NCBI GenBank assembly: GCA_905182715.1
Contig: CAJJCP010000012.1
Location: forward strand, 1 to 57,253
Direction: 5' to 3'
DNA: 57,253 bases
Source of the DNA: an uncultured Candidatus Poseidoniales archaeon
Lineage (GTDB): Archaea > Thermoplasmatota > Poseidoniia > Poseidoniales > Poseidoniaceae
The notes beneath the pieces were generated by a model. That model was not told the origin of the DNA and searched no databases. It saw only the letters and a program-made list of their open reading frames with translations. Made by a program: the position numbers and the translations under genes. This document shows positions 1-57,253 of this stretch, in pieces; positions within the stretch are counted from its first letter, which is position 1; each line of letters begins with the position of its first letter.

Positions 1-2171
1 AAGCCTCCGACGACAACGTGGTTGACCATATCGTAGCAAACCATGTTTGTTTCTCCGCCATCGTCTCCACCGTTGTCGTGGTCTTGGGATTGCATAGCGT
101 AGTAGAAGTCAGGGAATTCAGAGGCGTTGAGCATTGCATTGGCATCTGCATCAAACATCATGAACATTATTCCAAGGTATTCTTTTTCGATTTCAGACAT
201 TGGCTCTTCATTCTCTGCACTGATCCAAAGAACAATTTCGTCCATTGAAACGCTGCCGTCTCCATCAGTATCAATCAAATCCATCATCTGGACTGGAGTT
301 GGTTGGTAGTCGTATTCGTTGTCAATGCGGTCGATAAACTGGCCTAATTCATTTGGTCCGAGCAATTGGTCTGAGTTGTCGTCGTAGGATTCGAACACCC
401 ATCCAATGATCATCAGGTCCATGGATGTTGAGTTTTCGTCTGAGATAGCGGCTAAAATCTCAGTAAGACTGAGTTGGTCGTCTCCATTAGTGTCGTGCAT
501 GTACAAGAATCCATCAGAGTCCATACCAGTCTGAACGCAGTAGGTTCCGTTTGAAGGGGCTGTGTCTCCAACCATGTAATCAGTGTAGTTTCCTTCTTCA
601 TCTTCGAACTCTCCTTCTACCATGAAGGCATATCCGACCATTACTTCGTAGCAATCTTCGCCATCGAGTTCTACCAATACTCGGAAGAATACAGCGAATT
701 CTCCGGCGTCAAGAAGTGCATTCTCATCGACATCTTCGTTGTTGAACATGTTGGTATAGAAGGTGGTCATTTGACTTGCATCAGATTGGTTTTCTTCAAC
801 CATGACGAGGATTTCAGAAAGCGTGATGTTTCCATCTTGGTTTTCATCGAGCATCATCATCATCAGTTCCATCTCGGAGTATTCGCCTTCGCCGCCTTCG
901 CCCATGTTATTCATGGCTTCAACGAAAGAAGAGAATTCATCCATGTTGAGTTCTTGGTCGCCATCGACGTCCTCGCCCGTGAAGAGATTGGTAATCATGC
1001 TCTTTGTTTGTTCGTCTACGGTTTCATTGCTGCCGTCTTCCATTACTGCGATGTATTCATCGATTGAAATAGTTCCATTTCCGTCGAGGTCGAACATCTG
1101 GAACATCATTTCTTCTTGAGTTGGCATTTCTCCAACTGTGAGGAACTCCATTCCAATCATGGAATCGTTTTCATCGTAAACATGAACCAAGATCGTGTAC
1201 ATCCCCGAATCGGCACAGCAATCCGGACTGGTCCAATCATCGAAGCCATTGGTAGGGTCACTGCTGTCTGCCGGGAAGTGAGTTTCGTTGATAAGTTCGT
1301 TTTGATACATGTCCATAATCACAATTTGAACGTATGCAATGTTACCATCACCATTGTGAATCATAACTGTGAGGACTCCAGTTTCATCAAGCATAGCCCC
1401 AACTGACTCATAGTCGCCCATGATATAATCGTAATAGAAATCCATGAATTCATAGAATTCAAGCATACCGTCGTTCGCATCTTCGGTATCATTGCCGTCT
1501 GCGCTCGTGAATCCTGTGTCGTAGTCAGCCATAGCATCGAGTAAAATAATTTCTTCTGAGGTGTTCATTGGGGATTCATTGTTTTGAGATCGCATCAAGT
1601 TCTCGTGATTGATGAGTTCAGTCCCGTTGATTGCACCATCGCCATCAACATCGACTTCATTGAATGTGTCTTCTGCTTCAGTGTCCAAGGTGGGCATTTC
1701 ACAAACGCTTCCGTTAGCCATGCAGATTTCGGTGAATGCATGTCCGACAGTGGAGCCGTCGTAGGAGTCGTTCACATATGCGTCGACACTGTACCAGGTG
1801 CCTTCGTCAGCCATTGGGGATGCGTCTACGCTTCCCTCAAAGAAGAGAGTAAGGCTGATGTCAGCCCAGTGGGTGTTCCACGAGGTGTTGTCAGATTCTT
1901 CCATCATGTCTTCGGGTCCAAACCAAGCGGAAAAGCCGTCGCCGTCATAGACGTGGATTTCTGCGGTTAAGGTTGTGTAGTTGGTTCCATTTGCGTCAAA
2001 ATCGACGATCATATCGAGTTCATCGTAATCCATAGAGGCCATCGTGTTCATCGAACCGTTGCCTGTTGTGGGGTCTGCGTAAGATACGCCAGCAAATGTA
2101 GTTGTAATCAGGGCGAGTGCCATAAGGATGGCTGCGCCAGGCTTCATATTGATTGATGTAGAATCAGTCAT
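1..2171 (-). CDS. Secreted EF-hand repeat protein (3' end missing)
   Basis: The minus-strand frame is open from an ATG at 2171 to the window edge, about 723 codons, so the C-terminus is missing. It begins with a short polar stretch and a hydrophobic segment ending near Ala-Asp-Pro, a signal peptide. Most of the rest is acidic and carries about nine EF-hand-like calcium loops, for example DVDGDGAINGTEL, DLDGNGTISIDEY, DENQDGNITLSEI and DTDGDGSVSMDEI; a few are degenerate (DADANASEFPDF). Cysteines are few. It is probably an extracellular calcium-binding surface protein, with no enzymatic domain visible. A TATA-like element 26 bp upstream of the ATG suggests a leaderless transcript. The ligand and partner are unknown. 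Confidence 0.8.
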   Translation of the reverse strand, partial: MTDSTSINMKPGAAILMALALITTTFAGVSYADPTTGNGSMNTMASMDYDELDMIVDFDANGTNYTTLTAEIHVYDGDGFSAWFGPEDMMEESDNTSWNTHWADISLTLFFEGSVDASPMADEGTWYSVDAYVNDSYDGSTVGHAFTEICMANGSVCEMPTLDTEAEDTFNEVDVDGDGAINGTELINHENLMRSQNNESPMNTSEEIILLDAMADYDTGFTSADGNDTEDANDGMLEFYEFMDFYYDYIMGDYESVGAMLDETGVLTVMIHNGDGNIAYVQIVIMDMYQNELINETHFPADSSDPTNGFDDWTSPDCCADSGMYTILVHVYDENDSMIGMEFLTVGEMPTQEEMMFQMFDLDGNGTISIDEYIAVMEDGSNETVDEQTKSMITNLFTGEDVDGDQELNMDEFSSFVEAMNNMGEGGEGEYSEMELMMMMLDENQDGNITLSEILVMVEENQSDASQMTTFYTNMFNNEDVDENALLDAGEFAVFFRVLVELDGEDCYEVMVGYAFMVEGEFEDEEGNYTDYMVGDTAPSNGTYCVQTGMDSDGFLYMHDTNGDDQLSLTEILAAISDENSTSMDLMIIGWVFESYDDNSDQLLGPNELGQFIDRIDNEYDYQPTPVQMMDLIDTDGDGSVSMDEIVLWISAENEEPMSEIEKEYLGIMFMMFDADANAMLNASEFPDFYYAMQSQDHDNGGDDGGETNMVCYDMVNHVVVGG

Positions 2172-2192
2172 TGTTAGTCCTCATACAACCTG

Positions 2193-2201
2193 TATATTAA
2201 A
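2193..2201 (-). promoter_or_regulatory. TATA box of the EF-hand protein gene
   Basis: On the minus strand this reads TTTAATATA. Its centre is 26 bp upstream of the A of the ATG at 2171. That is the usual archaeal TATA-to-start distance, so transcription would begin at or next to the start codon, giving a leaderless mRNA. Confidence 0.5.
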
Positions 2202-2297
2202 GGATAGGTAAAAACAGTGTAAATGGCCTCTGTGCGCTGTTTTTGAGGGATTGACGTACCGCTGAATTGAAGAGGGAGTGAACATTGGGCCGAATAT

Positions 2298-2373
2298 AGT
2301 CCCTTAGTGTAGCGGTCCATCATGGAGGATTCTGGGTCCTCTGACCTCGGTTCAAATCCGGGAGGGACTACCA
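2298..2373 (+). tRNA. tRNA-Gln (anticodon CTG), CCA encoded
   Basis: The 7-bp acceptor stem AGTCCCT (2298-2304) pairs with AGGGACT (2363-2369). The anticodon stem GAGGA/TCCTC encloses the loop TTCTGGG, giving anticodon CTG, which reads CAG. The T arm is CTCGG-TTCAAAT-CCGGG. The discriminator is A (2370) and CCA (2371-2373) is encoded in the DNA. There is no intron. The gene lies between the divergent EF-hand gene and the glutaredoxin gene. Archaea usually charge this tRNA through Glu-tRNA(Gln) and the GatDE amidotransferase, but no such gene is in the window. Confidence 0.93.
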
Positions 2374-2424
2374 CCGCTTCTGTCGAATGAAAGGGTTTGA
2401 TACAAGTGTGCCTTTGCGAAGGAT

Positions 2425-2745
2425 ATGGCGAAGGTTGAGGTCTATACCAATCGAGGGTGTGGTGCTTGTGTCAATGCCAAACGTTTACTGGATTCTAAAA
2501 AAATCCAATATCAAGAAATACGTCTCGGTTCATCAAAGCGTACCGATGCTGAGTTTCATATTCGAACCAATGGGAGTAAAACGATTCCACAAATTTTTAT
2601 TGATGATGAATGGATTGGTGGCTTTGCAGAGTTACAAAAATATGAACAGGCAAATGAATTGGATTGGCGTTTAGGCCTCAGTGAGCGCCCTCACGTCTCG
2701 GTGTTTCAACGGATCCTTCGAACTCTTACCGGTCGTATTTACTAA
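2425..2745 (+). CDS. Glutaredoxin-like thiol oxidoreductase
   Basis: This 106-residue protein has a glutaredoxin fold signature: strand VEVYT, the redox motif C12-G-A-C15, then the cis-proline segment TIPQIFIDDEWIGGF at about residues 52-66. The CGAC motif departs from the classical CPYC but keeps both cysteines, so a dithiol mechanism is possible. A short tail of about 25 residues extends beyond the domain. The ATG at 2425 is chosen because the fold starts immediately after it; an in-frame shift upstream would only add sequence overlapping the tRNA region. A TATA-like TTTGATACA at 2396-2404 is about 25 bp upstream. It could reduce disulfides together with the thioredoxin reductase at 35.4 kb. 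Confidence 0.85.
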   Translation: MAKVEVYTNRGCGACVNAKRLLDSKKIQYQEIRLGSSKRTDAEFHIRTNGSKTIPQIFIDDEWIGGFAELQKYEQANELDWRLGLSERPHVSVFQRILRTLTGRIY

Positions 2746-2754
2746 GCAGTTAAA

Positions 2755-3735
2755 TTATCTGTTCAATGTAAAGCTTGTCACCATTTGCATGGCTTGGCCG
2801 TGAGTAATACTCCCTGAATAATCGCGAACTTTACCATATGTTGTGATGCGTGCTCGGAATTTACAGACCGTTGTCGTGTCGTCTCTTGAATGGTGTTTGT
2901 AAAAATGAACGCCGACTTTGTATTGTCCGAGTGGGGCGCTTTCGGGCCACACAATATTCTCAACAGCATTTTCACTGGTAGGCCTTACGTTCATATCGAC
3001 ATCAAGTTCACCGCCACAAGCGCTTTTTTTGTTGTTGAAATAAATCCGTTCTCCTGAAGGGCAGAAGAGATGAAGATCAAGGTCATTGAAGTCATCCCAG
3101 GCTAAGGAGATTTGAACTTCACCAGTTTTTCCGCCTTCGCGTTCAATACGATCTTGGATGTCATCGTTTTCAATTTCAGTCGCCTCCATTATTCTGATGC
3201 CACTACCAATCTCTTCTCGTTCTATGAATGCTGCATGCTCATTCAAGGGTTCTTCATAGTGTTGAATCCACGTGTTGCGCAATTCAATGGGTGATTGGTC
3301 TTGTTTCGAATCAGTCGGAATTTCATCACTTACGCCTTTACTCGGTTCAAATAAATCGTCCACTAAGAGGCGAAGTGCAATGATATTCTCATCGCGTGCT
3401 TGGTCTCGAGCATCATAACTCTCGCGTTCCTTCGTTGACAATTCATCTACCTGACGACTTGGAGATTCGAGTATCGGTGATTCCTCACTTTCAACCGATG
3501 ATACAGATCGATTGTGTTCAGCCAGTGTTTCTTGTTGTGTGATTTTGTATTCTTGGATTTTACTTCCAGCTGAAGTGTAGTGTGTTGGTACTTCAGCGGC
3601 TTTCGGAGCATGTTTTTCTCGTCGAGCGGCAACCTCAAGCAGTTTCCGTTCGAGTATTCCTGAACGGATTCGGAGAAAGAGTACTCCGCCTATGGTGACT
3701 ATGAAAAGAACGAGGAGAATCCAAGCGGTCGTCAT
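2755..3735 (-). CDS. Membrane-anchored protein with YfaP/DUF2135-like domain
   Basis: This 326-residue protein starts with one transmembrane helix (about residues 4-23), has a long charged, low-complexity middle, and ends in a compact domain of about 130 residues. The C-terminal domain has the pattern SLAWDDFNDLDLHLFCPSGE, then IYFNNKKSACGGELDVDMN, then NIVWPESAPLGQYKVGVHFY. This resembles the beta-sandwich DUF2135 / YfaP family, whose function is not well defined. The single N-terminal helix leaves it ambiguous which side of the membrane the domain faces. It lies 23 bp beyond the korB stop on the same strand, so it may be co-transcribed as the last gene of that unit. Confidence 0.65.
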   Translation of the reverse strand: MTTAWILLVLFIVTIGGVLFLRIRSGILERKLLEVAARREKHAPKAAEVPTHYTSAGSKIQEYKITQQETLAEHNRSVSSVESEESPILESPSRQVDELSTKERESYDARDQARDENIIALRLLVDDLFEPSKGVSDEIPTDSKQDQSPIELRNTWIQHYEEPLNEHAAFIEREEIGSGIRIMEATEIENDDIQDRIEREGGKTGEVQISLAWDDFNDLDLHLFCPSGERIYFNNKKSACGGELDVDMNVRPTSENAVENIVWPESAPLGQYKVGVHFYKHHSRDDTTTVCKFRARITTYGKVRDYSGSITHGQAMQMVTSFTLNR

Positions 3736-3758
3736 GCACGTTCTCCTGAATTCAATGA

Positions 3759-4814
3759 TTAAATGTGTAATGCAGCGTTGATTTTGTCAAGCATATCTTT
3801 ACCAGGGCGTAATACACTGTCAGGTACATCGACCAGTGGCATATCGACCAAGCCTAAATCTTCAGCAAGTGAAGGTTTTGTATTATCGAAATACAAGAGT
3901 CCAGTGACGTGTTTCTTGTCGCTTTCGGCATTGTGAAGTGCGGTGAGTGCTGCAACTGGACTTTCAGGGTCGTGTTCAGCAGAAATAGTTTCGAGACGTA
4001 TTGTGGAACCATCATGCAGTGTAATGTCGCGGAAATGGCCCTCGGGTACATCAATTTCCTCAACTGGGTTGAAGTGAGGGATATAATCGGTCATGTGGAG
4101 GGTGATTTCGTTTTCTTTGACATATCCATACGAGCGCATTGATTCATCGTTATTGTTGAACGTTACACAGGGGCTGATGACATCGATAAGTGCGAAACCT
4201 TTGTGCGACATTGCAGCCTTGATTAACGATCCCAATTGTTTCTTAGAGCCCGAGAATGAGCGTGCCACGAATGTGCAACCAAGATTGATTGCAAGTGCAC
4301 ACAAATCAATTGGTTGTGTTTTGTTTGGAGCTCCCTTTTTCTTTTTCGAACCAATGTCGGCAGTAGCGGAGTATTGACCTTTTGTCAAGCCATAGACACC
4401 ATTGTTTTCAATGATGTAGACCATGTCCATGTTCCGTCGAATTGCGTGAATTAATTGTCCGATTCCGATTGAAGCAGAATCGCCATCACCGGACACACCG
4501 ATGTAAAGTAAGTCTTTGTTGATGGTATAGGCGCCTGTAGTGACCGATGGCATTCTTCCGTGAACGGTGTTGAACCCGTGCGATTGGCCGAGATAGTAAG
4601 CAGGCGTCTTTGAAGAACATCCGATACCCGACATCTTTGCTACACGATGAGGTTCAATGCCGTTTTCCCAAGCAGCGTTAATGATGACACTTGAGATTTG
4701 GTCGTGACCGCAACCTGGACACAGAGATGATTTCCCTCCAGTGTAACTTTCCTTCGGTTCGTTCAGAACATTGAGTTTTATTGCACGTGCTGGGCGTTTG
4801 GGTGTGTCGCTCAT
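3759..4814 (-). CDS. korB: 2-oxoacid:ferredoxin oxidoreductase, beta subunit
   Basis: The 351-residue beta subunit binds thiamine diphosphate and a [4Fe-4S] cluster, and with the alpha subunit oxidises a 2-oxoacid to acyl-CoA while reducing ferredoxin. Visible motifs are CPGCGH (C32, C35), C66 in GIGCSSK, the thiamine motif GDGD (109-112) ending at NN (137-138), and C216 in SPCVTFN. Together these give the four cluster cysteines. The ATG overlaps the korA stop in an ATGA junction, so the two genes are translationally coupled. A 2-oxoglutarate preference is the commonest for this two-subunit form, but pyruvate or a broader substrate range cannot be excluded from sequence. Confidence 0.9.
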   Translation of the reverse strand: MSDTPKRPARAIKLNVLNEPKESYTGGKSSLCPGCGHDQISSVIINAAWENGIEPHRVAKMSGIGCSSKTPAYYLGQSHGFNTVHGRMPSVTTGAYTINKDLLYIGVSGDGDSASIGIGQLIHAIRRNMDMVYIIENNGVYGLTKGQYSATADIGSKKKKGAPNKTQPIDLCALAINLGCTFVARSFSGSKKQLGSLIKAAMSHKGFALIDVISPCVTFNNNDESMRSYGYVKENEITLHMTDYIPHFNPVEEIDVPEGHFRDITLHDGSTIRLETISAEHDPESPVAALTALHNAESDKKHVTGLLYFDNTKPSLAEDLGLVDMPLVDVPDSVLRPGKDMLDKINAALHI

Positions 4815-6598
4815 TCTACTTCCTCCTTTAGAGTTTCAAGAATACGTTCGGCGTAAATGCCGGCTCTTGGAGGTACTCCGTCACTGTAAGCAACAGAGCG
4901 TACCTTGGTAATCAAATGGTTTGGCAACTCCTTTCGAAGAATACCATACAATTGTCCATCACGGTTAATTTCCAAAACAATTGTCACTTCATGGCGACTG
5001 ATGAAGTTTTCAACTTCACTGTGCATTGGAAGAGCGCGAACTCGACATTGGCTGACCTTGATGCCTGTCGCTTCGAGGATATCGTCAATCTCTTGGATGG
5101 TATTTTCCATGCTTCCAAGATAAATAATTCCGATTTCACATTCGGCTTCTTCTCGCAGAAGAGGTGCTGGTAAGATGTCGCGAGCACCTTCGATTTTACG
5201 CTTCAAGCGTTGCATAAGTTCGTAATAGTCATGAGGTTTTTCAGAGTATACTCCCTTTGAATTGTGCCCAGTGCCACGGTAAAGGATTGGGTCCATGCCA
5301 GACCCGGGGAGAGTGCGGTAAGGGATTCCGTCACCATCGACATCGAGGTAACGTCCAAATTCTTCGAACGCTTCGAATACATCTCGGTCTCGAACTACTT
5401 TCCCTCTGTCCATCTCTTGGTCAGGGTATTCAAATCCTTCACATGCCCAGCGGTTCATTCCGAGGTCCAAGTCACTGAGTCCAAAGATAGGGGTTTGGAA
5501 TCGTTCAGCATAATCAAAGGCCCGCCATCCAAATTCAAAACACTCTTCGACTGTTCCAGGGATGAGGACAATGTGTTGGGTGTCACCATGGCTGCCTTCA
5601 TACAGCATTGTAATGTCAGATTGTTGTGTTCGTGTTGGCAAACCTGTCGAGGGTCCAACGCGGTTGACGTCCCAGAACACCGAAGGGATTTCGGCAAAAT
5701 AACCGAGTCCAATGAATTCCTGCATAAGGGAAATACCTGGTCCTGACGTTGCGGTCATACCTCGGCCACCGGCCCAGCCAGCACCTAGGACCATGCCCGC
5801 AGCAGCGAGTTCATCTTCAGCTTGTACGACAGCACATGTCGTGTTTCCGTCATCATCTGTTCGAAGTTGAGGGATATAATTGATGATGCCTTCTGCGAGT
5901 GAAGAAGAAGGAGTAATTGGATACCAAGCCAGCATTTGTACACCGCCGAAAAGACATCCAAGAGCAACCGCTTCATTTCCTTCGATAAAGAACTGAGGTT
6001 TCTCGATCTTCCGCTTTTCAACAACGTATGGGTCGCTCTTTGTGTGATTGTCTTTGAAGTAATCACGGCCAAGGCCGAGAGCGGTAATGTTGAGTTCAAT
6101 CGCTGAAGCCTTTCCTTTGAATTGTTTTGCAACTGCAGATTCGAGTTGTTCCTGATCGATGCCAAGCATTTCGGCAAGAACGCCGACATAGATGATGTTC
6201 GTGACGAGTTTTGCAATTTTGGGATTGATTTTGCGGGCCAACGCTGACATTGGGATTGGATAAGACACAACGTCGTCACGAGTCATTTCCATCTTTGCAT
6301 TTTCATTCCAAATGACGACTGAACCCGGTTCGAGGCTCTCTAAGTCTTCATGCCAAGTTGCGGGATTCAAAAGAACCTGAATGTGTGTTCGGTTCCCTGG
6401 TGCTTGATAGCCAAGGTCGGAAAGGCGGACGATATACCAAGTTGGTAGACCTGAGATGTTTGATGGAAACATATTTTTCCCACTGACAGGGACTCCCATT
6501 TCAAACAGGGATTGAAGAAGAATAAGGTTGGCTGATTGCGAACCGGTTCCGTTGGCAGTTGCGATATTGATGGTGAAGTCGTTTGCAATGGTTTCCAT
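4811..6598 (-). CDS. korA: 2-oxoacid:ferredoxin oxidoreductase, alpha subunit (gamma-alpha fusion)
   Basis: This 595-residue subunit has the gamma domain fused in front of the alpha domain. The first ~180 residues are gamma-like (TANGTGSQSANLILLQSLFE, GLPTWYIVRLSDLGYQ). The alpha domain begins with ALGCLFGGVQMLAWYPITPS and includes the TATSGPGISLMQEFIGLGYF segment, which binds the diphosphate side of the cofactor region. A GTG at 6736 would add 46 residues with no family resemblance; the ATG at 6598 is preferred because it is preceded by AGGGGA and begins where homology begins. It partners with the overlapping korB. No ferredoxin gene is next to it. Confidence 0.9.
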   Translation of the reverse strand: METIANDFTINIATANGTGSQSANLILLQSLFEMGVPVSGKNMFPSNISGLPTWYIVRLSDLGYQAPGNRTHIQVLLNPATWHEDLESLEPGSVVIWNENAKMEMTRDDVVSYPIPMSALARKINPKIAKLVTNIIYVGVLAEMLGIDQEQLESAVAKQFKGKASAIELNITALGLGRDYFKDNHTKSDPYVVEKRKIEKPQFFIEGNEAVALGCLFGGVQMLAWYPITPSSSLAEGIINYIPQLRTDDDGNTTCAVVQAEDELAAAGMVLGAGWAGGRGMTATSGPGISLMQEFIGLGYFAEIPSVFWDVNRVGPSTGLPTRTQQSDITMLYEGSHGDTQHIVLIPGTVEECFEFGWRAFDYAERFQTPIFGLSDLDLGMNRWACEGFEYPDQEMDRGKVVRDRDVFEAFEEFGRYLDVDGDGIPYRTLPGSGMDPILYRGTGHNSKGVYSEKPHDYYELMQRLKRKIEGARDILPAPLLREEAECEIGIIYLGSMENTIQEIDDILEATGIKVSQCRVRALPMHSEVENFISRHEVTIVLEINRDGQLYGILRKELPNHLITKVRSVAYSDGVPPRAGIYAERILETLKEEVE

Positions 6599-6788
6599 TG
6601 TTTTTTCCCCTGAAAGTGAGCCCCTCGTGATTCTGCACTTGGCTCTCTTATCGCTGGGTTTAGCATACACCCCTTGAACATGTTGATGGGCAACTCCGTA
6701 AAATCGCCTCATTTCGGGATTCTTTTCAATTAACACGTTCTTGCTTTTTGGCCGTGATACTCAAAAACTCATCCCTTCTGGAATGTTT

Positions 6789-7871
6789 ATGGCGGACACT
6801 GCAGACAAGGTTGATTCTGGTGTAGAAAAAGTTCAGAAGGCCAATCCCTTTGATACTGAAGAAAATCGAAAGAGTGCTTGGACCAAGGCTGAGAAAATGA
6901 TTTCGAAAGGAAAGTCTGAAGGGGCTCTTCTTGCATTGAGGGAAGTCGACTCAAGTGGTTCACATCCAACGACCCTACGTCTTGCTGGAGAGGCAACTCA
7001 TAAAATCGCTCAACGAAGTAATTCGAAGTCAGATTATCGAAAGGCAGCTTCCCTGCTTCGAGATTCAGTCAGCATGAATCCTAAGGACAAAAAGACCAAT
7101 GCCTCCTACAATGAAGTTCTCAATGAAATGCAAGACAAGGGAATCAGCGAGAGTGTCATTCCGAGATTGATTAACGATGGCACACCAACCGTTGCAGGCG
7201 CTTTTGCCTTTGTTGCCAGCATCATCCTTGTGCTGGCTGGACTTGGAATTCTGGCATCGCCGAAAACATACGGCGATGACGTTACTTTTGAAATGAGTTG
7301 GACCAATGCGAACGGCGTTCAAGAATCTGGTACGATTACCATTGAACTGTATGCGGAGGAGGCTCCAATGCATGTTGAAAATTTCAAAGCATTAGTCAGT
7401 GAAGGTCACTATGACGAGACCATTTATCACAGAATCATTCAAGGTTTCATGTTACAAGGTGGCGATTTTACCAAATCCGATGGCACGGGTGGACACGCAG
7501 TTGTTTGGTCAGGCTATTGTAACGGCGCAGCAGCATCCTCTTCGAGTGATTGTGCTAAGACCGACTGGACTCTTCCTGATGAGGCAGACAATGGAATGCT
7601 CCACGAACCCTATGTTCTTTCAATGGCGAAAACAAGTGCAGCCAATACGGGTGGTTCTCAATTCTTTATTGTCTCACCAGGTTCTACGCCAAGCCACCTT
7701 GATGGTGTTCACACCGTCTTTGGTAAGGTCATCGAAGGCCAAGACATCATCGATAAAATTGATGCTGTAGAAACGGGCGGGGATCAAGGAAGCACTCCGG
7801 CAGAAACGGTGACTTTGGAAAGAGCCACATTCGGCGATGATGCTGGCGAACCTTGGTACCAATTCTGGTGA
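6789..7871 (+). CDS. Membrane-anchored cyclophilin-type peptidyl-prolyl isomerase
   Basis: The protein has three parts. An N-terminal ~130-residue helical region resembles a TPR-like repeat (ALLALREVD, KAASLLRDSVSMNP). One transmembrane helix follows (about residues 135-157, VAGAFAFVASIILVLAGLGI). A C-terminal cyclophilin domain has TITIELYAEEAPMHVENF, YHRIIQGFMLQGGDF (catalytic Arg and Gln) and NTGGSQFFI. With the helix in this place, the isomerase is probably outside the cell and the helical domain inside. The insert with cysteines after HAVVWSGYC may form a disulfide. ATGs at 6783 and 6789 are both possible; the upstream TTG-type extension at 6741 looks non-coding. It is divergent from korA. 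Confidence 0.85.
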   Translation: MADTADKVDSGVEKVQKANPFDTEENRKSAWTKAEKMISKGKSEGALLALREVDSSGSHPTTLRLAGEATHKIAQRSNSKSDYRKAASLLRDSVSMNPKDKKTNASYNEVLNEMQDKGISESVIPRLINDGTPTVAGAFAFVASIILVLAGLGILASPKTYGDDVTFEMSWTNANGVQESGTITIELYAEEAPMHVENFKALVSEGHYDETIYHRIIQGFMLQGGDFTKSDGTGGHAVVWSGYCNGAAASSSSDCAKTDWTLPDEADNGMLHEPYVLSMAKTSAANTGGSQFFIVSPGSTPSHLDGVHTVFGKVIEGQDIIDKIDAVETGGDQGSTPAETVTLERATFGDDAGEPWYQFW

Positions 7872-7950
7872 GCCAACGATTCTCAACCTGCACTTCATCC
7901 AAACTCGATGAAGGGTTTTGTTCATAGACGAGAGCCGTATGGCTTGAACC

Positions 7951-10620
7951 ATGACGCCTCTCGACCCTTACAATGCTCGCCGCAGTCTCTCGGTTGGCGG
8001 AGAGTATTTTGCCCTTGATGGGCTTGATGAAAATGGAATCGACACGTCCTCTCTCCCCTATTCGATTCGAATATTGCTTGAAGGTGCCCTTCGAGGTAAC
8101 GACGGTTTCCTTGTTCGAGATGAAGACATTCTGAACATTGCTGGATGGACGCCAAACGGTGAACGTGGCGAAATACCGTTCCGCCCTTCACGAGTGATTC
8201 TACAAGATTTTACTGGAGTCCCTGCAGTTGTCGATTTAGCAGCACTCCGTGACGCCATGGTCGAAATGGGTGGCGATCCTGAAAAGGTCAATCCTCAAGT
8301 TCCAGTCGATTTGGTCATTGACCATTCGGTTCAAGTCGATGTCGATGGAGGTCATAGTGATGCTTTACAACTCAATCTTGACATTGAATATCATCGAAAC
8401 ATGGAACGTTATACTTTCCTCAAATGGGGCCAACAATCCTTGGACAATTTCCAAGCAGTCCCCCCTTCACGAGGTATTGTTCATCAAGTCAATTTAGAAT
8501 ATCTTGCAAGTGTGGCCCGTCAAGAAAATGGGATTTGGCTTGCAGACACATTGGTCGGAACCGACTCTCACACCACGATGATCAACGGCCTTGGTGTTCT
8601 TGGCTGGGGTGTTGGAGGAATTGAAGCTGAAGCAGTTATGCTCGGCCAACCCATCTACATGCTTGCTCCTGATGTCGTAGGTATGCGCCTCACTGGTGCT
8701 CTCAACCCCGGAGTGACAGCAACTGACATGACCTTGCGAATCGTAGAAATTCTTCGCAACCACGGCGTTGTAGGGAAGTTCGTCGAATTCTTTGGACCTG
8801 GGATGTCTGTTCTCACCTTAGCCGACCGAGCAACAATTGCCAACATGGCGCCAGAGTATGGTGCTACGTGTGGCTTTTTCCCTGTCGATGAACGTACACT
8901 CGAATATCTCCGCTTAAGCGGTCGCGAAGACGATGCAATCGCCGGAGTCGAAGCCTATGCCCGCGCTCAAGGCTTGTGGTTTTCGCCAGGCGATGCCGAA
9001 AAATCGTATACCGATACTTTGGAACTTGACCTTACGACAGTTCTGCCAGCACTTGCCGGACCAAAACGACCTCAAGACCGTGTAGACCTCACAAACATGA
9101 AGCATCATTTCAAGGAATCACTTACTACCGAACTTGGCCATCATGGGCACGGTCTTTCGACAGAGCAACTCTCGAACGGGGCGATCGTTGAACGCAATGG
9201 GGAAACTTACGATCTCAACCACGGAGATGTTGTTATCGCCGCGATTACCTCGTGTACCAATACCTCAAACCCTGGCGTCATGCTTGCTGCGGGTCTTCTT
9301 GCACGCAATGCCCGAGCACATGGTCTTGAAGTCAAACCTTGGGTCAAAACTTCACTTGCACCAGGTAGCCGAGTCGTTACCGAATACTATGAGGCATCAG
9401 GTCTTCAAGAAGATTTGAACGCTCTTGGATTCCACGTCGTTGGTTACGGTTGTACCACATGTATTGGCAACTCTGGACCTCTTCCTGAAGAGATTGAAGC
9501 AGCAATTGATGAAGCAGGCCTTATCGCAGGCTCAGTTATTTCCGGAAACCGAAATTTCGAAGGTAGAGTTCATGGTAAAGTGAAAGCGTCTTATCTTGCA
9601 AGTCCCCCTCTCGTGGTCGCTTATGCACTTGCGGGCTCTTTAGAAGTTGATTTAGCAACTGAGCCACTTGGCATCTCAAAAGACGGTACACCCGTTATGT
9701 TGAGTGATTTGTGGCCAAGTGATGAACAATTGGCTGAAGCACTGAGCGTAATCACACCGGATATGTTCCGTCAACGGTATGCGGATGCTATGAATGAGCC
9801 ACGTTGGGACAGTATTCCTTCAGAACCCAGCCCTCTCTATCCTTGGCAATCTGATTCAACCTACATTCGATTGCCGACCTTTTTCTCCGACCTTTCTCCT
9901 GAACCACAACCGATTTCAAGCATCGATGATGCTCGGGTTCTGTTGAAATTAGGGGATTCGATTACCACCGATCACATTTCACCTGCTGGAGCCTTCCCTG
10001 CTGATGGACCTGCTGGAAAATGGTTAGTGGAACGTAATGTTGAGAAAGGTGATTTCAATTCCTTTGGCAGCCGTCGAGGAAATCATGAAATCATGATGCG
10101 AGGAACATTTGCAAATGTTCGAATTCGTAACCAAATGGCACCTGGAACTGAGGGTGGATATGCTATGGATTTCAAGACAGGAGAAGTTGTTTCTGTCTAT
10201 GACGCTGCACAATCATATGCAGGTGCAAAGGTTGTTCTTGCTGGAAGTCAGTACGGCACCGGCTCTTCACGAGATTGGGCTGCTAAAGGTACGTACCTTC
10301 TTGGTGTTGAGGCAGTCATTGCTACTTCCTTCGAACGAATTCATCGCTCGAATCTTGTTGGAATGGGTGTACTCCCTCTCACATTTGCGGAAGGCGAGAC
10401 ACATGAAAATCTCGGCCTTGATGGTACAGAATCCTATTCGGTTCCTGTCGATGATGATGTCAAACCACTGCAAATGCTCACGGTGACAGCCACCCACCCA
10501 AGTGGTACAATCTCTACGTTCCAAGCCCAAGTTCGACTCGATACTCCCGTTGAGGTGGATTATTACCGAAACGGTGGTATTTTACACACGGTTCTTCGGC
10601 AACTTGCGAAACAAGATTAG
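7951..10620 (+). CDS. acnA: Aconitate hydratase, AcnA type
   Basis: This 889-residue enzyme interconverts citrate and isocitrate in the tricarboxylic acid cycle. The [4Fe-4S] ligands are C435 (SCTNTSNP), C501 and C504 ([11 protein letters not shown]). The order of domains is that of AcnA/IRP1: the first three domains with IDHSVQVD, the linker, then domain 4 with [13 protein letters not shown] and [13 protein letters not shown]. The length is close to bacterial AcnA (about 890). It follows the cyclophilin gene by 79 bp and is intact throughout. AcnA is widespread in bacteria and in some euryarchaea. It pairs functionally with korAB in the same window. Confidence 0.95.
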
Positions 10621-10670
10621 AATGCATCCGGCGTCAACTTGATTACCTTTAGTAAAATGGAATGAGAATA

Positions 10671-11342
10671 ATGGCTGAACTCCGAGGACCAGTGCGTTAT
10701 CGTTTCCGTTCCGATGAGCATGATGTTCAGGTTCTGCTCGAGGGCGAAGCTCAATGGGTGCAGCAACGAGTTGGTGAACTCGGATTAGAAGGCGTAGGAT
10801 GGACTATGCCAATCGCAATCGGTGTTCAGGCAACCAATACGTCCGGCATTCAAGTGCCAGCCGAAGAGGAGCGGGATCCTAACAGCGATGCTCCTCTGAA
10901 CAAAAAACCAGCAGACATGGGCCCAACTCCTGACCCTTCTCGCATTCCTGTTGTTCGGCGCCCTATCGGCAAGTTGAATCTCGCTGAGGAACTCGATTCA
11001 CTCGGGCTCAAAGCACCAATCCGTCCCGACCCAATCGAACTGATGGCGACATTGGAAGAGATGGATCCCCCTCAACCTGTTCAAGGTGCGATGAGTATTG
11101 ATCCGATGGCAGAAGCATGGCTTCGAGAATTGCTCCATCTTGTCGTTCGAGAATATGGAATCACCGCACTCAAAACCGAAGACATCGAAGAAATTGCGAG
11201 TAAGCGACTTGGTGGCAGGGAAGGTACCAAACTCGAGGTTTGGCTTGAATCACTTTTCTCCGCTGGAAAACTTGTCAAAGTTCACGGTGGGGACGCAACT
11301 GGATGGGGCCCTTCTCCTCGTTGGTTAGCCGGTAAGTTTTGA
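10671..11342 (+). CDS. Hypothetical protein with possible C-terminal helix-turn-helix
   Basis: This protein of about 223 residues matches no family I recognise. The N-terminus (VRYRFRSDEHDVQVLLEGE) looks like a small beta-rich domain. A proline-rich, charged linker covers about residues 65-130. The C-terminal ~75 residues (WLRELLHLVVREYGITALK through LVKVHGGDATGWGPSPRW) are helical and have a winged-helix feel. No signal peptide or membrane segment is visible, so it is cytoplasmic. Two ATGs nine bases apart (10662 and 10671) are possible starts. It lies 41-50 bp after acnA, possibly in the same transcript. DNA binding is a guess. Confidence 0.7.
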   Translation: MAELRGPVRYRFRSDEHDVQVLLEGEAQWVQQRVGELGLEGVGWTMPIAIGVQATNTSGIQVPAEEERDPNSDAPLNKKPADMGPTPDPSRIPVVRRPIGKLNLAEELDSLGLKAPIRPDPIELMATLEEMDPPQPVQGAMSIDPMAEAWLRELLHLVVREYGITALKTEDIEEIASKRLGGREGTKLEVWLESLFSAGKLVKVHGGDATGWGPSPRWLAGKF

Positions 11343-11384
11343 AAACATCCAAGAATTCTTTCTCGAAAGGAAACTTGAAACGGT

Positions 11385-11409
11385 TCTTTTCCTTATTTTA
11401 GCCCTATTT
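11385..11409 (+). terminator. T-rich stretch, possible terminator
   Basis: About 45 bp after the stop of the preceding hypothetical gene there is a run of pyrimidines containing several T clusters (TTCTTTTCC, TTATTTTAG). Archaeal RNA polymerase commonly stops at such T-rich tracts without a strong hairpin. The rest of the 157-bp gap before the giant surface-protein gene contains only a weak TATA-like AATTAAAG near 11465. Confidence 0.3.
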
Positions 11410-11499
11410 TCGCAATACTGCAAGGCCTTTTTGGCTATCGTGCTTAAGAACTAGAAAGCAAAGCAATTAAAGTGCAACAGAGTTTGGAGAAGACTAGTG

Positions 11500-14400
11500 A
11501 TGTTGATGATTCCCAAGAACCACCACCTCAAGAGCCGCGCCCTAAGCATGTTCCTTGTCATGCTGATGTTACTTTCGACCACTGTTGCAATCGCTTCTAC
11601 TGCCAGCGCATCCATGGCTCGTTCGTATACAACTAACCGTGACCCGCATGACGTGGCAATTGGCGATTTCAACTGCGATGGTTTCAACGATTTGGCTATG
11701 GCGACTGACGGAACCCACACCATCACTATTCTTTGGAACGATGGTAACGGTGATTTCAGCGAACGCCAAGACATCTGGGTTTCAAAGAACACCAGCCGTA
11801 ACGCTGAATGGGACGAGTTTTCAAATGTTCAATTCATCGAAGTTGGCGAGTTCACTGGCGATCAAGCAACAGACATTGTCATTTACCAGCGAAACAACCC
11901 CTTCAAGACCGATGATAACGGTGCACCTGCCGGCGAACCTGGTAACGTCACCATCATTGAAAACGGTGGTTGCAATGAAAAATCCTGGAGCATAGGCGCT
12001 CGATTCACTCACTTTTATGCTTGGGACTTAGCTGTGGGCGATGCAAACCAAGATGGTAACGACGATGTTTTCGTTCTCGATTTGCTTGCTGACTTGACAA
12101 CACAACGTGTTGTCACTTACCGTGGACCAATCACGTCCAACACTCAAGGGACAATCACTTCACTTGGTTCTTCTCAACAAAACACCTACCGGAATCTGGA
12201 AGTTGGAGACTGGGGAGAAACCGAAACTGGAGGTCTTTCTGGGACTTGTACTGACGATGATATTTGGCTACAACGTGGAGAAGGACTCGATTACAGCACA
12301 GGTCAAGTGACAAACCCTGGTAATGACGACAACATGACCATCATCGAATTCAGCTGCTTAACCAACACCTATCCAGCAACCTACACGTTCAGTGCAACCA
12401 ACCCTCCACCGAACTCGAATGTCGTTAACATGAACACTCCTACATCCGAAAATTTCGATATAGGCGACATGGATGGCGATGGCGTTATTGACGTCATGGT
12501 ACTCAACGATGCTAATTTGGAGAATGTTACGTACGTGACCTCTTCTGCTGTTGGAACTTGGTCTACACCTACACTTGCATACTTCGGCCCTTACATCTCG
12601 TGGCAGGTTGCTGTTACCGATTTGAACGGTGACCAAGAACCTGATTTCATTAACCCGACAATTGCTTATCAGCAAAACACGACCGATTCTGCTGGCGGTT
12701 CAACTTCTTCATTCTTCTTGAATTTCCCAACTACGGTCCAAGTGACTCTTTCAGACGGTAATGGCGGCCATTTGAGCCCGTTGTCATATTCTGCAGGTCG
12801 TCGACCGAATGTTGTTGATGTTGGCCAACTTGCAGGTTCAAGCAATTCTGCTGAGGACTTAGTGGTCGGACATGCAAATTGGCGATTCTCTGGCTGGAGA
12901 GACAATTTCGGCTGGGAAGGACAATACGACACCATCTCTGTCATTGAAATGGACAGCAAAGATTTGTCAGTCTCTTCAATTGAAATTTCTCCTGTTGACA
13001 AATTCTACGGCGTTGTCGGCGAAGGAACTCGTGACATCAACGTCACCGTTACCAACACCGGAATGGATGTTCTCAACGGTCAACAAGCGACCCTCAACGT
13101 CGAGTTGAAGGTTGTCGACCAAGCGAACTCATCCAACACTTCCGTTTACGAAATGGATTGGGATGCCCCAGAGAATAAGGCATCCTGTAGTGGATGTACG
13201 TGGTCCTACGAAGAATATGTTGATCAATCAACATACTGGCACGAAGAAACCAATCACTCCACGGGCGCAACAGATGGAAATAATGATCCAAACGTTTCAG
13301 CGAATTACCTCAACCCAACTGATTTCATGTGGGCAGGTTACTCTGATACCAACTCCAGTGGAGACACTTGGACTGGATACGGACGAAACTGGGACGATGC
13401 AATGGTTCTCGAAGACGTCGATTTGACCGGCTCAGATCGTGCTTTCATGAGTCTCGAACTGTTCCAACATCTCGGACACGGTGTGTTGGGAAGTTTGGAT
13501 GCGAGCGGACAATACCTTGCTGGAGATGTCTGGGATGACATCGCAATGATTGAAATCGGCAGTGTTGAAACTGGCTGGTCAACTCTGTCTTGCCCTCAAA
13601 CAGCTCAACTCGCTAATGCATGTGCATCTGGTGAATCAATGTGGGGCGGATTTGACATGGACAGAATGTACAAACAATCCATCGGTGGCGCACCTGAAGG
13701 AATTTATTACTACGGAGTCTATTCATTCGGAACCTACTATGGTTGGAATAACTTCACTGAAGAAGGCATTGGCGCCTTCGACCTCAGCCCTTGGGCTGGT
13801 GAGACCGTCGATATTCGATTCCGTCTCCGAACTGGTTTTGAAGGTTCGATTTCTGATGATAATGAAAGTCTATGGACAGGCCGAGACGGATATGCAGTTG
13901 ACAACCTGAGTATTTGGAAGCAGACGACTGCTTTCGAGGCAAACCCACAGGTTCAACAGACAAGCATTAATCTCAACAACCTTGGTCCTGGGCAAGAATA
14001 TACTTCTTCGATTACAGCTGATTTGCTGAATGATACGACCTATCGTATATCCGCAACACTTTCCGGCAATTCATGGGACGAACAATCTCAAAACGATGAA
14101 ATCATTGGCTATATTACGCCATTTAATCTCTATGATCCAATGGTTGAGGACCTCGAGTACTTCAATCCTGGTGGATTGTACGCAGAAGGTGTCTTTGACA
14201 TTGAAGTTGCTACCAATAACTGGGGTAACACAGAAGTCGACTTTGACATCAAAGCAACTGTTTACTCTGCAAACCCTTCCGATATCTATTGCGGTACTCC
14301 GAGTGCCTTGTGTCAAGAAACCTTTGAAGGTGGCGCAACAGGATACCGATATGAAGAAAGCCAGAACCCTCAAGGTGCAATTTATGGCGAATCAACTTGT

Positions 14401-17400
14401 CAAGAAAAGATTTTTAACAACTATGCCTATTGGTTCGGACATCCTTGCGATACGGGTGCAAACGGGTACGGTGAGGCTTGGGCCAATGAAACACTTACAA
14501 TCCCTGATGTTGATTTGACTTCTATGAGCGGTGACTTCGTTTCACTTAACTTCGAATACTATGCAGATACATTCTATGGAATCGATTCGGATGGTTCCAG
14601 CATTGTCGATGTCAATGACTATGCTGCAATGACTCTGGATATCCTACGTGATGGTGCAACTTACAGCAGCGTTGTCATGGGACAATGGAACGATTACAAT
14701 GAAGACGGCACTTGCCAAGAAGATGAAAACGGTGATAACATCGTCAATGCTTCTGAACCAATCGACTTCGCAGAAATCGATTACATCGGTGATGATGCCT
14801 CAAGAGACGGTACAGGTGGTAACTACAACGTGTTCTTCAACACCAATGAACTTGTTAAAACGACAAGTATTGACTTGACGCACTTGTATATGCTCAACAC
14901 CTCGGATGCGAACAGTGGAAACTGGGCCTTTGAGTGCACATCTCTCGCAGGTTCAACGGTCGATATCAACTTCGAATTCCAATCAGATGACGATGGGCGA
15001 AACGGTATCAATGATGGTTTCAAGGGTGTTGCTTTCAACAACATCACGCTTCAAGAATTCACTTTCATTGAAGATAATTCCTACACCATTTCCCGTACCA
15101 ATGTCGATGCTGACCAAAGTTCAACTGACTTTGTAGCGAGCCATGAGTTCTTTGCAGGCGTCTATAAAATTGATGTTGAAACAATCTTTGACAACACAAC
15201 CGTTGGTAAATCTTGGTTCAATGATAACGAATTGTCAGTCTCGAACAACAGAGAGACTGTGATTTTCAATGTTGAATCCGTTGATATCACTCTTTATGCA
15301 CCAGACAAACTGAACTGTTTGGATGACCAAACTTTGGAATGTGTAATGCCAATTGACAGTGCTTTGAATCACAATTGGGAATTTGAGGCGGTGAATGGAG
15401 TTCTTGCAGGTGATTATGTCTTTAACATGAACATCTATGACATGACGACTGGTTCAGTAGCTCATTCCACAACTGCAGGACCGTCTATAAACTTGGACGC
15501 AAATGCTCGTTATGATGTGATTTTCACACCATGGAACGGCTGGATGGACGGGCACAAATACAACGTCAGTTTCGATGCAGAACTTGCAAACGGCAATCCG
15601 TCGGGTAACGTTCGATATTTCCATGCAACCTTTGCTGATCACATCGACGTGGCTATTCTTTCTGATTCATCAACCCGAACTTCAACAATTAAAGAAGACC
15701 TCAACATTCTCGGAATGACCTATACTCAATTCGAAATTAAAGATTGGGAGACGTACTTTTTGAGTGGTTGGTTTACTCATTACGACAAGATTATTTTGCC
15801 TTGGCAAACTGATGTTGCTGCGAAAGATGAGAATGCGAACGGCAAAGGATACTATGAAAAGTTGGGAATAAGTGCGAACCAGAACACTTTGGAAGGTTTC
15901 ATGTTTGCTGGTGGTACTGTTCAAGCCCACCTCGGCCCTCAAGGAACCCAAGTATATGGTGAGGAAACATCCCGTAGACTCCCTCTTGACTTGTTCATCA
16001 AAGAAAAGAACACTGAAGAAACTGCCATCACCTATTCGAATACCGATTTCGCAGACCCCTATCATCCATTGATGGAAAATGTAGATTTGGCAGCATTCCA
16101 AGGATTTGACGCTTCTTCAACAGTTGCTCTTGCCGTGATGGATACTAGTAAACAAAGCGTGAGTACAGTTCCAACCGTTTGTGGTGGAGACAGCGAATCG
16201 AAGAAAGATGGTACTCTCCAACGAATCATTCGACAAGATGGAACGCTTGCTGACCAGAAAAATACAATTCTCGGTGTGTGCAGTTACCAATCTGGTGGAC
16301 TCATTGTTTCAACCATGGACGTTGCAACACATTCCGAACGTGCAGACAGTACGACTTTACCTCTTCTTGGAAACATGCTCAGCTACCAAGTTACACCTTA
16401 CCCAACTGGTTTCGGTGTTCTCGGTAACGGCCTTGACTTGGAAGTCAATGGAATCATACCAGATAATGACCCAAGTACCGGTGGATATTCCGAACTCTTC
16501 ATCAAGAGCAATGCTGAATTGACGTTCTCTTTCGTAACAGGAACGACTGAAGCCCTGGAGACTGATTGGATCATCGATGGTCCAACCTCTTGGACTGGCG
16601 CAACTATGGCAAGCGGAACCGACCACATCACTGACACAACTCCAATAGCGACGTTCTGTAAGGTTGACCTTGCTTCGGCAACCGGCTGCGCTCAAGGTGA
16701 ACAATGGGACATAACCCTCATTCTTCACGATGCAGCAGGACATTCCCGTGTGATTACCGTAACCGTTGAAACCAACGATGTAAAGGCTGATTCATTCCGA
16801 CCAACTGCCGATGCAGAAATCGATATGCGTGAAGGATATGCAGAACAAGTCGAGTTCATCGGAACCAACACGATTCTTGGAAGCGAATGGGACGTTAATC
16901 GAATTATTCTCGATGACAGTGGTGCAGTAACCATCTACTTTGATGCGAGTAACTCCTCTGACGAGGACTCACTTGACGGTAGTGGAATTGAACGCTATGA
17001 ATGGAGAGTTCTTTTCGATGCTCCGTACGGTGACGATGACTTCGATATTACCGGTCATTCCTTTACCCAGACGGCTGCGAGCGACGGATTGTTTGCCTAC
17101 ACGTTCAGTAATGCAACAGTGAAGGGCGATGACCCAACTGCTCCAAGCACGCAGATTCGAATCGAACTCGTTGTTTATGATGGTGCAGATAAATATTCTG
17201 AAACCCATAAAATGTATTTCGAGATTGTACCTGCTGATTTCGGTGACGAAATTCCAGTGTTCGACTATTCACTTGCTGTCGACCAGGACTGCCCTCAAGC
17301 ACCTTGTCGAATTGAAGACGAGACCATTACCCTCATCGGTACGATCTTGGCTGGAAACGAAGGTGGAGAAGGCGACGTAACAGTTGAAATTGCTTTCTCC

Positions 17401-18198
17401 TCTGAAACTTTGAATGCTTCTGGACCTGATAAGTTCAAAGCAACAAACGCGGATGTTTATCGAAAGGCAGTCAACCTCGGTGATTCTGATACGTTCTCAC
17501 TTACTCTTTCCCTTGATGGCATCTATTCGAATACATCTCTTATCCAGACAATTTACATCAAGGTCTACGAAGGAGATGAATTCAATCAAAGGAATGCTGT
17601 CTACAAGCAGATTGACATTTCATTGCCTGCATGTCAGGGTGTTGAAGCCAATCTCGATGCTGAAGCAGCAGGCGGAGAATGGATTCTCGATGAAGACGGT
17701 AACTGTGCATGGTCTGGAGAATGGACCTTTGAAAATGGTGAATGGAAAGCCCCTCAAAGCACGACTGGAGAAGACTCCACTGAAAGTGCAATTGACGGCT
17801 TGCTTGTTCCTGCTCTGATTGGAATCGTATTGGTTGTCGTTGTTCTCTTTACGCTTCTGTTCATCCGGAAGGGTTCTGAAGACGATACCAAAGACTTCTC
17901 AGTTGGTGCCTCTGGATTCGGTGGCGTTATGGATCAAACTGAACAATACGTTCAGCAATTAATCGCTCAAGGCTACCCTGAAGAAACTGCTCGTGCCTAT
18001 GCCCAACAATATGCCGAGCAGGCAGGAGCAGCAGCCCCAGCGGCAGCAGCACCAGTTGCAGCCGCCGCAGCACCAGCGATGGATAATGCGGTTTACCAGC
18101 AATACTACCAGCAATTTGTTTCACAGGGCTATGATGCGGAAACCGCAGCAACCTATGCACAACAATATGCGTTACAGTATGCTCAAAGTCAACAGTGA
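11500..18198 (+). CDS. Giant membrane-anchored surface protein with FG-GAP-like repeats
   Basis: This is a 2,232-residue protein with ATG at 11500 preceded by GGAG. A signal peptide occupies about residues 8-40. The next ~320 residues hold FG-GAP/VCBS-like calcium-loop repeats such as AIGDFNCDGFNDLAM, AVGDANQDGNDDVFV and DIGDMDGDGVIDVMV. The long middle has beta-sandwich segments with disulfide-type cysteines and at least one CARDB/Ig-like stretch (DINVTVTNTGMDVLNG). A transmembrane helix lies at about residues 2100-2122 (LLVPALIGIVLVVVVLFTLL), followed by a cytoplasmic tail. The tail holds two copies of a ~25-residue unit separated by an Ala/Pro linker. It is likely a surface adhesin or a polymer-binding protein; the substrate is not visible. 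Confidence 0.85.
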   Translation: MLMIPKNHHLKSRALSMFLVMLMLLSTTVAIASTASASMARSYTTNRDPHDVAIGDFNCDGFNDLAMATDGTHTITILWNDGNGDFSERQDIWVSKNTSRNAEWDEFSNVQFIEVGEFTGDQATDIVIYQRNNPFKTDDNGAPAGEPGNVTIIENGGCNEKSWSIGARFTHFYAWDLAVGDANQDGNDDVFVLDLLADLTTQRVVTYRGPITSNTQGTITSLGSSQQNTYRNLEVGDWGETETGGLSGTCTDDDIWLQRGEGLDYSTGQVTNPGNDDNMTIIEFSCLTNTYPATYTFSATNPPPNSNVVNMNTPTSENFDIGDMDGDGVIDVMVLNDANLENVTYVTSSAVGTWSTPTLAYFGPYISWQVAVTDLNGDQEPDFINPTIAYQQNTTDSAGGSTSSFFLNFPTTVQVTLSDGNGGHLSPLSYSAGRRPNVVDVGQLAGSSNSAEDLVVGHANWRFSGWRDNFGWEGQYDTISVIEMDSKDLSVSSIEISPVDKFYGVVGEGTRDINVTVTNTGMDVLNGQQATLNVELKVVDQANSSNTSVYEMDWDAPENKASCSGCTWSYEEYVDQSTYWHEETNHSTGATDGNNDPNVSANYLNPTDFMWAGYSDTNSSGDTWTGYGRNWDDAMVLEDVDLTGSDRAFMSLELFQHLGHGVLGSLDASGQYLAGDVWDDIAMIEIGSVETGWSTLSCPQTAQLANACASGESMWGGFDMDRMYKQSIGGAPEGIYYYGVYSFGTYYGWNNFTEEGIGAFDLSPWAGETVDIRFRLRTGFEGSISDDNESLWTGRDGYAVDNLSIWKQTTAFEANPQVQQTSINLNNLGPGQEYTSSITADLLNDTTYRISATLSGNSWDEQSQNDEIIGYITPFNLYDPMVEDLEYFNPGGLYAEGVFDIEVATNNWGNTEVDFDIKATVYSANPSDIYCGTPSALCQETFEGGATGYRYEESQNPQGAIYGESTCQEKIFNNYAYWFGHPCDTGANGYGEAWANETLTIPDVDLTSMSGDFVSLNFEYYADTFYGIDSDGSSIVDVNDYAAMTLDILRDGATYSSVVMGQWNDYNEDGTCQEDENGDNIVNASEPIDFAEIDYIGDDASRDGTGGNYNVFFNTNELVKTTSIDLTHLYMLNTSDANSGNWAFECTSLAGSTVDINFEFQSDDDGRNGINDGFKGVAFNNITLQEFTFIEDNSYTISRTNVDADQSSTDFVASHEFFAGVYKIDVETIFDNTTVGKSWFNDNELSVSNNRETVIFNVESVDITLYAPDKLNCLDDQTLECVMPIDSALNHNWEFEAVNGVLAGDYVFNMNIYDMTTGSVAHSTTAGPSINLDANARYDVIFTPWNGWMDGHKYNVSFDAELANGNPSGNVRYFHATFADHIDVAILSDSSTRTSTIKEDLNILGMTYTQFEIKDWETYFLSGWFTHYDKIILPWQTDVAAKDENANGKGYYEKLGISANQNTLEGFMFAGGTVQAHLGPQGTQVYGEETSRRLPLDLFIKEKNTEETAITYSNTDFADPYHPLMENVDLAAFQGFDASSTVALAVMDTSKQSVSTVPTVCGGDSESKKDGTLQRIIRQDGTLADQKNTILGVCSYQSGGLIVSTMDVATHSERADSTTLPLLGNMLSYQVTPYPTGFGVLGNGLDLEVNGIIPDNDPSTGGYSELFIKSNAELTFSFVTGTTEALETDWIIDGPTSWTGATMASGTDHITDTTPIATFCKVDLASATGCAQGEQWDITLILHDAAGHSRVITVTVETNDVKADSFRPTADAEIDMREGYAEQVEFIGTNTILGSEWDVNRIILDDSGAVTIYFDASNSSDEDSLDGSGIERYEWRVLFDAPYGDDDFDITGHSFTQTAASDGLFAYTFSNATVKGDDPTAPSTQIRIELVVYDGADKYSETHKMYFEIVPADFGDEIPVFDYSLAVDQDCPQAPCRIEDETITLIGTILAGNEGGEGDVTVEIAFSSETLNASGPDKFKATNADVYRKAVNLGDSDTFSLTLSLDGIYSNTSLIQTIYIKVYEGDEFNQRNAVYKQIDISLPACQGVEANLDAEAAGGEWILDEDGNCAWSGEWTFENGEWKAPQSTTGEDSTESAIDGLLVPALIGIVLVVVVLFTLLFIRKGSEDDTKDFSVGASGFGGVMDQTEQYVQQLIAQGYPEETARAYAQQYAEQAGAAAPAAAAPVAAAAAPAMDNAVYQQYYQQFVSQGYDAETAATYAQQYALQYAQSQQ
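17944..18177 (+). repeat. Two-copy tail repeat, UBA-like half-motif
   Basis: Inside the cytoplasmic tail of the giant surface protein, QQLIAQGYPEETARAYAQQY (coding from about 17947) and QQFVSQGYDAETAATYAQQY (coding from about 18109) are clearly the same unit. They are separated by an Ala/Pro-rich linker. The pattern (hydrophobic-x-x-x-G-Y-x-x-E-x-A) resembles the first helix and loop of UBA-type folds, which is an inference from pattern only. Confidence 0.6.
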
Positions 18199-18294
18199 CA
18201 CACACGTCACCGGTTTTGGGAAAAGCAGTAAGAGTGTAAGCCATGACCCTTTCGAGAACGATACGGCTTTGTATCGGATGTAATACCTGTAACT

Positions 18295-18639
18295 ATGAAT
18301 CGATTAAACGCTCTCGCTTTTGCTCTGATTCTTTTGCTTAGTTCCTTGTCGGGTTGCATTGGTGATCTCGACGCTTCAAACGATTCAGAGAGTGATTCAG
18401 AAAATCCTTCTCAGGATGACTCAGAAAACGATTCCATTGTCGATTCTAATAATGATGCGGATAATAGTTCGGATAATACTTCGGATAATGATACAGGCAA
18501 CCAGTCCGATGCCTCCTTTGAGAGGAACTTCAATTCCACCCGGGACTCTTACCTCGAAGATTTTGAATTGTTTCTCGACCAGTCACGTGAAGAGATCATG
18601 TCTATTTTTCCAGAACCGGCCACTGTGAATGATTCCTGA
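18295..18639 (+). CDS. Small acidic lipoprotein
   Basis: This 114-residue protein starts with a hydrophobic signal ending in a lipobox, SLSG-C21. About 60 residues dominated by Asp, Ser and Asn follow, a spacer typical of halophilic or marine surface proteins. The last ~40 residues (YLEDFELFLDQSREEIMSIF) are probably helical. It has no recognised domain. The gene is convergent with the TPR protein gene and ends only 2 bp from it. It follows the giant surface-protein gene by 96 bp, so co-expression is possible. Confidence 0.7.
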   Translation: MNRLNALAFALILLLSSLSGCIGDLDASNDSESDSENPSQDDSENDSIVDSNNDADNSSDNTSDNDTGNQSDASFERNFNSTRDSYLEDFELFLDQSREEIMSIFPEPATVNDS

Positions 18640-18641
18640 AA

Positions 18642-19676
18642 TCATTCTTCTTCAAAGGCTTCGAAACTCTCTTCACCTTCTTCGTCAATATGTCCCACTT
18701 CATCCAAGTGTGATTCGAAATCAGGGAAACTTGGTTTCCAGTTCATTGGTAGAGCAGTGTCGGAATCGATGATTTTCAACATCCGTTCTTGCCATGCTTT
18801 TGGTTTTCTTTGCATGATAAACATGTAAAGAGGAGAAGTTCGAATATCGGAATGGATAATCGAATAACCTGTGTTTGCCTCGAAATTCATTGCACGAAGC
18901 AAGTTAAACGCTGGCCGATTGATATTGTGGAACATACGCTTTGCAGTCCGCATTCCAAACAAAACGGTACCAAAAATTACCAAACTGGTCATGCAAAACG
19001 CGCCCCATCCCCGGCCTGCTATTTGATTCGAAAAATAGACGACAATCATCAAGACAGGTACGGTGGTTATGAGGAAAAGAAAACTTTCTGATACCGGGCC
19101 TTTACCCATCTTAAGTTCAATTGCGCCCCAACCGTTGTGATGCTTTTCCCAGGGCTTGAAATGTTCAGAAGTTTGCAGGTTGGCAGCAGCAATTACTTGG
19201 CTCCGTAATTGATGGATTTTCGCAATTTGTGTTGGTCCACCGTCTAAATTATCTTCAATGATTGTATCAAGGCGATACTTTGCTTCAAGATAATGACCCA
19301 TGTCAGCGAGTAATGCTGCTTGTTCTACCAAGGGCGTCACCTCTTTGGGAAGTTGGTGACGAAGGTCTTGCCACCATTGCAAGCCTTCGCTAAGCAATCC
19401 TAACTCATCTGTGAGTAATCGACCACCAAGCATCCACATTGCGGTACGGTTCGGATCCAGAGCAATGATTTTTCGAACTGCAGCTAAAGATTTGGCTGCT
19501 TGAAGTAATGACGGCTTTTCTCCTTTTTGTGGAAGAGCCGTTTCAGCACACAATTGCCAAGCATCAACATGTTCGGGATCAATTTGAACTGCTTTGAAGG
19601 CTTCTTCATATGCAGTTTCGACATCGCCTTCATCATAGGCTTCTACAGCGTTAAGATAGTGATGTTCAGCACCCAT
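18642..19676 (-). CDS. TPR-repeat membrane protein
   Basis: This protein of about 344 residues has TPR-like helical pairs in its first ~160 residues (YLNAVEAYDEGDVETAYEEA, AVQIDPEHVDAWQL, GHYLEAKYRLDTII). Two adjacent transmembrane helices follow at about residues 200-250. A cytoplasmic C-terminal region ends in a strongly acidic tail (DEEGEESFEAFEEE). The ATG at 19676 is preceded by GGGGA; a TTG at 19694 would overlap the stop of the upstream Gar1-like gene. This tight spacing suggests an operon with that gene. TPRs indicate a protein-protein interaction role, with no partner identifiable. Confidence 0.75.
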   Translation of the reverse strand: MGAEHHYLNAVEAYDEGDVETAYEEAFKAVQIDPEHVDAWQLCAETALPQKGEKPSLLQAAKSLAAVRKIIALDPNRTAMWMLGGRLLTDELGLLSEGLQWWQDLRHQLPKEVTPLVEQAALLADMGHYLEAKYRLDTIIEDNLDGGPTQIAKIHQLRSQVIAAANLQTSEHFKPWEKHHNGWGAIELKMGKGPVSESFLFLITTVPVLMIVVYFSNQIAGRGWGAFCMTSLVIFGTVLFGMRTAKRMFHNINRPAFNLLRAMNFEANTGYSIIHSDIRTSPLYMFIMQRKPKAWQERMLKIIDSDTALPMNWKPSFPDFESHLDEVGHIDEEGEESFEAFEEE

Positions 19677-19690
19677 CGCTTCATCCCCGT

Positions 19691-21160
19691 TCAATCATCT
19701 CGGTCTGGGTTGATGAGTGGCTTTGGTGGGCGGTTATGTGCATGCCCTGGTCCATTGCCTTGTGATTTTCTAAAGTTTCGAGGTTCTCTTGACTTGCGTT
19801 CAGGCGCTCTACCTTGATCGTATGAGCCACTGTTTTGATAGCCGCCACCGTCACCTCTTCGGTCTCGTCCATCTCGACGAGGCGGTCGTCCACCTTCGTG
19901 CCGAGGAGGTCGCGCCCCATCATCTCGTTGTGGTGGTCGCCCACCGTCATCGCGTCGAGGTGCTCGAGAACGGTCATCCCGTTGTGGTGGTCTTCCGCCA
20001 TCATCGCGTCGAGGTGCTCTTCGGTCATCGCGTTGTGGTGGTCTTCCGCCGCTATCTCGGCGAGGTGGTCGTCCACCATCGTCTCGACGTTGGCTACGGC
20101 CACCGCCCCCACCACTGCCGCCTGGTCGAGGTGCTTGGCAGCGATTACATTCTTGGCGGAATGCAAAGTTTGAATTTTGACATTTTGGACAATCCCAATC
20201 GTTATCGGTGTATACTTTTGTTTCTCGACCGCGATCATTTCCGCCACGGCGGTCATTTCCACCGTATCGGTCGTTTCCGCCACGTCGATCGTTTCCACCA
20301 CTTCGCGGAAGTCCACATGAATTACATTCAGTACGGAATGCGAAATTATTATTTCGACATTTTGGACAATCCCAATCTCCGCCGTTGCGGTTGTTTTGAC
20401 CTCGGTCGTTTCTCTCAAAGCGTCCACCTTGACGGTCTCTGCTCTGGTATCCTTGGCTTCCACCTCTGCGGTCGTCTTGTCGAGGACCGCGTCCTCCACC
20501 AGCACCACGGGCTTCTCCACAGCGGTTGCATTCAGTTCGGAATGCGAAATTATTATTCTGACATTTTGGACAATCCCAATCTCCGCCGTTGCGGTTGTTG
20601 TCTTGCCCACGGTCGTTTCTCTCAAAGCGTCCACCTTGTCGGTCTCTGCTTTGATATCCTTGGTTTCCACCTCTACGGTCGTCTTGTCGAGGACCGCGTC
20701 CTCCGCCAGCGCCTCGAGCCTCTCCACAGCGATTGCATTCAGTTCTGAATGCGAAATTATTATTCTGACATTTTGGACAATCCCAATCTCCGCCGTTGCG
20801 GTTGTTGTCTTGCCCACGGTCGTTTCGTTCAAAGCGTCCACCTTGTCGGTCTTGACTTTGGTATCCTCGGTCGTTACCTCTTTGGCCACGATCCGAATCA
20901 CGTTCTCGGCGTTCTTCACGTTGCTTTTTTGCACGAATTCCTACATTGATACCGACCAGTGAGTCGAGATCGAGTTTCCGGTCAATATGTGCTACGTGAG
21001 CAAGTGGAGAGTTTGTATTTCCAAGGACTGCATCGACTTTACCGATGTAAATACCAGTTTCGGCATTGATGATGATGGACTCGAGGGCGGGAGAAGATCC
21101 AGTAAACGAAACTAGAAATCCTCCTTCATGACTTTTTGACTCAATTACACCCGCGAACAT
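19691..21160 (-). CDS. Gar1-like H/ACA RNP protein with RGG and four RanBP2-type zinc fingers
   Basis: Residues 1-80 resemble Gar1, the H/ACA ribonucleoprotein subunit that assists pseudouridylation: a small beta-barrel with GIYIGKVDAVLGNTNSPLAHV at about 36-56. The remaining 400 residues are an Arg/Gly-rich disordered tail. It carries four zinc fingers of the RanBP2 form, each W-D-C-P-K-C then C-N-x-C: C128/131/142/145, C197/200/211/214, C265/268/279/282 and C324/327/338/341. After them come many G-G-R-P-P-x-R-D-D units. Ordinary archaeal Gar1 is about 75-100 residues and lacks this tail. RNA binding is well supported. The Gar1 assignment of the barrel rests on motif similarity. Confidence 0.8.
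   Translation of the reverse strand: MFAGVIESKSHEGGFLVSFTGSSPALESIIINAETGIYIGKVDAVLGNTNSPLAHVAHIDRKLDLDSLVGINVGIRAKKQREERRERDSDRGQRGNDRGYQSQDRQGGRFERNDRGQDNNRNGGDWDCPKCQNNNFAFRTECNRCGEARGAGGGRGPRQDDRRGGNQGYQSRDRQGGRFERNDRGQDNNRNGGDWDCPKCQNNNFAFRTECNRCGEARGAGGGRGPRQDDRRGGSQGYQSRDRQGGRFERNDRGQNNRNGGDWDCPKCRNNNFAFRTECNSCGLPRSGGNDRRGGNDRYGGNDRRGGNDRGRETKVYTDNDWDCPKCQNSNFAFRQECNRCQAPRPGGSGGGGGRSQRRDDGGRPPRRDSGGRPPQRDDRRAPRRDDGGRPPQRDDRSRAPRRDDGGRPPQRDDGARPPRHEGGRPPRRDGRDRRGDGGGYQNSGSYDQGRAPERKSREPRNFRKSQGNGPGHAHNRPPKPLINPDRDD
20250..20875 (-). repeat. Tandem ~207-bp repeats coding RGG/zinc-finger units
   Basis: Three tandem units in the Gar1-like gene start at residues 97, 166 and 235 (20872, 20665 and 20458 on the minus strand). 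The first two are 69 codons and the third 68 codons to the matching finger. They are nearly identical in DNA as well as in protein, which indicates recent unequal expansion. A fourth, more diverged finger follows at a 59-codon interval. Confidence 0.85.
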
Positions 21161-21187
21161 ACCTTCACCTGCTTAATGGGCCGAACC

Positions 21188-21201
21188 CCCTCTTTTGAGG
21201 G
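21188..21201 (-). terminator. Short hairpin between two minus-strand genes
   Basis: CCCTC-TTTT-GAGGG is a perfect 5-bp stem with a 4-base loop, placed just after the stop of the secreted-protein gene (21217) and 28 bp before the Gar1-like start. On the minus strand the loop is AAAA and there is no long T run. It may end or process the upstream transcript. Confidence 0.3.
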
Positions 21202-21216
21202 TGCCGGTTGGACACA

Positions 21217-23238
21217 TCACTCTTTTCTGGCTCTTCCTGCAAAGGCAGCACCGAGTAAAACAATGCTCAACGTTGCCATCATAGAGATAGCAGGGAGTCC
21301 TTCTTCTTCGACCGTAATCGTACTGTCATCGCCACTCGTATCACCGTTATCGTTGGCATATGGGTCTGGAACATATACGGCAAGCGTCGTTATTGTTCCG
21401 GATTCATCAGTAGCCGTCAAGACAATGTCATAAGCGGTTACAGGAGGGTTTTGCGAAGAGCATGAAACGATGTTGACATCAACTTCCCAAGCACTTCCAA
21501 CCCGGAAGAAATTGTTTGTTGTATAGCCGCACAGGCGAAGCGAGAGTGAAACCTCTTCACCATCGGGGTCTAACACATCACCTTGTAGTGTAAAGGTAAG
21601 ACCGGTTGCTTCCCAAGTTGCATTTTCTCCATCAAGATTCTTCTTAACAGTGATCAGTGGTGGCAAACTTGCTTTTTCAAGGTCAAAGTCGAGCATAAAA
21701 TCAAGGGTTAACATGGTTGAACTTTCAGCTTGTCCCATGACCATGATTGCACCTGGAGATAATCCATTAAGTGGTAACGAAATTGTTGAAGCATCTGAAG
21801 CGAGTGTAACACTACGCATTTGTCCCATCGTATTCATTTGGTGAGCGTGTGCAGAAATTTCTAATTCATTGACCAATCCAGTTGGTGTGATGGTAAATTC
21901 GATACTGTCACCAGTTGCAGAAAGAAGGCCACTCGAAGTAAAGACCTCGCCAAAAGTCCAGTTTCTGGAATCAATTGACATTGCACCGAACGGGTCAGCA
22001 ACATAGCATTCTGCATCCGAAGACTGTGCCTGAGAGTTTGCTGTTGAGACCATCATGTCCCCGTCTCCATCGAGAGAAGCAGCCCAACCAGTTTCAGCGA
22101 AACTACATTCCAGTCCCCATCCACTCTCGTCGGTTGCCCACATCTCAGTTCTTTCACCAGCAACGGCCAGCACCTCATTCATTGAATTCAATCCAAGTAC
22201 CGGGATGACAGTTCCATCTTCTGGAGCATTTGAGCTCCATTCAGGGGCTTCATTCGTCTCGGGAGCCATGGTTGAGAAATCAATAAACAACTGTCGTAGA
22301 ATCGAAGATTCAGAGGCTGCATAGGTAATGACTTGGTTCACTCGCAGACGGCCATCCGGAAGGTAAACTGATTCGGGGCCACTCAATGCTGTGTTTTCAG
22401 AAACATTCACTGAACCGTCATTATTTGTGATTGTATCTTGTATTGAATAATTAATCATTCGTAATCCTTGCTTAAGAGGGAAGTTGAGTTCGAGATGAGC
22501 ATAGGACATGTTGGTAATGTTCAATGCTAAAGTAAAATTAGAATCACCACTGTTCGGAAGTTTATCGAAACGAACGTTGTTCGATTCACCTTCCGCTAAG
22601 AATAACTGAATTTGTAAGTCATCGGTAATTTCTACTGGCACTTCTTTACATCCATTTGCCGAACCAAGGTTCTGGCATGTGCGTTGTTCCGGATGGTTTG
22701 CTGGGACCAGATCTACTTCCTCTAATCCAATTCCATCTTCAACAAAAGACATGTTGTTCCAGTCGGGAGTGCCTCGATGAGGGATGCCTTCTCGAATACC
22801 GACTCGAGTGTCCATGACGCCGATACATTTCGGGCCAATTGCACGTACTGCGTCACGTTCATCAGTGCTAATGTATGAATTGTTTCCGCCAGAGAGTCCA
22901 TCAAATAATCCATCGAGATTTGCTCGAACGATTGCGGATTTACTCCCATTGACAAATGCGTCAGCATCCATTTCAGCCATTGCCCAATCATCGCCAACAT
23001 TGATGATAAAGTTCGCAAAATCGTAGTTGAACAGGTCTTCAAACTTCAAACCTTCACATTCTTCTTCGATAGCTAGAGTTTGTCGTCCATCCGCAGGTAA
23101 TTGCTCACTTGAGTCCAATGCAACTTGAGCTGTGAAAAGCGGTGAGCATCCCATCAGAATCATTAAGAAAATCAAACTCATTGCTGTTGAACTGCGCGAG
23201 AGGAGGTGTGTGAATCCATACTGGGTGTTTCCTGCCAT
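21217..23238 (-). CDS. Secreted protein with C-terminal sorting-like signal
   Basis: This 673-residue protein has an N-terminal hydrophobic signal (about residues 18-40). That segment contains LMGC, which could be a lipobox at C31. The body is beta-rich, with paired cysteines (RTCQNLGSANGCKEV, GLECSFAE, AECYVADPF) and Ig-like segments near the C-terminus. The end is tripartite: an acidic stretch (TVEEE), then GLPAISMMATLSIVLLGAAF as a membrane segment, then the basic AGRARKE. This arrangement resembles archaeal surface-sorting tails of the PGF-CTERM type, but the exact motif differs. It has no identified enzymatic domain. It lies downstream of the ABC-2 pair on the same strand. Confidence 0.75.
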   Translation of the reverse strand: MAGNTQYGFTHLLSRSSTAMSLIFLMILMGCSPLFTAQVALDSSEQLPADGRQTLAIEEECEGLKFEDLFNYDFANFIINVGDDWAMAEMDADAFVNGSKSAIVRANLDGLFDGLSGGNNSYISTDERDAVRAIGPKCIGVMDTRVGIREGIPHRGTPDWNNMSFVEDGIGLEEVDLVPANHPEQRTCQNLGSANGCKEVPVEITDDLQIQLFLAEGESNNVRFDKLPNSGDSNFTLALNITNMSYAHLELNFPLKQGLRMINYSIQDTITNNDGSVNVSENTALSGPESVYLPDGRLRVNQVITYAASESSILRQLFIDFSTMAPETNEAPEWSSNAPEDGTVIPVLGLNSMNEVLAVAGERTEMWATDESGWGLECSFAETGWAASLDGDGDMMVSTANSQAQSSDAECYVADPFGAMSIDSRNWTFGEVFTSSGLLSATGDSIEFTITPTGLVNELEISAHAHQMNTMGQMRSVTLASDASTISLPLNGLSPGAIMVMGQAESSTMLTLDFMLDFDLEKASLPPLITVKKNLDGENATWEATGLTFTLQGDVLDPDGEEVSLSLRLCGYTTNNFFRVGSAWEVDVNIVSCSSQNPPVTAYDIVLTATDESGTITTLAVYVPDPYANDNGDTSGDDSTITVEEEGLPAISMMATLSIVLLGAAFAGRARKE

Positions 23239-23256
23239 ACCTAACCGTCATCATCC

Positions 23257-23271
23257 AGCCTCAAAGAGGCT
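23257..23271 (-). terminator. Hairpin after the ABC-2 permease gene
   Basis: AGCCTC-AAA-GAGGCT is a perfect 6-bp stem with a 3-base loop. It is 35 bp after the permease stop (23306) and 19 bp before the next gene's ATG. It may separate the transporter transcript from the secreted-protein gene. Confidence 0.35.
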
Positions 23272-23305
23272 TTCGCCGAAAAGTAGTGAATATGAGTGTT
23301 TTTTG

Positions 23306-24136
23306 TCAAGGAAGAATCTTTTCCATCCTTCGAATAAAGAGCCATGATGGAACAACGGTCCAAGCTAAAGCCATCATCCAAATTTGCCATGCCTCTATGC
23401 CTCTTTCAATTTGCGGCAATCGTGTTTCAAGCAAATGATGGTACACGCCGTTGGGTGAGAGTAAATCCAATCCACCTTCTAACACGACCCAAGCAGCATC
23501 GTTTTCTTGACCGATCGAGACTCCTGAGGCGTAGGCTACCATGGTTGTGACCAGAGCCCAAAGGAAGGTGAAAAGGAACCAAAGGCCAACTCCAAAAGAG
23601 ATTGCAGTCCCTTGTTCACGTGTGTATGAGGAGGCTAAAAGAGTGAACAAGACATACCATAGCAAAATCAATGCAGTCGAGATGAAATAAACCAAACCAT
23701 CCCCCACAGAAGGCCAATCACCCATGCGATATCGAACGATGAGTACAGAGAATACGAGTAAAATCCACGTAGGCATCAAGATGGCCCGCCATGAGCCAAG
23801 AATCATTGCAAGGGCTTGATGAGCGCGAGGCATTGGCTGAGAGAGTCGTAGTTCTAACACGCCACTGGCTCTTTCTCGACTGACCGAATCATATGAGAGT
23901 AAAACTGCACACATTGTTGCTCCAAACACGACGCCCAAACTCGCATAGAACAACACTTCCATCGGACTTTCAGGTTGGTAGCCACCCGGGAGGACAATGT
24001 TCGGGTCAGAAAAACCCCAAGCCATCCCAGGAATAAACAATAACAAGATTGGTAGCATGATGTACATACGTGTCGAGAATAAACGTTCTCGCATGAGGCG
24101 TTTTGCAAACACCATGATTCGAGAGAAATCACTCAT
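23306..24136 (-). CDS. ABC-2 type transporter permease
   Basis: This 276-residue polytopic protein has about six transmembrane helices. It begins with a cytoplasmic amphipathic stretch (FSRIMVFAKRLMRERLFSTR), typical of ABC-2 permeases. Then comes a helix, an extracellular loop with GFSDPNIVLPGG, and a conserved cytoplasmic loop SYDSVSRERASGVLELRLS. The SRERxxGxLELxLS pattern is a hallmark of ABC-2 permeases (for example NatB/NosY types). The ATG overlaps the ATPase stop in an ATGA junction, so the two are coupled. The pair is likely an exporter; the substrate is unknown. NosY-type copper-enzyme maturation and bacteriocin-like export are alternatives. Confidence 0.88.
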   Translation of the reverse strand: MSDFSRIMVFAKRLMRERLFSTRMYIMLPILLLFIPGMAWGFSDPNIVLPGGYQPESPMEVLFYASLGVVFGATMCAVLLSYDSVSRERASGVLELRLSQPMPRAHQALAMILGSWRAILMPTWILLVFSVLIVRYRMGDWPSVGDGLVYFISTALILLWYVLFTLLASSYTREQGTAISFGVGLWFLFTFLWALVTTMVAYASGVSIGQENDAAWVVLEGGLDLLSPNGVYHHLLETRLPQIERGIEAWQIWMMALAWTVVPSWLFIRRMEKILP

Positions 24137-25158
24137 TCTTCTTCACCTCGAAAATTACGCAGTGGCATGACGGCTGTCGAAGATACTTCGAGTCCTACAT
24201 CCTCAATCGATTGGCCCGTTGCCGCACATAGCATCTCAATCACATTTGGCTGCCGGATGATCCATGAGGTGATATCTATCCCATCTGCGACTAAATTCTG
24301 TAAGAGTCCGGGTTCACTTTTATTGAGTACTGCTCGCCATTGCCCAGAGGATTGCTCTACTTCGATGAGTTCTGTAGTCGATACATATTTCGAGAAGTCA
24401 GGTACCTTACCTTCACCTGAAACCTCAGTTCTTTTCTCGAGATTAAGTTGTTCAGCAACTTCTAGCATGGTACCTTCAGCAAGGATTTGTCCCCTGTGCA
24501 TAAGTGCTAATCGCCCAATAATTCCAACCAACCCTTCGACTTGATGCGATGAAATCACAATGGAAACACCTTTGTCTGTTAATTTCCCAAGTAAGACGAT
24601 AAATGCAGCAGCAGCGACGGGGTCAAGTCCATTGAGGGGCTCGTCAAGTAAGAGTATATTTGGCGAACCCAGTAACGCAGCGGCAAGGGTGAGTCTTTGG
24701 CGCATACCTTGACTTAATTCATTCAAGGGGGCATCGATTCGACTTCGCAATCCCACCAGTTTTAGCAGTCCATCAATACGAGATTCATTGACTTGACGCA
24801 TCTCGCCGATCTCTAACAAAGCATCACGTACAGTTTTTCGTCCTTGCCAGCGAACTTGCTCAGGCATATGCCCAACCATATTTCTTAGGTTCACATCTGA
24901 AAGTACAGTGCTTGAGTTCTTTTCCGAGTCACAGATTGACCCTTCTTGCAAAGGGAGAATACCCGCCATCATCCGTAACAGCGTTGTTTTCCCAGCACCA
25001 TTTGGGCCTACGAGACCTAAAATCGTACCTTTGTGAAGTGAAAGGTTTGCTGAAAAAATACCTTGGCCGTTGACTTTACGCCATGGCTTGAACGGTAATG
25101 GTGCGTACAATGAATGTCGATACGTTGCATCTTTGAGCCGTAATACAACCTCCTCCAT
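24133..25158 (-). CDS. ABC transporter ATP-binding protein
   Basis: The 341-residue ATPase has Walker A GPNGAGKT (51-58), signature LSQGM (148-152), Walker B ILLLDEP (168-174) and switch His in SSHQVEG. After the ~215-residue nucleotide-binding domain there is a ~120-residue C-terminal extension, as in several ABC-2-type exporters such as CcmA/NatA relatives. The next gene overlaps its stop and encodes the permease. Upstream, a pair of palindromes lies in the divergent region to the 25258 gene. The substrate cannot be read from sequence. Confidence 0.92.
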   Translation of the reverse strand: MEEVVLRLKDATYRHSLYAPLPFKPWRKVNGQGIFSANLSLHKGTILGLVGPNGAGKTTLLRMMAGILPLQEGSICDSEKNSSTVLSDVNLRNMVGHMPEQVRWQGRKTVRDALLEIGEMRQVNESRIDGLLKLVGLRSRIDAPLNELSQGMRQRLTLAAALLGSPNILLLDEPLNGLDPVAAAAFIVLLGKLTDKGVSIVISSHQVEGLVGIIGRLALMHRGQILAEGTMLEVAEQLNLEKRTEVSGEGKVPDFSKYVSTTELIEVEQSSGQWRAVLNKSEPGLLQNLVADGIDITSWIIRQPNVIEMLCAATGQSIEDVGLEVSSTAVMPLRNFRGEEE

Positions 25159-25178
25159 ACTTCGGCCACACCGTTAGG

Positions 25179-25212
25179 GTTTGACAAACTACCGTTTGAA
25201 CACGGTTCAAAC
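25179..25212. promoter_or_regulatory. Palindromic candidate operator in divergent promoter region
   Basis: The 99-bp gap between the ABC ATPase gene (minus) and the 25258 gene (plus) contains two related inverted repeats. GTTTGACAAAC is at 25179-25189, and GTTTGAACACGGTTCAAAC is at 25194-25212 with perfect 8-bp arms and a 3-base spacer. They share GTTTG/CAAAC arms and lie next to each other, as repressor sites often do. No regulator gene is adjacent. Confidence 0.4.
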
Positions 25213-25257
25213 CCCAAGACTCTTGATGAACACCTCTCTTCCAAAGACGGGTTGAAG

Positions 25258-26151
25258 ATGATTGGATATTTTGTTCCGACCCTTTTACTCATTTTGGCAA
25301 TCGTGTTTGTGATTTTCTTTGAAGGTCGTAAATTGGAAGAAGGCGCTCTCTTTGATTGGAGGAATGGGTTCGGACCGATGGGATTTGAAGCACTTATCGC
25401 CACACTTGTCTTGATGTGGGTTATGCCGGGTGGCATACTCCTCATAGGTCCAGTGATGCTCTTCCTTTCTGCGCTTAGTCCAGCTGGCCGATTAGCCTGG
25501 GCTGAATTCAAGAGGCCACGGATCTTGGTGAGTATTTGTTTGGTACTCATGGTTGTTGCAGGTGGTATTACTCCAACATCTTCTCCAACTTCACCTTCTG
25601 AATGGGGCGAACCCTTGTTTACAGAGAATCCAAATGCTCCTTTTTATCCAGCAGGAGAACAATACACCTGGCTGATGTTACCTGAATTCGGAGGTACTGA
25701 TGTAGAAATTGTTCAATCACTCTCGCTTCGATTGCCTTACCAATACGGGCCACTTGGTGCAGAATCTTCAGCCTTCATGCTTGCATCACTGCTTAACATG
25801 GAGCAAGGTCGATTGAACCAAGCAGTTGAACTACTGGACCAAGAATTGTCGGCTTTCCGCCTTGATGTCGATGAAATGAGATTGGAACCGATGTTAGTTG
25901 AAAGTACGCACCGTTATTCTTCAACAGAAGCCTCTGTAGATCAAGTTGTCAGTGTCCGAATGTATGAACTCCGAAGTCTCTCGATTGGTGCAAATGAAGA
26001 TGGAGTGAAAGTCGGTGAAGTTCTTTGTTTAGGCACGAGTAATTGGGGTGGGGAACTCGAGGTTCTGGTCATCGTACGCCCTATCGGCCACCCCGGACTT
26101 GCGAATGATCGCTTTGCAGAAGCGTTGGCTTTTGATTGGCTTTCTGCTTAA
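25258..26151 (+). CDS. Membrane protein of unknown function
   Basis: This 297-residue protein has three probable transmembrane helices in the first ~105 residues (YFVPTLLLILAIVFVIFF, ALIATLVLMWVMPGGILLIG and ILVSICLVLMVVAGGI). A soluble domain of about 190 residues follows and is probably extracellular. That domain has no family I recognise; it contains a run resembling helical repeats (SSAFMLASLLNMEQGRLNQA) and ends in LAFDWLSA. A TTG at 25252 is two codons upstream; the ATG at 25258 is preferred. It is divergent from the ABC-2 operon and shares the palindrome-bearing spacer, which may mean common regulation. Confidence 0.7.
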   Translation: MIGYFVPTLLLILAIVFVIFFEGRKLEEGALFDWRNGFGPMGFEALIATLVLMWVMPGGILLIGPVMLFLSALSPAGRLAWAEFKRPRILVSICLVLMVVAGGITPTSSPTSPSEWGEPLFTENPNAPFYPAGEQYTWLMLPEFGGTDVEIVQSLSLRLPYQYGPLGAESSAFMLASLLNMEQGRLNQAVELLDQELSAFRLDVDEMRLEPMLVESTHRYSSTEASVDQVVSVRMYELRSLSIGANEDGVKVGEVLCLGTSNWGGELEVLVIVRPIGHPGLANDRFAEALAFDWLSA

Positions 26152-26196
26152 GCAGTAGGCCTTTTATTGCCGAACTCTAGCCGATAAAAAAAGAGA

Positions 26197-26212
26197 TTTA
26201 GGGCAACCTAAA
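26197..26212. promoter_or_regulatory. DtxR/MntR-like operator, copy 1
   Basis: TTTAGGGCAACCTAAA has 6-bp inverted arms (TTTAGG/CCTAAA) with a 4-base spacer. The TTAGG...CCTAA arms are those of DtxR/MntR/SirR-family metal-dependent repressor sites. It lies just upstream of the TATA box of the PhnD-like gene. Confidence 0.7.
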
Positions 26213-26216
26213 CTTC

Positions 26217-26223
26217 ATATAGA
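26217..26223 (+). promoter_or_regulatory. TATA box between the two operators
   Basis: CATATAG (or the overlapping TATAGAGTATA region to 26228) lies exactly between the two palindromes. A start about 25 bp downstream would fall at about 26245-26250, giving a leader of roughly 10-15 bases before the ATG at 26261. Either operator, when occupied, would block TBP/TFB or the start site. Confidence 0.6.
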
Positions 26224-26229
26224 GTATAG

Positions 26230-26245
26230 TTTAGGGCGCCCTAAA
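26230..26245. promoter_or_regulatory. DtxR/MntR-like operator, copy 2
   Basis: TTTAGGGCGCCCTAAA is a perfect 16-bp palindrome (18 bp with flanking G and C) with the same TTTAGG/CCTAAA arms as copy 1. The two centres are 33 bp apart, about three helical turns, so two dimers would bind the same face of DNA. Confidence 0.72.
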
Positions 26246-26260
26246 CCGGTAGGTCATAAC

Positions 26261-28375
26261 ATGAAAACAAGAACGCTAAAAACCACATTGCTCGTATTTT
26301 TAATCGCCACTGCCTCCCTTGCAGGTTGTATCGGAAGTGAAGATGAAAAAGAAACTCCTGATTTAGAAGATTTTGTCATCGCATACAGTGTGAAAGACGA
26401 TTACACGAATGTCGATGAGAACCCTCAACGATTAGCCTCCTACTTGAGCGAAGAACTCAACATGGATGTTACACTTTACCCAATTGACTCCGAAGGCGCA
26501 GCTCTTGAAGCGCTTCGTTTCGGTAACGCAGACATGGCTTTCATGGATGGCGGTGCTGCTTGGGTCGGTTGGCAACAATACGGCTTAGAAGCTCTCGCAG
26601 CAGATCAGAAATCTGATGGAAGAGCATACTACAGCGCTCATGCAGTTGTCTTGAAAGACTCTGAAATGGCAGCAGCATACCTCGACGATGATCCAACAAC
26701 GGATCCATTCTCTCTACTTGCAGGTAAGACCTCGTGCCACACAGGATGGCTGAAATCCGCAGGAATGTTACTCCCAATGGGCTTCCTTATCGGAAATGGA
26801 TATGCCAATGTGATTGGCGACTCAGGTGATGTTGAATCACTCCGAGATACGATTACCAACTTCTTCAGCGAAGATGCGAGCATTCCTGATTCAGGAACTC
26901 CTTACTACTCCTACTCAGGAGCAGTCAAGTGTCTTACTGAAGGCGTTGGCGATGTCGCCTTTGCTAAGGATTCGACCGTAGCTTCATACTGTGGTAACGA
27001 CAACGCTACTGACAACCTCGATTGGTGTCTCCCTGAATCCGATTACATCTTGCTTCCTTCATATGGGAATGCTCCATCACACCCAGTGATGTATAATCCA
27101 GACTTTATGACTTCAGAAACAATTACGAAAGTGCAAAATGCTTTGGTCGCAATGAAAGATTCAACAGAAGGGGCTTCAATTCTTTCCGATGTTCTCAACA
27201 CACCAGCAATCTCTGCAACCAATGCACTTGAACATCTTGGATCATACGGAAATCTCATTGAAGATGTTCCAGGAATATCTGCATATTACAGCACAAAGTT
27301 CTCGATCAATGAGACCGTAGCTCCTACTGTCTCCAACATTCGAATCGCTTTTGAATTGAAGGACGATTATACCAATGCTGATGAAAACCCGCAAATCCTT
27401 GCTGATTACATCGCTGAACAAACCGGTGTAACCGTGACTTTGTACCCAGTCACATCTGAAGGCGCCATTATTGAAGCACTTCGCTTTGGTAACGTCGATA
27501 TCGCCTTTATGGATGGAGGAGCCGCTTGGGTTGGTTGGAAAGAATACGGTCTCGCCTCGATGGCTGCAGACCAGAAATCCGATGGACGGACCTATTACAA
27601 CGCTCATGCAGTCGTTTTGAATGGGTCCGATATTGCTGAGGCTTATCTCGATAATGATTCAACAACCGATCCATTTGCATTGATGGCAGGAAAGACTTCC
27701 TGTCATACTGGCTGGCTCAAATCAGCGGGTATGTTGCTGCCAATGGGTCACTTGATTTCCCAAGGCTATGCTCCAGTCGTTGGACCTCAGGATGATATTG
27801 AATCTCTTCGAGACACCATCCATGCTTTCTTTAACGAAAATGCAAGTATTCCTGATTCGGGAACTCCTTACTACTCCTACTCCGGAGCAGTCAAGTGTCT
27901 TACTGAAGGCGTTGGTGATGTAGCCTTTGCTAAGGATTCGACTGTTGCTTCATACTGTGGTCAGGATAACGCTTCGGACAATGAGGCTTGGTGTTTGCCA
28001 GAATCTGATTACATCTTGCTCCCTTCGTATGGTGCAGCACCTTCACATCCAGTGATGTATAATCCTGCTCAACTTGATGTTCAAACACGTACTGCAATTC
28101 TCAACGCATTGCTCTCTTTGAATGACGAAATGTATTTGGAAAATTACACTATGCAAGGACAAACCTTCACTGGATGCTACAATACGGTTTCGCACATGGT
28201 CGACAGTACCTCCCCACAAAACCAGTGTGGAGATCAAATCCTTGAGAATGTTCTCAACACTCCAGGATTAGTTGAAGCAAACACCCAAGACCATCTTGGA
28301 AGTTACAGTAGCCTCATCAGTGCGATTCCTGGAATCTCTGCTTACTTCGACACCAAGTTCGAAATTGCGGAATGA
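26261..28375 (+). CDS. PhnD-family substrate-binding lipoprotein with two tandem domains
   Basis: This 704-residue lipoprotein has a lipobox LAG-C23. Two successive PhnD-like periplasmic-binding domains follow, with a repeat period of 322 residues. Both contain KDDYTNxDENPQ, then ALRFGNxDxAFMDGGAAWVG, then GKTSCHTGWLKSAGMLLPMG, then SYCGxDNA and WCLPESDYILLPSYG. Paired cysteines are conserved between the copies. The genes for an ATPase and a permease follow, so it is the receptor of an importer. PhnD relatives bind phosphonate, phosphite or phosphate, but the promoter carries metal-repressor-like operators, so iron, manganese or another metal complex is a serious alternative. The duplicated receptor is unusual. 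Confidence 0.88.
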   Translation: MKTRTLKTTLLVFLIATASLAGCIGSEDEKETPDLEDFVIAYSVKDDYTNVDENPQRLASYLSEELNMDVTLYPIDSEGAALEALRFGNADMAFMDGGAAWVGWQQYGLEALAADQKSDGRAYYSAHAVVLKDSEMAAAYLDDDPTTDPFSLLAGKTSCHTGWLKSAGMLLPMGFLIGNGYANVIGDSGDVESLRDTITNFFSEDASIPDSGTPYYSYSGAVKCLTEGVGDVAFAKDSTVASYCGNDNATDNLDWCLPESDYILLPSYGNAPSHPVMYNPDFMTSETITKVQNALVAMKDSTEGASILSDVLNTPAISATNALEHLGSYGNLIEDVPGISAYYSTKFSINETVAPTVSNIRIAFELKDDYTNADENPQILADYIAEQTGVTVTLYPVTSEGAIIEALRFGNVDIAFMDGGAAWVGWKEYGLASMAADQKSDGRTYYNAHAVVLNGSDIAEAYLDNDSTTDPFALMAGKTSCHTGWLKSAGMLLPMGHLISQGYAPVVGPQDDIESLRDTIHAFFNENASIPDSGTPYYSYSGAVKCLTEGVGDVAFAKDSTVASYCGQDNASDNEAWCLPESDYILLPSYGAAPSHPVMYNPAQLDVQTRTAILNALLSLNDEMYLENYTMQGQTFTGCYNTVSHMVDSTSPQNQCGDQILENVLNTPGLVEANTQDHLGSYSSLISAIPGISAYFDTKFEIAE
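26393..28324 (+). repeat. Tandem domain duplication (966-bp period) in the PhnD-like gene
   Basis: Equivalent codons of the two domains are 966 bp apart; for example, the KDDYTN codons begin at 26393 and 27359. Most of the two copies has diverged in DNA, but 26882-26976 and 27848-27942 differ at only four of 95 bases, all at synonymous sites. Confidence 0.85.
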
Positions 28376-28409
28376 ACACTGAAGATACCTTTTGACAATA
28401 CATTGTTGG

Positions 28410-28449
28410 TGGAATGGCCCTCATCCTCACCCTTTTGGGGGCCATTCCA
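28410..28449 (+). promoter_or_regulatory. Strong stem-loop between receptor and ATPase genes
   Basis: TGGAATGGCCC (28410-28420) pairs perfectly with GGGCCATTCCA (28439-28449) over an 18-base loop. It lies 35 bp after the receptor stop and about 100 bp before the ATPase start. It has no T run after it, so a 3'-end stabiliser or partial terminator that favours receptor over ATPase/permease expression is plausible. Confidence 0.5.
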
Positions 28450-28521
28450 TTGACTTTCATGAAGAGCAAAACAAATGAAACTCGATTGCTTTCAGTTTCC
28501 ACCAACCGTTTCAAAAAGTAA
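28414..28521 (+). CDS. Possible 35-residue membrane peptide
   Basis: A complete ORF starts at ATG 28414 and stops at TAA 28521. It has a hydrophobic start (ALILTLLGAIPLTFM) and a basic end (NRFKK), the shape of a tiny single-helix membrane peptide. There is no clear ribosome-binding site, and the 5' third is the stem-loop itself, which may be the real feature. It lies between receptor and ATPase genes in the same direction. I rate it as doubtful. Confidence 0.2.
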   Translation: MALILTLLGAIPLTFMKSKTNETRLLSVSTNRFKK

Positions 28522-28549
28522 AGGCCGCAGGGAAGTATGAGGGGAATCT

Positions 28550-29233
28550 ATGGTCAACTCTGTACTTACCCTCAAGAACTTGAGTGTGGGCTATGATGAG
28601 CCGTTGATTTCTAAGATCAATGTGGAAGTTTTCCCAGGTGAAATTATAGCAATTCTAGGTCCGTCCGGAATTGGGAAAACAACGTTAATTCGTACGATTT
28701 CAGGACTCGTCCGACCCCTTTCAGGTTCTTTTGACCTGAAGGTCGAGAAGCGAGGTGGGCTCGGATATATCCCTCAGCGTTTGGGATTAGTACGTCATGC
28801 AACTGTTGCGCACAATGTTTCACTCGGTGCTCGAACACGAATTGGTTTCTCTCTCAACATGTGGAAGGAACGTTCTGAGAGAACAATGGATGCATTACGT
28901 ATGCTCGGAATTGATGAAAAAGCAAATGAACCAGTTCGAAGATTATCTGGGGGTCAACAACGTCGTGTTGCTACTGCCAGGACCTTAGCTCAGAGGCCAC
29001 AATTGATGCTGGCAGATGAATTCCTAGGCGAACTTGATCATTCCAATGTGGAAATTGTTTTCAAAGCAGTACAAACATTGGTCGAGAATGGAACGGCTGT
29101 TATTATGGTTGAACACCATGACGATAACGCTCAATTATTCGCCACGCGTATTTGGAATATCAAAGACGAAACACTCGAAGACTTCTCGCTCGAAGAGTGG
29201 AACAACCGTACCCTTGGGGGTGAAGAGGAATGA
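28550..29233 (+). CDS. PhnC-like ABC importer ATPase
   Basis: The 227-residue ATPase has Walker A GPSGIGKTT (37-45), the Q-loop in GYIPQRLGL, signature LSGGQ (132-136), Walker B LMLADE (152-157) and switch His in MVEHHDD. It is similar in length and layout to PhnC. It follows the PhnD-like receptor gene (with the stem-loop between) and its stop overlaps the permease start in ATGA, so ATPase and permease are translationally coupled. It powers the importer; the substrate is set by the receptor. Confidence 0.88.
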   Translation: MVNSVLTLKNLSVGYDEPLISKINVEVFPGEIIAILGPSGIGKTTLIRTISGLVRPLSGSFDLKVEKRGGLGYIPQRLGLVRHATVAHNVSLGARTRIGFSLNMWKERSERTMDALRMLGIDEKANEPVRRLSGGQQRRVATARTLAQRPQLMLADEFLGELDHSNVEIVFKAVQTLVENGTAVIMVEHHDDNAQLFATRIWNIKDETLEDFSLEEWNNRTLGGEEE

Positions 29234-30093
29234 AATATCGCCTTTTCGGAATAATCTTCCTTTTGCTGTTCTTAGCTTGGCACACACTGAATAGTTTAAT
29301 TGAAGGTGATTGGGGCCGACTTGAGGGTGGATTTGAAAATCTCTCTACTTTCTTTTCTGAAAGTATGTGGCCTCCAAATTGGAGTGTTCTTGAAGCACGT
29401 TCCTATCCAGTGTGTGAATCTGATATCGAGTTTTTCTGTTCTGTTGGCTATATTGGTATGATGGAAACCATCAAAATTGCATTTGTTGCAACCATTCTTG
29501 GTTTCATAGGTGCTTTGCTCTTTTCATCTCTTGCAGCACGTAACCTCGTGCCCCTTTATGTCGCTATTCCAGTACGGATTTTACTTTCAGCGACTCGAAG
29601 TCTTCCAAGTCTCATCTGGGCGATTTTATTTGTTATTGTAATCGGCTTTGGACCTCTTTCAGGAGTCTTGGCAATGACCTTCTACACGGTCGGGTATCTT
29701 GGTAAATTACAATATGAAACCTTTGAAGGAATGGCCAGTGATTCTCTGGAAGCCAGTCGAGCCATGGGCCTTTCACGAAGCAGTATTCTTCTCAATGTGG
29801 TCATTCCAGAAAACAGTAATCATCTCTTGAGTCAATTGATGTTCATGTTTGAATACAATGTTCGACATGGAACTGTTATTGGAATTGTTGGCGCTGGAGG
29901 GATTGGATATTACATCAGTACATATCTCAAATTTCTCCAGTATGAGAAAGTCTTTGCGCTCCTCATTTTGATCTTTGTCGTCGTTGTCATCATCGATTTA
30001 CTCTCAATGATGGTTCGTTCGTTTGTGAACGATGAAGGAGATGTACGACGTCCGACCTGGTTGAATTTTATTCTTACACCTAAAGAAGAGTGA
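29230..30093 (+). CDS. PhnE-like ABC importer permease
   Basis: The 287-residue permease has about six transmembrane helices. After the first helix comes an external loop with two cysteines (PVCESDIEFFCSVG), which may form a disulfide. The binding-protein-dependent inner-membrane signature is visible as EGMASDSLEASRAMGLSRSS, the EAA loop that docks on the ATPase, followed by VIGIVGAGGIGYYIS. It belongs to the PhnE/MetI-type family. The start overlaps the ATPase stop. The transcript probably ends near the inverted repeat at 30106. Confidence 0.88.
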   Translation: MKYRLFGIIFLLLFLAWHTLNSLIEGDWGRLEGGFENLSTFFSESMWPPNWSVLEARSYPVCESDIEFFCSVGYIGMMETIKIAFVATILGFIGALLFSSLAARNLVPLYVAIPVRILLSATRSLPSLIWAILFVIVIGFGPLSGVLAMTFYTVGYLGKLQYETFEGMASDSLEASRAMGLSRSSILLNVVIPENSNHLLSQLMFMFEYNVRHGTVIGIVGAGGIGYYISTYLKFLQYEKVFALLILIFVVVVIIDLLSMMVRSFVNDEGDVRRPTWLNFILTPKEE

Positions 30094-30105
30094 AACTCTC
30101 TATGT

Positions 30106-30141
30106 CAAGGTTCACTCGGCAGCAATGTGAAGTGAACCTTG
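30106..30141. terminator. Inverted repeat between convergent genes
   Basis: CAAGGTTCACT (30106-30116) and AGTGAACCTTG (30131-30141) form a perfect 11-bp stem around a 14-base loop. It begins 13 bp after the permease stop and overlaps the last codons of the convergent small gene. It may act as a bidirectional terminator. Confidence 0.4.
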
Positions 30142-30327
30142 TTTGTAAAACACTTGAATCCGGTTTGGAACTTTGCGAGTTAATGCCGCAACTGCTTGAT
30201 AGACTTCATCTTCTTTGACTTTGAAAGACTTGGCTGCTTTAGGAGTTGACCAAGCGACGTTCTCGAAATCTGACTGACGAATCCATTCAAAGATACGCGC
30301 TTCCAGTTCAGTTAATTCTTCCGCCAT
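30112..30327 (-). CDS. Small winged-helix-like protein
   Basis: This 71-residue basic/acidic protein has helices ELEARIFEWIRQSDF, STPKAAKSFKVKEDEVYQAV and AALTRKV followed by a beta hairpin (RIQVFYKQGSLHIA). That is the layout of a minimal winged helix. It may bind DNA or RNA or be part of a complex. It is not long enough to include a metal- or ligand-sensing domain, so it is unlikely to be the DtxR-type repressor of the neighbouring importer. It is upstream of gpsA on the same strand's reverse order, convergent with the importer. Confidence 0.65.
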   Translation of the reverse strand: MAEELTELEARIFEWIRQSDFENVAWSTPKAAKSFKVKEDEVYQAVAALTRKVPNRIQVFYKQGSLHIAAE

Positions 30328-30391
30328 GAATACCGCAGAGCGATTCCCCTCAAAACAGCACCGATTGATTTGAGGTTGAAATCAGAAGGGT

Positions 30392-31390
30392 TCAGTGGAG
30401 TGCAACCATTCTTCTGCAACACTCTTCAGCATCAATGAAACCGTCGAGTAGAGTATTAAGCGCCTTTGTGAATGGAATTTCGATTCCTAAATCTTCTGCT
30501 CTTTCGCCAAACATACGAGCTGCTCTGACCCCTTCTGCAACCATGTGCATTTCTTCAAGGGCTTGTTCAATCGTGAGCCCCGTACCTAGTTTTTCACCCA
30601 TTGAACGGTTTCGTCCATGAGGGGAGGTTGCTGTAACATACAAGTCGCCAAGCCCTGCTGGGCCAAAAGCAACTTCCGCTTTTGCTCCAAGTTGAGGAAG
30701 TAGGATACAACCTTCTTTGAATCCAGCCATGAAAATAGCGGCTTTGAGATTGTCTCCACCAAGGGTTCCAATTTGCTTCAAACCGTCGACCAATCCACAT
30801 GCAAGTGCGACGACATTCTTGAACGCCCCCCATAATTCTGCTCCAGCAGGATCTGCTGCAGGATGCAAAATGAAAGTTTGAGTGGTCAGAGTTGTCGCCA
30901 AGTGTTGTGCTACTGAGACATCTTCACTTGCAACCAAAGCCGTTGTCATCACGCCACTTGCAGCTTCAGGAGCAATTGTTGGTCCCGTAACTACAGCAAG
31001 CGGATTACTTTTGCCAGCATCTACTAATTTCTGTTGAATGGCTTCGGAGATTAATTTGTTACCATCGGCTAAGCCTTTGGCTAAATCAAGGATGACATGG
31101 CCAGGACGAAGATGTGGGATGATTTGGTCGACCACTCCGAGGATAACGGATGAAGGTACGGCTAGGACCACAATTTCAACACCTTCCAATGCTTCTTCGA
31201 GATGCATGGTCGCTTCTAGCCCTTCAACCGGATGGTCAGGGAGATATTTTGTGTTGACAGAATTCATGGTGATGGATTCGTAGACTTCCTGTTCGACAGT
31301 CCATCCTTTGACATGGTGGTTATCTGCTAACCACATGCGAGCAATTGCAGTTCCCCAATTTCCTAAACCTAAAATCGCAATGTGTGCCAT
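30392..31390 (-). CDS. gpsA: NAD(P)-dependent glycerol-3-phosphate dehydrogenase
   Basis: This 332-residue enzyme reduces dihydroxyacetone phosphate to sn-glycerol-3-phosphate. The Rossmann motif GLGNWG is at 8-13, and the catalytic lysine lies in GAFKNVVALACGLVDGL. The C-terminal helical domain has GLGDLYVTATSPHGRNRSMG, the GpsA family signature. A TTG three codons upstream is possible; ATG 31390 is preferred because MAHIAILG matches the family start. This is the bacterial-type enzyme, whereas most archaea make glycerol-1-phosphate with an unrelated dehydrogenase (EgsA), of which there is no sign here. Members of Marine Group II have been reported with GpsA and without EgsA. Confidence 0.93.
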   Translation of the reverse strand: MAHIAILGLGNWGTAIARMWLADNHHVKGWTVEQEVYESITMNSVNTKYLPDHPVEGLEATMHLEEALEGVEIVVLAVPSSVILGVVDQIIPHLRPGHVILDLAKGLADGNKLISEAIQQKLVDAGKSNPLAVVTGPTIAPEAASGVMTTALVASEDVSVAQHLATTLTTQTFILHPAADPAGAELWGAFKNVVALACGLVDGLKQIGTLGGDNLKAAIFMAGFKEGCILLPQLGAKAEVAFGPAGLGDLYVTATSPHGRNRSMGEKLGTGLTIEQALEEMHMVAEGVRAARMFGERAEDLGIEIPFTKALNTLLDGFIDAEECCRRMVALH

Positions 31391-31488
31391 AGAGAACAAG
31401 CGGAACGCCGCTCACTTTACTTATGTTAATTGCCACTCATTCGAGGTGCAAGGGTGCGGTTTCGGATAGGAATGTGATTTTGCAGACT

Positions 31489-32664
31489 TCAAAATAAATC
31501 GTCATCATCATCTGTATCAAGGTCGAATACATTGTCATCTTCTTTCTTCGACGCTTTCTTTGCAGGTGCTTTTTTCGACGTTTTCTTTGCAGCACCTTTC
31601 TTTGCAGGTGCTTCCGCTTCAACTGGCTTTTCTTCTTCAGCAGGTTGTTGTTCAGCGTCGTCGTTTGCTTCTTCAGCGAGTTTGGCACTTTCTTCCTCAC
31701 GAGCAGCCAATGCTGCTGGCGTCGTTCCGGTTTGAGCAGCAAGTGCCCGGCGACGGTCCTCACGTGCTTTGCGTTCGAGTTGTCGGTGGCGTGATTTTTC
31801 GATGCTCTGTAGCATATACATAGCATCGTGTTCTAACAGTGGAGAGTCAGAAATGAGTGTGATGTCAAGCCATCCACCGTCTTCAACGATGAACTCAGCA
31901 AGTGGCTCGAAGTTCAAATCAGACTTCTTGATTTGCGTGTAATGCATGGCGTTACCGGAGCGGTGTTCTACGCCAGAGAAGTGACAGTAGAATTCCTTTG
32001 TTCCAATTGTTTCACGGACTTCATCAAACAGTTCACCATAGTCTTCCGAAGTTCGCATTTTACCATGGCCACGAGCGTGAATGTGAGCGATGTTGAGTAC
32101 TGGGATTGTTCCTTCAACGTGATTGACAACTTCCAAAACTTCTTCCAAGCTACCCCACAATTCTTGACGGCCTGATGTTTCAACGCCAATCTTCGACGGT
32201 GTTCCATCTTTAATCCAAGGGAATACTGGGAATTCATCTTCATCATCATGCCAAATTTCATGGACACGATCGACGATACCAGCGAAGACATTGGCGACCT
32301 GTTCATTTGCAGCACTTCCGGGGCTCATGCCTCCATAGTGGCCGGCGTGAAGGGTGATGTGGCGTGCGTTGATGGTTCGAGCAGCCTGCAGAGTTGTTTC
32401 GATTTTGGTCATTGAACGTCCACGTTCAACTCGGTTGCCAAGAAGTTCTGAATAGTAAGGTCCGTGAATATTCATCTCGAATTCGGTTTTGTTTGCAAGA
32501 ACACCGGCTTGCCAATACTGTTCAAAGTGTTGCGGAGCGACCATACGAACGGTTTGGACTTCCATTGTTTCTAATCCAAGAGAGATAATATCGTCCATTC
32601 CTTCAACGATTGTACGTCCTTTGCATGACAAAGGAACGCCTGCAGGTCCGAGTTTAATTGGCAT
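31489..32664 (-). CDS. Endonuclease IV-like TIM barrel with histone-H1-like tail
   Basis: Residues 1 to about 295 form an AP-endonuclease-2/endonuclease IV-like TIM barrel with metal-ligand type positions: FEMNIHGPYYSELLGN, HITLHAGHYGG, IGVETSGRQELWGS, NIAHIHARGHGK, and FYCHFSGVEHRSG. Endonuclease IV cleaves DNA at abasic sites; this branch may have a different substrate, such as an RNA or a sugar phosphate. A charged helix (about 300-340) leads to a tail with the AKKGAAKKTSKKAPAKKASK pattern, resembling histone H1, then an acidic end of aspartates. Such tails are common in DNA-binding proteins and support a role on nucleic acid. Confidence 0.75.
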   Translation of the reverse strand: MPIKLGPAGVPLSCKGRTIVEGMDDIISLGLETMEVQTVRMVAPQHFEQYWQAGVLANKTEFEMNIHGPYYSELLGNRVERGRSMTKIETTLQAARTINARHITLHAGHYGGMSPGSAANEQVANVFAGIVDRVHEIWHDDEDEFPVFPWIKDGTPSKIGVETSGRQELWGSLEEVLEVVNHVEGTIPVLNIAHIHARGHGKMRTSEDYGELFDEVRETIGTKEFYCHFSGVEHRSGNAMHYTQIKKSDLNFEPLAEFIVEDGGWLDITLISDSPLLEHDAMYMLQSIEKSRHRQLERKAREDRRRALAAQTGTTPAALAAREEESAKLAEEANDDAEQQPAEEEKPVEAEAPAKKGAAKKTSKKAPAKKASKKEDDNVFDLDTDDDDDLF

Positions 32665-32811
32665 AATTCACAACTCCGCAGGAACGACCCAAGGGTCTTC
32701 CTATGATAACCCCTTTCCGTTGGCTGTCCGCCAAAATTGTCTTTTTTGAACTACTCATCGTTAACCAATTGCATACGACCATTGATGAACTCCTGCCGCG
32801 GAGGGTGGTTC

Positions 32812-32860
32812 ATGGACGAACAAGTCGAAGCCGCAGTAGACCGCTTTCCAGAATGGAATG
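32812..32860 (+). other. ribB: Probable true start of ribB, one base out of frame
   Basis: ATG 32812 has a strong ribosome-binding site (GGAGGGTGG at about 32800-32808). Its frame codes MDEQVEAAVDRF, which looks like the first helix of this enzyme, but it stops at 32875-32877. Removing one C from CC at 32848-32849 joins it to the ribB frame as DRFQNGMPVCLFDSE. There is no ribosome-binding site before the in-frame ATG at 32858. Confidence 0.6.
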
Positions 32861-33520
32861 CCTGTGTGTTTATTTGATTCTGAAAAAAGGGAAGGAGAGA
32901 CAGATTTATTGTTTCCTGCTCAAAGTGCAGTTCCAGCAACAATGCGACAACTACGAATAGAATGTGGGGGCCTTTTGTTCCTCGCAATCGGTCACGAAAT
33001 CGGAGAATTATTTTCTCTCCCGTTCCTTCAAGACCTCCATACTCAAAAAGCCCTTACTGAACAATTCCCAGTACTCACTCAACTCGTTACCAACGACCTC
33101 CAATATGACTCACGTTCCGCCTTTACTTTGTCGATGAATCATCGAGAGACCTATACCGGCATTACCGACCATGACCGCGCCCTTACGACTCGCCGGTTTG
33201 CGGAACTGTCTGCAGAATTAACCGATGCAGGGATTTCCGGAAAAGAGGCACAATCTGCTTTGGGTAAAGAATTCCGAACTCCAGGCCATATCCCTATCTG
33301 TCGTGAAACAGAAGGTGGTCTTTCTCGAAGACAAGGCCATACTGAATTGGCCGTTGGTCTTTCACGCCTTGCGGGTTTAACACCGGTTGTTATTGGAGCA
33401 GAGATGCTGCAGAGCGATGGTGATGACGCCCTTTCAGTTGCTGATGCGCGACTTTGGGCTCAAGAGCGAGGCATTCCATTTATTGAAGGTGCCCAGTTAA
33501 TCGAAGCCTTGAATTCATGA
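32858..33520 (+). CDS. ribB: 3,4-dihydroxy-2-butanone 4-phosphate synthase (5' frame break)
   Basis: This enzyme converts ribulose 5-phosphate to the four-carbon precursor of riboflavin. Visible are DSEKREGETD with its acidic metal ligands, CRETEGGLSRRQGHTELAV with catalytic His/Thr/Glu, and a C-terminal VADARLWAQERGIPF. The frame as given starts inside the first strand, so the normal N-terminal helix is missing; it is present one frame away upstream (32812-32850). The likely explanation is a one-base insertion in the consensus sequence. The gene heads a riboflavin cluster, 66 bp before the RibL-type gene. Confidence 0.88.
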   Translation: MPVCLFDSEKREGETDLLFPAQSAVPATMRQLRIECGGLLFLAIGHEIGELFSLPFLQDLHTQKALTEQFPVLTQLVTNDLQYDSRSAFTLSMNHRETYTGITDHDRALTTRRFAELSAELTDAGISGKEAQSALGKEFRTPGHIPICRETEGGLSRRQGHTELAVGLSRLAGLTPVVIGAEMLQSDGDDALSVADARLWAQERGIPFIEGAQLIEALNS

Positions 33521-33586
33521 AGATTGGAACATCGGCATGCCGGTAAAACCTTGAGGGACTATACTTTCACAACAACAGGTGAGCAG

Positions 33587-34039
33587 ATGAAGCGGGTCAT
33601 GGCGGTCGGAGTTTTTGACTTACTTCATGCAGGCCATCTGCATTACATGGAGCAAGCTAAATCGCTTGGAGATCATCTCACCGTCGTCGTTGCCCACGAT
33701 GACACAGTACGTATGCGCAAGCACGAACCAGTGACAGGTCAAGAACTTCGTCGCAGAATGGTTGAAGGATTGAAACCAGTTGATGAAGCCATTATAGGAA
33801 ACCCACCGGATGTGCCAATTTTTGACATTTTACCTCATGTAAAACCTGATATCATTGCTTTGGGATATGACCAAGAACATGCTGAAGACAGGATACGCTC
33901 AAAATTAGACCAACTCGGTTTTGACCATATTCAGGTGACTCGTGTCGAAGGGTTATCTGACGATTTAGACGGAACGCGTAAGATTATCGCTCGAATTCTT
34001 CAACGTTCTACTCAGTCCGATTCGGAGGATGATGCTTGA
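33587..34039 (+). CDS. ribL: FAD synthase, archaeal RibL type
   Basis: This 150-residue nucleotidyltransferase has the HxGH motif in GVFDLLHAGHLHY (H14 and H17) and a C-terminal GLSDDLDGTRKII, like glycerol-3-phosphate cytidylyltransferases. In archaea this family makes FAD from FMN and ATP, and the position in a riboflavin cluster supports that. The ATG at 33587 has AGGTGAGCAG in front. An upstream start at 33524 would add 21 residues with no family resemblance. The stop overlaps the next gene in TGATG. Cytidylyltransferase for a polyol phosphate is the alternative. Confidence 0.85.
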   Translation: MKRVMAVGVFDLLHAGHLHYMEQAKSLGDHLTVVVAHDDTVRMRKHEPVTGQELRRRMVEGLKPVDEAIIGNPPDVPIFDILPHVKPDIIALGYDQEHAEDRIRSKLDQLGFDHIQVTRVEGLSDDLDGTRKIIARILQRSTQSDSEDDA

Positions 34040-34644
34040 TGTTCACTGGCATTATTCAAGGGACTGGGACAGTACTTGGTATTGTAGAAAAACAGAGTAT
34101 TCACACTTTACAACTCGAATTACCAAACACCCATCTCTTGGAAACTGGCGCAAGTGTCTCGATTGATGGCGTGTGCCTTACTGCAGTCACGATTCAAGAT
34201 TCAGTTGTCGAGTTTGATGTCATTTCAGAAACCCTTACTCGAACCACTCTTGGCCATTTGACCGTTGGTCAGCATGTGAACATCGAACGCTCTTTGAAGT
34301 TTGGAGATGAGATTGGTGGGCATTTGCTCTCAGGTCATATCATGGCGACAGGTATTCTGCATTCTAAAAAAGAGCACGGAGAAGGTATTGATTATACTGT
34401 ACTTGTTCCTGAAAGTACCAGGAAATATGTGATGGAAAAAGGCTACATTGCTGTAGATGGCATTTCGTTAACCATCGGAAAAGTTCACGAAGGTACCTTC
34501 TCATTACACATAATTCCCGAAACACTCCGCTTGACCACACTTGTCGACAAAGAAATAGGCGATGCAGTCAATCTGGAAATCGATTCCACAACACAAACTA
34601 TTGTAGCAACAGTTGAACGTGTTCTTGAAGAAAAAAGGAGTTAA
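34039..34644 (+). CDS. ribE: Riboflavin synthase, bacterial trimeric type
   Basis: This 201-residue enzyme dismutates two lumazine molecules to riboflavin. It has the two lumazine-binding repeats: MFTGIIQGTG with SIDGVCLTAV in the first and HIMATGIL with AVDGISLTIGKVHE in the second. The C-terminal part supports trimerisation. Many archaea use a different, lumazine-synthase-like RibC; this is the bacterial kind, pointing to transfer. ATG 34039 overlaps the RibL stop, so they are coupled. It is followed by lumazine synthase. Confidence 0.92.
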   Translation: MFTGIIQGTGTVLGIVEKQSIHTLQLELPNTHLLETGASVSIDGVCLTAVTIQDSVVEFDVISETLTRTTLGHLTVGQHVNIERSLKFGDEIGGHLLSGHIMATGILHSKKEHGEGIDYTVLVPESTRKYVMEKGYIAVDGISLTIGKVHEGTFSLHIIPETLRLTTLVDKEIGDAVNLEIDSTTQTIVATVERVLEEKRS

Positions 34645-34648
34645 TCGT

Positions 34649-35047
34649 ATGCCAAATATTGCCCTTGTCTGTGGTTCGTTCCACCGTGCTGAAATTGAAC
34701 GTATGCTCGCATGGGCTCGCGAAGAAGCAATACTGCACGGTCTCGAGATTGTCGATGTGGCGTGGGTGCCTGGCGCAATGGAAGTACCACTTGCACTCGA
34801 CCGTCAGTTATCTGATGATGAGATCGACGGAGCCGCTTGTCTTGGAATTATCGAGAAAGGACAGACACAACACGGTTTGGCAATGGGTCAAGCCGTCATC
34901 AAAACCATCATCGAATTACAACTCGTTCATGAAAAGCCAATCGGGTTAGGGATTATCGGGCCTGGTGCAGAACCTGAACATATCGAACCACGACTCGAAG
35001 CACATGCGAGAGCTGCTGTTGCTGCAGTCGCATCAATGCTTCAATGA
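34649..35047 (+). CDS. ribH: 6,7-dimethyl-8-ribityllumazine synthase
   Basis: This 132-residue enzyme condenses the pyrimidine and the four-carbon unit into lumazine. It has GSFHRAEIERML, VPGAMEVPLALD and the catalytic-His region GIIEKGQTQHGLAM. The start ATG 34649 has AGGAG at 34637-34641, and the gene overlaps nothing. The length is near the family's 140-160 residues. It completes RibB-RibL-RibE-RibH; GTP cyclohydrolase and the pyrimidine steps are not in the window. Confidence 0.92.
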   Translation: MPNIALVCGSFHRAEIERMLAWAREEAILHGLEIVDVAWVPGAMEVPLALDRQLSDDEIDGAACLGIIEKGQTQHGLAMGQAVIKTIIELQLVHEKPIGLGIIGPGAEPEHIEPRLEAHARAAVAAVASMLQ

Positions 35048-35068
35048 ATCATTCATTGAGGTCTTCAC

Positions 35069-35317
35069 ATGCAAGCGTCAAAGTTTCAGCAATTGCGTGC
35101 AAACCCCTTGTTTCGTTCCTTCATAGTGTTCTCAATCTTCCGGGCGTTCTACGGTGTTGGTATTCTTGCAGTCACCTATTTCCTTTCCACTTCTGCTGAA
35201 GCACCTTGGCCAGTTTCAATCGGTTTCCTTCTGTTTTCAATGTTCTTTTCTCGTTGGTTGTTTAAACAAATTAAAGGTCGAAAAGGTTCGATTGATGAGT
35301 CACAAACCGTCGAATGA
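35069..35317 (+). CDS. Small two-helix membrane protein
   Basis: This 82-residue protein has two transmembrane helices (SFIVFSIFRAFYGVGILAVTYF and PVSIGFLLFSMFFSRWLF) and a basic short C-terminus. It somewhat resembles DUF4229 small membrane proteins, mostly by layout, so I treat the name as tentative. It sits 21 bp after ribH in the same direction, so it may belong to the riboflavin transcript. A role in flavin transport has no support from sequence. Confidence 0.65.
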   Translation: MQASKFQQLRANPLFRSFIVFSIFRAFYGVGILAVTYFLSTSAEAPWPVSIGFLLFSMFFSRWLFKQIKGRKGSIDESQTVE

Positions 35318-35385
35318 GTTCTAACGTTTCGATGTCAATGTTCAAGTGATGAATCCTCGTAACAAGGTTGTAGGAGATACATATC

Positions 35386-36312
35386 ATGTCCAAAGTTCAC
35401 AATGTCATCATCATCGGTTCAGGTCCTGCTGGGTATACTGCTGGACTTTATTCAGCTCGAGCAATGCTTGAACCACTTATGTTTGCGGGCTACATGTCTG
35501 GAGGTCAGTTAATGCTTACTTCTGACGTAGAGAACTTCCCCGGGTATCCAAAGGGTATCGGCGGGCCTGAGATGATGATGGAATTGAGAGAGCAGTCCGA
35601 ACGGTTTGGACTTGAGGTCCGTGACCAAAACGTTGAATCTGTTGACCTGTCTGAACAACCTTACAAAGTGGTTGTAGAAGGTGAAACATTCCTCACTCAA
35701 GCCATTATTGTTTCAACTGGTGCAGAATCAATTTGGTTGAACGCTCCTGGCGAAGAAGCTCAGAAAGGAAGAGGGATTTCGACCTGTGCAACCTGTGATG
35801 GTGCCTTTTTCAAGAATGAAGAAGTGATGGTCATTGGTGGTGGAGATTCTGCTTGTGAAGAAGCAACTTTCCTCACCCGGTTTGCTTCCAAAGTAACACT
35901 TGTTCACCGTCGAGATACTTTCCGTGCTTCAACCATCATGTATGAGCGGGCCGCTAAGCATGAGAAAATTGAAATCAAAACATTCCGGCAAGTGAAGGAA
36001 TGGCTTTCAGACGAAAAAGGTTTGACTGGAGCAGTGCTTGAAGATCCAAGAGATGGAACAATTGAGAACATTAACGTTACAGGTGCCTTTATCGCAATCG
36101 GTCACAAACCAATTACAGGATTCCTTGAAGGGCAAGTCGAGGTTGATGAAGAAGGCTATATTCTTCACAAAAAGCACACGATGACTTCCGTTGAAGGTGT
36201 TTTTGCAGCCGGAGATGTTGTTGATACCCGTTACAAACAAGCGATTACTGCTGCTGGTATGGGTTGTCAAGCCGCCATGGATGTCGAAAAGTGGCTTGAA
36301 GACCAACACTGA
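35386..36312 (+). CDS. trxB: Thioredoxin-disulfide reductase
   Basis: This 308-residue flavoprotein has the FAD-binding GSGPAGYTAGLYSARA at the N-terminus, the redox motif C134-A-T-C137 followed by DG, the NADPH-binding GGGDSACEEA and the final FAD motif VEGVFAAGDVVDTRYKQAI. The size fits the low-molecular-weight class. ATG 35386 has GGAG nine bases upstream. It would reduce thioredoxins or the glutaredoxin-like protein at 2.4 kb. It is followed 15 bp later by the E1-like/rhodanese gene. Confidence 0.93.
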   Translation: MSKVHNVIIIGSGPAGYTAGLYSARAMLEPLMFAGYMSGGQLMLTSDVENFPGYPKGIGGPEMMMELREQSERFGLEVRDQNVESVDLSEQPYKVVVEGETFLTQAIIVSTGAESIWLNAPGEEAQKGRGISTCATCDGAFFKNEEVMVIGGGDSACEEATFLTRFASKVTLVHRRDTFRASTIMYERAAKHEKIEIKTFRQVKEWLSDEKGLTGAVLEDPRDGTIENINVTGAFIAIGHKPITGFLEGQVEVDEEGYILHKKHTMTSVEGVFAAGDVVDTRYKQAITAAGMGCQAAMDVEKWLEDQH

Positions 36313-36327
36313 CCTCTCAATGAGTTT

Positions 36328-37533
36328 ATGTCCGAGCCCTGCTTGGGCAGTTTGGGATTGCTTGTGGATATTGATGTACAACGTTATGCGCGTCACATCA
36401 CCTTGCCACAAGTTGGGCTTGAAGGACAACGACTGCTTTGTCAATCAAGTGTTCTAGTTATCGGGGCAGGAGGGCTTGGAAGTCCAGTTCTTCTCTATCT
36501 GGCAGCGGCTGGAATCGGCCACATTGGAATTGTTGACGATGACACTGTCGATCTCTCGAATCTTCAACGGCAAGTCATTCATTCAACTTCTGCTGTCGGT
36601 CAGCCAAAAGTAGAATCTGCTCGTAACCGCCTCCTTGAGTTAAATCCTGAGTTAAAAATCTCCACTTTTGGAATTCGTTTGACTCCAGAGCGTGTTGAAT
36701 CAATATTGAGTGAAGGCTGGGATGTGGTGATTGATGGAACGGATAATCTCCCAACACGGTACCTCATTGACGATGCATGCTTTTTGAACAATACGCCTTG
36801 GGTGTACGGTTCTATATATCGCTTCGAAGGCCAAGTAAGTGTTTTCAATTTCAAGAACGGTCCTTGCTACCGTGACCTGTTTTCAGAACCACCACCACCA
36901 CAGTCAGTCCCTTCATGTGAGCAAGGTGGTGTACTGGGAGTGTTACCCGGTGTCATAGGTTCCTTACAAGCCAATGAAGCCATCAAGATCCTTCTTGGAC
37001 TCGGTGAAGTGCTCAGCGGTCGGCTTCTCATCTATGATGCTGAATTGATGACCTTTGAAACGCTTCGATTCTCACATAACTCTGAACGTGATGTCATCTC
37101 TAATTTAGCACTGAGTACTGCGATGTTCGACGATGAGGCATGGTGTATGCGAGTGACAAGGATGGGTGATATTGATGAAGGAGATACTTCTGCGTCCAAA
37201 ACAATGTTCAATTCTCTTTCAATGAATGATTTTGTCGAACGCAGAAAAACCGGCTGGACACCTTTTATTCTCGATGTACGTTCTGAAGGTGAGTATCAGC
37301 GAGCTCATGTTGCTTCCACTGACCTACAAATCAATCATGAAGCAGTACTCTCTATGACAGATTCCATCCCGAAAGATAGGGAAGTGGTGGTTCTGTGCCG
37401 AAGCGGAATGCGTTCGCAAATCGCAGCGATGTTTTTGATAAAAGCAGGTTATGATGGCTCTTCACTTTACAACCTCGAGGGGGGCATCATTGCTTGGAAA
37501 TCAGTCGCTCCAGACGAGATTATTCGTGGTTGA
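36328..37533 (+). CDS. E1-like adenylyltransferase fused to a rhodanese domain
   Basis: This 401-residue protein has a ThiF/MoeB-type E1 domain with GAGGLGS (46-52), DDDTVDLSNLQRQ and GTDNLPTR. A C-terminal rhodanese domain (about 300-401) has the active Cys in VVLCRSGMRS (C357). That is the MOCS3/Uba4 layout for activating ubiquitin-like sulfur carriers (SAMPs or ThiS/MoaD types) and passing them sulfur. Oddly, the zinc site appears lost: the CxxC expected near C180 reads CYRD (D183), and there is no second CxxC. The Cys at 197 in PSCEQGGVLG is present. Targets could be tRNA thiolation or molybdopterin. Confidence 0.85.
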   Translation: MSEPCLGSLGLLVDIDVQRYARHITLPQVGLEGQRLLCQSSVLVIGAGGLGSPVLLYLAAAGIGHIGIVDDDTVDLSNLQRQVIHSTSAVGQPKVESARNRLLELNPELKISTFGIRLTPERVESILSEGWDVVIDGTDNLPTRYLIDDACFLNNTPWVYGSIYRFEGQVSVFNFKNGPCYRDLFSEPPPPQSVPSCEQGGVLGVLPGVIGSLQANEAIKILLGLGEVLSGRLLIYDAELMTFETLRFSHNSERDVISNLALSTAMFDDEAWCMRVTRMGDIDEGDTSASKTMFNSLSMNDFVERRKTGWTPFILDVRSEGEYQRAHVASTDLQINHEAVLSMTDSIPKDREVVVLCRSGMRSQIAAMFLIKAGYDGSSLYNLEGGIIAWKSVAPDEIIRG

Positions 37534-37636
37534 CACGGCTTTACTTTTCGAACTCGTGAATTAAGCATTCATCTCCTTTGACAGGGGTGAGGTTCAAGTC
37601 TCTACAGCCATCCCTGTAGATGAAGGGAGGGAGTTT

Positions 37637-38725
37637 ATGGCCAAAGTCATCGTTGCAGACGAAAATGAAGGTCGTCGTTCCCTTCTTGCCAATACGCTTG
37701 AGCGTGAAGGATTCGACATCACTCGTGCTGCTACTCTTCGACAGGCTGAAGGCACGGCTCTTGTCATTATGCCCGAAGTCGTTTTGATCGATGGAGAATG
37801 GAAAAACGGTGATGCCATCGATGCAGCACAGCGTCTGATGGGAGACCCTGAGTTTGCTTTCAAGTGCCGTATTGTCATTCTTGCACGAAATGTCTCACAA
37901 GAATACCGAGTGAGTGCGGCTCAATCTGGTGTGTCTGAAGTCATATCCAAACCGGTTGATATGAAGGTCTTAATTGACCAATTACACAAACATACTCGGA
38001 AGCAATTTGTTCCACCTCCAGCAGATGTGGCTACGGGACAGAGTGGTGGAGGAAGTTTCGATGTTTCAATGACCATGGGTGACAGCACATGGGCTCTTCC
38101 AATGCTGAAAGGACTCGTCGGGCCAGAAAAAATCAACACGAACTTCATCGATGAAATCCTTTCTCAAATGGGAGCGGAGGGCATGGAGGTAAACACTGAA
38201 CTGGACACCACTGCTATGTCTTCCATGCTTCGTTTAGCCCTCAATAAGTTAGTAGAACAAGCAAGTGCTGATGGGGAGCTCGTCCCCCCAAACCAACTCG
38301 CTGATGGGACTTTAGCGCAAGAACCAACGTTCGCCGGGCCTTCTTCTCCAAGCCAAGCAAAGCGAGGGGCCCCTCTTGGTGGTAATGCTGCTCAGAACAT
38401 GAAACAAGGAATCTCTTCATCAATGGGAGGGATTCTTGAAGCGCAAGCCCAAGGACTTGCAGATGAAGTCGAAGGTGCGATGGATTCGATTCTTGATGAA
38501 CAACCCGACCTTATCGCTTTACATGGCTTCGATACAATGGTTCCTATCGACCCACAGGTTCTTGCATTGACGCGATTAACAACAGAAGTGGTCTCTGACC
38601 TTATGTGGAATCTCGGCCGACCTGGTGCGGTTTCCGATTTGACCCTTCTTACTCAAGTCGAAGATGCTGCACAGATGCTGAGCGATGTATTGGCGGCTTT
38701 GCCAGAGGCTGAAGAAGAGGAATGA
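37637..38725 (+). CDS. Receiver-domain (response-regulator-like) protein
   Basis: Residues 1-120 are a receiver domain with D8/E9, phospho-acceptor D52 (VLIDGEW) and K105 (ISKPVD). There is no DNA-binding domain; the remaining 240 residues are a Gly/Pro linker and a helical region that I do not recognise. The final ~90 residues (LALTRLTTEVVSDLMWNLGR, VEDAAQMLSDVLAALPEAEE) look like a helical, possibly dimerising segment. The ribosome-binding site GGGAGGGAG directly precedes ATG 37637. No kinase is in the window. It overlaps the following membrane-protein gene in ATGA. Confidence 0.8.
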   Translation: MAKVIVADENEGRRSLLANTLEREGFDITRAATLRQAEGTALVIMPEVVLIDGEWKNGDAIDAAQRLMGDPEFAFKCRIVILARNVSQEYRVSAAQSGVSEVISKPVDMKVLIDQLHKHTRKQFVPPPADVATGQSGGGSFDVSMTMGDSTWALPMLKGLVGPEKINTNFIDEILSQMGAEGMEVNTELDTTAMSSMLRLALNKLVEQASADGELVPPNQLADGTLAQEPTFAGPSSPSQAKRGAPLGGNAAQNMKQGISSSMGGILEAQAQGLADEVEGAMDSILDEQPDLIALHGFDTMVPIDPQVLALTRLTTEVVSDLMWNLGRPGAVSDLTLLTQVEDAAQMLSDVLAALPEAEEEE

Positions 38726-39507
38726 GTATGGCGAAGTATTCAATTCCTCGACCGAATGAATTGAGACTTGTTGACCGAAAGTCAGACCTCGATGAACTCA
38801 AAAAAAGTCAGCCGAAAATCTATCGTTGGCGAGCTTTAATTGGAGTTCTTGTACTTTTTCTGTGTGCATTGTGTGGTTATTTATTGTTTCGAGATGCTGT
38901 AAATATCCTGTTTTGGTTTGAAGATTTAGGTCCACTGGGCCCGATTGTATTCACGCTTTCACTTTCATTGGCTGTCGTCATTATGTTACCAACTCCTCTC
39001 ATCAAAGTTGCAGCAGGTGCGATTTTTCCGTTTTGGATTGCTGCTGCTGCCAATTTTGTGGCATCTCTTCTTGGAGGTTTGATTGCCTTTCTTCTCGGCC
39101 GTTGGCTTTTTCGAGATGCCATCCAACGTTCAATCCAGAACGATAAGAGGTTACAGAACATCGAAACAGCCCTTACCGTCGATGCAATGAGAATCTCAGT
39201 CTTAGTTCGATTATCTCCTTTAATACCAGATGAATGGCTCAATTATTTGATGTCTGCAACGCCGGTTAGCCTTCGAGTGTACATGCTCTCAAATTGTTCC
39301 GGACTTGTCTATTCGCTGGCTTACGCCTATTATGGTCATGCATTGGGCCGCTTCGCACTTAACTCCTCAGGGATTGAAGGAATGCGTTCAACACCAATGG
39401 GGAATGCAATGCTCGTCCTTGGAATCCTCGCCTCGATTCTTGCGACCGTAGTTGTCACGCGTGTATCGTTAAAGGCGCTTCAAGATGCAATTCCTGAAGA
39501 AGAATGA
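38722..39507 (+). CDS. VTT/DedA-family membrane protein
   Basis: This 261-residue protein has five or six transmembrane helices in the VTT (TVP38/TMEM64, DedA-like) arrangement, including LGPIVFTLSLSLAVVIMLP, the re-entrant AAGAIFPFWIAAAANFVASL and the motif RLSPLIPDEWLNYLMSATPV. VTT proteins are membrane lipid scramblases or transporters in bacteria and eukaryotes. The start codon overlaps the stop of the receiver-domain gene. ATG 38728 is an alternative start. The coupling to a receiver protein is an intriguing context but no function follows. Confidence 0.8.
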   Translation: MSMAKYSIPRPNELRLVDRKSDLDELKKSQPKIYRWRALIGVLVLFLCALCGYLLFRDAVNILFWFEDLGPLGPIVFTLSLSLAVVIMLPTPLIKVAAGAIFPFWIAAAANFVASLLGGLIAFLLGRWLFRDAIQRSIQNDKRLQNIETALTVDAMRISVLVRLSPLIPDEWLNYLMSATPVSLRVYMLSNCSGLVYSLAYAYYGHALGRFALNSSGIEGMRSTPMGNAMLVLGILASILATVVVTRVSLKALQDAIPEEE

Positions 39508-39579
39508 AACACTTTTTGGATGTTACACCCCGTACCATTCAGCCGTCGCGTTTGTATGGGGGAGGCCTATGGCCAAACC

Positions 39580-42183
39580 ATGAGCCAAGGAGATTTACCG
39601 GCTATCCATGGGACCGATTGGACTCCAAAGGAGCCATTGGTTTTCTCTCAACCTTTGCATGCGGATGCTGCACGAACAGAAATTTTACGTTTTGCAGCTC
39701 AGCGACATGATGGCCACCTTTTCCTTATGGCGAATGTCTGGGATGTTTTGATTGAAAATGAATCGAAACAATTTGAGGGCCCTTCATGGCACAAGTTTAG
39801 TCAGCGGTTTGTTGACGCAGTTCAACGAGGCTTAGTTGCCCAAATCGATGCTAAAATGAAAGACGATGCCGACGTCGAAGTTATTCCTCGTCGTAATTTG
39901 ACCATGTTTTTGGATCGCAGGTCTCAACACTTTTTACTCGATTTAAGGCTCGTCTTCCGTCGCTTAGCCCACTACATGTCCGTCACCATCGACCAACGTA
40001 TCGAATGGCAAACCATGATGACTCGAACGCGGATGTTGGATGGTGAATTGAAATCAATTTTTTCAGAAGGACTTGAAACTCCAGATGGCTCTTCATTCGG
40101 TGGCAAAGGATTTCGTTCAACTTGGCAAGAAGGGGTTGTCGCAGTGGCTACTGCTCTGGAACGTCAACCGGACGCTCCACGTGACGCTCGTCCCGGAAAG
40201 GGCTACGACGGCGACCTTGTCGCTCCAATGATTCGAGACATAGGTCTTGGATTAGCAATGGGAGATACTTCATTGGATGTGATGGCTGCAAATTTAGGAA
40301 AAGTCGGTTCTAACCAAAACGGAGGTTGGGATGATGCAGGTGGTCGTGACCTGCACGTTGGAGCGTGGCATGTTGGTGTTCTGCCTCCAACAGCTCCTCT
40401 GCCAATTGCGAGTGTTACGATGACTGGTCTTGCTTTTGCCGCTTGGCATCAAAAACTGGATCGGTTCCAAGTTGCTTGTATTGGGGAAGGTGCTTCGTCT
40501 TCTGGAGAGTTTTGGGAAGCAATGAATCTGGCTGGAGCACGAGGCCTTCCAATCACCTACATCCTTCAAAACAATCAAATCGCTCTTGATACCTCTCCAA
40601 TCAAGCAATCTGGTGTTGAAGTCTGGGCCGATAAAGCCGATGCAATGGGTTTCCCAGCATGGACCATTGATGGTTCAGACCCTGCTGCGTGGTATGCAAG
40701 TACGGCCAATGCTCGAGAGTTTGCTTTGAACGGTGGCGGTCCAACCCTCATTCATGTCGAAACAATGCGGGGTTGTGGCCATGCGCATCACCATGACGAT
40801 TTGTATCTTGGAAACGAATCGGGCACTCCTCCTGGATATGTCGACCGTGATCTGCTTGCTTATTGGGAAGCAAAAGACCCGATACCAACACATCGTCAAT
40901 TACTCCTCGACCTCGGCCTCGAAGAATCGGTCTTGTTGGAAATGGAAGCCCAGGAACAGCGTGATGTCGAATCCGCTCGACAAGAACTTGAACAAATGGC
41001 ATGGCCTGAGCCAGAAACTGTTACCAAAGGCGTGACGTTGTTGAATGATGCTGAATCACATGAAGAACGGTTTACTCGTTTGTCTCAAAGCCAAGAATCT
41101 GAATTGATTGAATCTTCGCTTGAGACTGGTGAAACGACGCTCACATATGCTGAAAAAGGTGGTTGGACGTATGCTCGTTCTATTCAACAAGCGATGGTAG
41201 ATATCGCAACACGCCACGGTGATGATTGTATTTTTATCGGTGAAGACATGGAAGTTGCTGGAGCCTTCGGAATGAATATGGCTTTGAAAAATGCAGGTCA
41301 TTCGGAAAAACTTCTGGATATGCCGTTGTGTGAAGCAGCGATTGTTCACACAGGTGTAGGGGCAGCCCTTTCAGGTATGCGTCCAATGGTTGAGATACAA
41401 TTTGGTGGATTTGCAGCGCTTGGATTTAACGCCTTAATCAACAATGCCGCTATGCTTCGATGGCGCTGGGGAGCTGATTGCCCAATGACCATTCGTATTC
41501 CTTTGGGAGGCCGTACACGCTCAGGTCCTTTCCATGCGAACATGATTGAATCTTGGTTTGCGAATGACCCAGGATTGGTTGTTGTTGCTGCAGGAACGCC
41601 TCAAGATGCCTATGACCTCCTTATGGAAGGTGCTGAATTGAACGACCCAGTCTTATTTTTGGAACATATTGGCCTGTATGGCCTCCGTGGTGGATTAACG
41701 GGATGGGGTCAAAACATCAACCAAGTGGTGGATACTGAAACGGTCAAACAAGCCATCGCTAAAGGCGAGAGATACAAACTTGGCAAAGCCGCAGTCGTCC
41801 GAGGTGGCCGTGATGTGACTCTGGTTACGTGGGGTTCAATGCTTCATGTTGCTCAACAAGCTGCAGAGCATCTCGCTTCCGAAGATATTGAAGTCGAAAT
41901 CGTTGACTTGCGAACACTCCTCCCATTTGATGCACAAACATGCATTGACTCCGTTCAAAGAACCGGTCGTTTAGTTGTTCTTCAAGAAGGGCAATGGTGT
42001 GGTGGATTGGGGCACAGTATTCAAAGCAGAATCTTGGAATCATGCTTCTATACACTTGAAGCAGCCCCTCTTGTAATCGGGGCTTTGGACACGCCAGTTC
42101 CATTCTCTCCACCTCTTGAAAATTTCACGCTACCTTCGCTCGAACATGTAATCAAAGTAGTGCGTTTGACGGTTCAATCTTGA
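39580..42183 (+). CDS. 2-oxoacid dehydrogenase E1, alpha-beta fusion
   Basis: This protein of 867 residues fuses the alpha and beta subunits of the thiamine-dependent E1 of the pyruvate / branched-chain 2-oxoacid dehydrogenase complexes. The alpha half has the thiamine motif GEGASSSGEFWEA from residue 302 ending at QNN. The beta half starts near residue 525 (YARSIQQAMVDIATRHG) and has FIGEDMEVAGAF, SGMRPMVEIQF and a C-terminal VVLQEGQWCGGLG. Start sites 39520, 39556 and 39580 are possible; 39580 is chosen as the one nearest to the family start. No E2 or E3 gene is adjacent, so the substrate (likely branched-chain or pyruvate) cannot be assigned. It overlaps the convergent MIP gene by 10 bp. 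Confidence 0.9.
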   Translation: MSQGDLPAIHGTDWTPKEPLVFSQPLHADAARTEILRFAAQRHDGHLFLMANVWDVLIENESKQFEGPSWHKFSQRFVDAVQRGLVAQIDAKMKDDADVEVIPRRNLTMFLDRRSQHFLLDLRLVFRRLAHYMSVTIDQRIEWQTMMTRTRMLDGELKSIFSEGLETPDGSSFGGKGFRSTWQEGVVAVATALERQPDAPRDARPGKGYDGDLVAPMIRDIGLGLAMGDTSLDVMAANLGKVGSNQNGGWDDAGGRDLHVGAWHVGVLPPTAPLPIASVTMTGLAFAAWHQKLDRFQVACIGEGASSSGEFWEAMNLAGARGLPITYILQNNQIALDTSPIKQSGVEVWADKADAMGFPAWTIDGSDPAAWYASTANAREFALNGGGPTLIHVETMRGCGHAHHHDDLYLGNESGTPPGYVDRDLLAYWEAKDPIPTHRQLLLDLGLEESVLLEMEAQEQRDVESARQELEQMAWPEPETVTKGVTLLNDAESHEERFTRLSQSQESELIESSLETGETTLTYAEKGGWTYARSIQQAMVDIATRHGDDCIFIGEDMEVAGAFGMNMALKNAGHSEKLLDMPLCEAAIVHTGVGAALSGMRPMVEIQFGGFAALGFNALINNAAMLRWRWGADCPMTIRIPLGGRTRSGPFHANMIESWFANDPGLVVVAAGTPQDAYDLLMEGAELNDPVLFLEHIGLYGLRGGLTGWGQNINQVVDTETVKQAIAKGERYKLGKAAVVRGGRDVTLVTWGSMLHVAQQAAEHLASEDIEVEIVDLRTLLPFDAQTCIDSVQRTGRLVVLQEGQWCGGLGHSIQSRILESCFYTLEAAPLVIGALDTPVPFSPPLENFTLPSLEHVIKVVRLTVQS

Positions 42184-42806
42184 GATTTGATGTCGTCATT
42201 TCCAAGTTTCATACGAACAAAAATTTCGGCAGCAATCAAGGCGCCAATGATGGTAGTAAAACTATAGAAGAGAATGCTTGAGGCTTCTCCAGAAAAAATA
42301 TTCGGCCCAAAGGTCCGAGCAGGATTCATTGATGCACCTGTTAAAGTTCCAAACATGAAGGCCAGTAAAGCGACTACGAAACCGACAAAAAAAGCAATCG
42401 AAATATGAGTTTGAGAACGTAGAACGATCCAATAGATACTGGCCATCAGTGAAAAGGTAATGAACACTTCAATCAATCCACCCATGGAAATTGAAACGTC
42501 AGCGGCCCTTTTCGTTGGTCCAGCACCTTGAAGGAAAAAAGCAGCAACGGTCGCTCCACTTAATTGTGCTACGATATATGGGAGTACAGCTTCTTTCTCG
42601 AGGTGTCCAGTTCGGAAAAAAGCAAGTGAAACGGCTGGGTTAATATGAGCGCCACTGATTGGTTGAAAAATCAAGATGGCTACTGTGACTGCAACTCCAA
42701 AAGAGAGTGAAACAACGCCATGTGATGCGCCTAAAGCAATACTGCCACAACCACCGGCAACCATGAGTGCTGTGCCGAAAAATTCAGCCAACCCTCTCCG
42801 CCACAT
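42174..42806 (-). CDS. MIP-family channel (aquaporin/glycerol facilitator)
   Basis: This 210-residue channel has six transmembrane helices and two NPA boxes (GAHINPAVS, 56-58; GASMNPARTFGP, 161-163 with R164). The residue twelve positions before the second NPA is Ala149; that site is His in water-specific AqpZ and Gly in glycerol facilitators, so passage of glycerol or a similar small solute is possible. ATG 42806 begins the family homology; the 23 extra residues from 42875 are not MIP-like. It is convergent with the E1 gene and divergent from the exchanger gene. Confidence 0.9.
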   Translation of the reverse strand: MWRRGLAEFFGTALMVAGGCGSIALGASHGVVSLSFGVAVTVAILIFQPISGAHINPAVSLAFFRTGHLEKEAVLPYIVAQLSGATVAAFFLQGAGPTKRAADVSISMGGLIEVFITFSLMASIYWIVLRSQTHISIAFFVGFVVALLAFMFGTLTGASMNPARTFGPNIFSGEASSILFYSFTTIIGALIAAEIFVRMKLGNDDIKSQD

Positions 42807-42907
42807 GTTTACCGCTTCGGCCTTTATGTTATGTTCTTTACCAAACCAGTTCTCTCTCCAAGAATTACAAGGCAAGCGTGAAGAAGTATTGGCTGTTGGA
42901 ATGAAAC

Positions 42908-44032
42908 ATGGGGTCGGATGAAAAAGTAATGGGAATCCCCCAACTTATTCATTTTCAAACGATGATTACCACTGGAGCTTTGTTCTTGGGAATCATTGCA
43001 GTTGACCTTTTATCGGACTCTGTGGGCAGCAATCTTCTCATCACTTTAATCATCGCTTGTTTAGCGCTTGGTTTACTGGTTTTCTCTGCTGATTTTTTCA
43101 TCGAAGGGGCGAAAGGATTAGCTCGCAGAGGAGGTTTACCTGAAGTGGTCATCGGCTTGACCATTGTCTCGATTGGAACTTCGTTACCCGAAATACTGGT
43201 GACGACGACGGCAGCCGCTGATGTGGCGAAATCTCCAGAGGTTGCTGATTTTGCCATTGGTGGAATCCTCGGTTCGGTCTTTGTTCAAATAACCCTCATA
43301 TTGGGGATTGTAGTGGTCAACAAAGGATTTAAAATTCGAGAATCATGGTTGAAGCGTGATGGCCTCATCATGCTGTTAGCAGTTTTGATCTTCACCTTTT
43401 TCCTGCTCACAGAACGGACCTTGCAACGTTGGGAATCTGGGATTCTTGTTCTCTTGTATGTGATTTACATTGTATGGCTCTTAATGCATCGTAAAGTAAT
43501 ACAAATGGAAGAGGATGAAAACAAAGAAGAAGTCGAAGTTCGTGGTTCTAATTGGAGTACTGCAGCCTATACGATCATGGTCATCGGAGGTCTTGCTTTC
43601 GCAGTATTTGCTGCTCACCATCTCGTGGAATACGCAAGTCAACTTGCGATAAAATTGAATGTACCTCACGCTATTGTTGGTACAACTGTTTCAGGGATTG
43701 GAACCTCTTTACCTGAACTGACCATTGCTTTGATGGCAGCAAAGAAAAGCCAAGGTGTCGCCATTGGTACGCTCATTGGCTCCAATATTACCGACCCACT
43801 GCTTTCCATTGGATTGGCAGGTTTAGTCCATCCTCTTGCCATAACCTCTGATGGATTCGAATTGATTGCCTACATCATTATTCCATTCACCATTGTCGGA
43901 TGTGCGTCTGCCTTATTGCTGATGCGAACTTCATATGAGATCAAAAAGTGGGAAGGCTATACATTGATTCTGATGTATATCTTGTTCATAATTACCCTTG
44001 AGGCATACAACCGTTCTTGGATAGCCTTCTGA
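42908..44032 (+). CDS. CaCA-family Ca2+/cation exchanger
   Basis: This 374-residue antiporter has about ten transmembrane helices in two inverted repeats, each with the alpha-repeat GTSLPE (90-95 and 265-270). The partner segments are GGILGSVFVQ and GSNITDPLLS. The central cytoplasmic loop is acidic (MEEDENKEEVEVRG). This is the YrbG / NCKX-like family that exports Ca2+ in exchange for Na+ or H+; the coupling ion is not readable from sequence. An upstream EF-hand gene in the window may share calcium biology. The ATG 42908 gene starts 102 bp from the divergent MIP gene. Confidence 0.9.
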   Translation: MGSDEKVMGIPQLIHFQTMITTGALFLGIIAVDLLSDSVGSNLLITLIIACLALGLLVFSADFFIEGAKGLARRGGLPEVVIGLTIVSIGTSLPEILVTTTAAADVAKSPEVADFAIGGILGSVFVQITLILGIVVVNKGFKIRESWLKRDGLIMLLAVLIFTFFLLTERTLQRWESGILVLLYVIYIVWLLMHRKVIQMEEDENKEEVEVRGSNWSTAAYTIMVIGGLAFAVFAAHHLVEYASQLAIKLNVPHAIVGTTVSGIGTSLPELTIALMAAKKSQGVAIGTLIGSNITDPLLSIGLAGLVHPLAITSDGFELIAYIIIPFTIVGCASALLLMRTSYEIKKWEGYTLILMYILFIITLEAYNRSWIAF

Positions 44033-44071
44033 AAACAATGAAGACATAAGGGGCGACTTCTTCGCCTCTTC

Positions 44072-45220
44072 ATGGTGAACTTCCAACTCGACGAAATGCA
44101 AGAGATGTTGAAAGAACTTGCGCATGAATTCGCCGTCGATGAAATCCGTCCAAATGCTGAGCATTGGGATACTGAATCGGTTTATCCCAAAGAAGCCATT
44201 CAAGCGGCTCACGAAATAGGGTTGCTTAATCTCCATATTCCCGAAGATTATGGCGGCCCCGGGTTAGGCTCAGTCGAAGAAGTCCTTGTCAATGAAGAAC
44301 TTGCATGGGGCGACCCTGGCTTTGCAACTGCTGCATATGCTACTTCCCTTGCATGTGCGCCAATCATTACCGGTGCTACCGAAGAACAGAAGCAGAAATG
44401 GCTTCGAATGGTTGCAGAAGACGGGGCTTTAGCGTCCTATGCTGTAACTGAGCCCGGTGCAGGTTCTGATGTTGCAGCGTGCAAAACAAGTGCAATTCGA
44501 GACGGTGATGACTACATCATCAACGGTTCTAAAATGTGGATTACAGGCGCTGGATATGCAGATTTCTTCTTCGTACTCGCCAAGACCGATGTCGATGCTG
44601 GATACAAAGGCATGTCGGGTTTCATCGTTGAGAAAGACGCTGAAGGTTTCTCGCTTGGAAAGAAAGAAATTAACATGGGGCAACGCTGCTCAGACACTCG
44701 CTCAATTCAATTCGATGATGTTCGAGTCCCTGCCAATCAATTGATTGGGGGTTCCGAATCTGGTGGCTGGATGAACGCCATGAAGGCTTTTGACATGAGC
44801 CGTCCAAACATCGCAGCTCACGCGACTGGTCTTGCCCGTGCTGCTTACGAGCACGCTCTCCAATATTCGGGTGAACGTTCGACTTTTGGTAAACCTCTGC
44901 ATCGTCATCAAGCGATTCAATTCATGTTGGCTGATATGAAAACCAAAATCGAAGCATCACGCTTGTTGACTTGGAGGTCTGCTGCAGATTCAGATGCAGG
45001 ACTTCCGAACACCGAATCGGCCGCTCATGCCAAACGGTTCGCAGCAGATACTGCCATGGAAGTCTCCACGGATGCTGTACAAGTCTATGGCGGATACGGA
45101 TATTCCGAAGAATACCCAGTTGCTCGTCTCATGCGAGCGGCAAAGGTGATGCAAATTTATGAAGGATCTTCACAAGTTCAGAGAATGATTATTGGTCGTG
45201 AAATTACCAAAGACCTTTGA
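44072..45220 (+). CDS. Acyl-CoA dehydrogenase
   Basis: This 382-residue FAD enzyme oxidises acyl-CoA to trans-2-enoyl-CoA. It has YAVTEPGAGSDVA (FAD/substrate-binding), MWITGAGYADFF and the catalytic base E364 in QIYEGSSQVQRMI. Length and motifs are typical of the short/medium-chain branch, including isovaleryl and glutaryl types. It follows the exchanger gene by 39 bp. A bacterial-like PlsC gene is found 12 kb on, but no beta-oxidation partner gene is here. Substrate length cannot be set from sequence. Confidence 0.92.
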   Translation: MVNFQLDEMQEMLKELAHEFAVDEIRPNAEHWDTESVYPKEAIQAAHEIGLLNLHIPEDYGGPGLGSVEEVLVNEELAWGDPGFATAAYATSLACAPIITGATEEQKQKWLRMVAEDGALASYAVTEPGAGSDVAACKTSAIRDGDDYIINGSKMWITGAGYADFFFVLAKTDVDAGYKGMSGFIVEKDAEGFSLGKKEINMGQRCSDTRSIQFDDVRVPANQLIGGSESGGWMNAMKAFDMSRPNIAAHATGLARAAYEHALQYSGERSTFGKPLHRHQAIQFMLADMKTKIEASRLLTWRSAADSDAGLPNTESAAHAKRFAADTAMEVSTDAVQVYGGYGYSEEYPVARLMRAAKVMQIYEGSSQVQRMIIGREITKDL

Positions 45221-45973
45221 TTAGCTGTCTTCAAATTTGTCAGTCACCAAGTCCCAGAAATCGATTAATTCCTGTTTCTCTTTTTCTTTCTTTTCGAGTA
45301 TACTTTCTTCTTCTTGACTGAGTGTAAGACCGTGTATTTCTTCCTCCCAAGCCTGTTGCAGGTCAAGCATCTCGTCGGTGGAAACTTCCAGTTCATCTCT
45401 TTCAAATGCTCCATACATGTCCATTTCCTCATTCTCATTCATGTCGATATCCTCATCATCTTGCGGTCCGGGGAATTCCCAATCATCTTCATCCATCATA
45501 TCTTGAGTTACAATCATGGTGTCTTGAAAGATAACAATACCCTTTAGCATCTCACGCGTGCAAATCAGGAATTGTGCTAACATAGGGATTTGGAGAGCCG
45601 TTTTGATATCGTTGTAAAGTGCCAGTACCAACGAAACGATTCGATCACCAATCGGTAGTTTTTCATTTTGTGAATGTAAACAGAGGCTCACTGAGTATTG
45701 GTTTTCGGAAATAACATCATTTTGCCACCGCCCAGCAGTAACTGCGACTGACCATTGTGATTGAGATGGCGAGGCCTCGAAGAATTCTACGCTCATGCCT
45801 TGGAAATTCGAATCAATTTGGTACCAGCGATGTGATTCACCTTGTACACGGACCTTGATGCACTCATTTGTCAACATGAATACTTGAACATTAGGAGTAC
45901 CTTTAGCTACGGACTGCAACATATCAAGTGAACGAAGTTCAGGTTCCGACATTCGGTATTTTCCTTTCGACAT
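45221..45973 (-). CDS. Hypothetical acidic protein
   Basis: This protein of about 250 residues has a beta-rich N-terminal ~150 residues (VFMLTNECIKVRV, YQIDSNFQGMSVEFF, VSLCLHSQNE) and a very acidic C-terminal ~100 residues (DEDDWEFPGPQDDEDIDMN). I do not recognise a family. ATGs at 46015, 45979, 45973 and 45952 are possible. The TATA box centred at 45996 would place transcription start near 45970, favouring ATG 45973 as a leaderless start. It is adjacent and convergent with the acyl-CoA dehydrogenase gene (no gap). Confidence 0.7.
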   Translation of the reverse strand: MSKGKYRMSEPELRSLDMLQSVAKGTPNVQVFMLTNECIKVRVQGESHRWYQIDSNFQGMSVEFFEASPSQSQWSVAVTAGRWQNDVISENQYSVSLCLHSQNEKLPIGDRIVSLVLALYNDIKTALQIPMLAQFLICTREMLKGIVIFQDTMIVTQDMMDEDDWEFPGPQDDEDIDMNENEEMDMYGAFERDELEVSTDEMLDLQQAWEEEIHGLTLSQEEESILEKKEKEKQELIDFWDLVTDKFEDS

Positions 45974-45992
45974 ACGCATCGAACATTTCGAG

Positions 45993-45998
45993 TATATA
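45993..45998. promoter_or_regulatory. TATATA box in divergent region
   Basis: A perfect symmetrical TATATA lies between the hypothetical gene (minus, 45973) and the MocA-like gene (plus, 46041). On the minus strand it is about 25 bp from ATG 45973. On the plus strand it would give a start near 46020 and a ~20-base leader. One box may serve both. Confidence 0.5.
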
Positions 45999-46040
45999 TC
46001 AAGAGCAAAGAACAAAACCCTCGGGCCTCGAATTTAAATT

Positions 46041-46634
46041 ATGGCCAAGCCTTGTCCTGCAGTGATACTCGCAGCAGGAGCCAGTCAACGGCTTGGTCAG
46101 CCAAAATCCTTGGTGAAGGTAGGGGATTCAACATTAGTGGGTCTTGCCTATCGAAAGTTGGTTGAAGCAGGTTGCTCTCCCATCTTGATTGTCACGCGAA
46201 GTGAACTTTCGGTTCCAATTATGCAAGCAACCTTCGGTTCGACAGTCATCGTAAATCAGACGCCCGAAGACGGACGGACTGGAAGTATCCAGTGTGGCAT
46301 CTTATCACTCGCCGGAGACAAAGGACGAATGCCAAGACGAGTCGTTATCGCCCCTGTTGACCGGCCTGGGTGGTCCATTGGTCATGTCAAATCTTTGCTT
46401 TTAGAACAAAAAAGTTCGACGCTTGCATCCAATGGGCGAAGGGGCCATCCGTTACTTCTGGATGCAGAGGCCATACAATCGGTCCTTGCAGCACCTGCTC
46501 AATCGGCTTTACGTGAATTGGTTTCCTTTGCGGAAGTGGCTGTAGATGCTCCTCTTCTTGGTTTGAATATTGATCATCCTGATGATTTAATTCTACTCAA
46601 ACAACATGAAGTATCGTTGCTCGACATGGCCTGA
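46041..46634 (+). CDS. MocA-like molybdenum cofactor cytidylyltransferase
   Basis: This 197-residue nucleotidyltransferase has the N-terminal LAAGASQRLGQPK, the family nucleotide-binding loop, and PVDRPGWS, where the metal-binding Asp sits. MocA converts molybdopterin cofactor to the cytosine-dinucleotide form used by xanthine dehydrogenase and carbon-monoxide dehydrogenase families. The XdhC-like maturation protein is 45 bp downstream, which supports that role. The molybdo-hydroxylase itself is not in the window. A general MobA-like guanylyltransferase is the alternative. Confidence 0.85.
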   Translation: MAKPCPAVILAAGASQRLGQPKSLVKVGDSTLVGLAYRKLVEAGCSPILIVTRSELSVPIMQATFGSTVIVNQTPEDGRTGSIQCGILSLAGDKGRMPRRVVIAPVDRPGWSIGHVKSLLLEQKSSTLASNGRRGHPLLLDAEAIQSVLAAPAQSALRELVSFAEVAVDAPLLGLNIDHPDDLILLKQHEVSLLDMA

Positions 46635-46679
46635 AACCTGTAGGGAAAAGGGTATGTGTCACCTCTTCAACCGGCAAAC

Positions 46680-47561
46680 ATGACTGCGACGGTGATGGCT
46701 TGGTCCCTCTCTCGTCTTGCCGCAGGTCAATGCGTGGTTCTTGCCAGTGTGGTTGAAACAGCGGGCAGTGTGCCGGGTAAAGTCGGTGCCCGTTTGGCAA
46801 TGGATTCTGATGAACAATGGGTTGGTACCGTTGGTGGTGCAGGATTAGAACTGAAAGTCCTTCAGCGATGCAGAGAGCATCTTCAAACACAACAACGACC
46901 TTTTGGAGAAGTCGTACGATACGGGTTAAACAAAGGTGCGAAGGGCTATGAAGTAACACCGCTTGATTCACTTTGCGGCGGTCAAGTTACGCTTGCAATT
47001 GAGGTGATGATTCCTATGCCACATGTATTGTTGATGGGTGGCGGTCATTGCGGTCAGGCACTTGCTAAGACGTTAGATGCTTTGGGCTGGAAACATTCGA
47101 TCCATGATACACGAACAGAATTTTCGAGTGAGGGAATGTATCCGAATGCAGAACAACGTTCCTCTGCTTCAGTTGATGCATTTCTTCAAGCCGAAACGCT
47201 CGAAAGTCTTCGTCGGTTTTCAGATGTTTTGCTTCTTGGCCATGATTGGTCAGAAGACCAAGAGCGTTTGTTAGGACTCCTTCATCGCTTCAACAATGCA
47301 AACGCAATCCCAGATGGCCAACAAGGTCCTCGAATTGGGGTGATTGGTAGCCGTTCTAAATGGCAGGCCTTTGAGAAGACATGTCTTGAACAAGGCATAG
47401 AACAATCAATCCTTGATGCAGTGGTCTGCCCAATTGGTTTGAACATCGGTGCAGAATCACCTGAAGAAATTGCAGTAGCAGTTGTTGCTCAAATTATGGC
47501 TTCGTTCAAGGGCGTCGATGCTGATGCTCCGACTTGGCGAACTTCATTCACTTTTGAGTAA
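46680..47561 (+). CDS. XdhC/CoxI-family molybdoenzyme maturation protein
   Basis: This 293-residue protein has an N-terminal XdhC segment ([20 protein letters not shown], where the conserved GxVGGG-like element is GTVGGAGLE) and a C-terminal Rossmann domain ([16 protein letters not shown]). XdhC proteins deliver and protect sulfurated molybdenum cofactor for hydroxylases. A GTG at 46656 would add eight residues. It overlaps the last codons of the convergent oligoribonuclease gene by 14 bp. It pairs with the MocA-like gene upstream. Confidence 0.87.
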
Positions 47562-48093
47562 ATATTCGCTCTCTAAAATAACGAAGTTCTTCGATTGATT
47601 CAAGAATATCATCAAGTGCAAGGTGGGCCCCTTTCTTATCATACCGCCCGGCTTCAGGATACCATCGTCGAGCTAATTCTTTGATTGTTGAAACATCAAT
47701 CATCCTGTAATGTAGATGGTCGACAAGCAGTGGCATTTCCTTTTCCATGAATTTTTTATCATTCCAAATACTGTTTCCACACAGAGGGGCAACGCCTTGT
47801 GGCACCCATTCCTTGAGAAAAGCCAGAGTTTCTGCTTCTGCTTGCTGGCATGAAACACTTCCTGTACGGACACGTTCAACCAGTCCACTTTCATGATGAT
47901 GCGTCGTATTCCATTCATCCATTCCTGCCAGAAGTTCTTCCGATACTGAAACAGCCAGATTTGGTCCAGTTGCAAGAATATTGAGTTCTCCATCGGTCAC
48001 AACTGTTGCAATTTCAATGATGGATTCTTTTTCAATATCCAGTCCAGTCATTTCGAGGTCAATCCAAACCAAGCGTTCGTCGCTTTCACCCAT
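47548..48093 (-). CDS. orn: Oligoribonuclease
   Basis: This 181-residue DEDDh exonuclease degrades oligoribonucleotides, and in bacteria pGpG. The catalytic set is D12 and E14 ([10 protein letters not shown]), D111 (WNDKKF), H156 and D161 (HLALDD), at nearly the same numbers as E. coli Orn, and the length matches Orn (about 180). Orn is typical of proteobacteria, actinobacteria and eukaryotes; it is uncommon in archaea, so transfer is likely. It overlaps the XdhC-like gene tail. Confidence 0.92.
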
Positions 48094-48162
48094 GTTTTCG
48101 CCAACAGGTTGGGGTTTTTGAATTGGGCGTAGGGTTATGAAGTTCTCATTGGAGGGCTCATC

Positions 48163-49188
48163 ATGGCGGATGAGACAGTACTGGCGGCCTCAGAAGTCTC
48201 TCTCGAGCCTCAACCTTTGATGGAACCCAAAACACTCATCGCTGTGAGTGCCCTTACCTTTTTACTTATTTTCTCCTTTTTCGCCCTTGCGCTAACGGGT
48301 GATTCATCGCCTTCTTTGGCGCCTCAAGAAGCGATTGAGAATGATGGTTGGCGAGCCTTTTCCGTTGTCGCTCCAGTCGATACAGGAATCAACGTTTACC
48401 ACGATCATTTCCGAACCAATGAAACATATCCTTCTTGGCTCTTGGACGGCCTTGGCGTGAACAAAGTATGTGATTTGACTTTTGAGGGAAGTTGGCAAGA
48501 ACGGTATGATGCCGATAAAGAATCATGTTGGGACACCTTAGTTGCAAGCGACATCGTCTCTTTCCCAGGAACGAAAATCATTGGTACATCCCCTGATGGT
48601 GATAGCGAGATATTAATTTTAGATGACCCAAGTGATGGTCACGGCTCGGCAGTCACAGGTTCAGTTTTGAATGCCAACCCACAAGCAGTCATTTTCTTTG
48701 TCGAAGGATTCAGCACTGAAGCGGTACTTGCTGCAGCGAATCAGCCTCTCGTCGATGTTATTTCTACCTCATTTGGCGCTCCGGGTTCAGTGCCAATCTC
48801 TGGAATCGAGCGAGGAACTGAAATTGCGGTTGTTGAACAAGGAAAGATGCATACCGGAGCTGCAGATAACAGCCCTTCCCCCGCCATTCAAGATTCAACT
48901 GCCGGGCCTCCTTGGTCCATCGGTATTGCAGGATATGCCGAGGAAGGCGACGACCAAAAAGAAATCATGTCGGGTTCGTACCCTGATATCTCTGCAGACT
49001 GGACACAGAACCTGCCAAACCATGACGATATCGATGGGTACCATGAAACGTCTGGAACTTCCTTTGCTACACCTCGTACAGCAGGGATTCTTTCTTTTGT
49101 CTTAGAATCCCTACGCTCTGAGTTCAATGATGATGGCGCTGGAGCCTCTCCTGAACTCCCGTCAAGGCATGCTCGTGGACGGAACTGA
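48163..49188 (+). CDS. Subtilisin-like protease, N-terminal part (frame break)
   Basis: This S8 serine protease has one N-terminal transmembrane helix (about 23-45) and all three catalytic residues: D73 (APVDTGIN), H160 (DGHGSAVTG) and S300 (SGTSFATP). The frame ends at 49188 with an unconserved [11 protein letters not shown]. The expected continuation is in the next frame, starting within the same bases. Skipping one C in CCC at 49158-49160 gives [18 protein letters not shown]. The most likely true gene is 48163-49543, about 460 residues. The catalytic domain faces outside. ATG 48163 has GGAGGGCTC before it. Confidence 0.8.
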
Positions 49189-49543
49189 TGCAGATGGTAA
49201 CCCTTTCATCGTTTCAAACGCTGATGTCCGTGAAGCACTCAACCGGTCGGCATGGTATCCGGATGTTGGATGGGACCCCACTTCGGGAACAATGCCGATC
49301 TCACCTGTTGCTCCTTGCACACAAACCGGTTGGGGTTTGGTTAATCTTTCAAATATTGAGCCTATGATTGCACACCTTAACCAATCTGCAGACCTCTCTG
49401 AAAGACCCGGTGATGTCGTAGCATGCATGAATGCGAATCAAGACATGCGTGAAGCATATTGGAATGCTTACCCTTCAGCCCCTACTCAACCCGGAGAACT
49501 GTTTGTTACAGGTTCTCAAGGTGCTGAACGTCGATTTGTTTGA
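49127..49543 (+). CDS. Subtilisin-like protease, C-terminal part
   Basis: The frame encodes VREALNRSAWYPDVGWDP, GWGLVNLSNIEPMI and a short acidic end; this is the usual C-terminal end of the S8 domain. Read alone from the MMMALEPLL start it has no catalytic residue and no signal, so it is not a separate gene. It is the second half of the 48163 protease. It ends one base before the next gene's stop on the other strand. Confidence 0.7.
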   Translation: MMMALEPLLNSRQGMLVDGTDADGNPFIVSNADVREALNRSAWYPDVGWDPTSGTMPISPVAPCTQTGWGLVNLSNIEPMIAHLNQSADLSERPGDVVACMNANQDMREAYWNAYPSAPTQPGELFVTGSQGAERRFV

Positions 49544-51430
49544 TTACGCTGTAACCCAATCAATCACAATTTGACCGTTTAAATTGAAACCAATCACCGG
49601 TTTGTACCCTTCGTGTGGTGTTGTGTCAATTGATCTGAGAATGTCTTCCAATTTCCCAGGAGGGAAGCGGATATCAAACCCTTGTGATGTTTCAACAGTG
49701 GCTGGTAATGGAATCACAATCTCCTCCTCATGCACTACGAGTTCTTTTTCAGATTGTTTGGTAACGGGTTCAGGGATTCCTTTGAATTCTTCTTCAACCA
49801 CTTCCGGAGTTTCTTCGGTCAGTTCTTCCACGACTTCCACGACCTCTGCTTCCACTTTGATCTTTTTCTGTCCCTTCTCTAAGAGAGAGGCTTGCTGAAC
49901 GTTTGGTGCGGGACTTTGTGCAGGAACTTGTTCCATTTCGTAGACGACATCATCATCTTCTAATCGTTGCATGGTAAGGAATCCCCATCCAAGTGCGATT
50001 AACCCGACGCCAACAAATGAAAGCGCTTGCATAGTATCGCTCTCAACTTCGACACTGAATGCAACAAAGGAAAGAATTGAACCATAGCCTCCGAAGATAC
50101 GTCTCCATCGAGCCTCATACTCGGGGGCATAGCCTTGAATTCCAACCGCAACTAAAATCACAGTGGTAAGAATCCAAGCCAAAGACCATTGGTCTATTTG
50201 ACCAAACACAAAGAAGATTCCAGCAAGTGCACTGAGCACGCCTGCCATTCCTAAGCGGTCAAGGAAATCTAGGAATTCATTATCATCTTCCCACTCAAAG
50301 AATTCAAGTTCATACATTCGGTCATTCTGTAAAGAAAACCAAGAGATGCTCAGTCCTTCAAGTATAAGGAAAATTCCAATCGGTATACCGATATCAATCG
50401 TATCGACATTCAGCTGAATGATGAGATTTGCTAATGCCACCGCATGTATTGCTGGAACAAAGAACAAAGCGTTTGAGTAGCCCTTTACGAGAATATCTCG
50501 TGTCAGCAGTATTGCTCCAACCAATGTTCCAATGCCAAGTAATGCATCGAAACTCAAAATAAACGAGACATAGGTTAGGATGTAGAGTGCATTGAGAACT
50601 TCCTCTTTCTTTTCTGGAGATATCTCTTTTCCAATTTCAGTTGATGCATATTTGAACAGTAGATCTTTATTGTCCATGATGACAAAGGTGAGTGCAGAAC
50701 AGGCTGTAAGCAGTACACTCCAAGAGAATGCAAGTTGAACTGTATCGAACGTATCTTCAACGCCCATGCCAATGAGGAGGCTGATTGCCAATCCTAGATG
50801 GAGGACAGGAATCGTTTCGACATTGCCTGATGTCCATGAATTGATAATGAGGTACGCACACATTATTGCTGGAATCCAACCAACGCTTGAAGTTGCAGCA
50901 AGCACGCCGACAAGAGCCCATCCCCATACACCATACCAAGGTAACATCTCGCGTCCATTTTCACTTTGTTTGACGAATTTATTATCCATTACGAGGACAT
51001 ACGTCATTTGTAAAGTGATGAGAATACCACCCAGTCGAGTAAGAGAAAGTAACCCGAATTCGGCAAAGTCATAGTTTGTAGAATCGATTGCTTCGATAAG
51101 AACTCTCGAGATTCCAGCTGATTCCAGCCAATGGTCGTTGAGTAAGAAGAATGCAATTGGGGAAAGCATCAATGGCCAGATGTGGCGATGTTGAACGCAT
51201 CGAACAGTGACCAATCCAATCATGGAAATTAACAATAATCCACCGGAGTTGTCAAGGCAAGCCAAACCTACGAGTCCAAGCATTGCCCATGCATCAGCAT
51301 TCACAGAAAGATGGTCATCATCTATGCCGCGTTTGGTGATGAGCCAATTGACATAAAGCGGGGCGCTCAAAAGTATGACATCGAGAAGAATTGCGACTGG
51401 AACTATACTATCGGTCCATATAATCGTCAT
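49544..51430 (-). CDS. Multi-TM membrane protein of unknown function (C-terminal segment)
   Basis: This 628-residue protein has about twelve or more transmembrane helices. After them comes a long acidic, low-complexity cytoplasmic region (AEVVEVVEELTEETPEVVEE) and a final ~45-residue conserved-looking domain (FDIRFPPGKLEDILRSID, VIGFNLNGQIVIDW). No family is recognised. Its ATG overlaps the preceding small ORF by 23 bases, and single-base skipping would join them as DDYMDDSIVPV. It may be the last part of a ~1,320-codon gene that starts at 53501. Confidence 0.65.
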   Translation of the reverse strand: MTIIWTDSIVPVAILLDVILLSAPLYVNWLITKRGIDDDHLSVNADAWAMLGLVGLACLDNSGGLLLISMIGLVTVRCVQHRHIWPLMLSPIAFFLLNDHWLESAGISRVLIEAIDSTNYDFAEFGLLSLTRLGGILITLQMTYVLVMDNKFVKQSENGREMLPWYGVWGWALVGVLAATSSVGWIPAIMCAYLIINSWTSGNVETIPVLHLGLAISLLIGMGVEDTFDTVQLAFSWSVLLTACSALTFVIMDNKDLLFKYASTEIGKEISPEKKEEVLNALYILTYVSFILSFDALLGIGTLVGAILLTRDILVKGYSNALFFVPAIHAVALANLIIQLNVDTIDIGIPIGIFLILEGLSISWFSLQNDRMYELEFFEWEDDNEFLDFLDRLGMAGVLSALAGIFFVFGQIDQWSLAWILTTVILVAVGIQGYAPEYEARWRRIFGGYGSILSFVAFSVEVESDTMQALSFVGVGLIALGWGFLTMQRLEDDDVVYEMEQVPAQSPAPNVQQASLLEKGQKKIKVEAEVVEVVEELTEETPEVVEEEFKGIPEPVTKQSEKELVVHEEEIVIPLPATVETSQGFDIRFPPGKLEDILRSIDTTPHEGYKPVIGFNLNGQIVIDWVTA

Positions 51431-51587
51431 GCGTCAACATATTTGCGCGAATCATAGAGAATGCGACACCGATTGGTAATGCGATTGTGAACAAAACCCA
51501 TACCCCTGCAGAACGAACAGTAGAGGAGATGATATCCATATTCTTAATTTCAAGAACCAAAGCAGTCACTGGGATAAGGAGAAGCAT
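51408..51587 (-). CDS. Short membrane ORF, probable fragment
   Basis: This frame codes 59 residues with two hydrophobic segments (MLLLIPVTALVLEI and VWVLFTIALPIGVAF). It begins inside the 3' end of the 51550 ORF and ends inside the 5' end of the 51430 ORF. Alone it makes an implausible gene, but it fits well as the joining segment between its two neighbours if one base is removed at each side. Confidence 0.4.
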   Translation of the reverse strand: MLLLIPVTALVLEIKNMDIISSTVRSAGVWVLFTIALPIGVAFSMIRANMLTHDDYMDR

Positions 51588-52569
51588 AGATCCACGGTTC
51601 ACTTGCAAATATTTTGGTACCTTCAGTGTCGAAATCGGCACCCCATGGATTTACCATTGTGATGAGACTGAAACTCATCATGAAAAACGGAATAAGGAGA
51701 GACAAGCGTGTTAATTGGCTCCAACTGTTTTTCTTGACCCAGTCACCGTCTTCTTGTACCCCGACACTTTTTTGAGCGCTCCAAGAATTTGTCTTTGGAT
51801 CGTAAACTGGGGCCTGAGCCGCAAATCGCTTGGTCCAGTTGAATAATAATCCCAAATCCAATTCAATCTTGCGAGCACGATAAAGCATCCAATAACTCAC
51901 TGCTCCCAAGATGAAGATTTGATAATTAAAATATTCAGGTAATGGTAAATCTTGCAAGAATTCAGGAAGCTCAAATCGGTCGAGTACAGCGAGAAGAACC
52001 ATTGAGACGTTCGCAATTAAAGCCACCATTGTGGCCTGCATCTTCTTTTCCCACGAACTTTCAGTTGTCAAGATACTGAAAGAGTTCTGGGCAAGGTAAA
52101 GCATGTAGCCAATGAAAATCCACGGCATAAACCAGTCTTCTGCTTGCAGTATTGTTCGTGAAAGAACAATCGAACCAAGCATAGCGAGGTGTGTCCAAGC
52201 CGATATTTTGTCCTTTTGTCGAGCGAATTCTGATATGCTAAATAACGCGAGAGGAATGATGACCTGCATGCCATCAAAACCAAATGTTTCTCGGAGTGGG
52301 ATTTCGTTTATATTTGCAAATACATCCGTCAAAAAGTAAGACGCTGCTAAAGCAGTAACTGTGAAATCTGCAACCCAACGTCGTGTTGCTTTGGCAAAAA
52401 AGAGCATATAGGGTATCATCAAGAGTGTGATAATCCACGGTAAAGCACTTCCATCATTTGGTAACATCACGAGGGCAGCCGCTAATCCAATCGGCATCCA
52501 TGGCACTCGACGCTGTTGAACTGCTGGGAAATAGAATACCAATACAGCAATCCAAAGAGCGACACTCAA
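51550..52569 (-). CDS. Multi-TM membrane protein of unknown function (middle segment)
   Basis: This 339-residue ORF starts at a TTG and has about eight transmembrane helices. The frame is open upstream of the TTG (YEGYNLHLGPIKSSELGIDN), which looks like a loop between helices. So the start is not convincing. The end YASPYPSDCFGS is unconserved in look, where the next frame continues with LLLIPVTALV. It is one of four same-strand membrane ORFs that may be one gene. It contains a soluble cytoplasmic loop (KTNSWSAQKSVGVQEDGDW). Confidence 0.6.
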   Translation of the reverse strand: MSVALWIAVLVFYFPAVQQRRVPWMPIGLAAALVMLPNDGSALPWIITLLMIPYMLFFAKATRRWVADFTVTALAASYFLTDVFANINEIPLRETFGFDGMQVIIPLALFSISEFARQKDKISAWTHLAMLGSIVLSRTILQAEDWFMPWIFIGYMLYLAQNSFSILTTESSWEKKMQATMVALIANVSMVLLAVLDRFELPEFLQDLPLPEYFNYQIFILGAVSYWMLYRARKIELDLGLLFNWTKRFAAQAPVYDPKTNSWSAQKSVGVQEDGDWVKKNSWSQLTRLSLLIPFFMMSFSLITMVNPWGADFDTEGTKIFASEPWIYASPYPSDCFGS

Positions 52570-52589
52570 TCCAAAGATGTTATCTATTC

Positions 52590-53501
52590 CTAACTCAGAC
52601 GATTTGATTGGACCAAGATGAAGATTGTATCCTTCATACGTGCAATATACATGGCGAGTACGATTTCTCCAACCAGTACAATCGATGCTTTTTGAATCAA
52701 TTCCGAACGAAGTTCCTGACGAGAGGCGTAATAACCTTGGATAGCGATGATGAAAATCAGTAATGACATTGCGCCACCTGCACCGTCAGTATCGGCACCT
52801 GTGTTGAACACTTCAAAGAGAATTGGAGTGAGTCCAGAGACCACTGCCACAACTACAAAATTCAGTGCTTTATTTGAGCGCAGTGCCATTTCCATAGCAG
52901 CAAAACTCAGCAGAATGAGAGAGAGTCCCATTTCGTATGAGATTATGTTTTCTGTCCATGTCATCCAAGGACCCATTCCGGCTCCAACCAATACTAAAAT
53001 TGGAGCGTATGCAGCGACAGCACGGCCGAAGCCAGTTGCGCCTTTGAAGCGCTTCAAGAGTTGAATTTCACCGAAGATCAATGCCAGCATAGCTGCAGTT
53101 TGAACATAGATTCCATTTGCATTTGGATGCCATTCTACAAATTCATTGGTAACAGAATCGGTCCAGCCCCCAGCGTTGAATTTTTCAGCATCACCAAAGA
53201 GTTCAGTCCACCCCTCTCCAGTGACAAAGCCAATCAAAAACCGCGAACCCCAAATCGTTCCAATCGTTGCGAAAAAGAAACCTATGCCGAGCATGTAGTC
53301 CTGCACTTCATACAAGACAAAATCATTCTTTTTACTCTGGGCATAAATCCATCCAATGGCAATACTCGCAGATAAAAATCCACCTATGAACAAGATTAAG
53401 AAATCATCATTTGTTGCATCTTCAGCAAATGCAATTTGGAATAAACCGCCCCATATCGCTGCTAAAGCAATACACATCATAATCAGTTGTGAAAACTTCA
53501 T
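52590..53501 (-). CDS. Multi-TM membrane protein of unknown function (N-terminal segment)
   Basis: This 303-residue ORF starts with an N-terminal hydrophobic segment (SQLIMMCIALAAIWGGLFQI) and has about eight transmembrane helices with an extracellular loop (GEGWTELFGDAEKFNAGGW). The sequence ends in MKDTIFILVQSNRLS, after which the next ORF begins in another frame 20 bases on. If one base were added near 52610 the frame would run into the 52569 ORF as MYIARYEGYNLHLGP. It is preceded 16 bp upstream by a 53-residue ORF in the same direction. Confidence 0.65.
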   Translation of the reverse strand: MKFSQLIMMCIALAAIWGGLFQIAFAEDATNDDFLILFIGGFLSASIAIGWIYAQSKKNDFVLYEVQDYMLGIGFFFATIGTIWGSRFLIGFVTGEGWTELFGDAEKFNAGGWTDSVTNEFVEWHPNANGIYVQTAAMLALIFGEIQLLKRFKGATGFGRAVAAYAPILVLVGAGMGPWMTWTENIISYEMGLSLILLSFAAMEMALRSNKALNFVVVAVVSGLTPILFEVFNTGADTDGAGGAMSLLIFIIAIQGYYASRQELRSELIQKASIVLVGEIVLAMYIARMKDTIFILVQSNRLS

Positions 53502-53517
53502 CAGTGAACGATTTGCG

Positions 53518-53679
53518 TCAGAAATCGATCTCGCCGGGTGCCCGAACCATCATTGGCATTTCGATTTGTTCTGAATCGACATAAATCGCACTCGAGGGGG
53601 CTTTTTGGCTGGATTTAGCCAACAAGCCTTGAGTTGGAACATTCATTCTTCGAGGTGCCGAACGTCTTGGTGCTGCCAT
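53518..53679 (-). CDS. 53-residue basic ORF upstream of the membrane genes
   Basis: A complete ORF on the minus strand starts at ATG 53679 and stops at 53518. Its N-terminal half is basic (AAPRRSAPRRMNV); its C-terminal half contains SAIYVDSEQIEMPMMVRAPGE, which looks like a short folded element or peptide. It ends 16 bp before the multi-TM gene in the same direction. It is too short to support a family. It could be a small partner protein or the leader ORF of that operon. Confidence 0.45.
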   Translation of the reverse strand: MAAPRRSAPRRMNVPTQGLLAKSSQKAPSSAIYVDSEQIEMPMMVRAPGEIDF

Positions 53680-53835
53680 AACAATCAAACTGACGATTTA
53701 CGATTAGGCTTTAATCGGTTGACCCGTCAAAATGGGTGAAATGCCAAATCTCGGATGCGATTGTGTAGGTGGATTCACTTTACACTTTATTTCAATGGGT
53801 TCAAAAGTCGGGAGTGGTTGGGTTGAATTGGTGAA

Positions 53836-55836
53836 ATGATGTTTGCATCACGAAAAGCAATTACTTTGCTCTGTTTGAGTATAATGGTTCTTCCAACTTT
53901 GGCTATGGCCGTACCGGTCTCTGTTGAACAGGAAATCGTTGAACAACAAGATTGGTGGATGGAAACGACACTGGATCGAAACGGTAACGGAATCGGGGAC
54001 ATGATTGAAGTTCACAAAGACAGTCCTCTTTTCCTCGACGAAGACAACACTCTTCCACTTATTATCGACTTTGACCATACGCCAGGTGCAGACGAAATCG
54101 CCTTACTTGAGCGTGAAATTGATTTCCAACATCAATGGACATTGGAAGGAATTGATGCTTTAGCGGGTCGAGTTCCTGTTGAATATATTCGCGATGCAGC
54201 TCTCCTTCCAGGAGTCGTTATGCTCGAATTGGACGGTCTTCTTTCAGTGAATAACGGCGATGCAGCAGTTCTTCACGGCGTTGATACCGTTTGGGCAGAC
54301 ACTGGCTATGACGGTGCAGGTTCTGCAGTCGCTATTATCGACACTGGAATTGACGGTGCTCACGCCAGTCTTGACGACCTTGATGACGATAATTCGACCA
54401 ACGACCCGAAGGTTATCGCCTTCTATGATCCTGTGAACAATCCAAGTCTTACCAACGGAACTGAAGTGTTCCCATACGATGACCAAGGCCATGGATCTCA
54501 CTGTGCAGGTACCACTGCAGGCACGGGTGCGCCAAATTACGAGCATATAGGAATGGCACCTCAAGCCTTCCTCGTCGGTGTCAAAGTTCTCGATGCTGGC
54601 GGTTCAGGCTCCTTTGCTACCGTTATGGCTGGGATGGAGTGGACCGTTGAAAACCGATTCAAATTCAACATCCGTGGTGCTTCGATGAGTCTTGGAGGCC
54701 CGGGGCTCGCAGAATGGGCTTCATCGGATGACGACAGTGTCAATCGTTATGCCAATGAAATGATGGCTGCTGGAATTGCAATCTTTATCGCAGCTGGAAA
54801 TAACGGTGTTACGGCACAAATTGGAACACCAGGTTCGGCAGAAGATGCCATTACCGTCGGTGCACTCGACAAGAACTCCGCTATTGCGATTTATTCGAGT
54901 CAAGGCCCGACTGAAGAAGGTCGAGTTAAACCGAACATCGCCTATGTTGGAAGCAGTGTGATGTCAGTAGCCTTCAACACTGGTGACCAATACACCGACA
55001 TGTCTGGAACTTCAATGGCGACCCCAGGGGCAGCAGGTGTTGCTGCGTTGATGTTCCAAGCGAATCCCGACCTTTCACCTTTCGACATCAAAAACATAAT
55101 GCAAGAAACTGCAACCTACCGCTTGTGTATCTACATGGCTGCAAACGAACCTTGTGTTGAAGATGCTATCCCTAAGAACCGGCAAAACAACGTCTATGGT
55201 CACGGAGAAGTTCGTGCCCTTGATGCTGTTTACGAAGCAGCAGAACGTGATTACGTATTTGATACCTCATTAGATGTCACACTTACGACTGAAAACGGTA
55301 ATGACAATCGCATCCACATGTTCCCTGACGAATCATTATCCTATTCCGCAATGGGTGATGTTGATACAATCCAATGGCGCAGCAATCACTTACGAGATGA
55401 TTGGTCAAACATTCACAGTTTCGACCATGGAGATACCAGTGGAGCCTTGACGGCGATTGAGATCATTCACCAACTCGAACACTTACCTGGAATCGATATT
55501 GAAGGAAACCACACTATCTCTCTACGTGGCATCAAAGCGAACGATACAGGCGGTCACACCTCTTCTCCTTTGATCACTGCAAACATTATGCTAATGGATA
55601 CTGATTCTGCCTTTGAAACAAAAGCCGAAGCATCAGGAATGTCTTCAACTTCGATGTTCATGGGAATTGGAGCATTCATCGTTCTTTTCATTCTAGTTCT
55701 CTTAGTCGTTAACTTCATCTCCAATAAAGAAGAAGGAACACTTGCAGGAATTAATTTCAATACATTGCGTGATGATGACACAACTGCGGGCAATTCCGAT
55801 GCCATTCTCGTTGAAGTGGACAAGACCAAATCATAA
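53836..55836 (+). CDS. Secreted, membrane-anchored subtilisin-like protease
   Basis: This 666-residue S8 protease has a signal peptide (about residues 5-26), a prodomain-like N-terminal part (to about 155) and a catalytic domain with D169 (IIDTGIDGAH), H219 (DDQGHGSHCAG), oxyanion N (AAGNNGV) and S393 (MSGTSMATPGAAG). A beta-rich C-terminal part follows. One transmembrane helix (about 611-633) anchors it, and a short cytoplasmic tail remains. It would act outside the cell and could supply peptides. It starts at ATG 53836 (a second ATG follows immediately). It is the intact counterpart of the frameshifted protease at 48.2 kb. Confidence 0.92.
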   Translation: MMFASRKAITLLCLSIMVLPTLAMAVPVSVEQEIVEQQDWWMETTLDRNGNGIGDMIEVHKDSPLFLDEDNTLPLIIDFDHTPGADEIALLEREIDFQHQWTLEGIDALAGRVPVEYIRDAALLPGVVMLELDGLLSVNNGDAAVLHGVDTVWADTGYDGAGSAVAIIDTGIDGAHASLDDLDDDNSTNDPKVIAFYDPVNNPSLTNGTEVFPYDDQGHGSHCAGTTAGTGAPNYEHIGMAPQAFLVGVKVLDAGGSGSFATVMAGMEWTVENRFKFNIRGASMSLGGPGLAEWASSDDDSVNRYANEMMAAGIAIFIAAGNNGVTAQIGTPGSAEDAITVGALDKNSAIAIYSSQGPTEEGRVKPNIAYVGSSVMSVAFNTGDQYTDMSGTSMATPGAAGVAALMFQANPDLSPFDIKNIMQETATYRLCIYMAANEPCVEDAIPKNRQNNVYGHGEVRALDAVYEAAERDYVFDTSLDVTLTTENGNDNRIHMFPDESLSYSAMGDVDTIQWRSNHLRDDWSNIHSFDHGDTSGALTAIEIIHQLEHLPGIDIEGNHTISLRGIKANDTGGHTSSPLITANIMLMDTDSAFETKAEASGMSSTSMFMGIGAFIVLFILVLLVVNFISNKEEGTLAGINFNTLRDDDTTAGNSDAILVEVDKTKS

Positions 55837-55877
55837 CATCAGTAGAGTCGGAATGTGTCAAAACCCGAAACGCTCAT

Positions 55878-55890
55878 TTTCTTTTTATTC
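55878..55890 (+). terminator. T-rich tract after the protease gene
   Basis: TTTTCTTTTTATT-type tract 40-55 bp after the protease stop, with no hairpin in front. Such T tracts terminate archaeal transcription. The downstream acyltransferase gene starts 40 bp later. Confidence 0.45.
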
Positions 55891-55929
55891 CGGAGATGAA
55901 CTCAAAAGTTAGAACGCTTCGCTCTATGT

Positions 55930-56160
55930 ATGCGCTGGCCAAAAGACCCGACTGGCCCGGGCCACCCTCGAACGAACCGGATTTATCGTTTAGTTCGTCG
56001 ATTTTCAAGGTCCTTAGTGAGTATTTGGTTTCGTGAAATCAATATTGTTGATGATGAAAACATACCGCCAGAAGGGGGAGTCATCTTCATTTCTTGGCAC
56101 CCGAGTGGACTGATTGACCCAATGCTCATGCATGCATCTCTCCCGGTAAACTCTCGATGA
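55930..56160 (+). CDS. PlsC-like acyltransferase, N-terminal part (frame break)
   Basis: This 76-residue frame has the acyltransferase motif SWHPSGLIDP with His and Asp separated by five residues. Classical PlsC has HX4D; the HX5D form is seen in Gpt2/Sct1-like glycerol-3-phosphate or related acyltransferases. The frame stops at 56160 (LPVNSR) in the middle of the domain. The next frame begins MIAKHTLFNIPILGRL. Adding one C to CCC at 56142-56144 gives HASLPGKLSMIAKHTLFN, an uninterrupted acyltransferase sequence. The true gene therefore runs from 55930 past the end of the window. Confidence 0.75.
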   Translation: MRWPKDPTGPGHPRTNRIYRLVRRFSRSLVSIWFREINIVDDENIPPEGGVIFISWHPSGLIDPMLMHASLPVNSR

Positions 56161-57253
56161 TTGCCAAACATACACTGTTCAATATTCCAATTTTAGGGCG
56201 GCTGATTCGCAGTGCAGGTGCAGTTCCAATCGAACGATCGCAAGACAGTACTGACCAACATGGGGCAAAAGACCGAAATACACAACAATTGGATAGCGTT
56301 GCTTCTGTTGTTGCAAACGGTGGGCGTTTGATTATTTTCCCTGAAGGAACAACCCATACCGAATCTTCTGTGAAACGTGCACGCTCAGGTGCTGCTCGAA
56401 TCCTTCTCGCAGCACGTAGAAAAGCTCAAGCCAGTGGCAAACCTTTGCCTCAATTGGTTCCAATTGGGCTTCATTATTCAGAATCGCAAACATTCCGTGA
56501 AAGGGCCGCTGTGGTTGTCGAACGCGTTATGCAATTCGAACCAGCTCCAGAACTGGTTGAAGATGAAGAGGAACAAGACCGACTTGACCGCGCGTGGGTC
56601 ACTTCTGTTACAGATACAATTGGTATCGAATTGAAACGTGCCAGTCTCTCCAAAACGACATGGAGAGAACGAACACTCATCTGGAAAAGTCGAAGTTTGG
56701 CTTATGCTGAGAAAACTCGCCAATCCGGTGGCAAACTGATCAAACCTACCTATGCTGAATCAGTCATGGGTGCAAGACGAATCCGTGCAGGTTGGGAATA
56801 CTTTGCGAAGACCGAACCCACTTCAACATCGAAACTCGTCGAAGACTGTGAATCTCATTTTGAGCAACTCGAACAACGAAATTTGACTCCGCTCGATGTT
56901 GATGCACGTCCAGACCGTCTCACTCAATGGGCCTCGATGAAATTATTGATCTCATGGTCTTGGTCTGCGGTTTGGATGCTTGGACTCATTACCTGGAGTG
57001 CAGTTTTTGGGAATCTCGTTCCCTATCGTGCCAACGCTCTTGCAGTATCTGTTATGAAAAAACGTGGTGCTGATCAATCTATCATAGGCACACTCAAAGT
57101 TGTTTCAGCGATTGTTTTCTTTCCACTTTGGTGGATTATTAGTTCTGGAGCAATCACTTGGTTGCTCCTTGCCGAGGGGAGCTCCGTTAACGAATTCTTG
57201 CAACTCCATTGGTTGTTAGCCCTCCTCACTCATTTGCCATCGGTTCTGGTATT
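56157..57253 (+). CDS. PlsC-like acyltransferase, main part (3' end missing)
   Basis: This frame runs 365 residues to the window edge. It has IPILGRLIRSAGAVPIERS and the acyltransferase motif IIFPEGTTHTESSVKRARSG (the FPEGT block), then a long helical region that ends in two transmembrane segments (WSAVWMLGLITWSAVFGNLV and VVSAIVFFPLWWIISSGAI). It lacks the catalytic His because that is in the other frame (55930). Together they would transfer fatty acyl groups to glycerol-3-phosphate or a similar acceptor at the membrane. This is bacterial or eukaryotic-type lipid chemistry; with gpsA in the same window it is notable for an archaeon. Confidence 0.78.
   Translation, partial: MIAKHTLFNIPILGRLIRSAGAVPIERSQDSTDQHGAKDRNTQQLDSVASVVANGGRLIIFPEGTTHTESSVKRARSGAARILLAARRKAQASGKPLPQLVPIGLHYSESQTFRERAAVVVERVMQFEPAPELVEDEEEQDRLDRAWVTSVTDTIGIELKRASLSKTTWRERTLIWKSRSLAYAEKTRQSGGKLIKPTYAESVMGARRIRAGWEYFAKTEPTSTSKLVEDCESHFEQLEQRNLTPLDVDARPDRLTQWASMKLLISWSWSAVWMLGLITWSAVFGNLVPYRANALAVSVMKKRGADQSIIGTLKVVSAIVFFPLWWIISSGAITWLLLAEGSSVNEFLQLHWLLALLTHLPSVLV

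Follow-up and report, generated by a model that had tools for sequence, protein, structure and literature searches.

Can an archaeal Gar1, a subunit of the H/ACA particle, carry zinc fingers of the type known from FUS and ZRANB2, and what might they do there? The question is raised by a reading frame in a 57,253-nucleotide stretch of DNA (hereafter the window) from an uncultured Poseidoniales archaeon, a member of a group of ocean archaea that is very abundant (PMC6461757, in excerpt). Passages of PMC8096250 describe archaeal Gar1 as a Cbf5-binding protein that has control of the thumb loop and of product release, and present arginine/glycine-rich Gar1 tails as specific to eukaryotes.

The gene (19691..21160, minus strand, as are all its parts given below) starts with ATG and codes for 489 amino acids. 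An earlier note, made from the letters of the window, had read it as a Gar1-like barrel followed by about 400 Arg/Gly-rich residues, and we have confirmed both the frame and the composition. Over the first 84 codons the comparison with a close orthologue (L088) gave 24 synonymous and three non-synonymous changes; judged by these codon changes, the gar1 frame is under selection at the protein level and the barrel under purifying selection. Two overlapping ORFs of 417 and 319 amino acids were taken to be shadows of gar1. An AlphaFold2 model of the whole protein (22 sequences, mean pLDDT 55.4, 288 of the 489 residues below 50) has a beads-on-a-string layout in which the barrel and four fingers are folded with confidence. 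The barrel occupies residues 1–81 (20918..21160) and is followed by a first disordered linker rich in R, G, D and N (residues 82–123, 20792..20917, pLDDT below 50).

Identity of the N-terminal barrel

The HMM check proposed in the earlier note came out in two parts. The barrel alone does match Pfam Gar1 (PF04410), with 15.5 bits and E 0.015, and this lies below the curated cut-off of 29.3 bits; the match to NCBIfam Gar1 (18.9 bits, E 0.0014) is likewise sub-threshold. Because of this the assignment to Gar1 required other tests, all of which were passed. All 28 barrel sequences match PF04410 (E up to 1; best 2.4e-4), and the competing Pfam matches among them are weak (a PEP-utilizer model in two, a CAF17 barrel in one). 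When the alignment of these barrels (28 of 35 distinct ones) was compared by hhalign with ordinary Gar1 of the phylum (25 of 29 distinct sequences), the result was 96.9%, with E 1.3e-10 and a score of 57.9 over 75 columns. With the columns reversed the figure fell to 0.5%, and among 100 shuffles of the columns none went above 7.1% (score 19.0).

Structure prediction, also suggested as a check, pointed the same way. Residues 1–88 were modelled with AlphaFold2 (43 sequences, pLDDT 89.9, pTM 0.77), and ranks 1 to 14 of a Foldseek search with this model were taken by H/ACA-complex entries or Naf1 Gar1-domain entries, the matched chains being presumed to be Gar1. The best was 2ey4_D, from the Pyrococcus Cbf5-Nop10-Gar1 complex (E 1.7e-3; TM 0.71 by query and 0.82 by target), and the search returned no structural match below E 0.001. 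A profile search of the PDB with the barrel gave four weak matches, an archaemetzincin first (E 0.21) and then three Gar1 chains (E 0.32–1.5); the match to archaemetzincin, an unrelated chain, starts in what appears to be an expression tag.

That the barrel is a RimM/PRC-like or F-ATPase-like domain and not Gar1 is hardly credible on these data. Such a reading can draw on the Pfam score below the cut-off, shared by all the matched genomes of the order, and on the F-ATPase and RimM barrels found further down the Foldseek list. It was rejected on that lower structural rank, and the first 14 matches and the 75 columns covered by the profile match speak against it. So does the behaviour of many ordinary Gar1 proteins. 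PF04410 at E up to 0.1 was matched in 179 of 292 genomes, 62 in the order and 117 outside (this and the 40-genome set used below include the genome of the window); the cut-off was exceeded in 0 of the 62 versus 42 of the 117, and with the other 75 genomes outside the order also below it, the cut-off discriminates poorly in this phylum.

We have also looked for the combination that the earlier note had named against itself, an unrelated barrel plus a separate standard gar1 in the genome, and found neither: in this genome, 73% complete, PF04410 at E up to 10 matched one place, with no second gar1. On its predicted structure, its profile and by exclusion, the barrel is a Gar1, as had been claimed.

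Zinc fingers and RNA-contact residues

The tail contains four complete RanBP2-type fingers, a claim that PF00641 bears out with E 2e-32 and 110.5 bits for the whole protein. They lie at residues 124–151 (20708..20791), 193–220 (20501..20584), 261–288 (20297..20380) and 320–347 (20120..20203, 42.6 bits for this last one). The finger core W-x-C-x2-4-C-x3-N-x6-C thus appears in four copies, and chance was ruled out as an explanation, since 0 of 20,000 shuffled tails contained even one.

The GGU contacts of ZRANB2 are made by D4, N14, the stacking W17, R19, R20 and N24. FUS and EWS share these positions apart from R19, which is replaced by W with specificity unaffected, position 19 being R, W or K in the RNA-binding fingers that are named, and the fingers of RBM10 and ABI3, in which N14 and N24 are absent, tolerate any third base (all from passages of PMC6384913). 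With these position numbers placed on the archaeal fingers by reading of the spacing, D4, N14, an aromatic residue at 17, R20 and N24 are kept in all four fingers of the window (F17 in the first). In a set of 80 loci, all 177 fingers have D4, N14, N16, R20 and N24 plus an aromatic at 17 (F in 170, Y in 7); the pattern used fixes the W, the four C and the spacing, and a looser one also found 177. Position 19 is F in 133, W in 23 and R in 21. The window fingers, all four with F, do not have the R or W that marks the ssRNA-binding subgroup of RanBP2-type fingers at this position, and this aromatic residue might still stack.

The pattern holds widely, with exceptions. Among the 36 genomes of the order that were read for fingers, the window's genus contributes 53 fingers, every one with the same contact residues. 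The other of the two families contributes 17; these all have D4, N14, the aromatic 17 and N24, and in five of them K stands in place of R20. In further, broader loci D4, N14, the aromatic 17, R20 and N24 are all kept in 81 of 91 fingers; three of the other ten have K for R20 and seven lose both N14 and N24. As RBM10 and ABI3 also do without these two residues, the seven are perhaps not dead but reduced in selectivity. In these altered fingers N14 is changed to K or A and N24 to F; five come from one genus, g12 (L177, L179, L181, L184 and L218), and two from another, g13 (L207 and L208). Two genomes (G024 and G038) have one finger each in which the contact residues are lost.

By their residues the fingers are supported as belonging to the ssRNA-binding sort of FUS and ZRANB2, the form that had been recognized from the sequence at the start. 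Some RanBP2-type fingers are protein binders (Nup153 with Ran, the ubiquitin-binding fingers), so that fingers recruiting protein partners, not RNA, have to be considered. We find this improbable. The closest PDB sequence to finger 4 is a FUS finger (FUS chains come first, 6g99 with E 1e-7, and are followed by Nup153, matched as a whole chain, and by ZRANB2), and although Nup153 and RanBP2 are among the weaker matches, the Nup153 fingers that align to finger 4 are without the RNA-contact residues present in all 177 archaeal fingers.

The sequence around the fingers fits its description in part. The 401 residues after residue 88 are 20.4% R, 18.5% G, 11.7% D, 9.7% N, 7.5% P and 6.7% Q, so the tail is Arg/Gly-rich as stated. 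The term RGG tail is loose, with 4 RGG (and 16 RG) steps versus 30 DR or RD; R/G/D/N-rich describes it better. RG counts in the tails of relatives reach 38 (L110). Tandem Repeats Finder detected 2.7 copies of a 207-bp unit at 20321..20871 (91% matches), the unit being a finger plus its linker duplicated head to tail. Near the end lies the conserved motif FRKxxGxxxGHAHNRxPKPL (residues 463–482, 19715..19774), defined by the invariant columns of an alignment of 22 rows, with its H[AT]HN core present in 42 of 45 complete relatives. It occurs at one place in its own genome, within a tail predicted to be disordered, and a search of the PDB found no match to it. Such a conserved HAHN end suggests, from the alignment, that it marks a further contact.

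Fingered and finger-less Gar1 in the order

A search for the same architecture in other Poseidoniales, which the earlier note had called for, showed that it recurs across the order and in both of its families. The 80-locus set, kept from 114 confirmed stretches, carries the labels Poseidoniales, Poseidoniaceae, Poseidonia or Euryarchaeota/euryarchaeote, with the single exception of a bin labelled Rhodobiaceae (L154). Of these loci 45 were complete and could be tallied, the other 35 being cut off or holding N; there was one finger in 6, two in 16, three in 16 and four in 7, in proteins of 260–532 amino acids. In all 45 the frame is continuous from barrel to fingers, and fingers encoded by a separate gene beside gar1 were thus ruled out. 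Draft genomes can understate the number of fingers, as assemblies break inside gar1 at the finger repeats (L205 and L207–L211). Among 19 further stretches, barrel and finger were found together in 13, and the other six were finger pieces at contig ends, four of them with HAHN.

At least one finger pattern was present in 30 of the 36 genomes. Of the six others, four are complete relatives without fingers (G026, G030, G036 and G037), with 150–164 amino acids and tails of 64–78 residues that are 50–54% R plus G, and two are incomplete, one having an N gap (G004) and the other cut off inside an apparent finger start (G031). A genome from another genus of the window's family (G246) has a long tail with the C-terminal motif and no fingers. 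The existence of these finger-less relatives indicates that the core function does not depend on the fingers. Since fingers are found in both families, this distribution suggests that they arose at the base of the order and were later lost in some lineages.

Outside the order the fingers are nearly absent. PF00641 at E up to 1e-5 was matched in 57 of the 292 Thermoplasmatota genomes, 56 of them in Poseidoniales, and the remaining one (G043) has its match in a membrane-protein-like frame unrelated to Gar1. The 30 best-scoring Gar1 outside the order have 71–104 amino acids (starts chosen by script) and no finger, and among seven more none has a finger and two have basic tails (L166, L167), so that the statement that ordinary archaeal Gar1 is a short barrel was true of the phylum Gar1 that were read. 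Viral contigs were also scanned for relatives and none were found.

We have considered as well that such fingers might be widespread within these genomes. This was ruled out, since, in 40 genomes, the PF00641 places above the cut-off fall within the Gar1-like frame; the two exceptions are a piece at a contig edge that carries the gar1 C-terminal motif (G002:C28) and a gene interrupted by an N gap, with the fingers following on the same contig (G004). Two places below the cut-off (G001:C10 and G016:C16) are in other, long frames.

Could the tail be mostly neutral low-complexity sequence, generated by tandem duplication and adding non-specific positive charge and little else? The 207-bp repeats, the variable length, the complete relatives without fingers and the minority of degenerate fingers are what such an origin would leave behind. 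Against this, the linkers drift but hardly any change is seen in the contact residues or the C-terminal motif, and fingers are present in both families, so we regard a neutral tail as quite improbable.

A possible role in the H/ACA particle

The barrel gave a single match in each of 36 of the 40 genomes of the order (the window's own and 39 relatives), the misses being G008, G014, G023 and G039. Nop10 was detected in 38 of the 40 and Cbf5 also in 38, and the genome of the window has both. One genome of the order (G147) has two Gar1-like places, with fingers at both. In one genus (g9), G039 gave no match for Gar1, Nop10 or Cbf5; in the sister genome G302 Cbf5 was likewise unmatched, yet there is a Gar1 with fingers, so the co-loss test of H/ACA parts in this genus was mixed and was not used. 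The missing Cbf5 in these two may reflect bins that are incomplete, a Cbf5 that has diverged, or true loss. A search with Rfam found no H/ACA RNA within the window, and detected only a tRNA. As a separate observation, a second Cbf5 match at G246:C15:2893-3027, with one in-frame TAG, is far stronger than the other one in that genome (88.5 versus 50.2 bits), and is possibly a eukaryotic contaminant.

We propose that the protein is the sole Gar1 of the H/ACA particle of these archaea, docking on Cbf5 and carrying a multivalent tail of the FUS/ZRANB2 type that would grip single-stranded RNA, and we give this reading a probability of roughly 0.6. Docking on Cbf5, as in other archaea, is expected because of the Gar1 fold and because Cbf5 and Nop10 are both encoded. 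The tail, usually with one to four fingers strung on disordered arginine-rich linkers, would enable the particle itself to hold on, multivalently, to single-stranded RNA that contains G-G-U steps. The target would most likely be the (pre-)rRNA substrate or the guide RNA, kept near the catalytic core by several weak GGU contacts, and the tail may in this way tune the capture, retention or release of substrate.

Our view of what is gripped rests on analogy with the RGG domains of eukaryotic Gar1. Passages of PMC8096250 report that a reconstituted eukaryotic snR81 particle lacking these domains changes in pseudouridylation yield and turnover, with opposite effects of the removal for the two hairpins under multiple turnover, and give the authors' reading that the RGG domains touch the substrate RNA. 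The RG/RGG repeats of GAR1 of C. elegans are dispensable for nucleolar accumulation and contribute to sub-nucleolar phase separation (PMC9633708, in excerpt). Condensates, raised as a possibility in the earlier note, are no more than a guess. A bolder idea, that a FUS-like Gar1 tail evolved here independently of eukaryotes and lets H/ACA particles form a nucleolus-like condensate on nascent rRNA in a prokaryotic cell, with the conserved HAHN motif as one more docking site, strikes us as speculative and unlikely.

The protein might also have left the particle, to work on its own in the manner of FUS, as an RNA-binding or RNA-chaperone protein whose barrel is a relic or a dock for another partner. 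The tail has more than four times the size of the barrel, the number of fingers varies, and the GP of the usual GPV motif is lost in the barrels of the window's genus, all of which would suit a free protein. Yet this is the only Gar1-like gene found and Cbf5 and Nop10 persist, the barrel is under purifying selection, and relatives without fingers retain the barrel; we therefore consider that a departure from the particle is unlikely, and prefer a Gar1 still working with Cbf5.

Compared with other archaeal Gar1 (PF04410; NF009632; Pyrococcus furiosus Gar1 in 2hvy; the 2ey4 complex), the barrel fold is the same over almost its full length; also in common are the lack of any second copy found and a genome that encodes Cbf5 and Nop10. 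The difference is in size, 489 amino acids here versus 71–104 in the 30 best-scoring Gar1 outside the order, none of which has a finger. Eukaryotic GAR1 shares the barrel with an arginine/glycine-rich disordered extension, but the Poseidoniales tail has few RGG, many RD/DR, and zinc fingers in addition; RanBP2 fingers are not known to us from any eukaryotic GAR1. Here the extension lies at the C-terminus alone, whereas passages of PMC8096250 describe RGG domains at both termini of eukaryotic Gar1.

With FUS, EWS, TAF15 and ZRANB2 the archaeal fingers have in common the finger itself and the GGU-contact residues, and they differ in that the host is an H/ACA subunit, with one to four fingers and mostly F at position 19. 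FUS fingers also sit among R/G-rich disordered linkers, as they do in Poseidoniales Gar1. In open-licence PMC papers, Gar1, RanBP2 and archaea appeared together in a liver-cancer review only, judged by the portions of it available, and Gar1 and Poseidoniales together in none. Among the matches listed in broader literature searches there was no earlier report of the combination of Gar1 with RanBP2-type fingers. The parts are known; what these searches did not find described is their combination and its occurrence across the order. Taken at the level of sequence, the data point to an H/ACA particle in archaea that has a disordered tail and its own means of gripping single-stranded RNA, and would make FUS-type fingers part of the core machinery by which ocean archaea modify their rRNA. 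Genera with up to four fingers and genera with none provide a natural experiment on Gar1 tails in pseudouridylation.

The neighbourhood of gar1 is conserved, with homologues of both neighbours beside it in both families. In a set of 95 loci, many of which end soon after gar1 and at least five of which stem from a contig represented twice (the locus sets overlap), homologues of the upstream secreted protein were found in 93 and those of the downstream TPR-like protein in 63. The two neighbours in the window (18642..19694 and 21217..23238, both minus strand) match no Pfam family at E 0.001, and the downstream frame overlaps the end of gar1 by 4 bases. Elsewhere in the window, 11497..18198 (plus strand) codes for a protein of 2,233 amino acids with FG-GAP repeats, and 26261..28375 (plus strand) for one of 704 amino acids that matches Pfam Transferrin (139.7 bits, E 1.7e-40) and Phosphonate-bd (151.9 bits), and is by these matches a transferrin-like binding protein in an archaeon.
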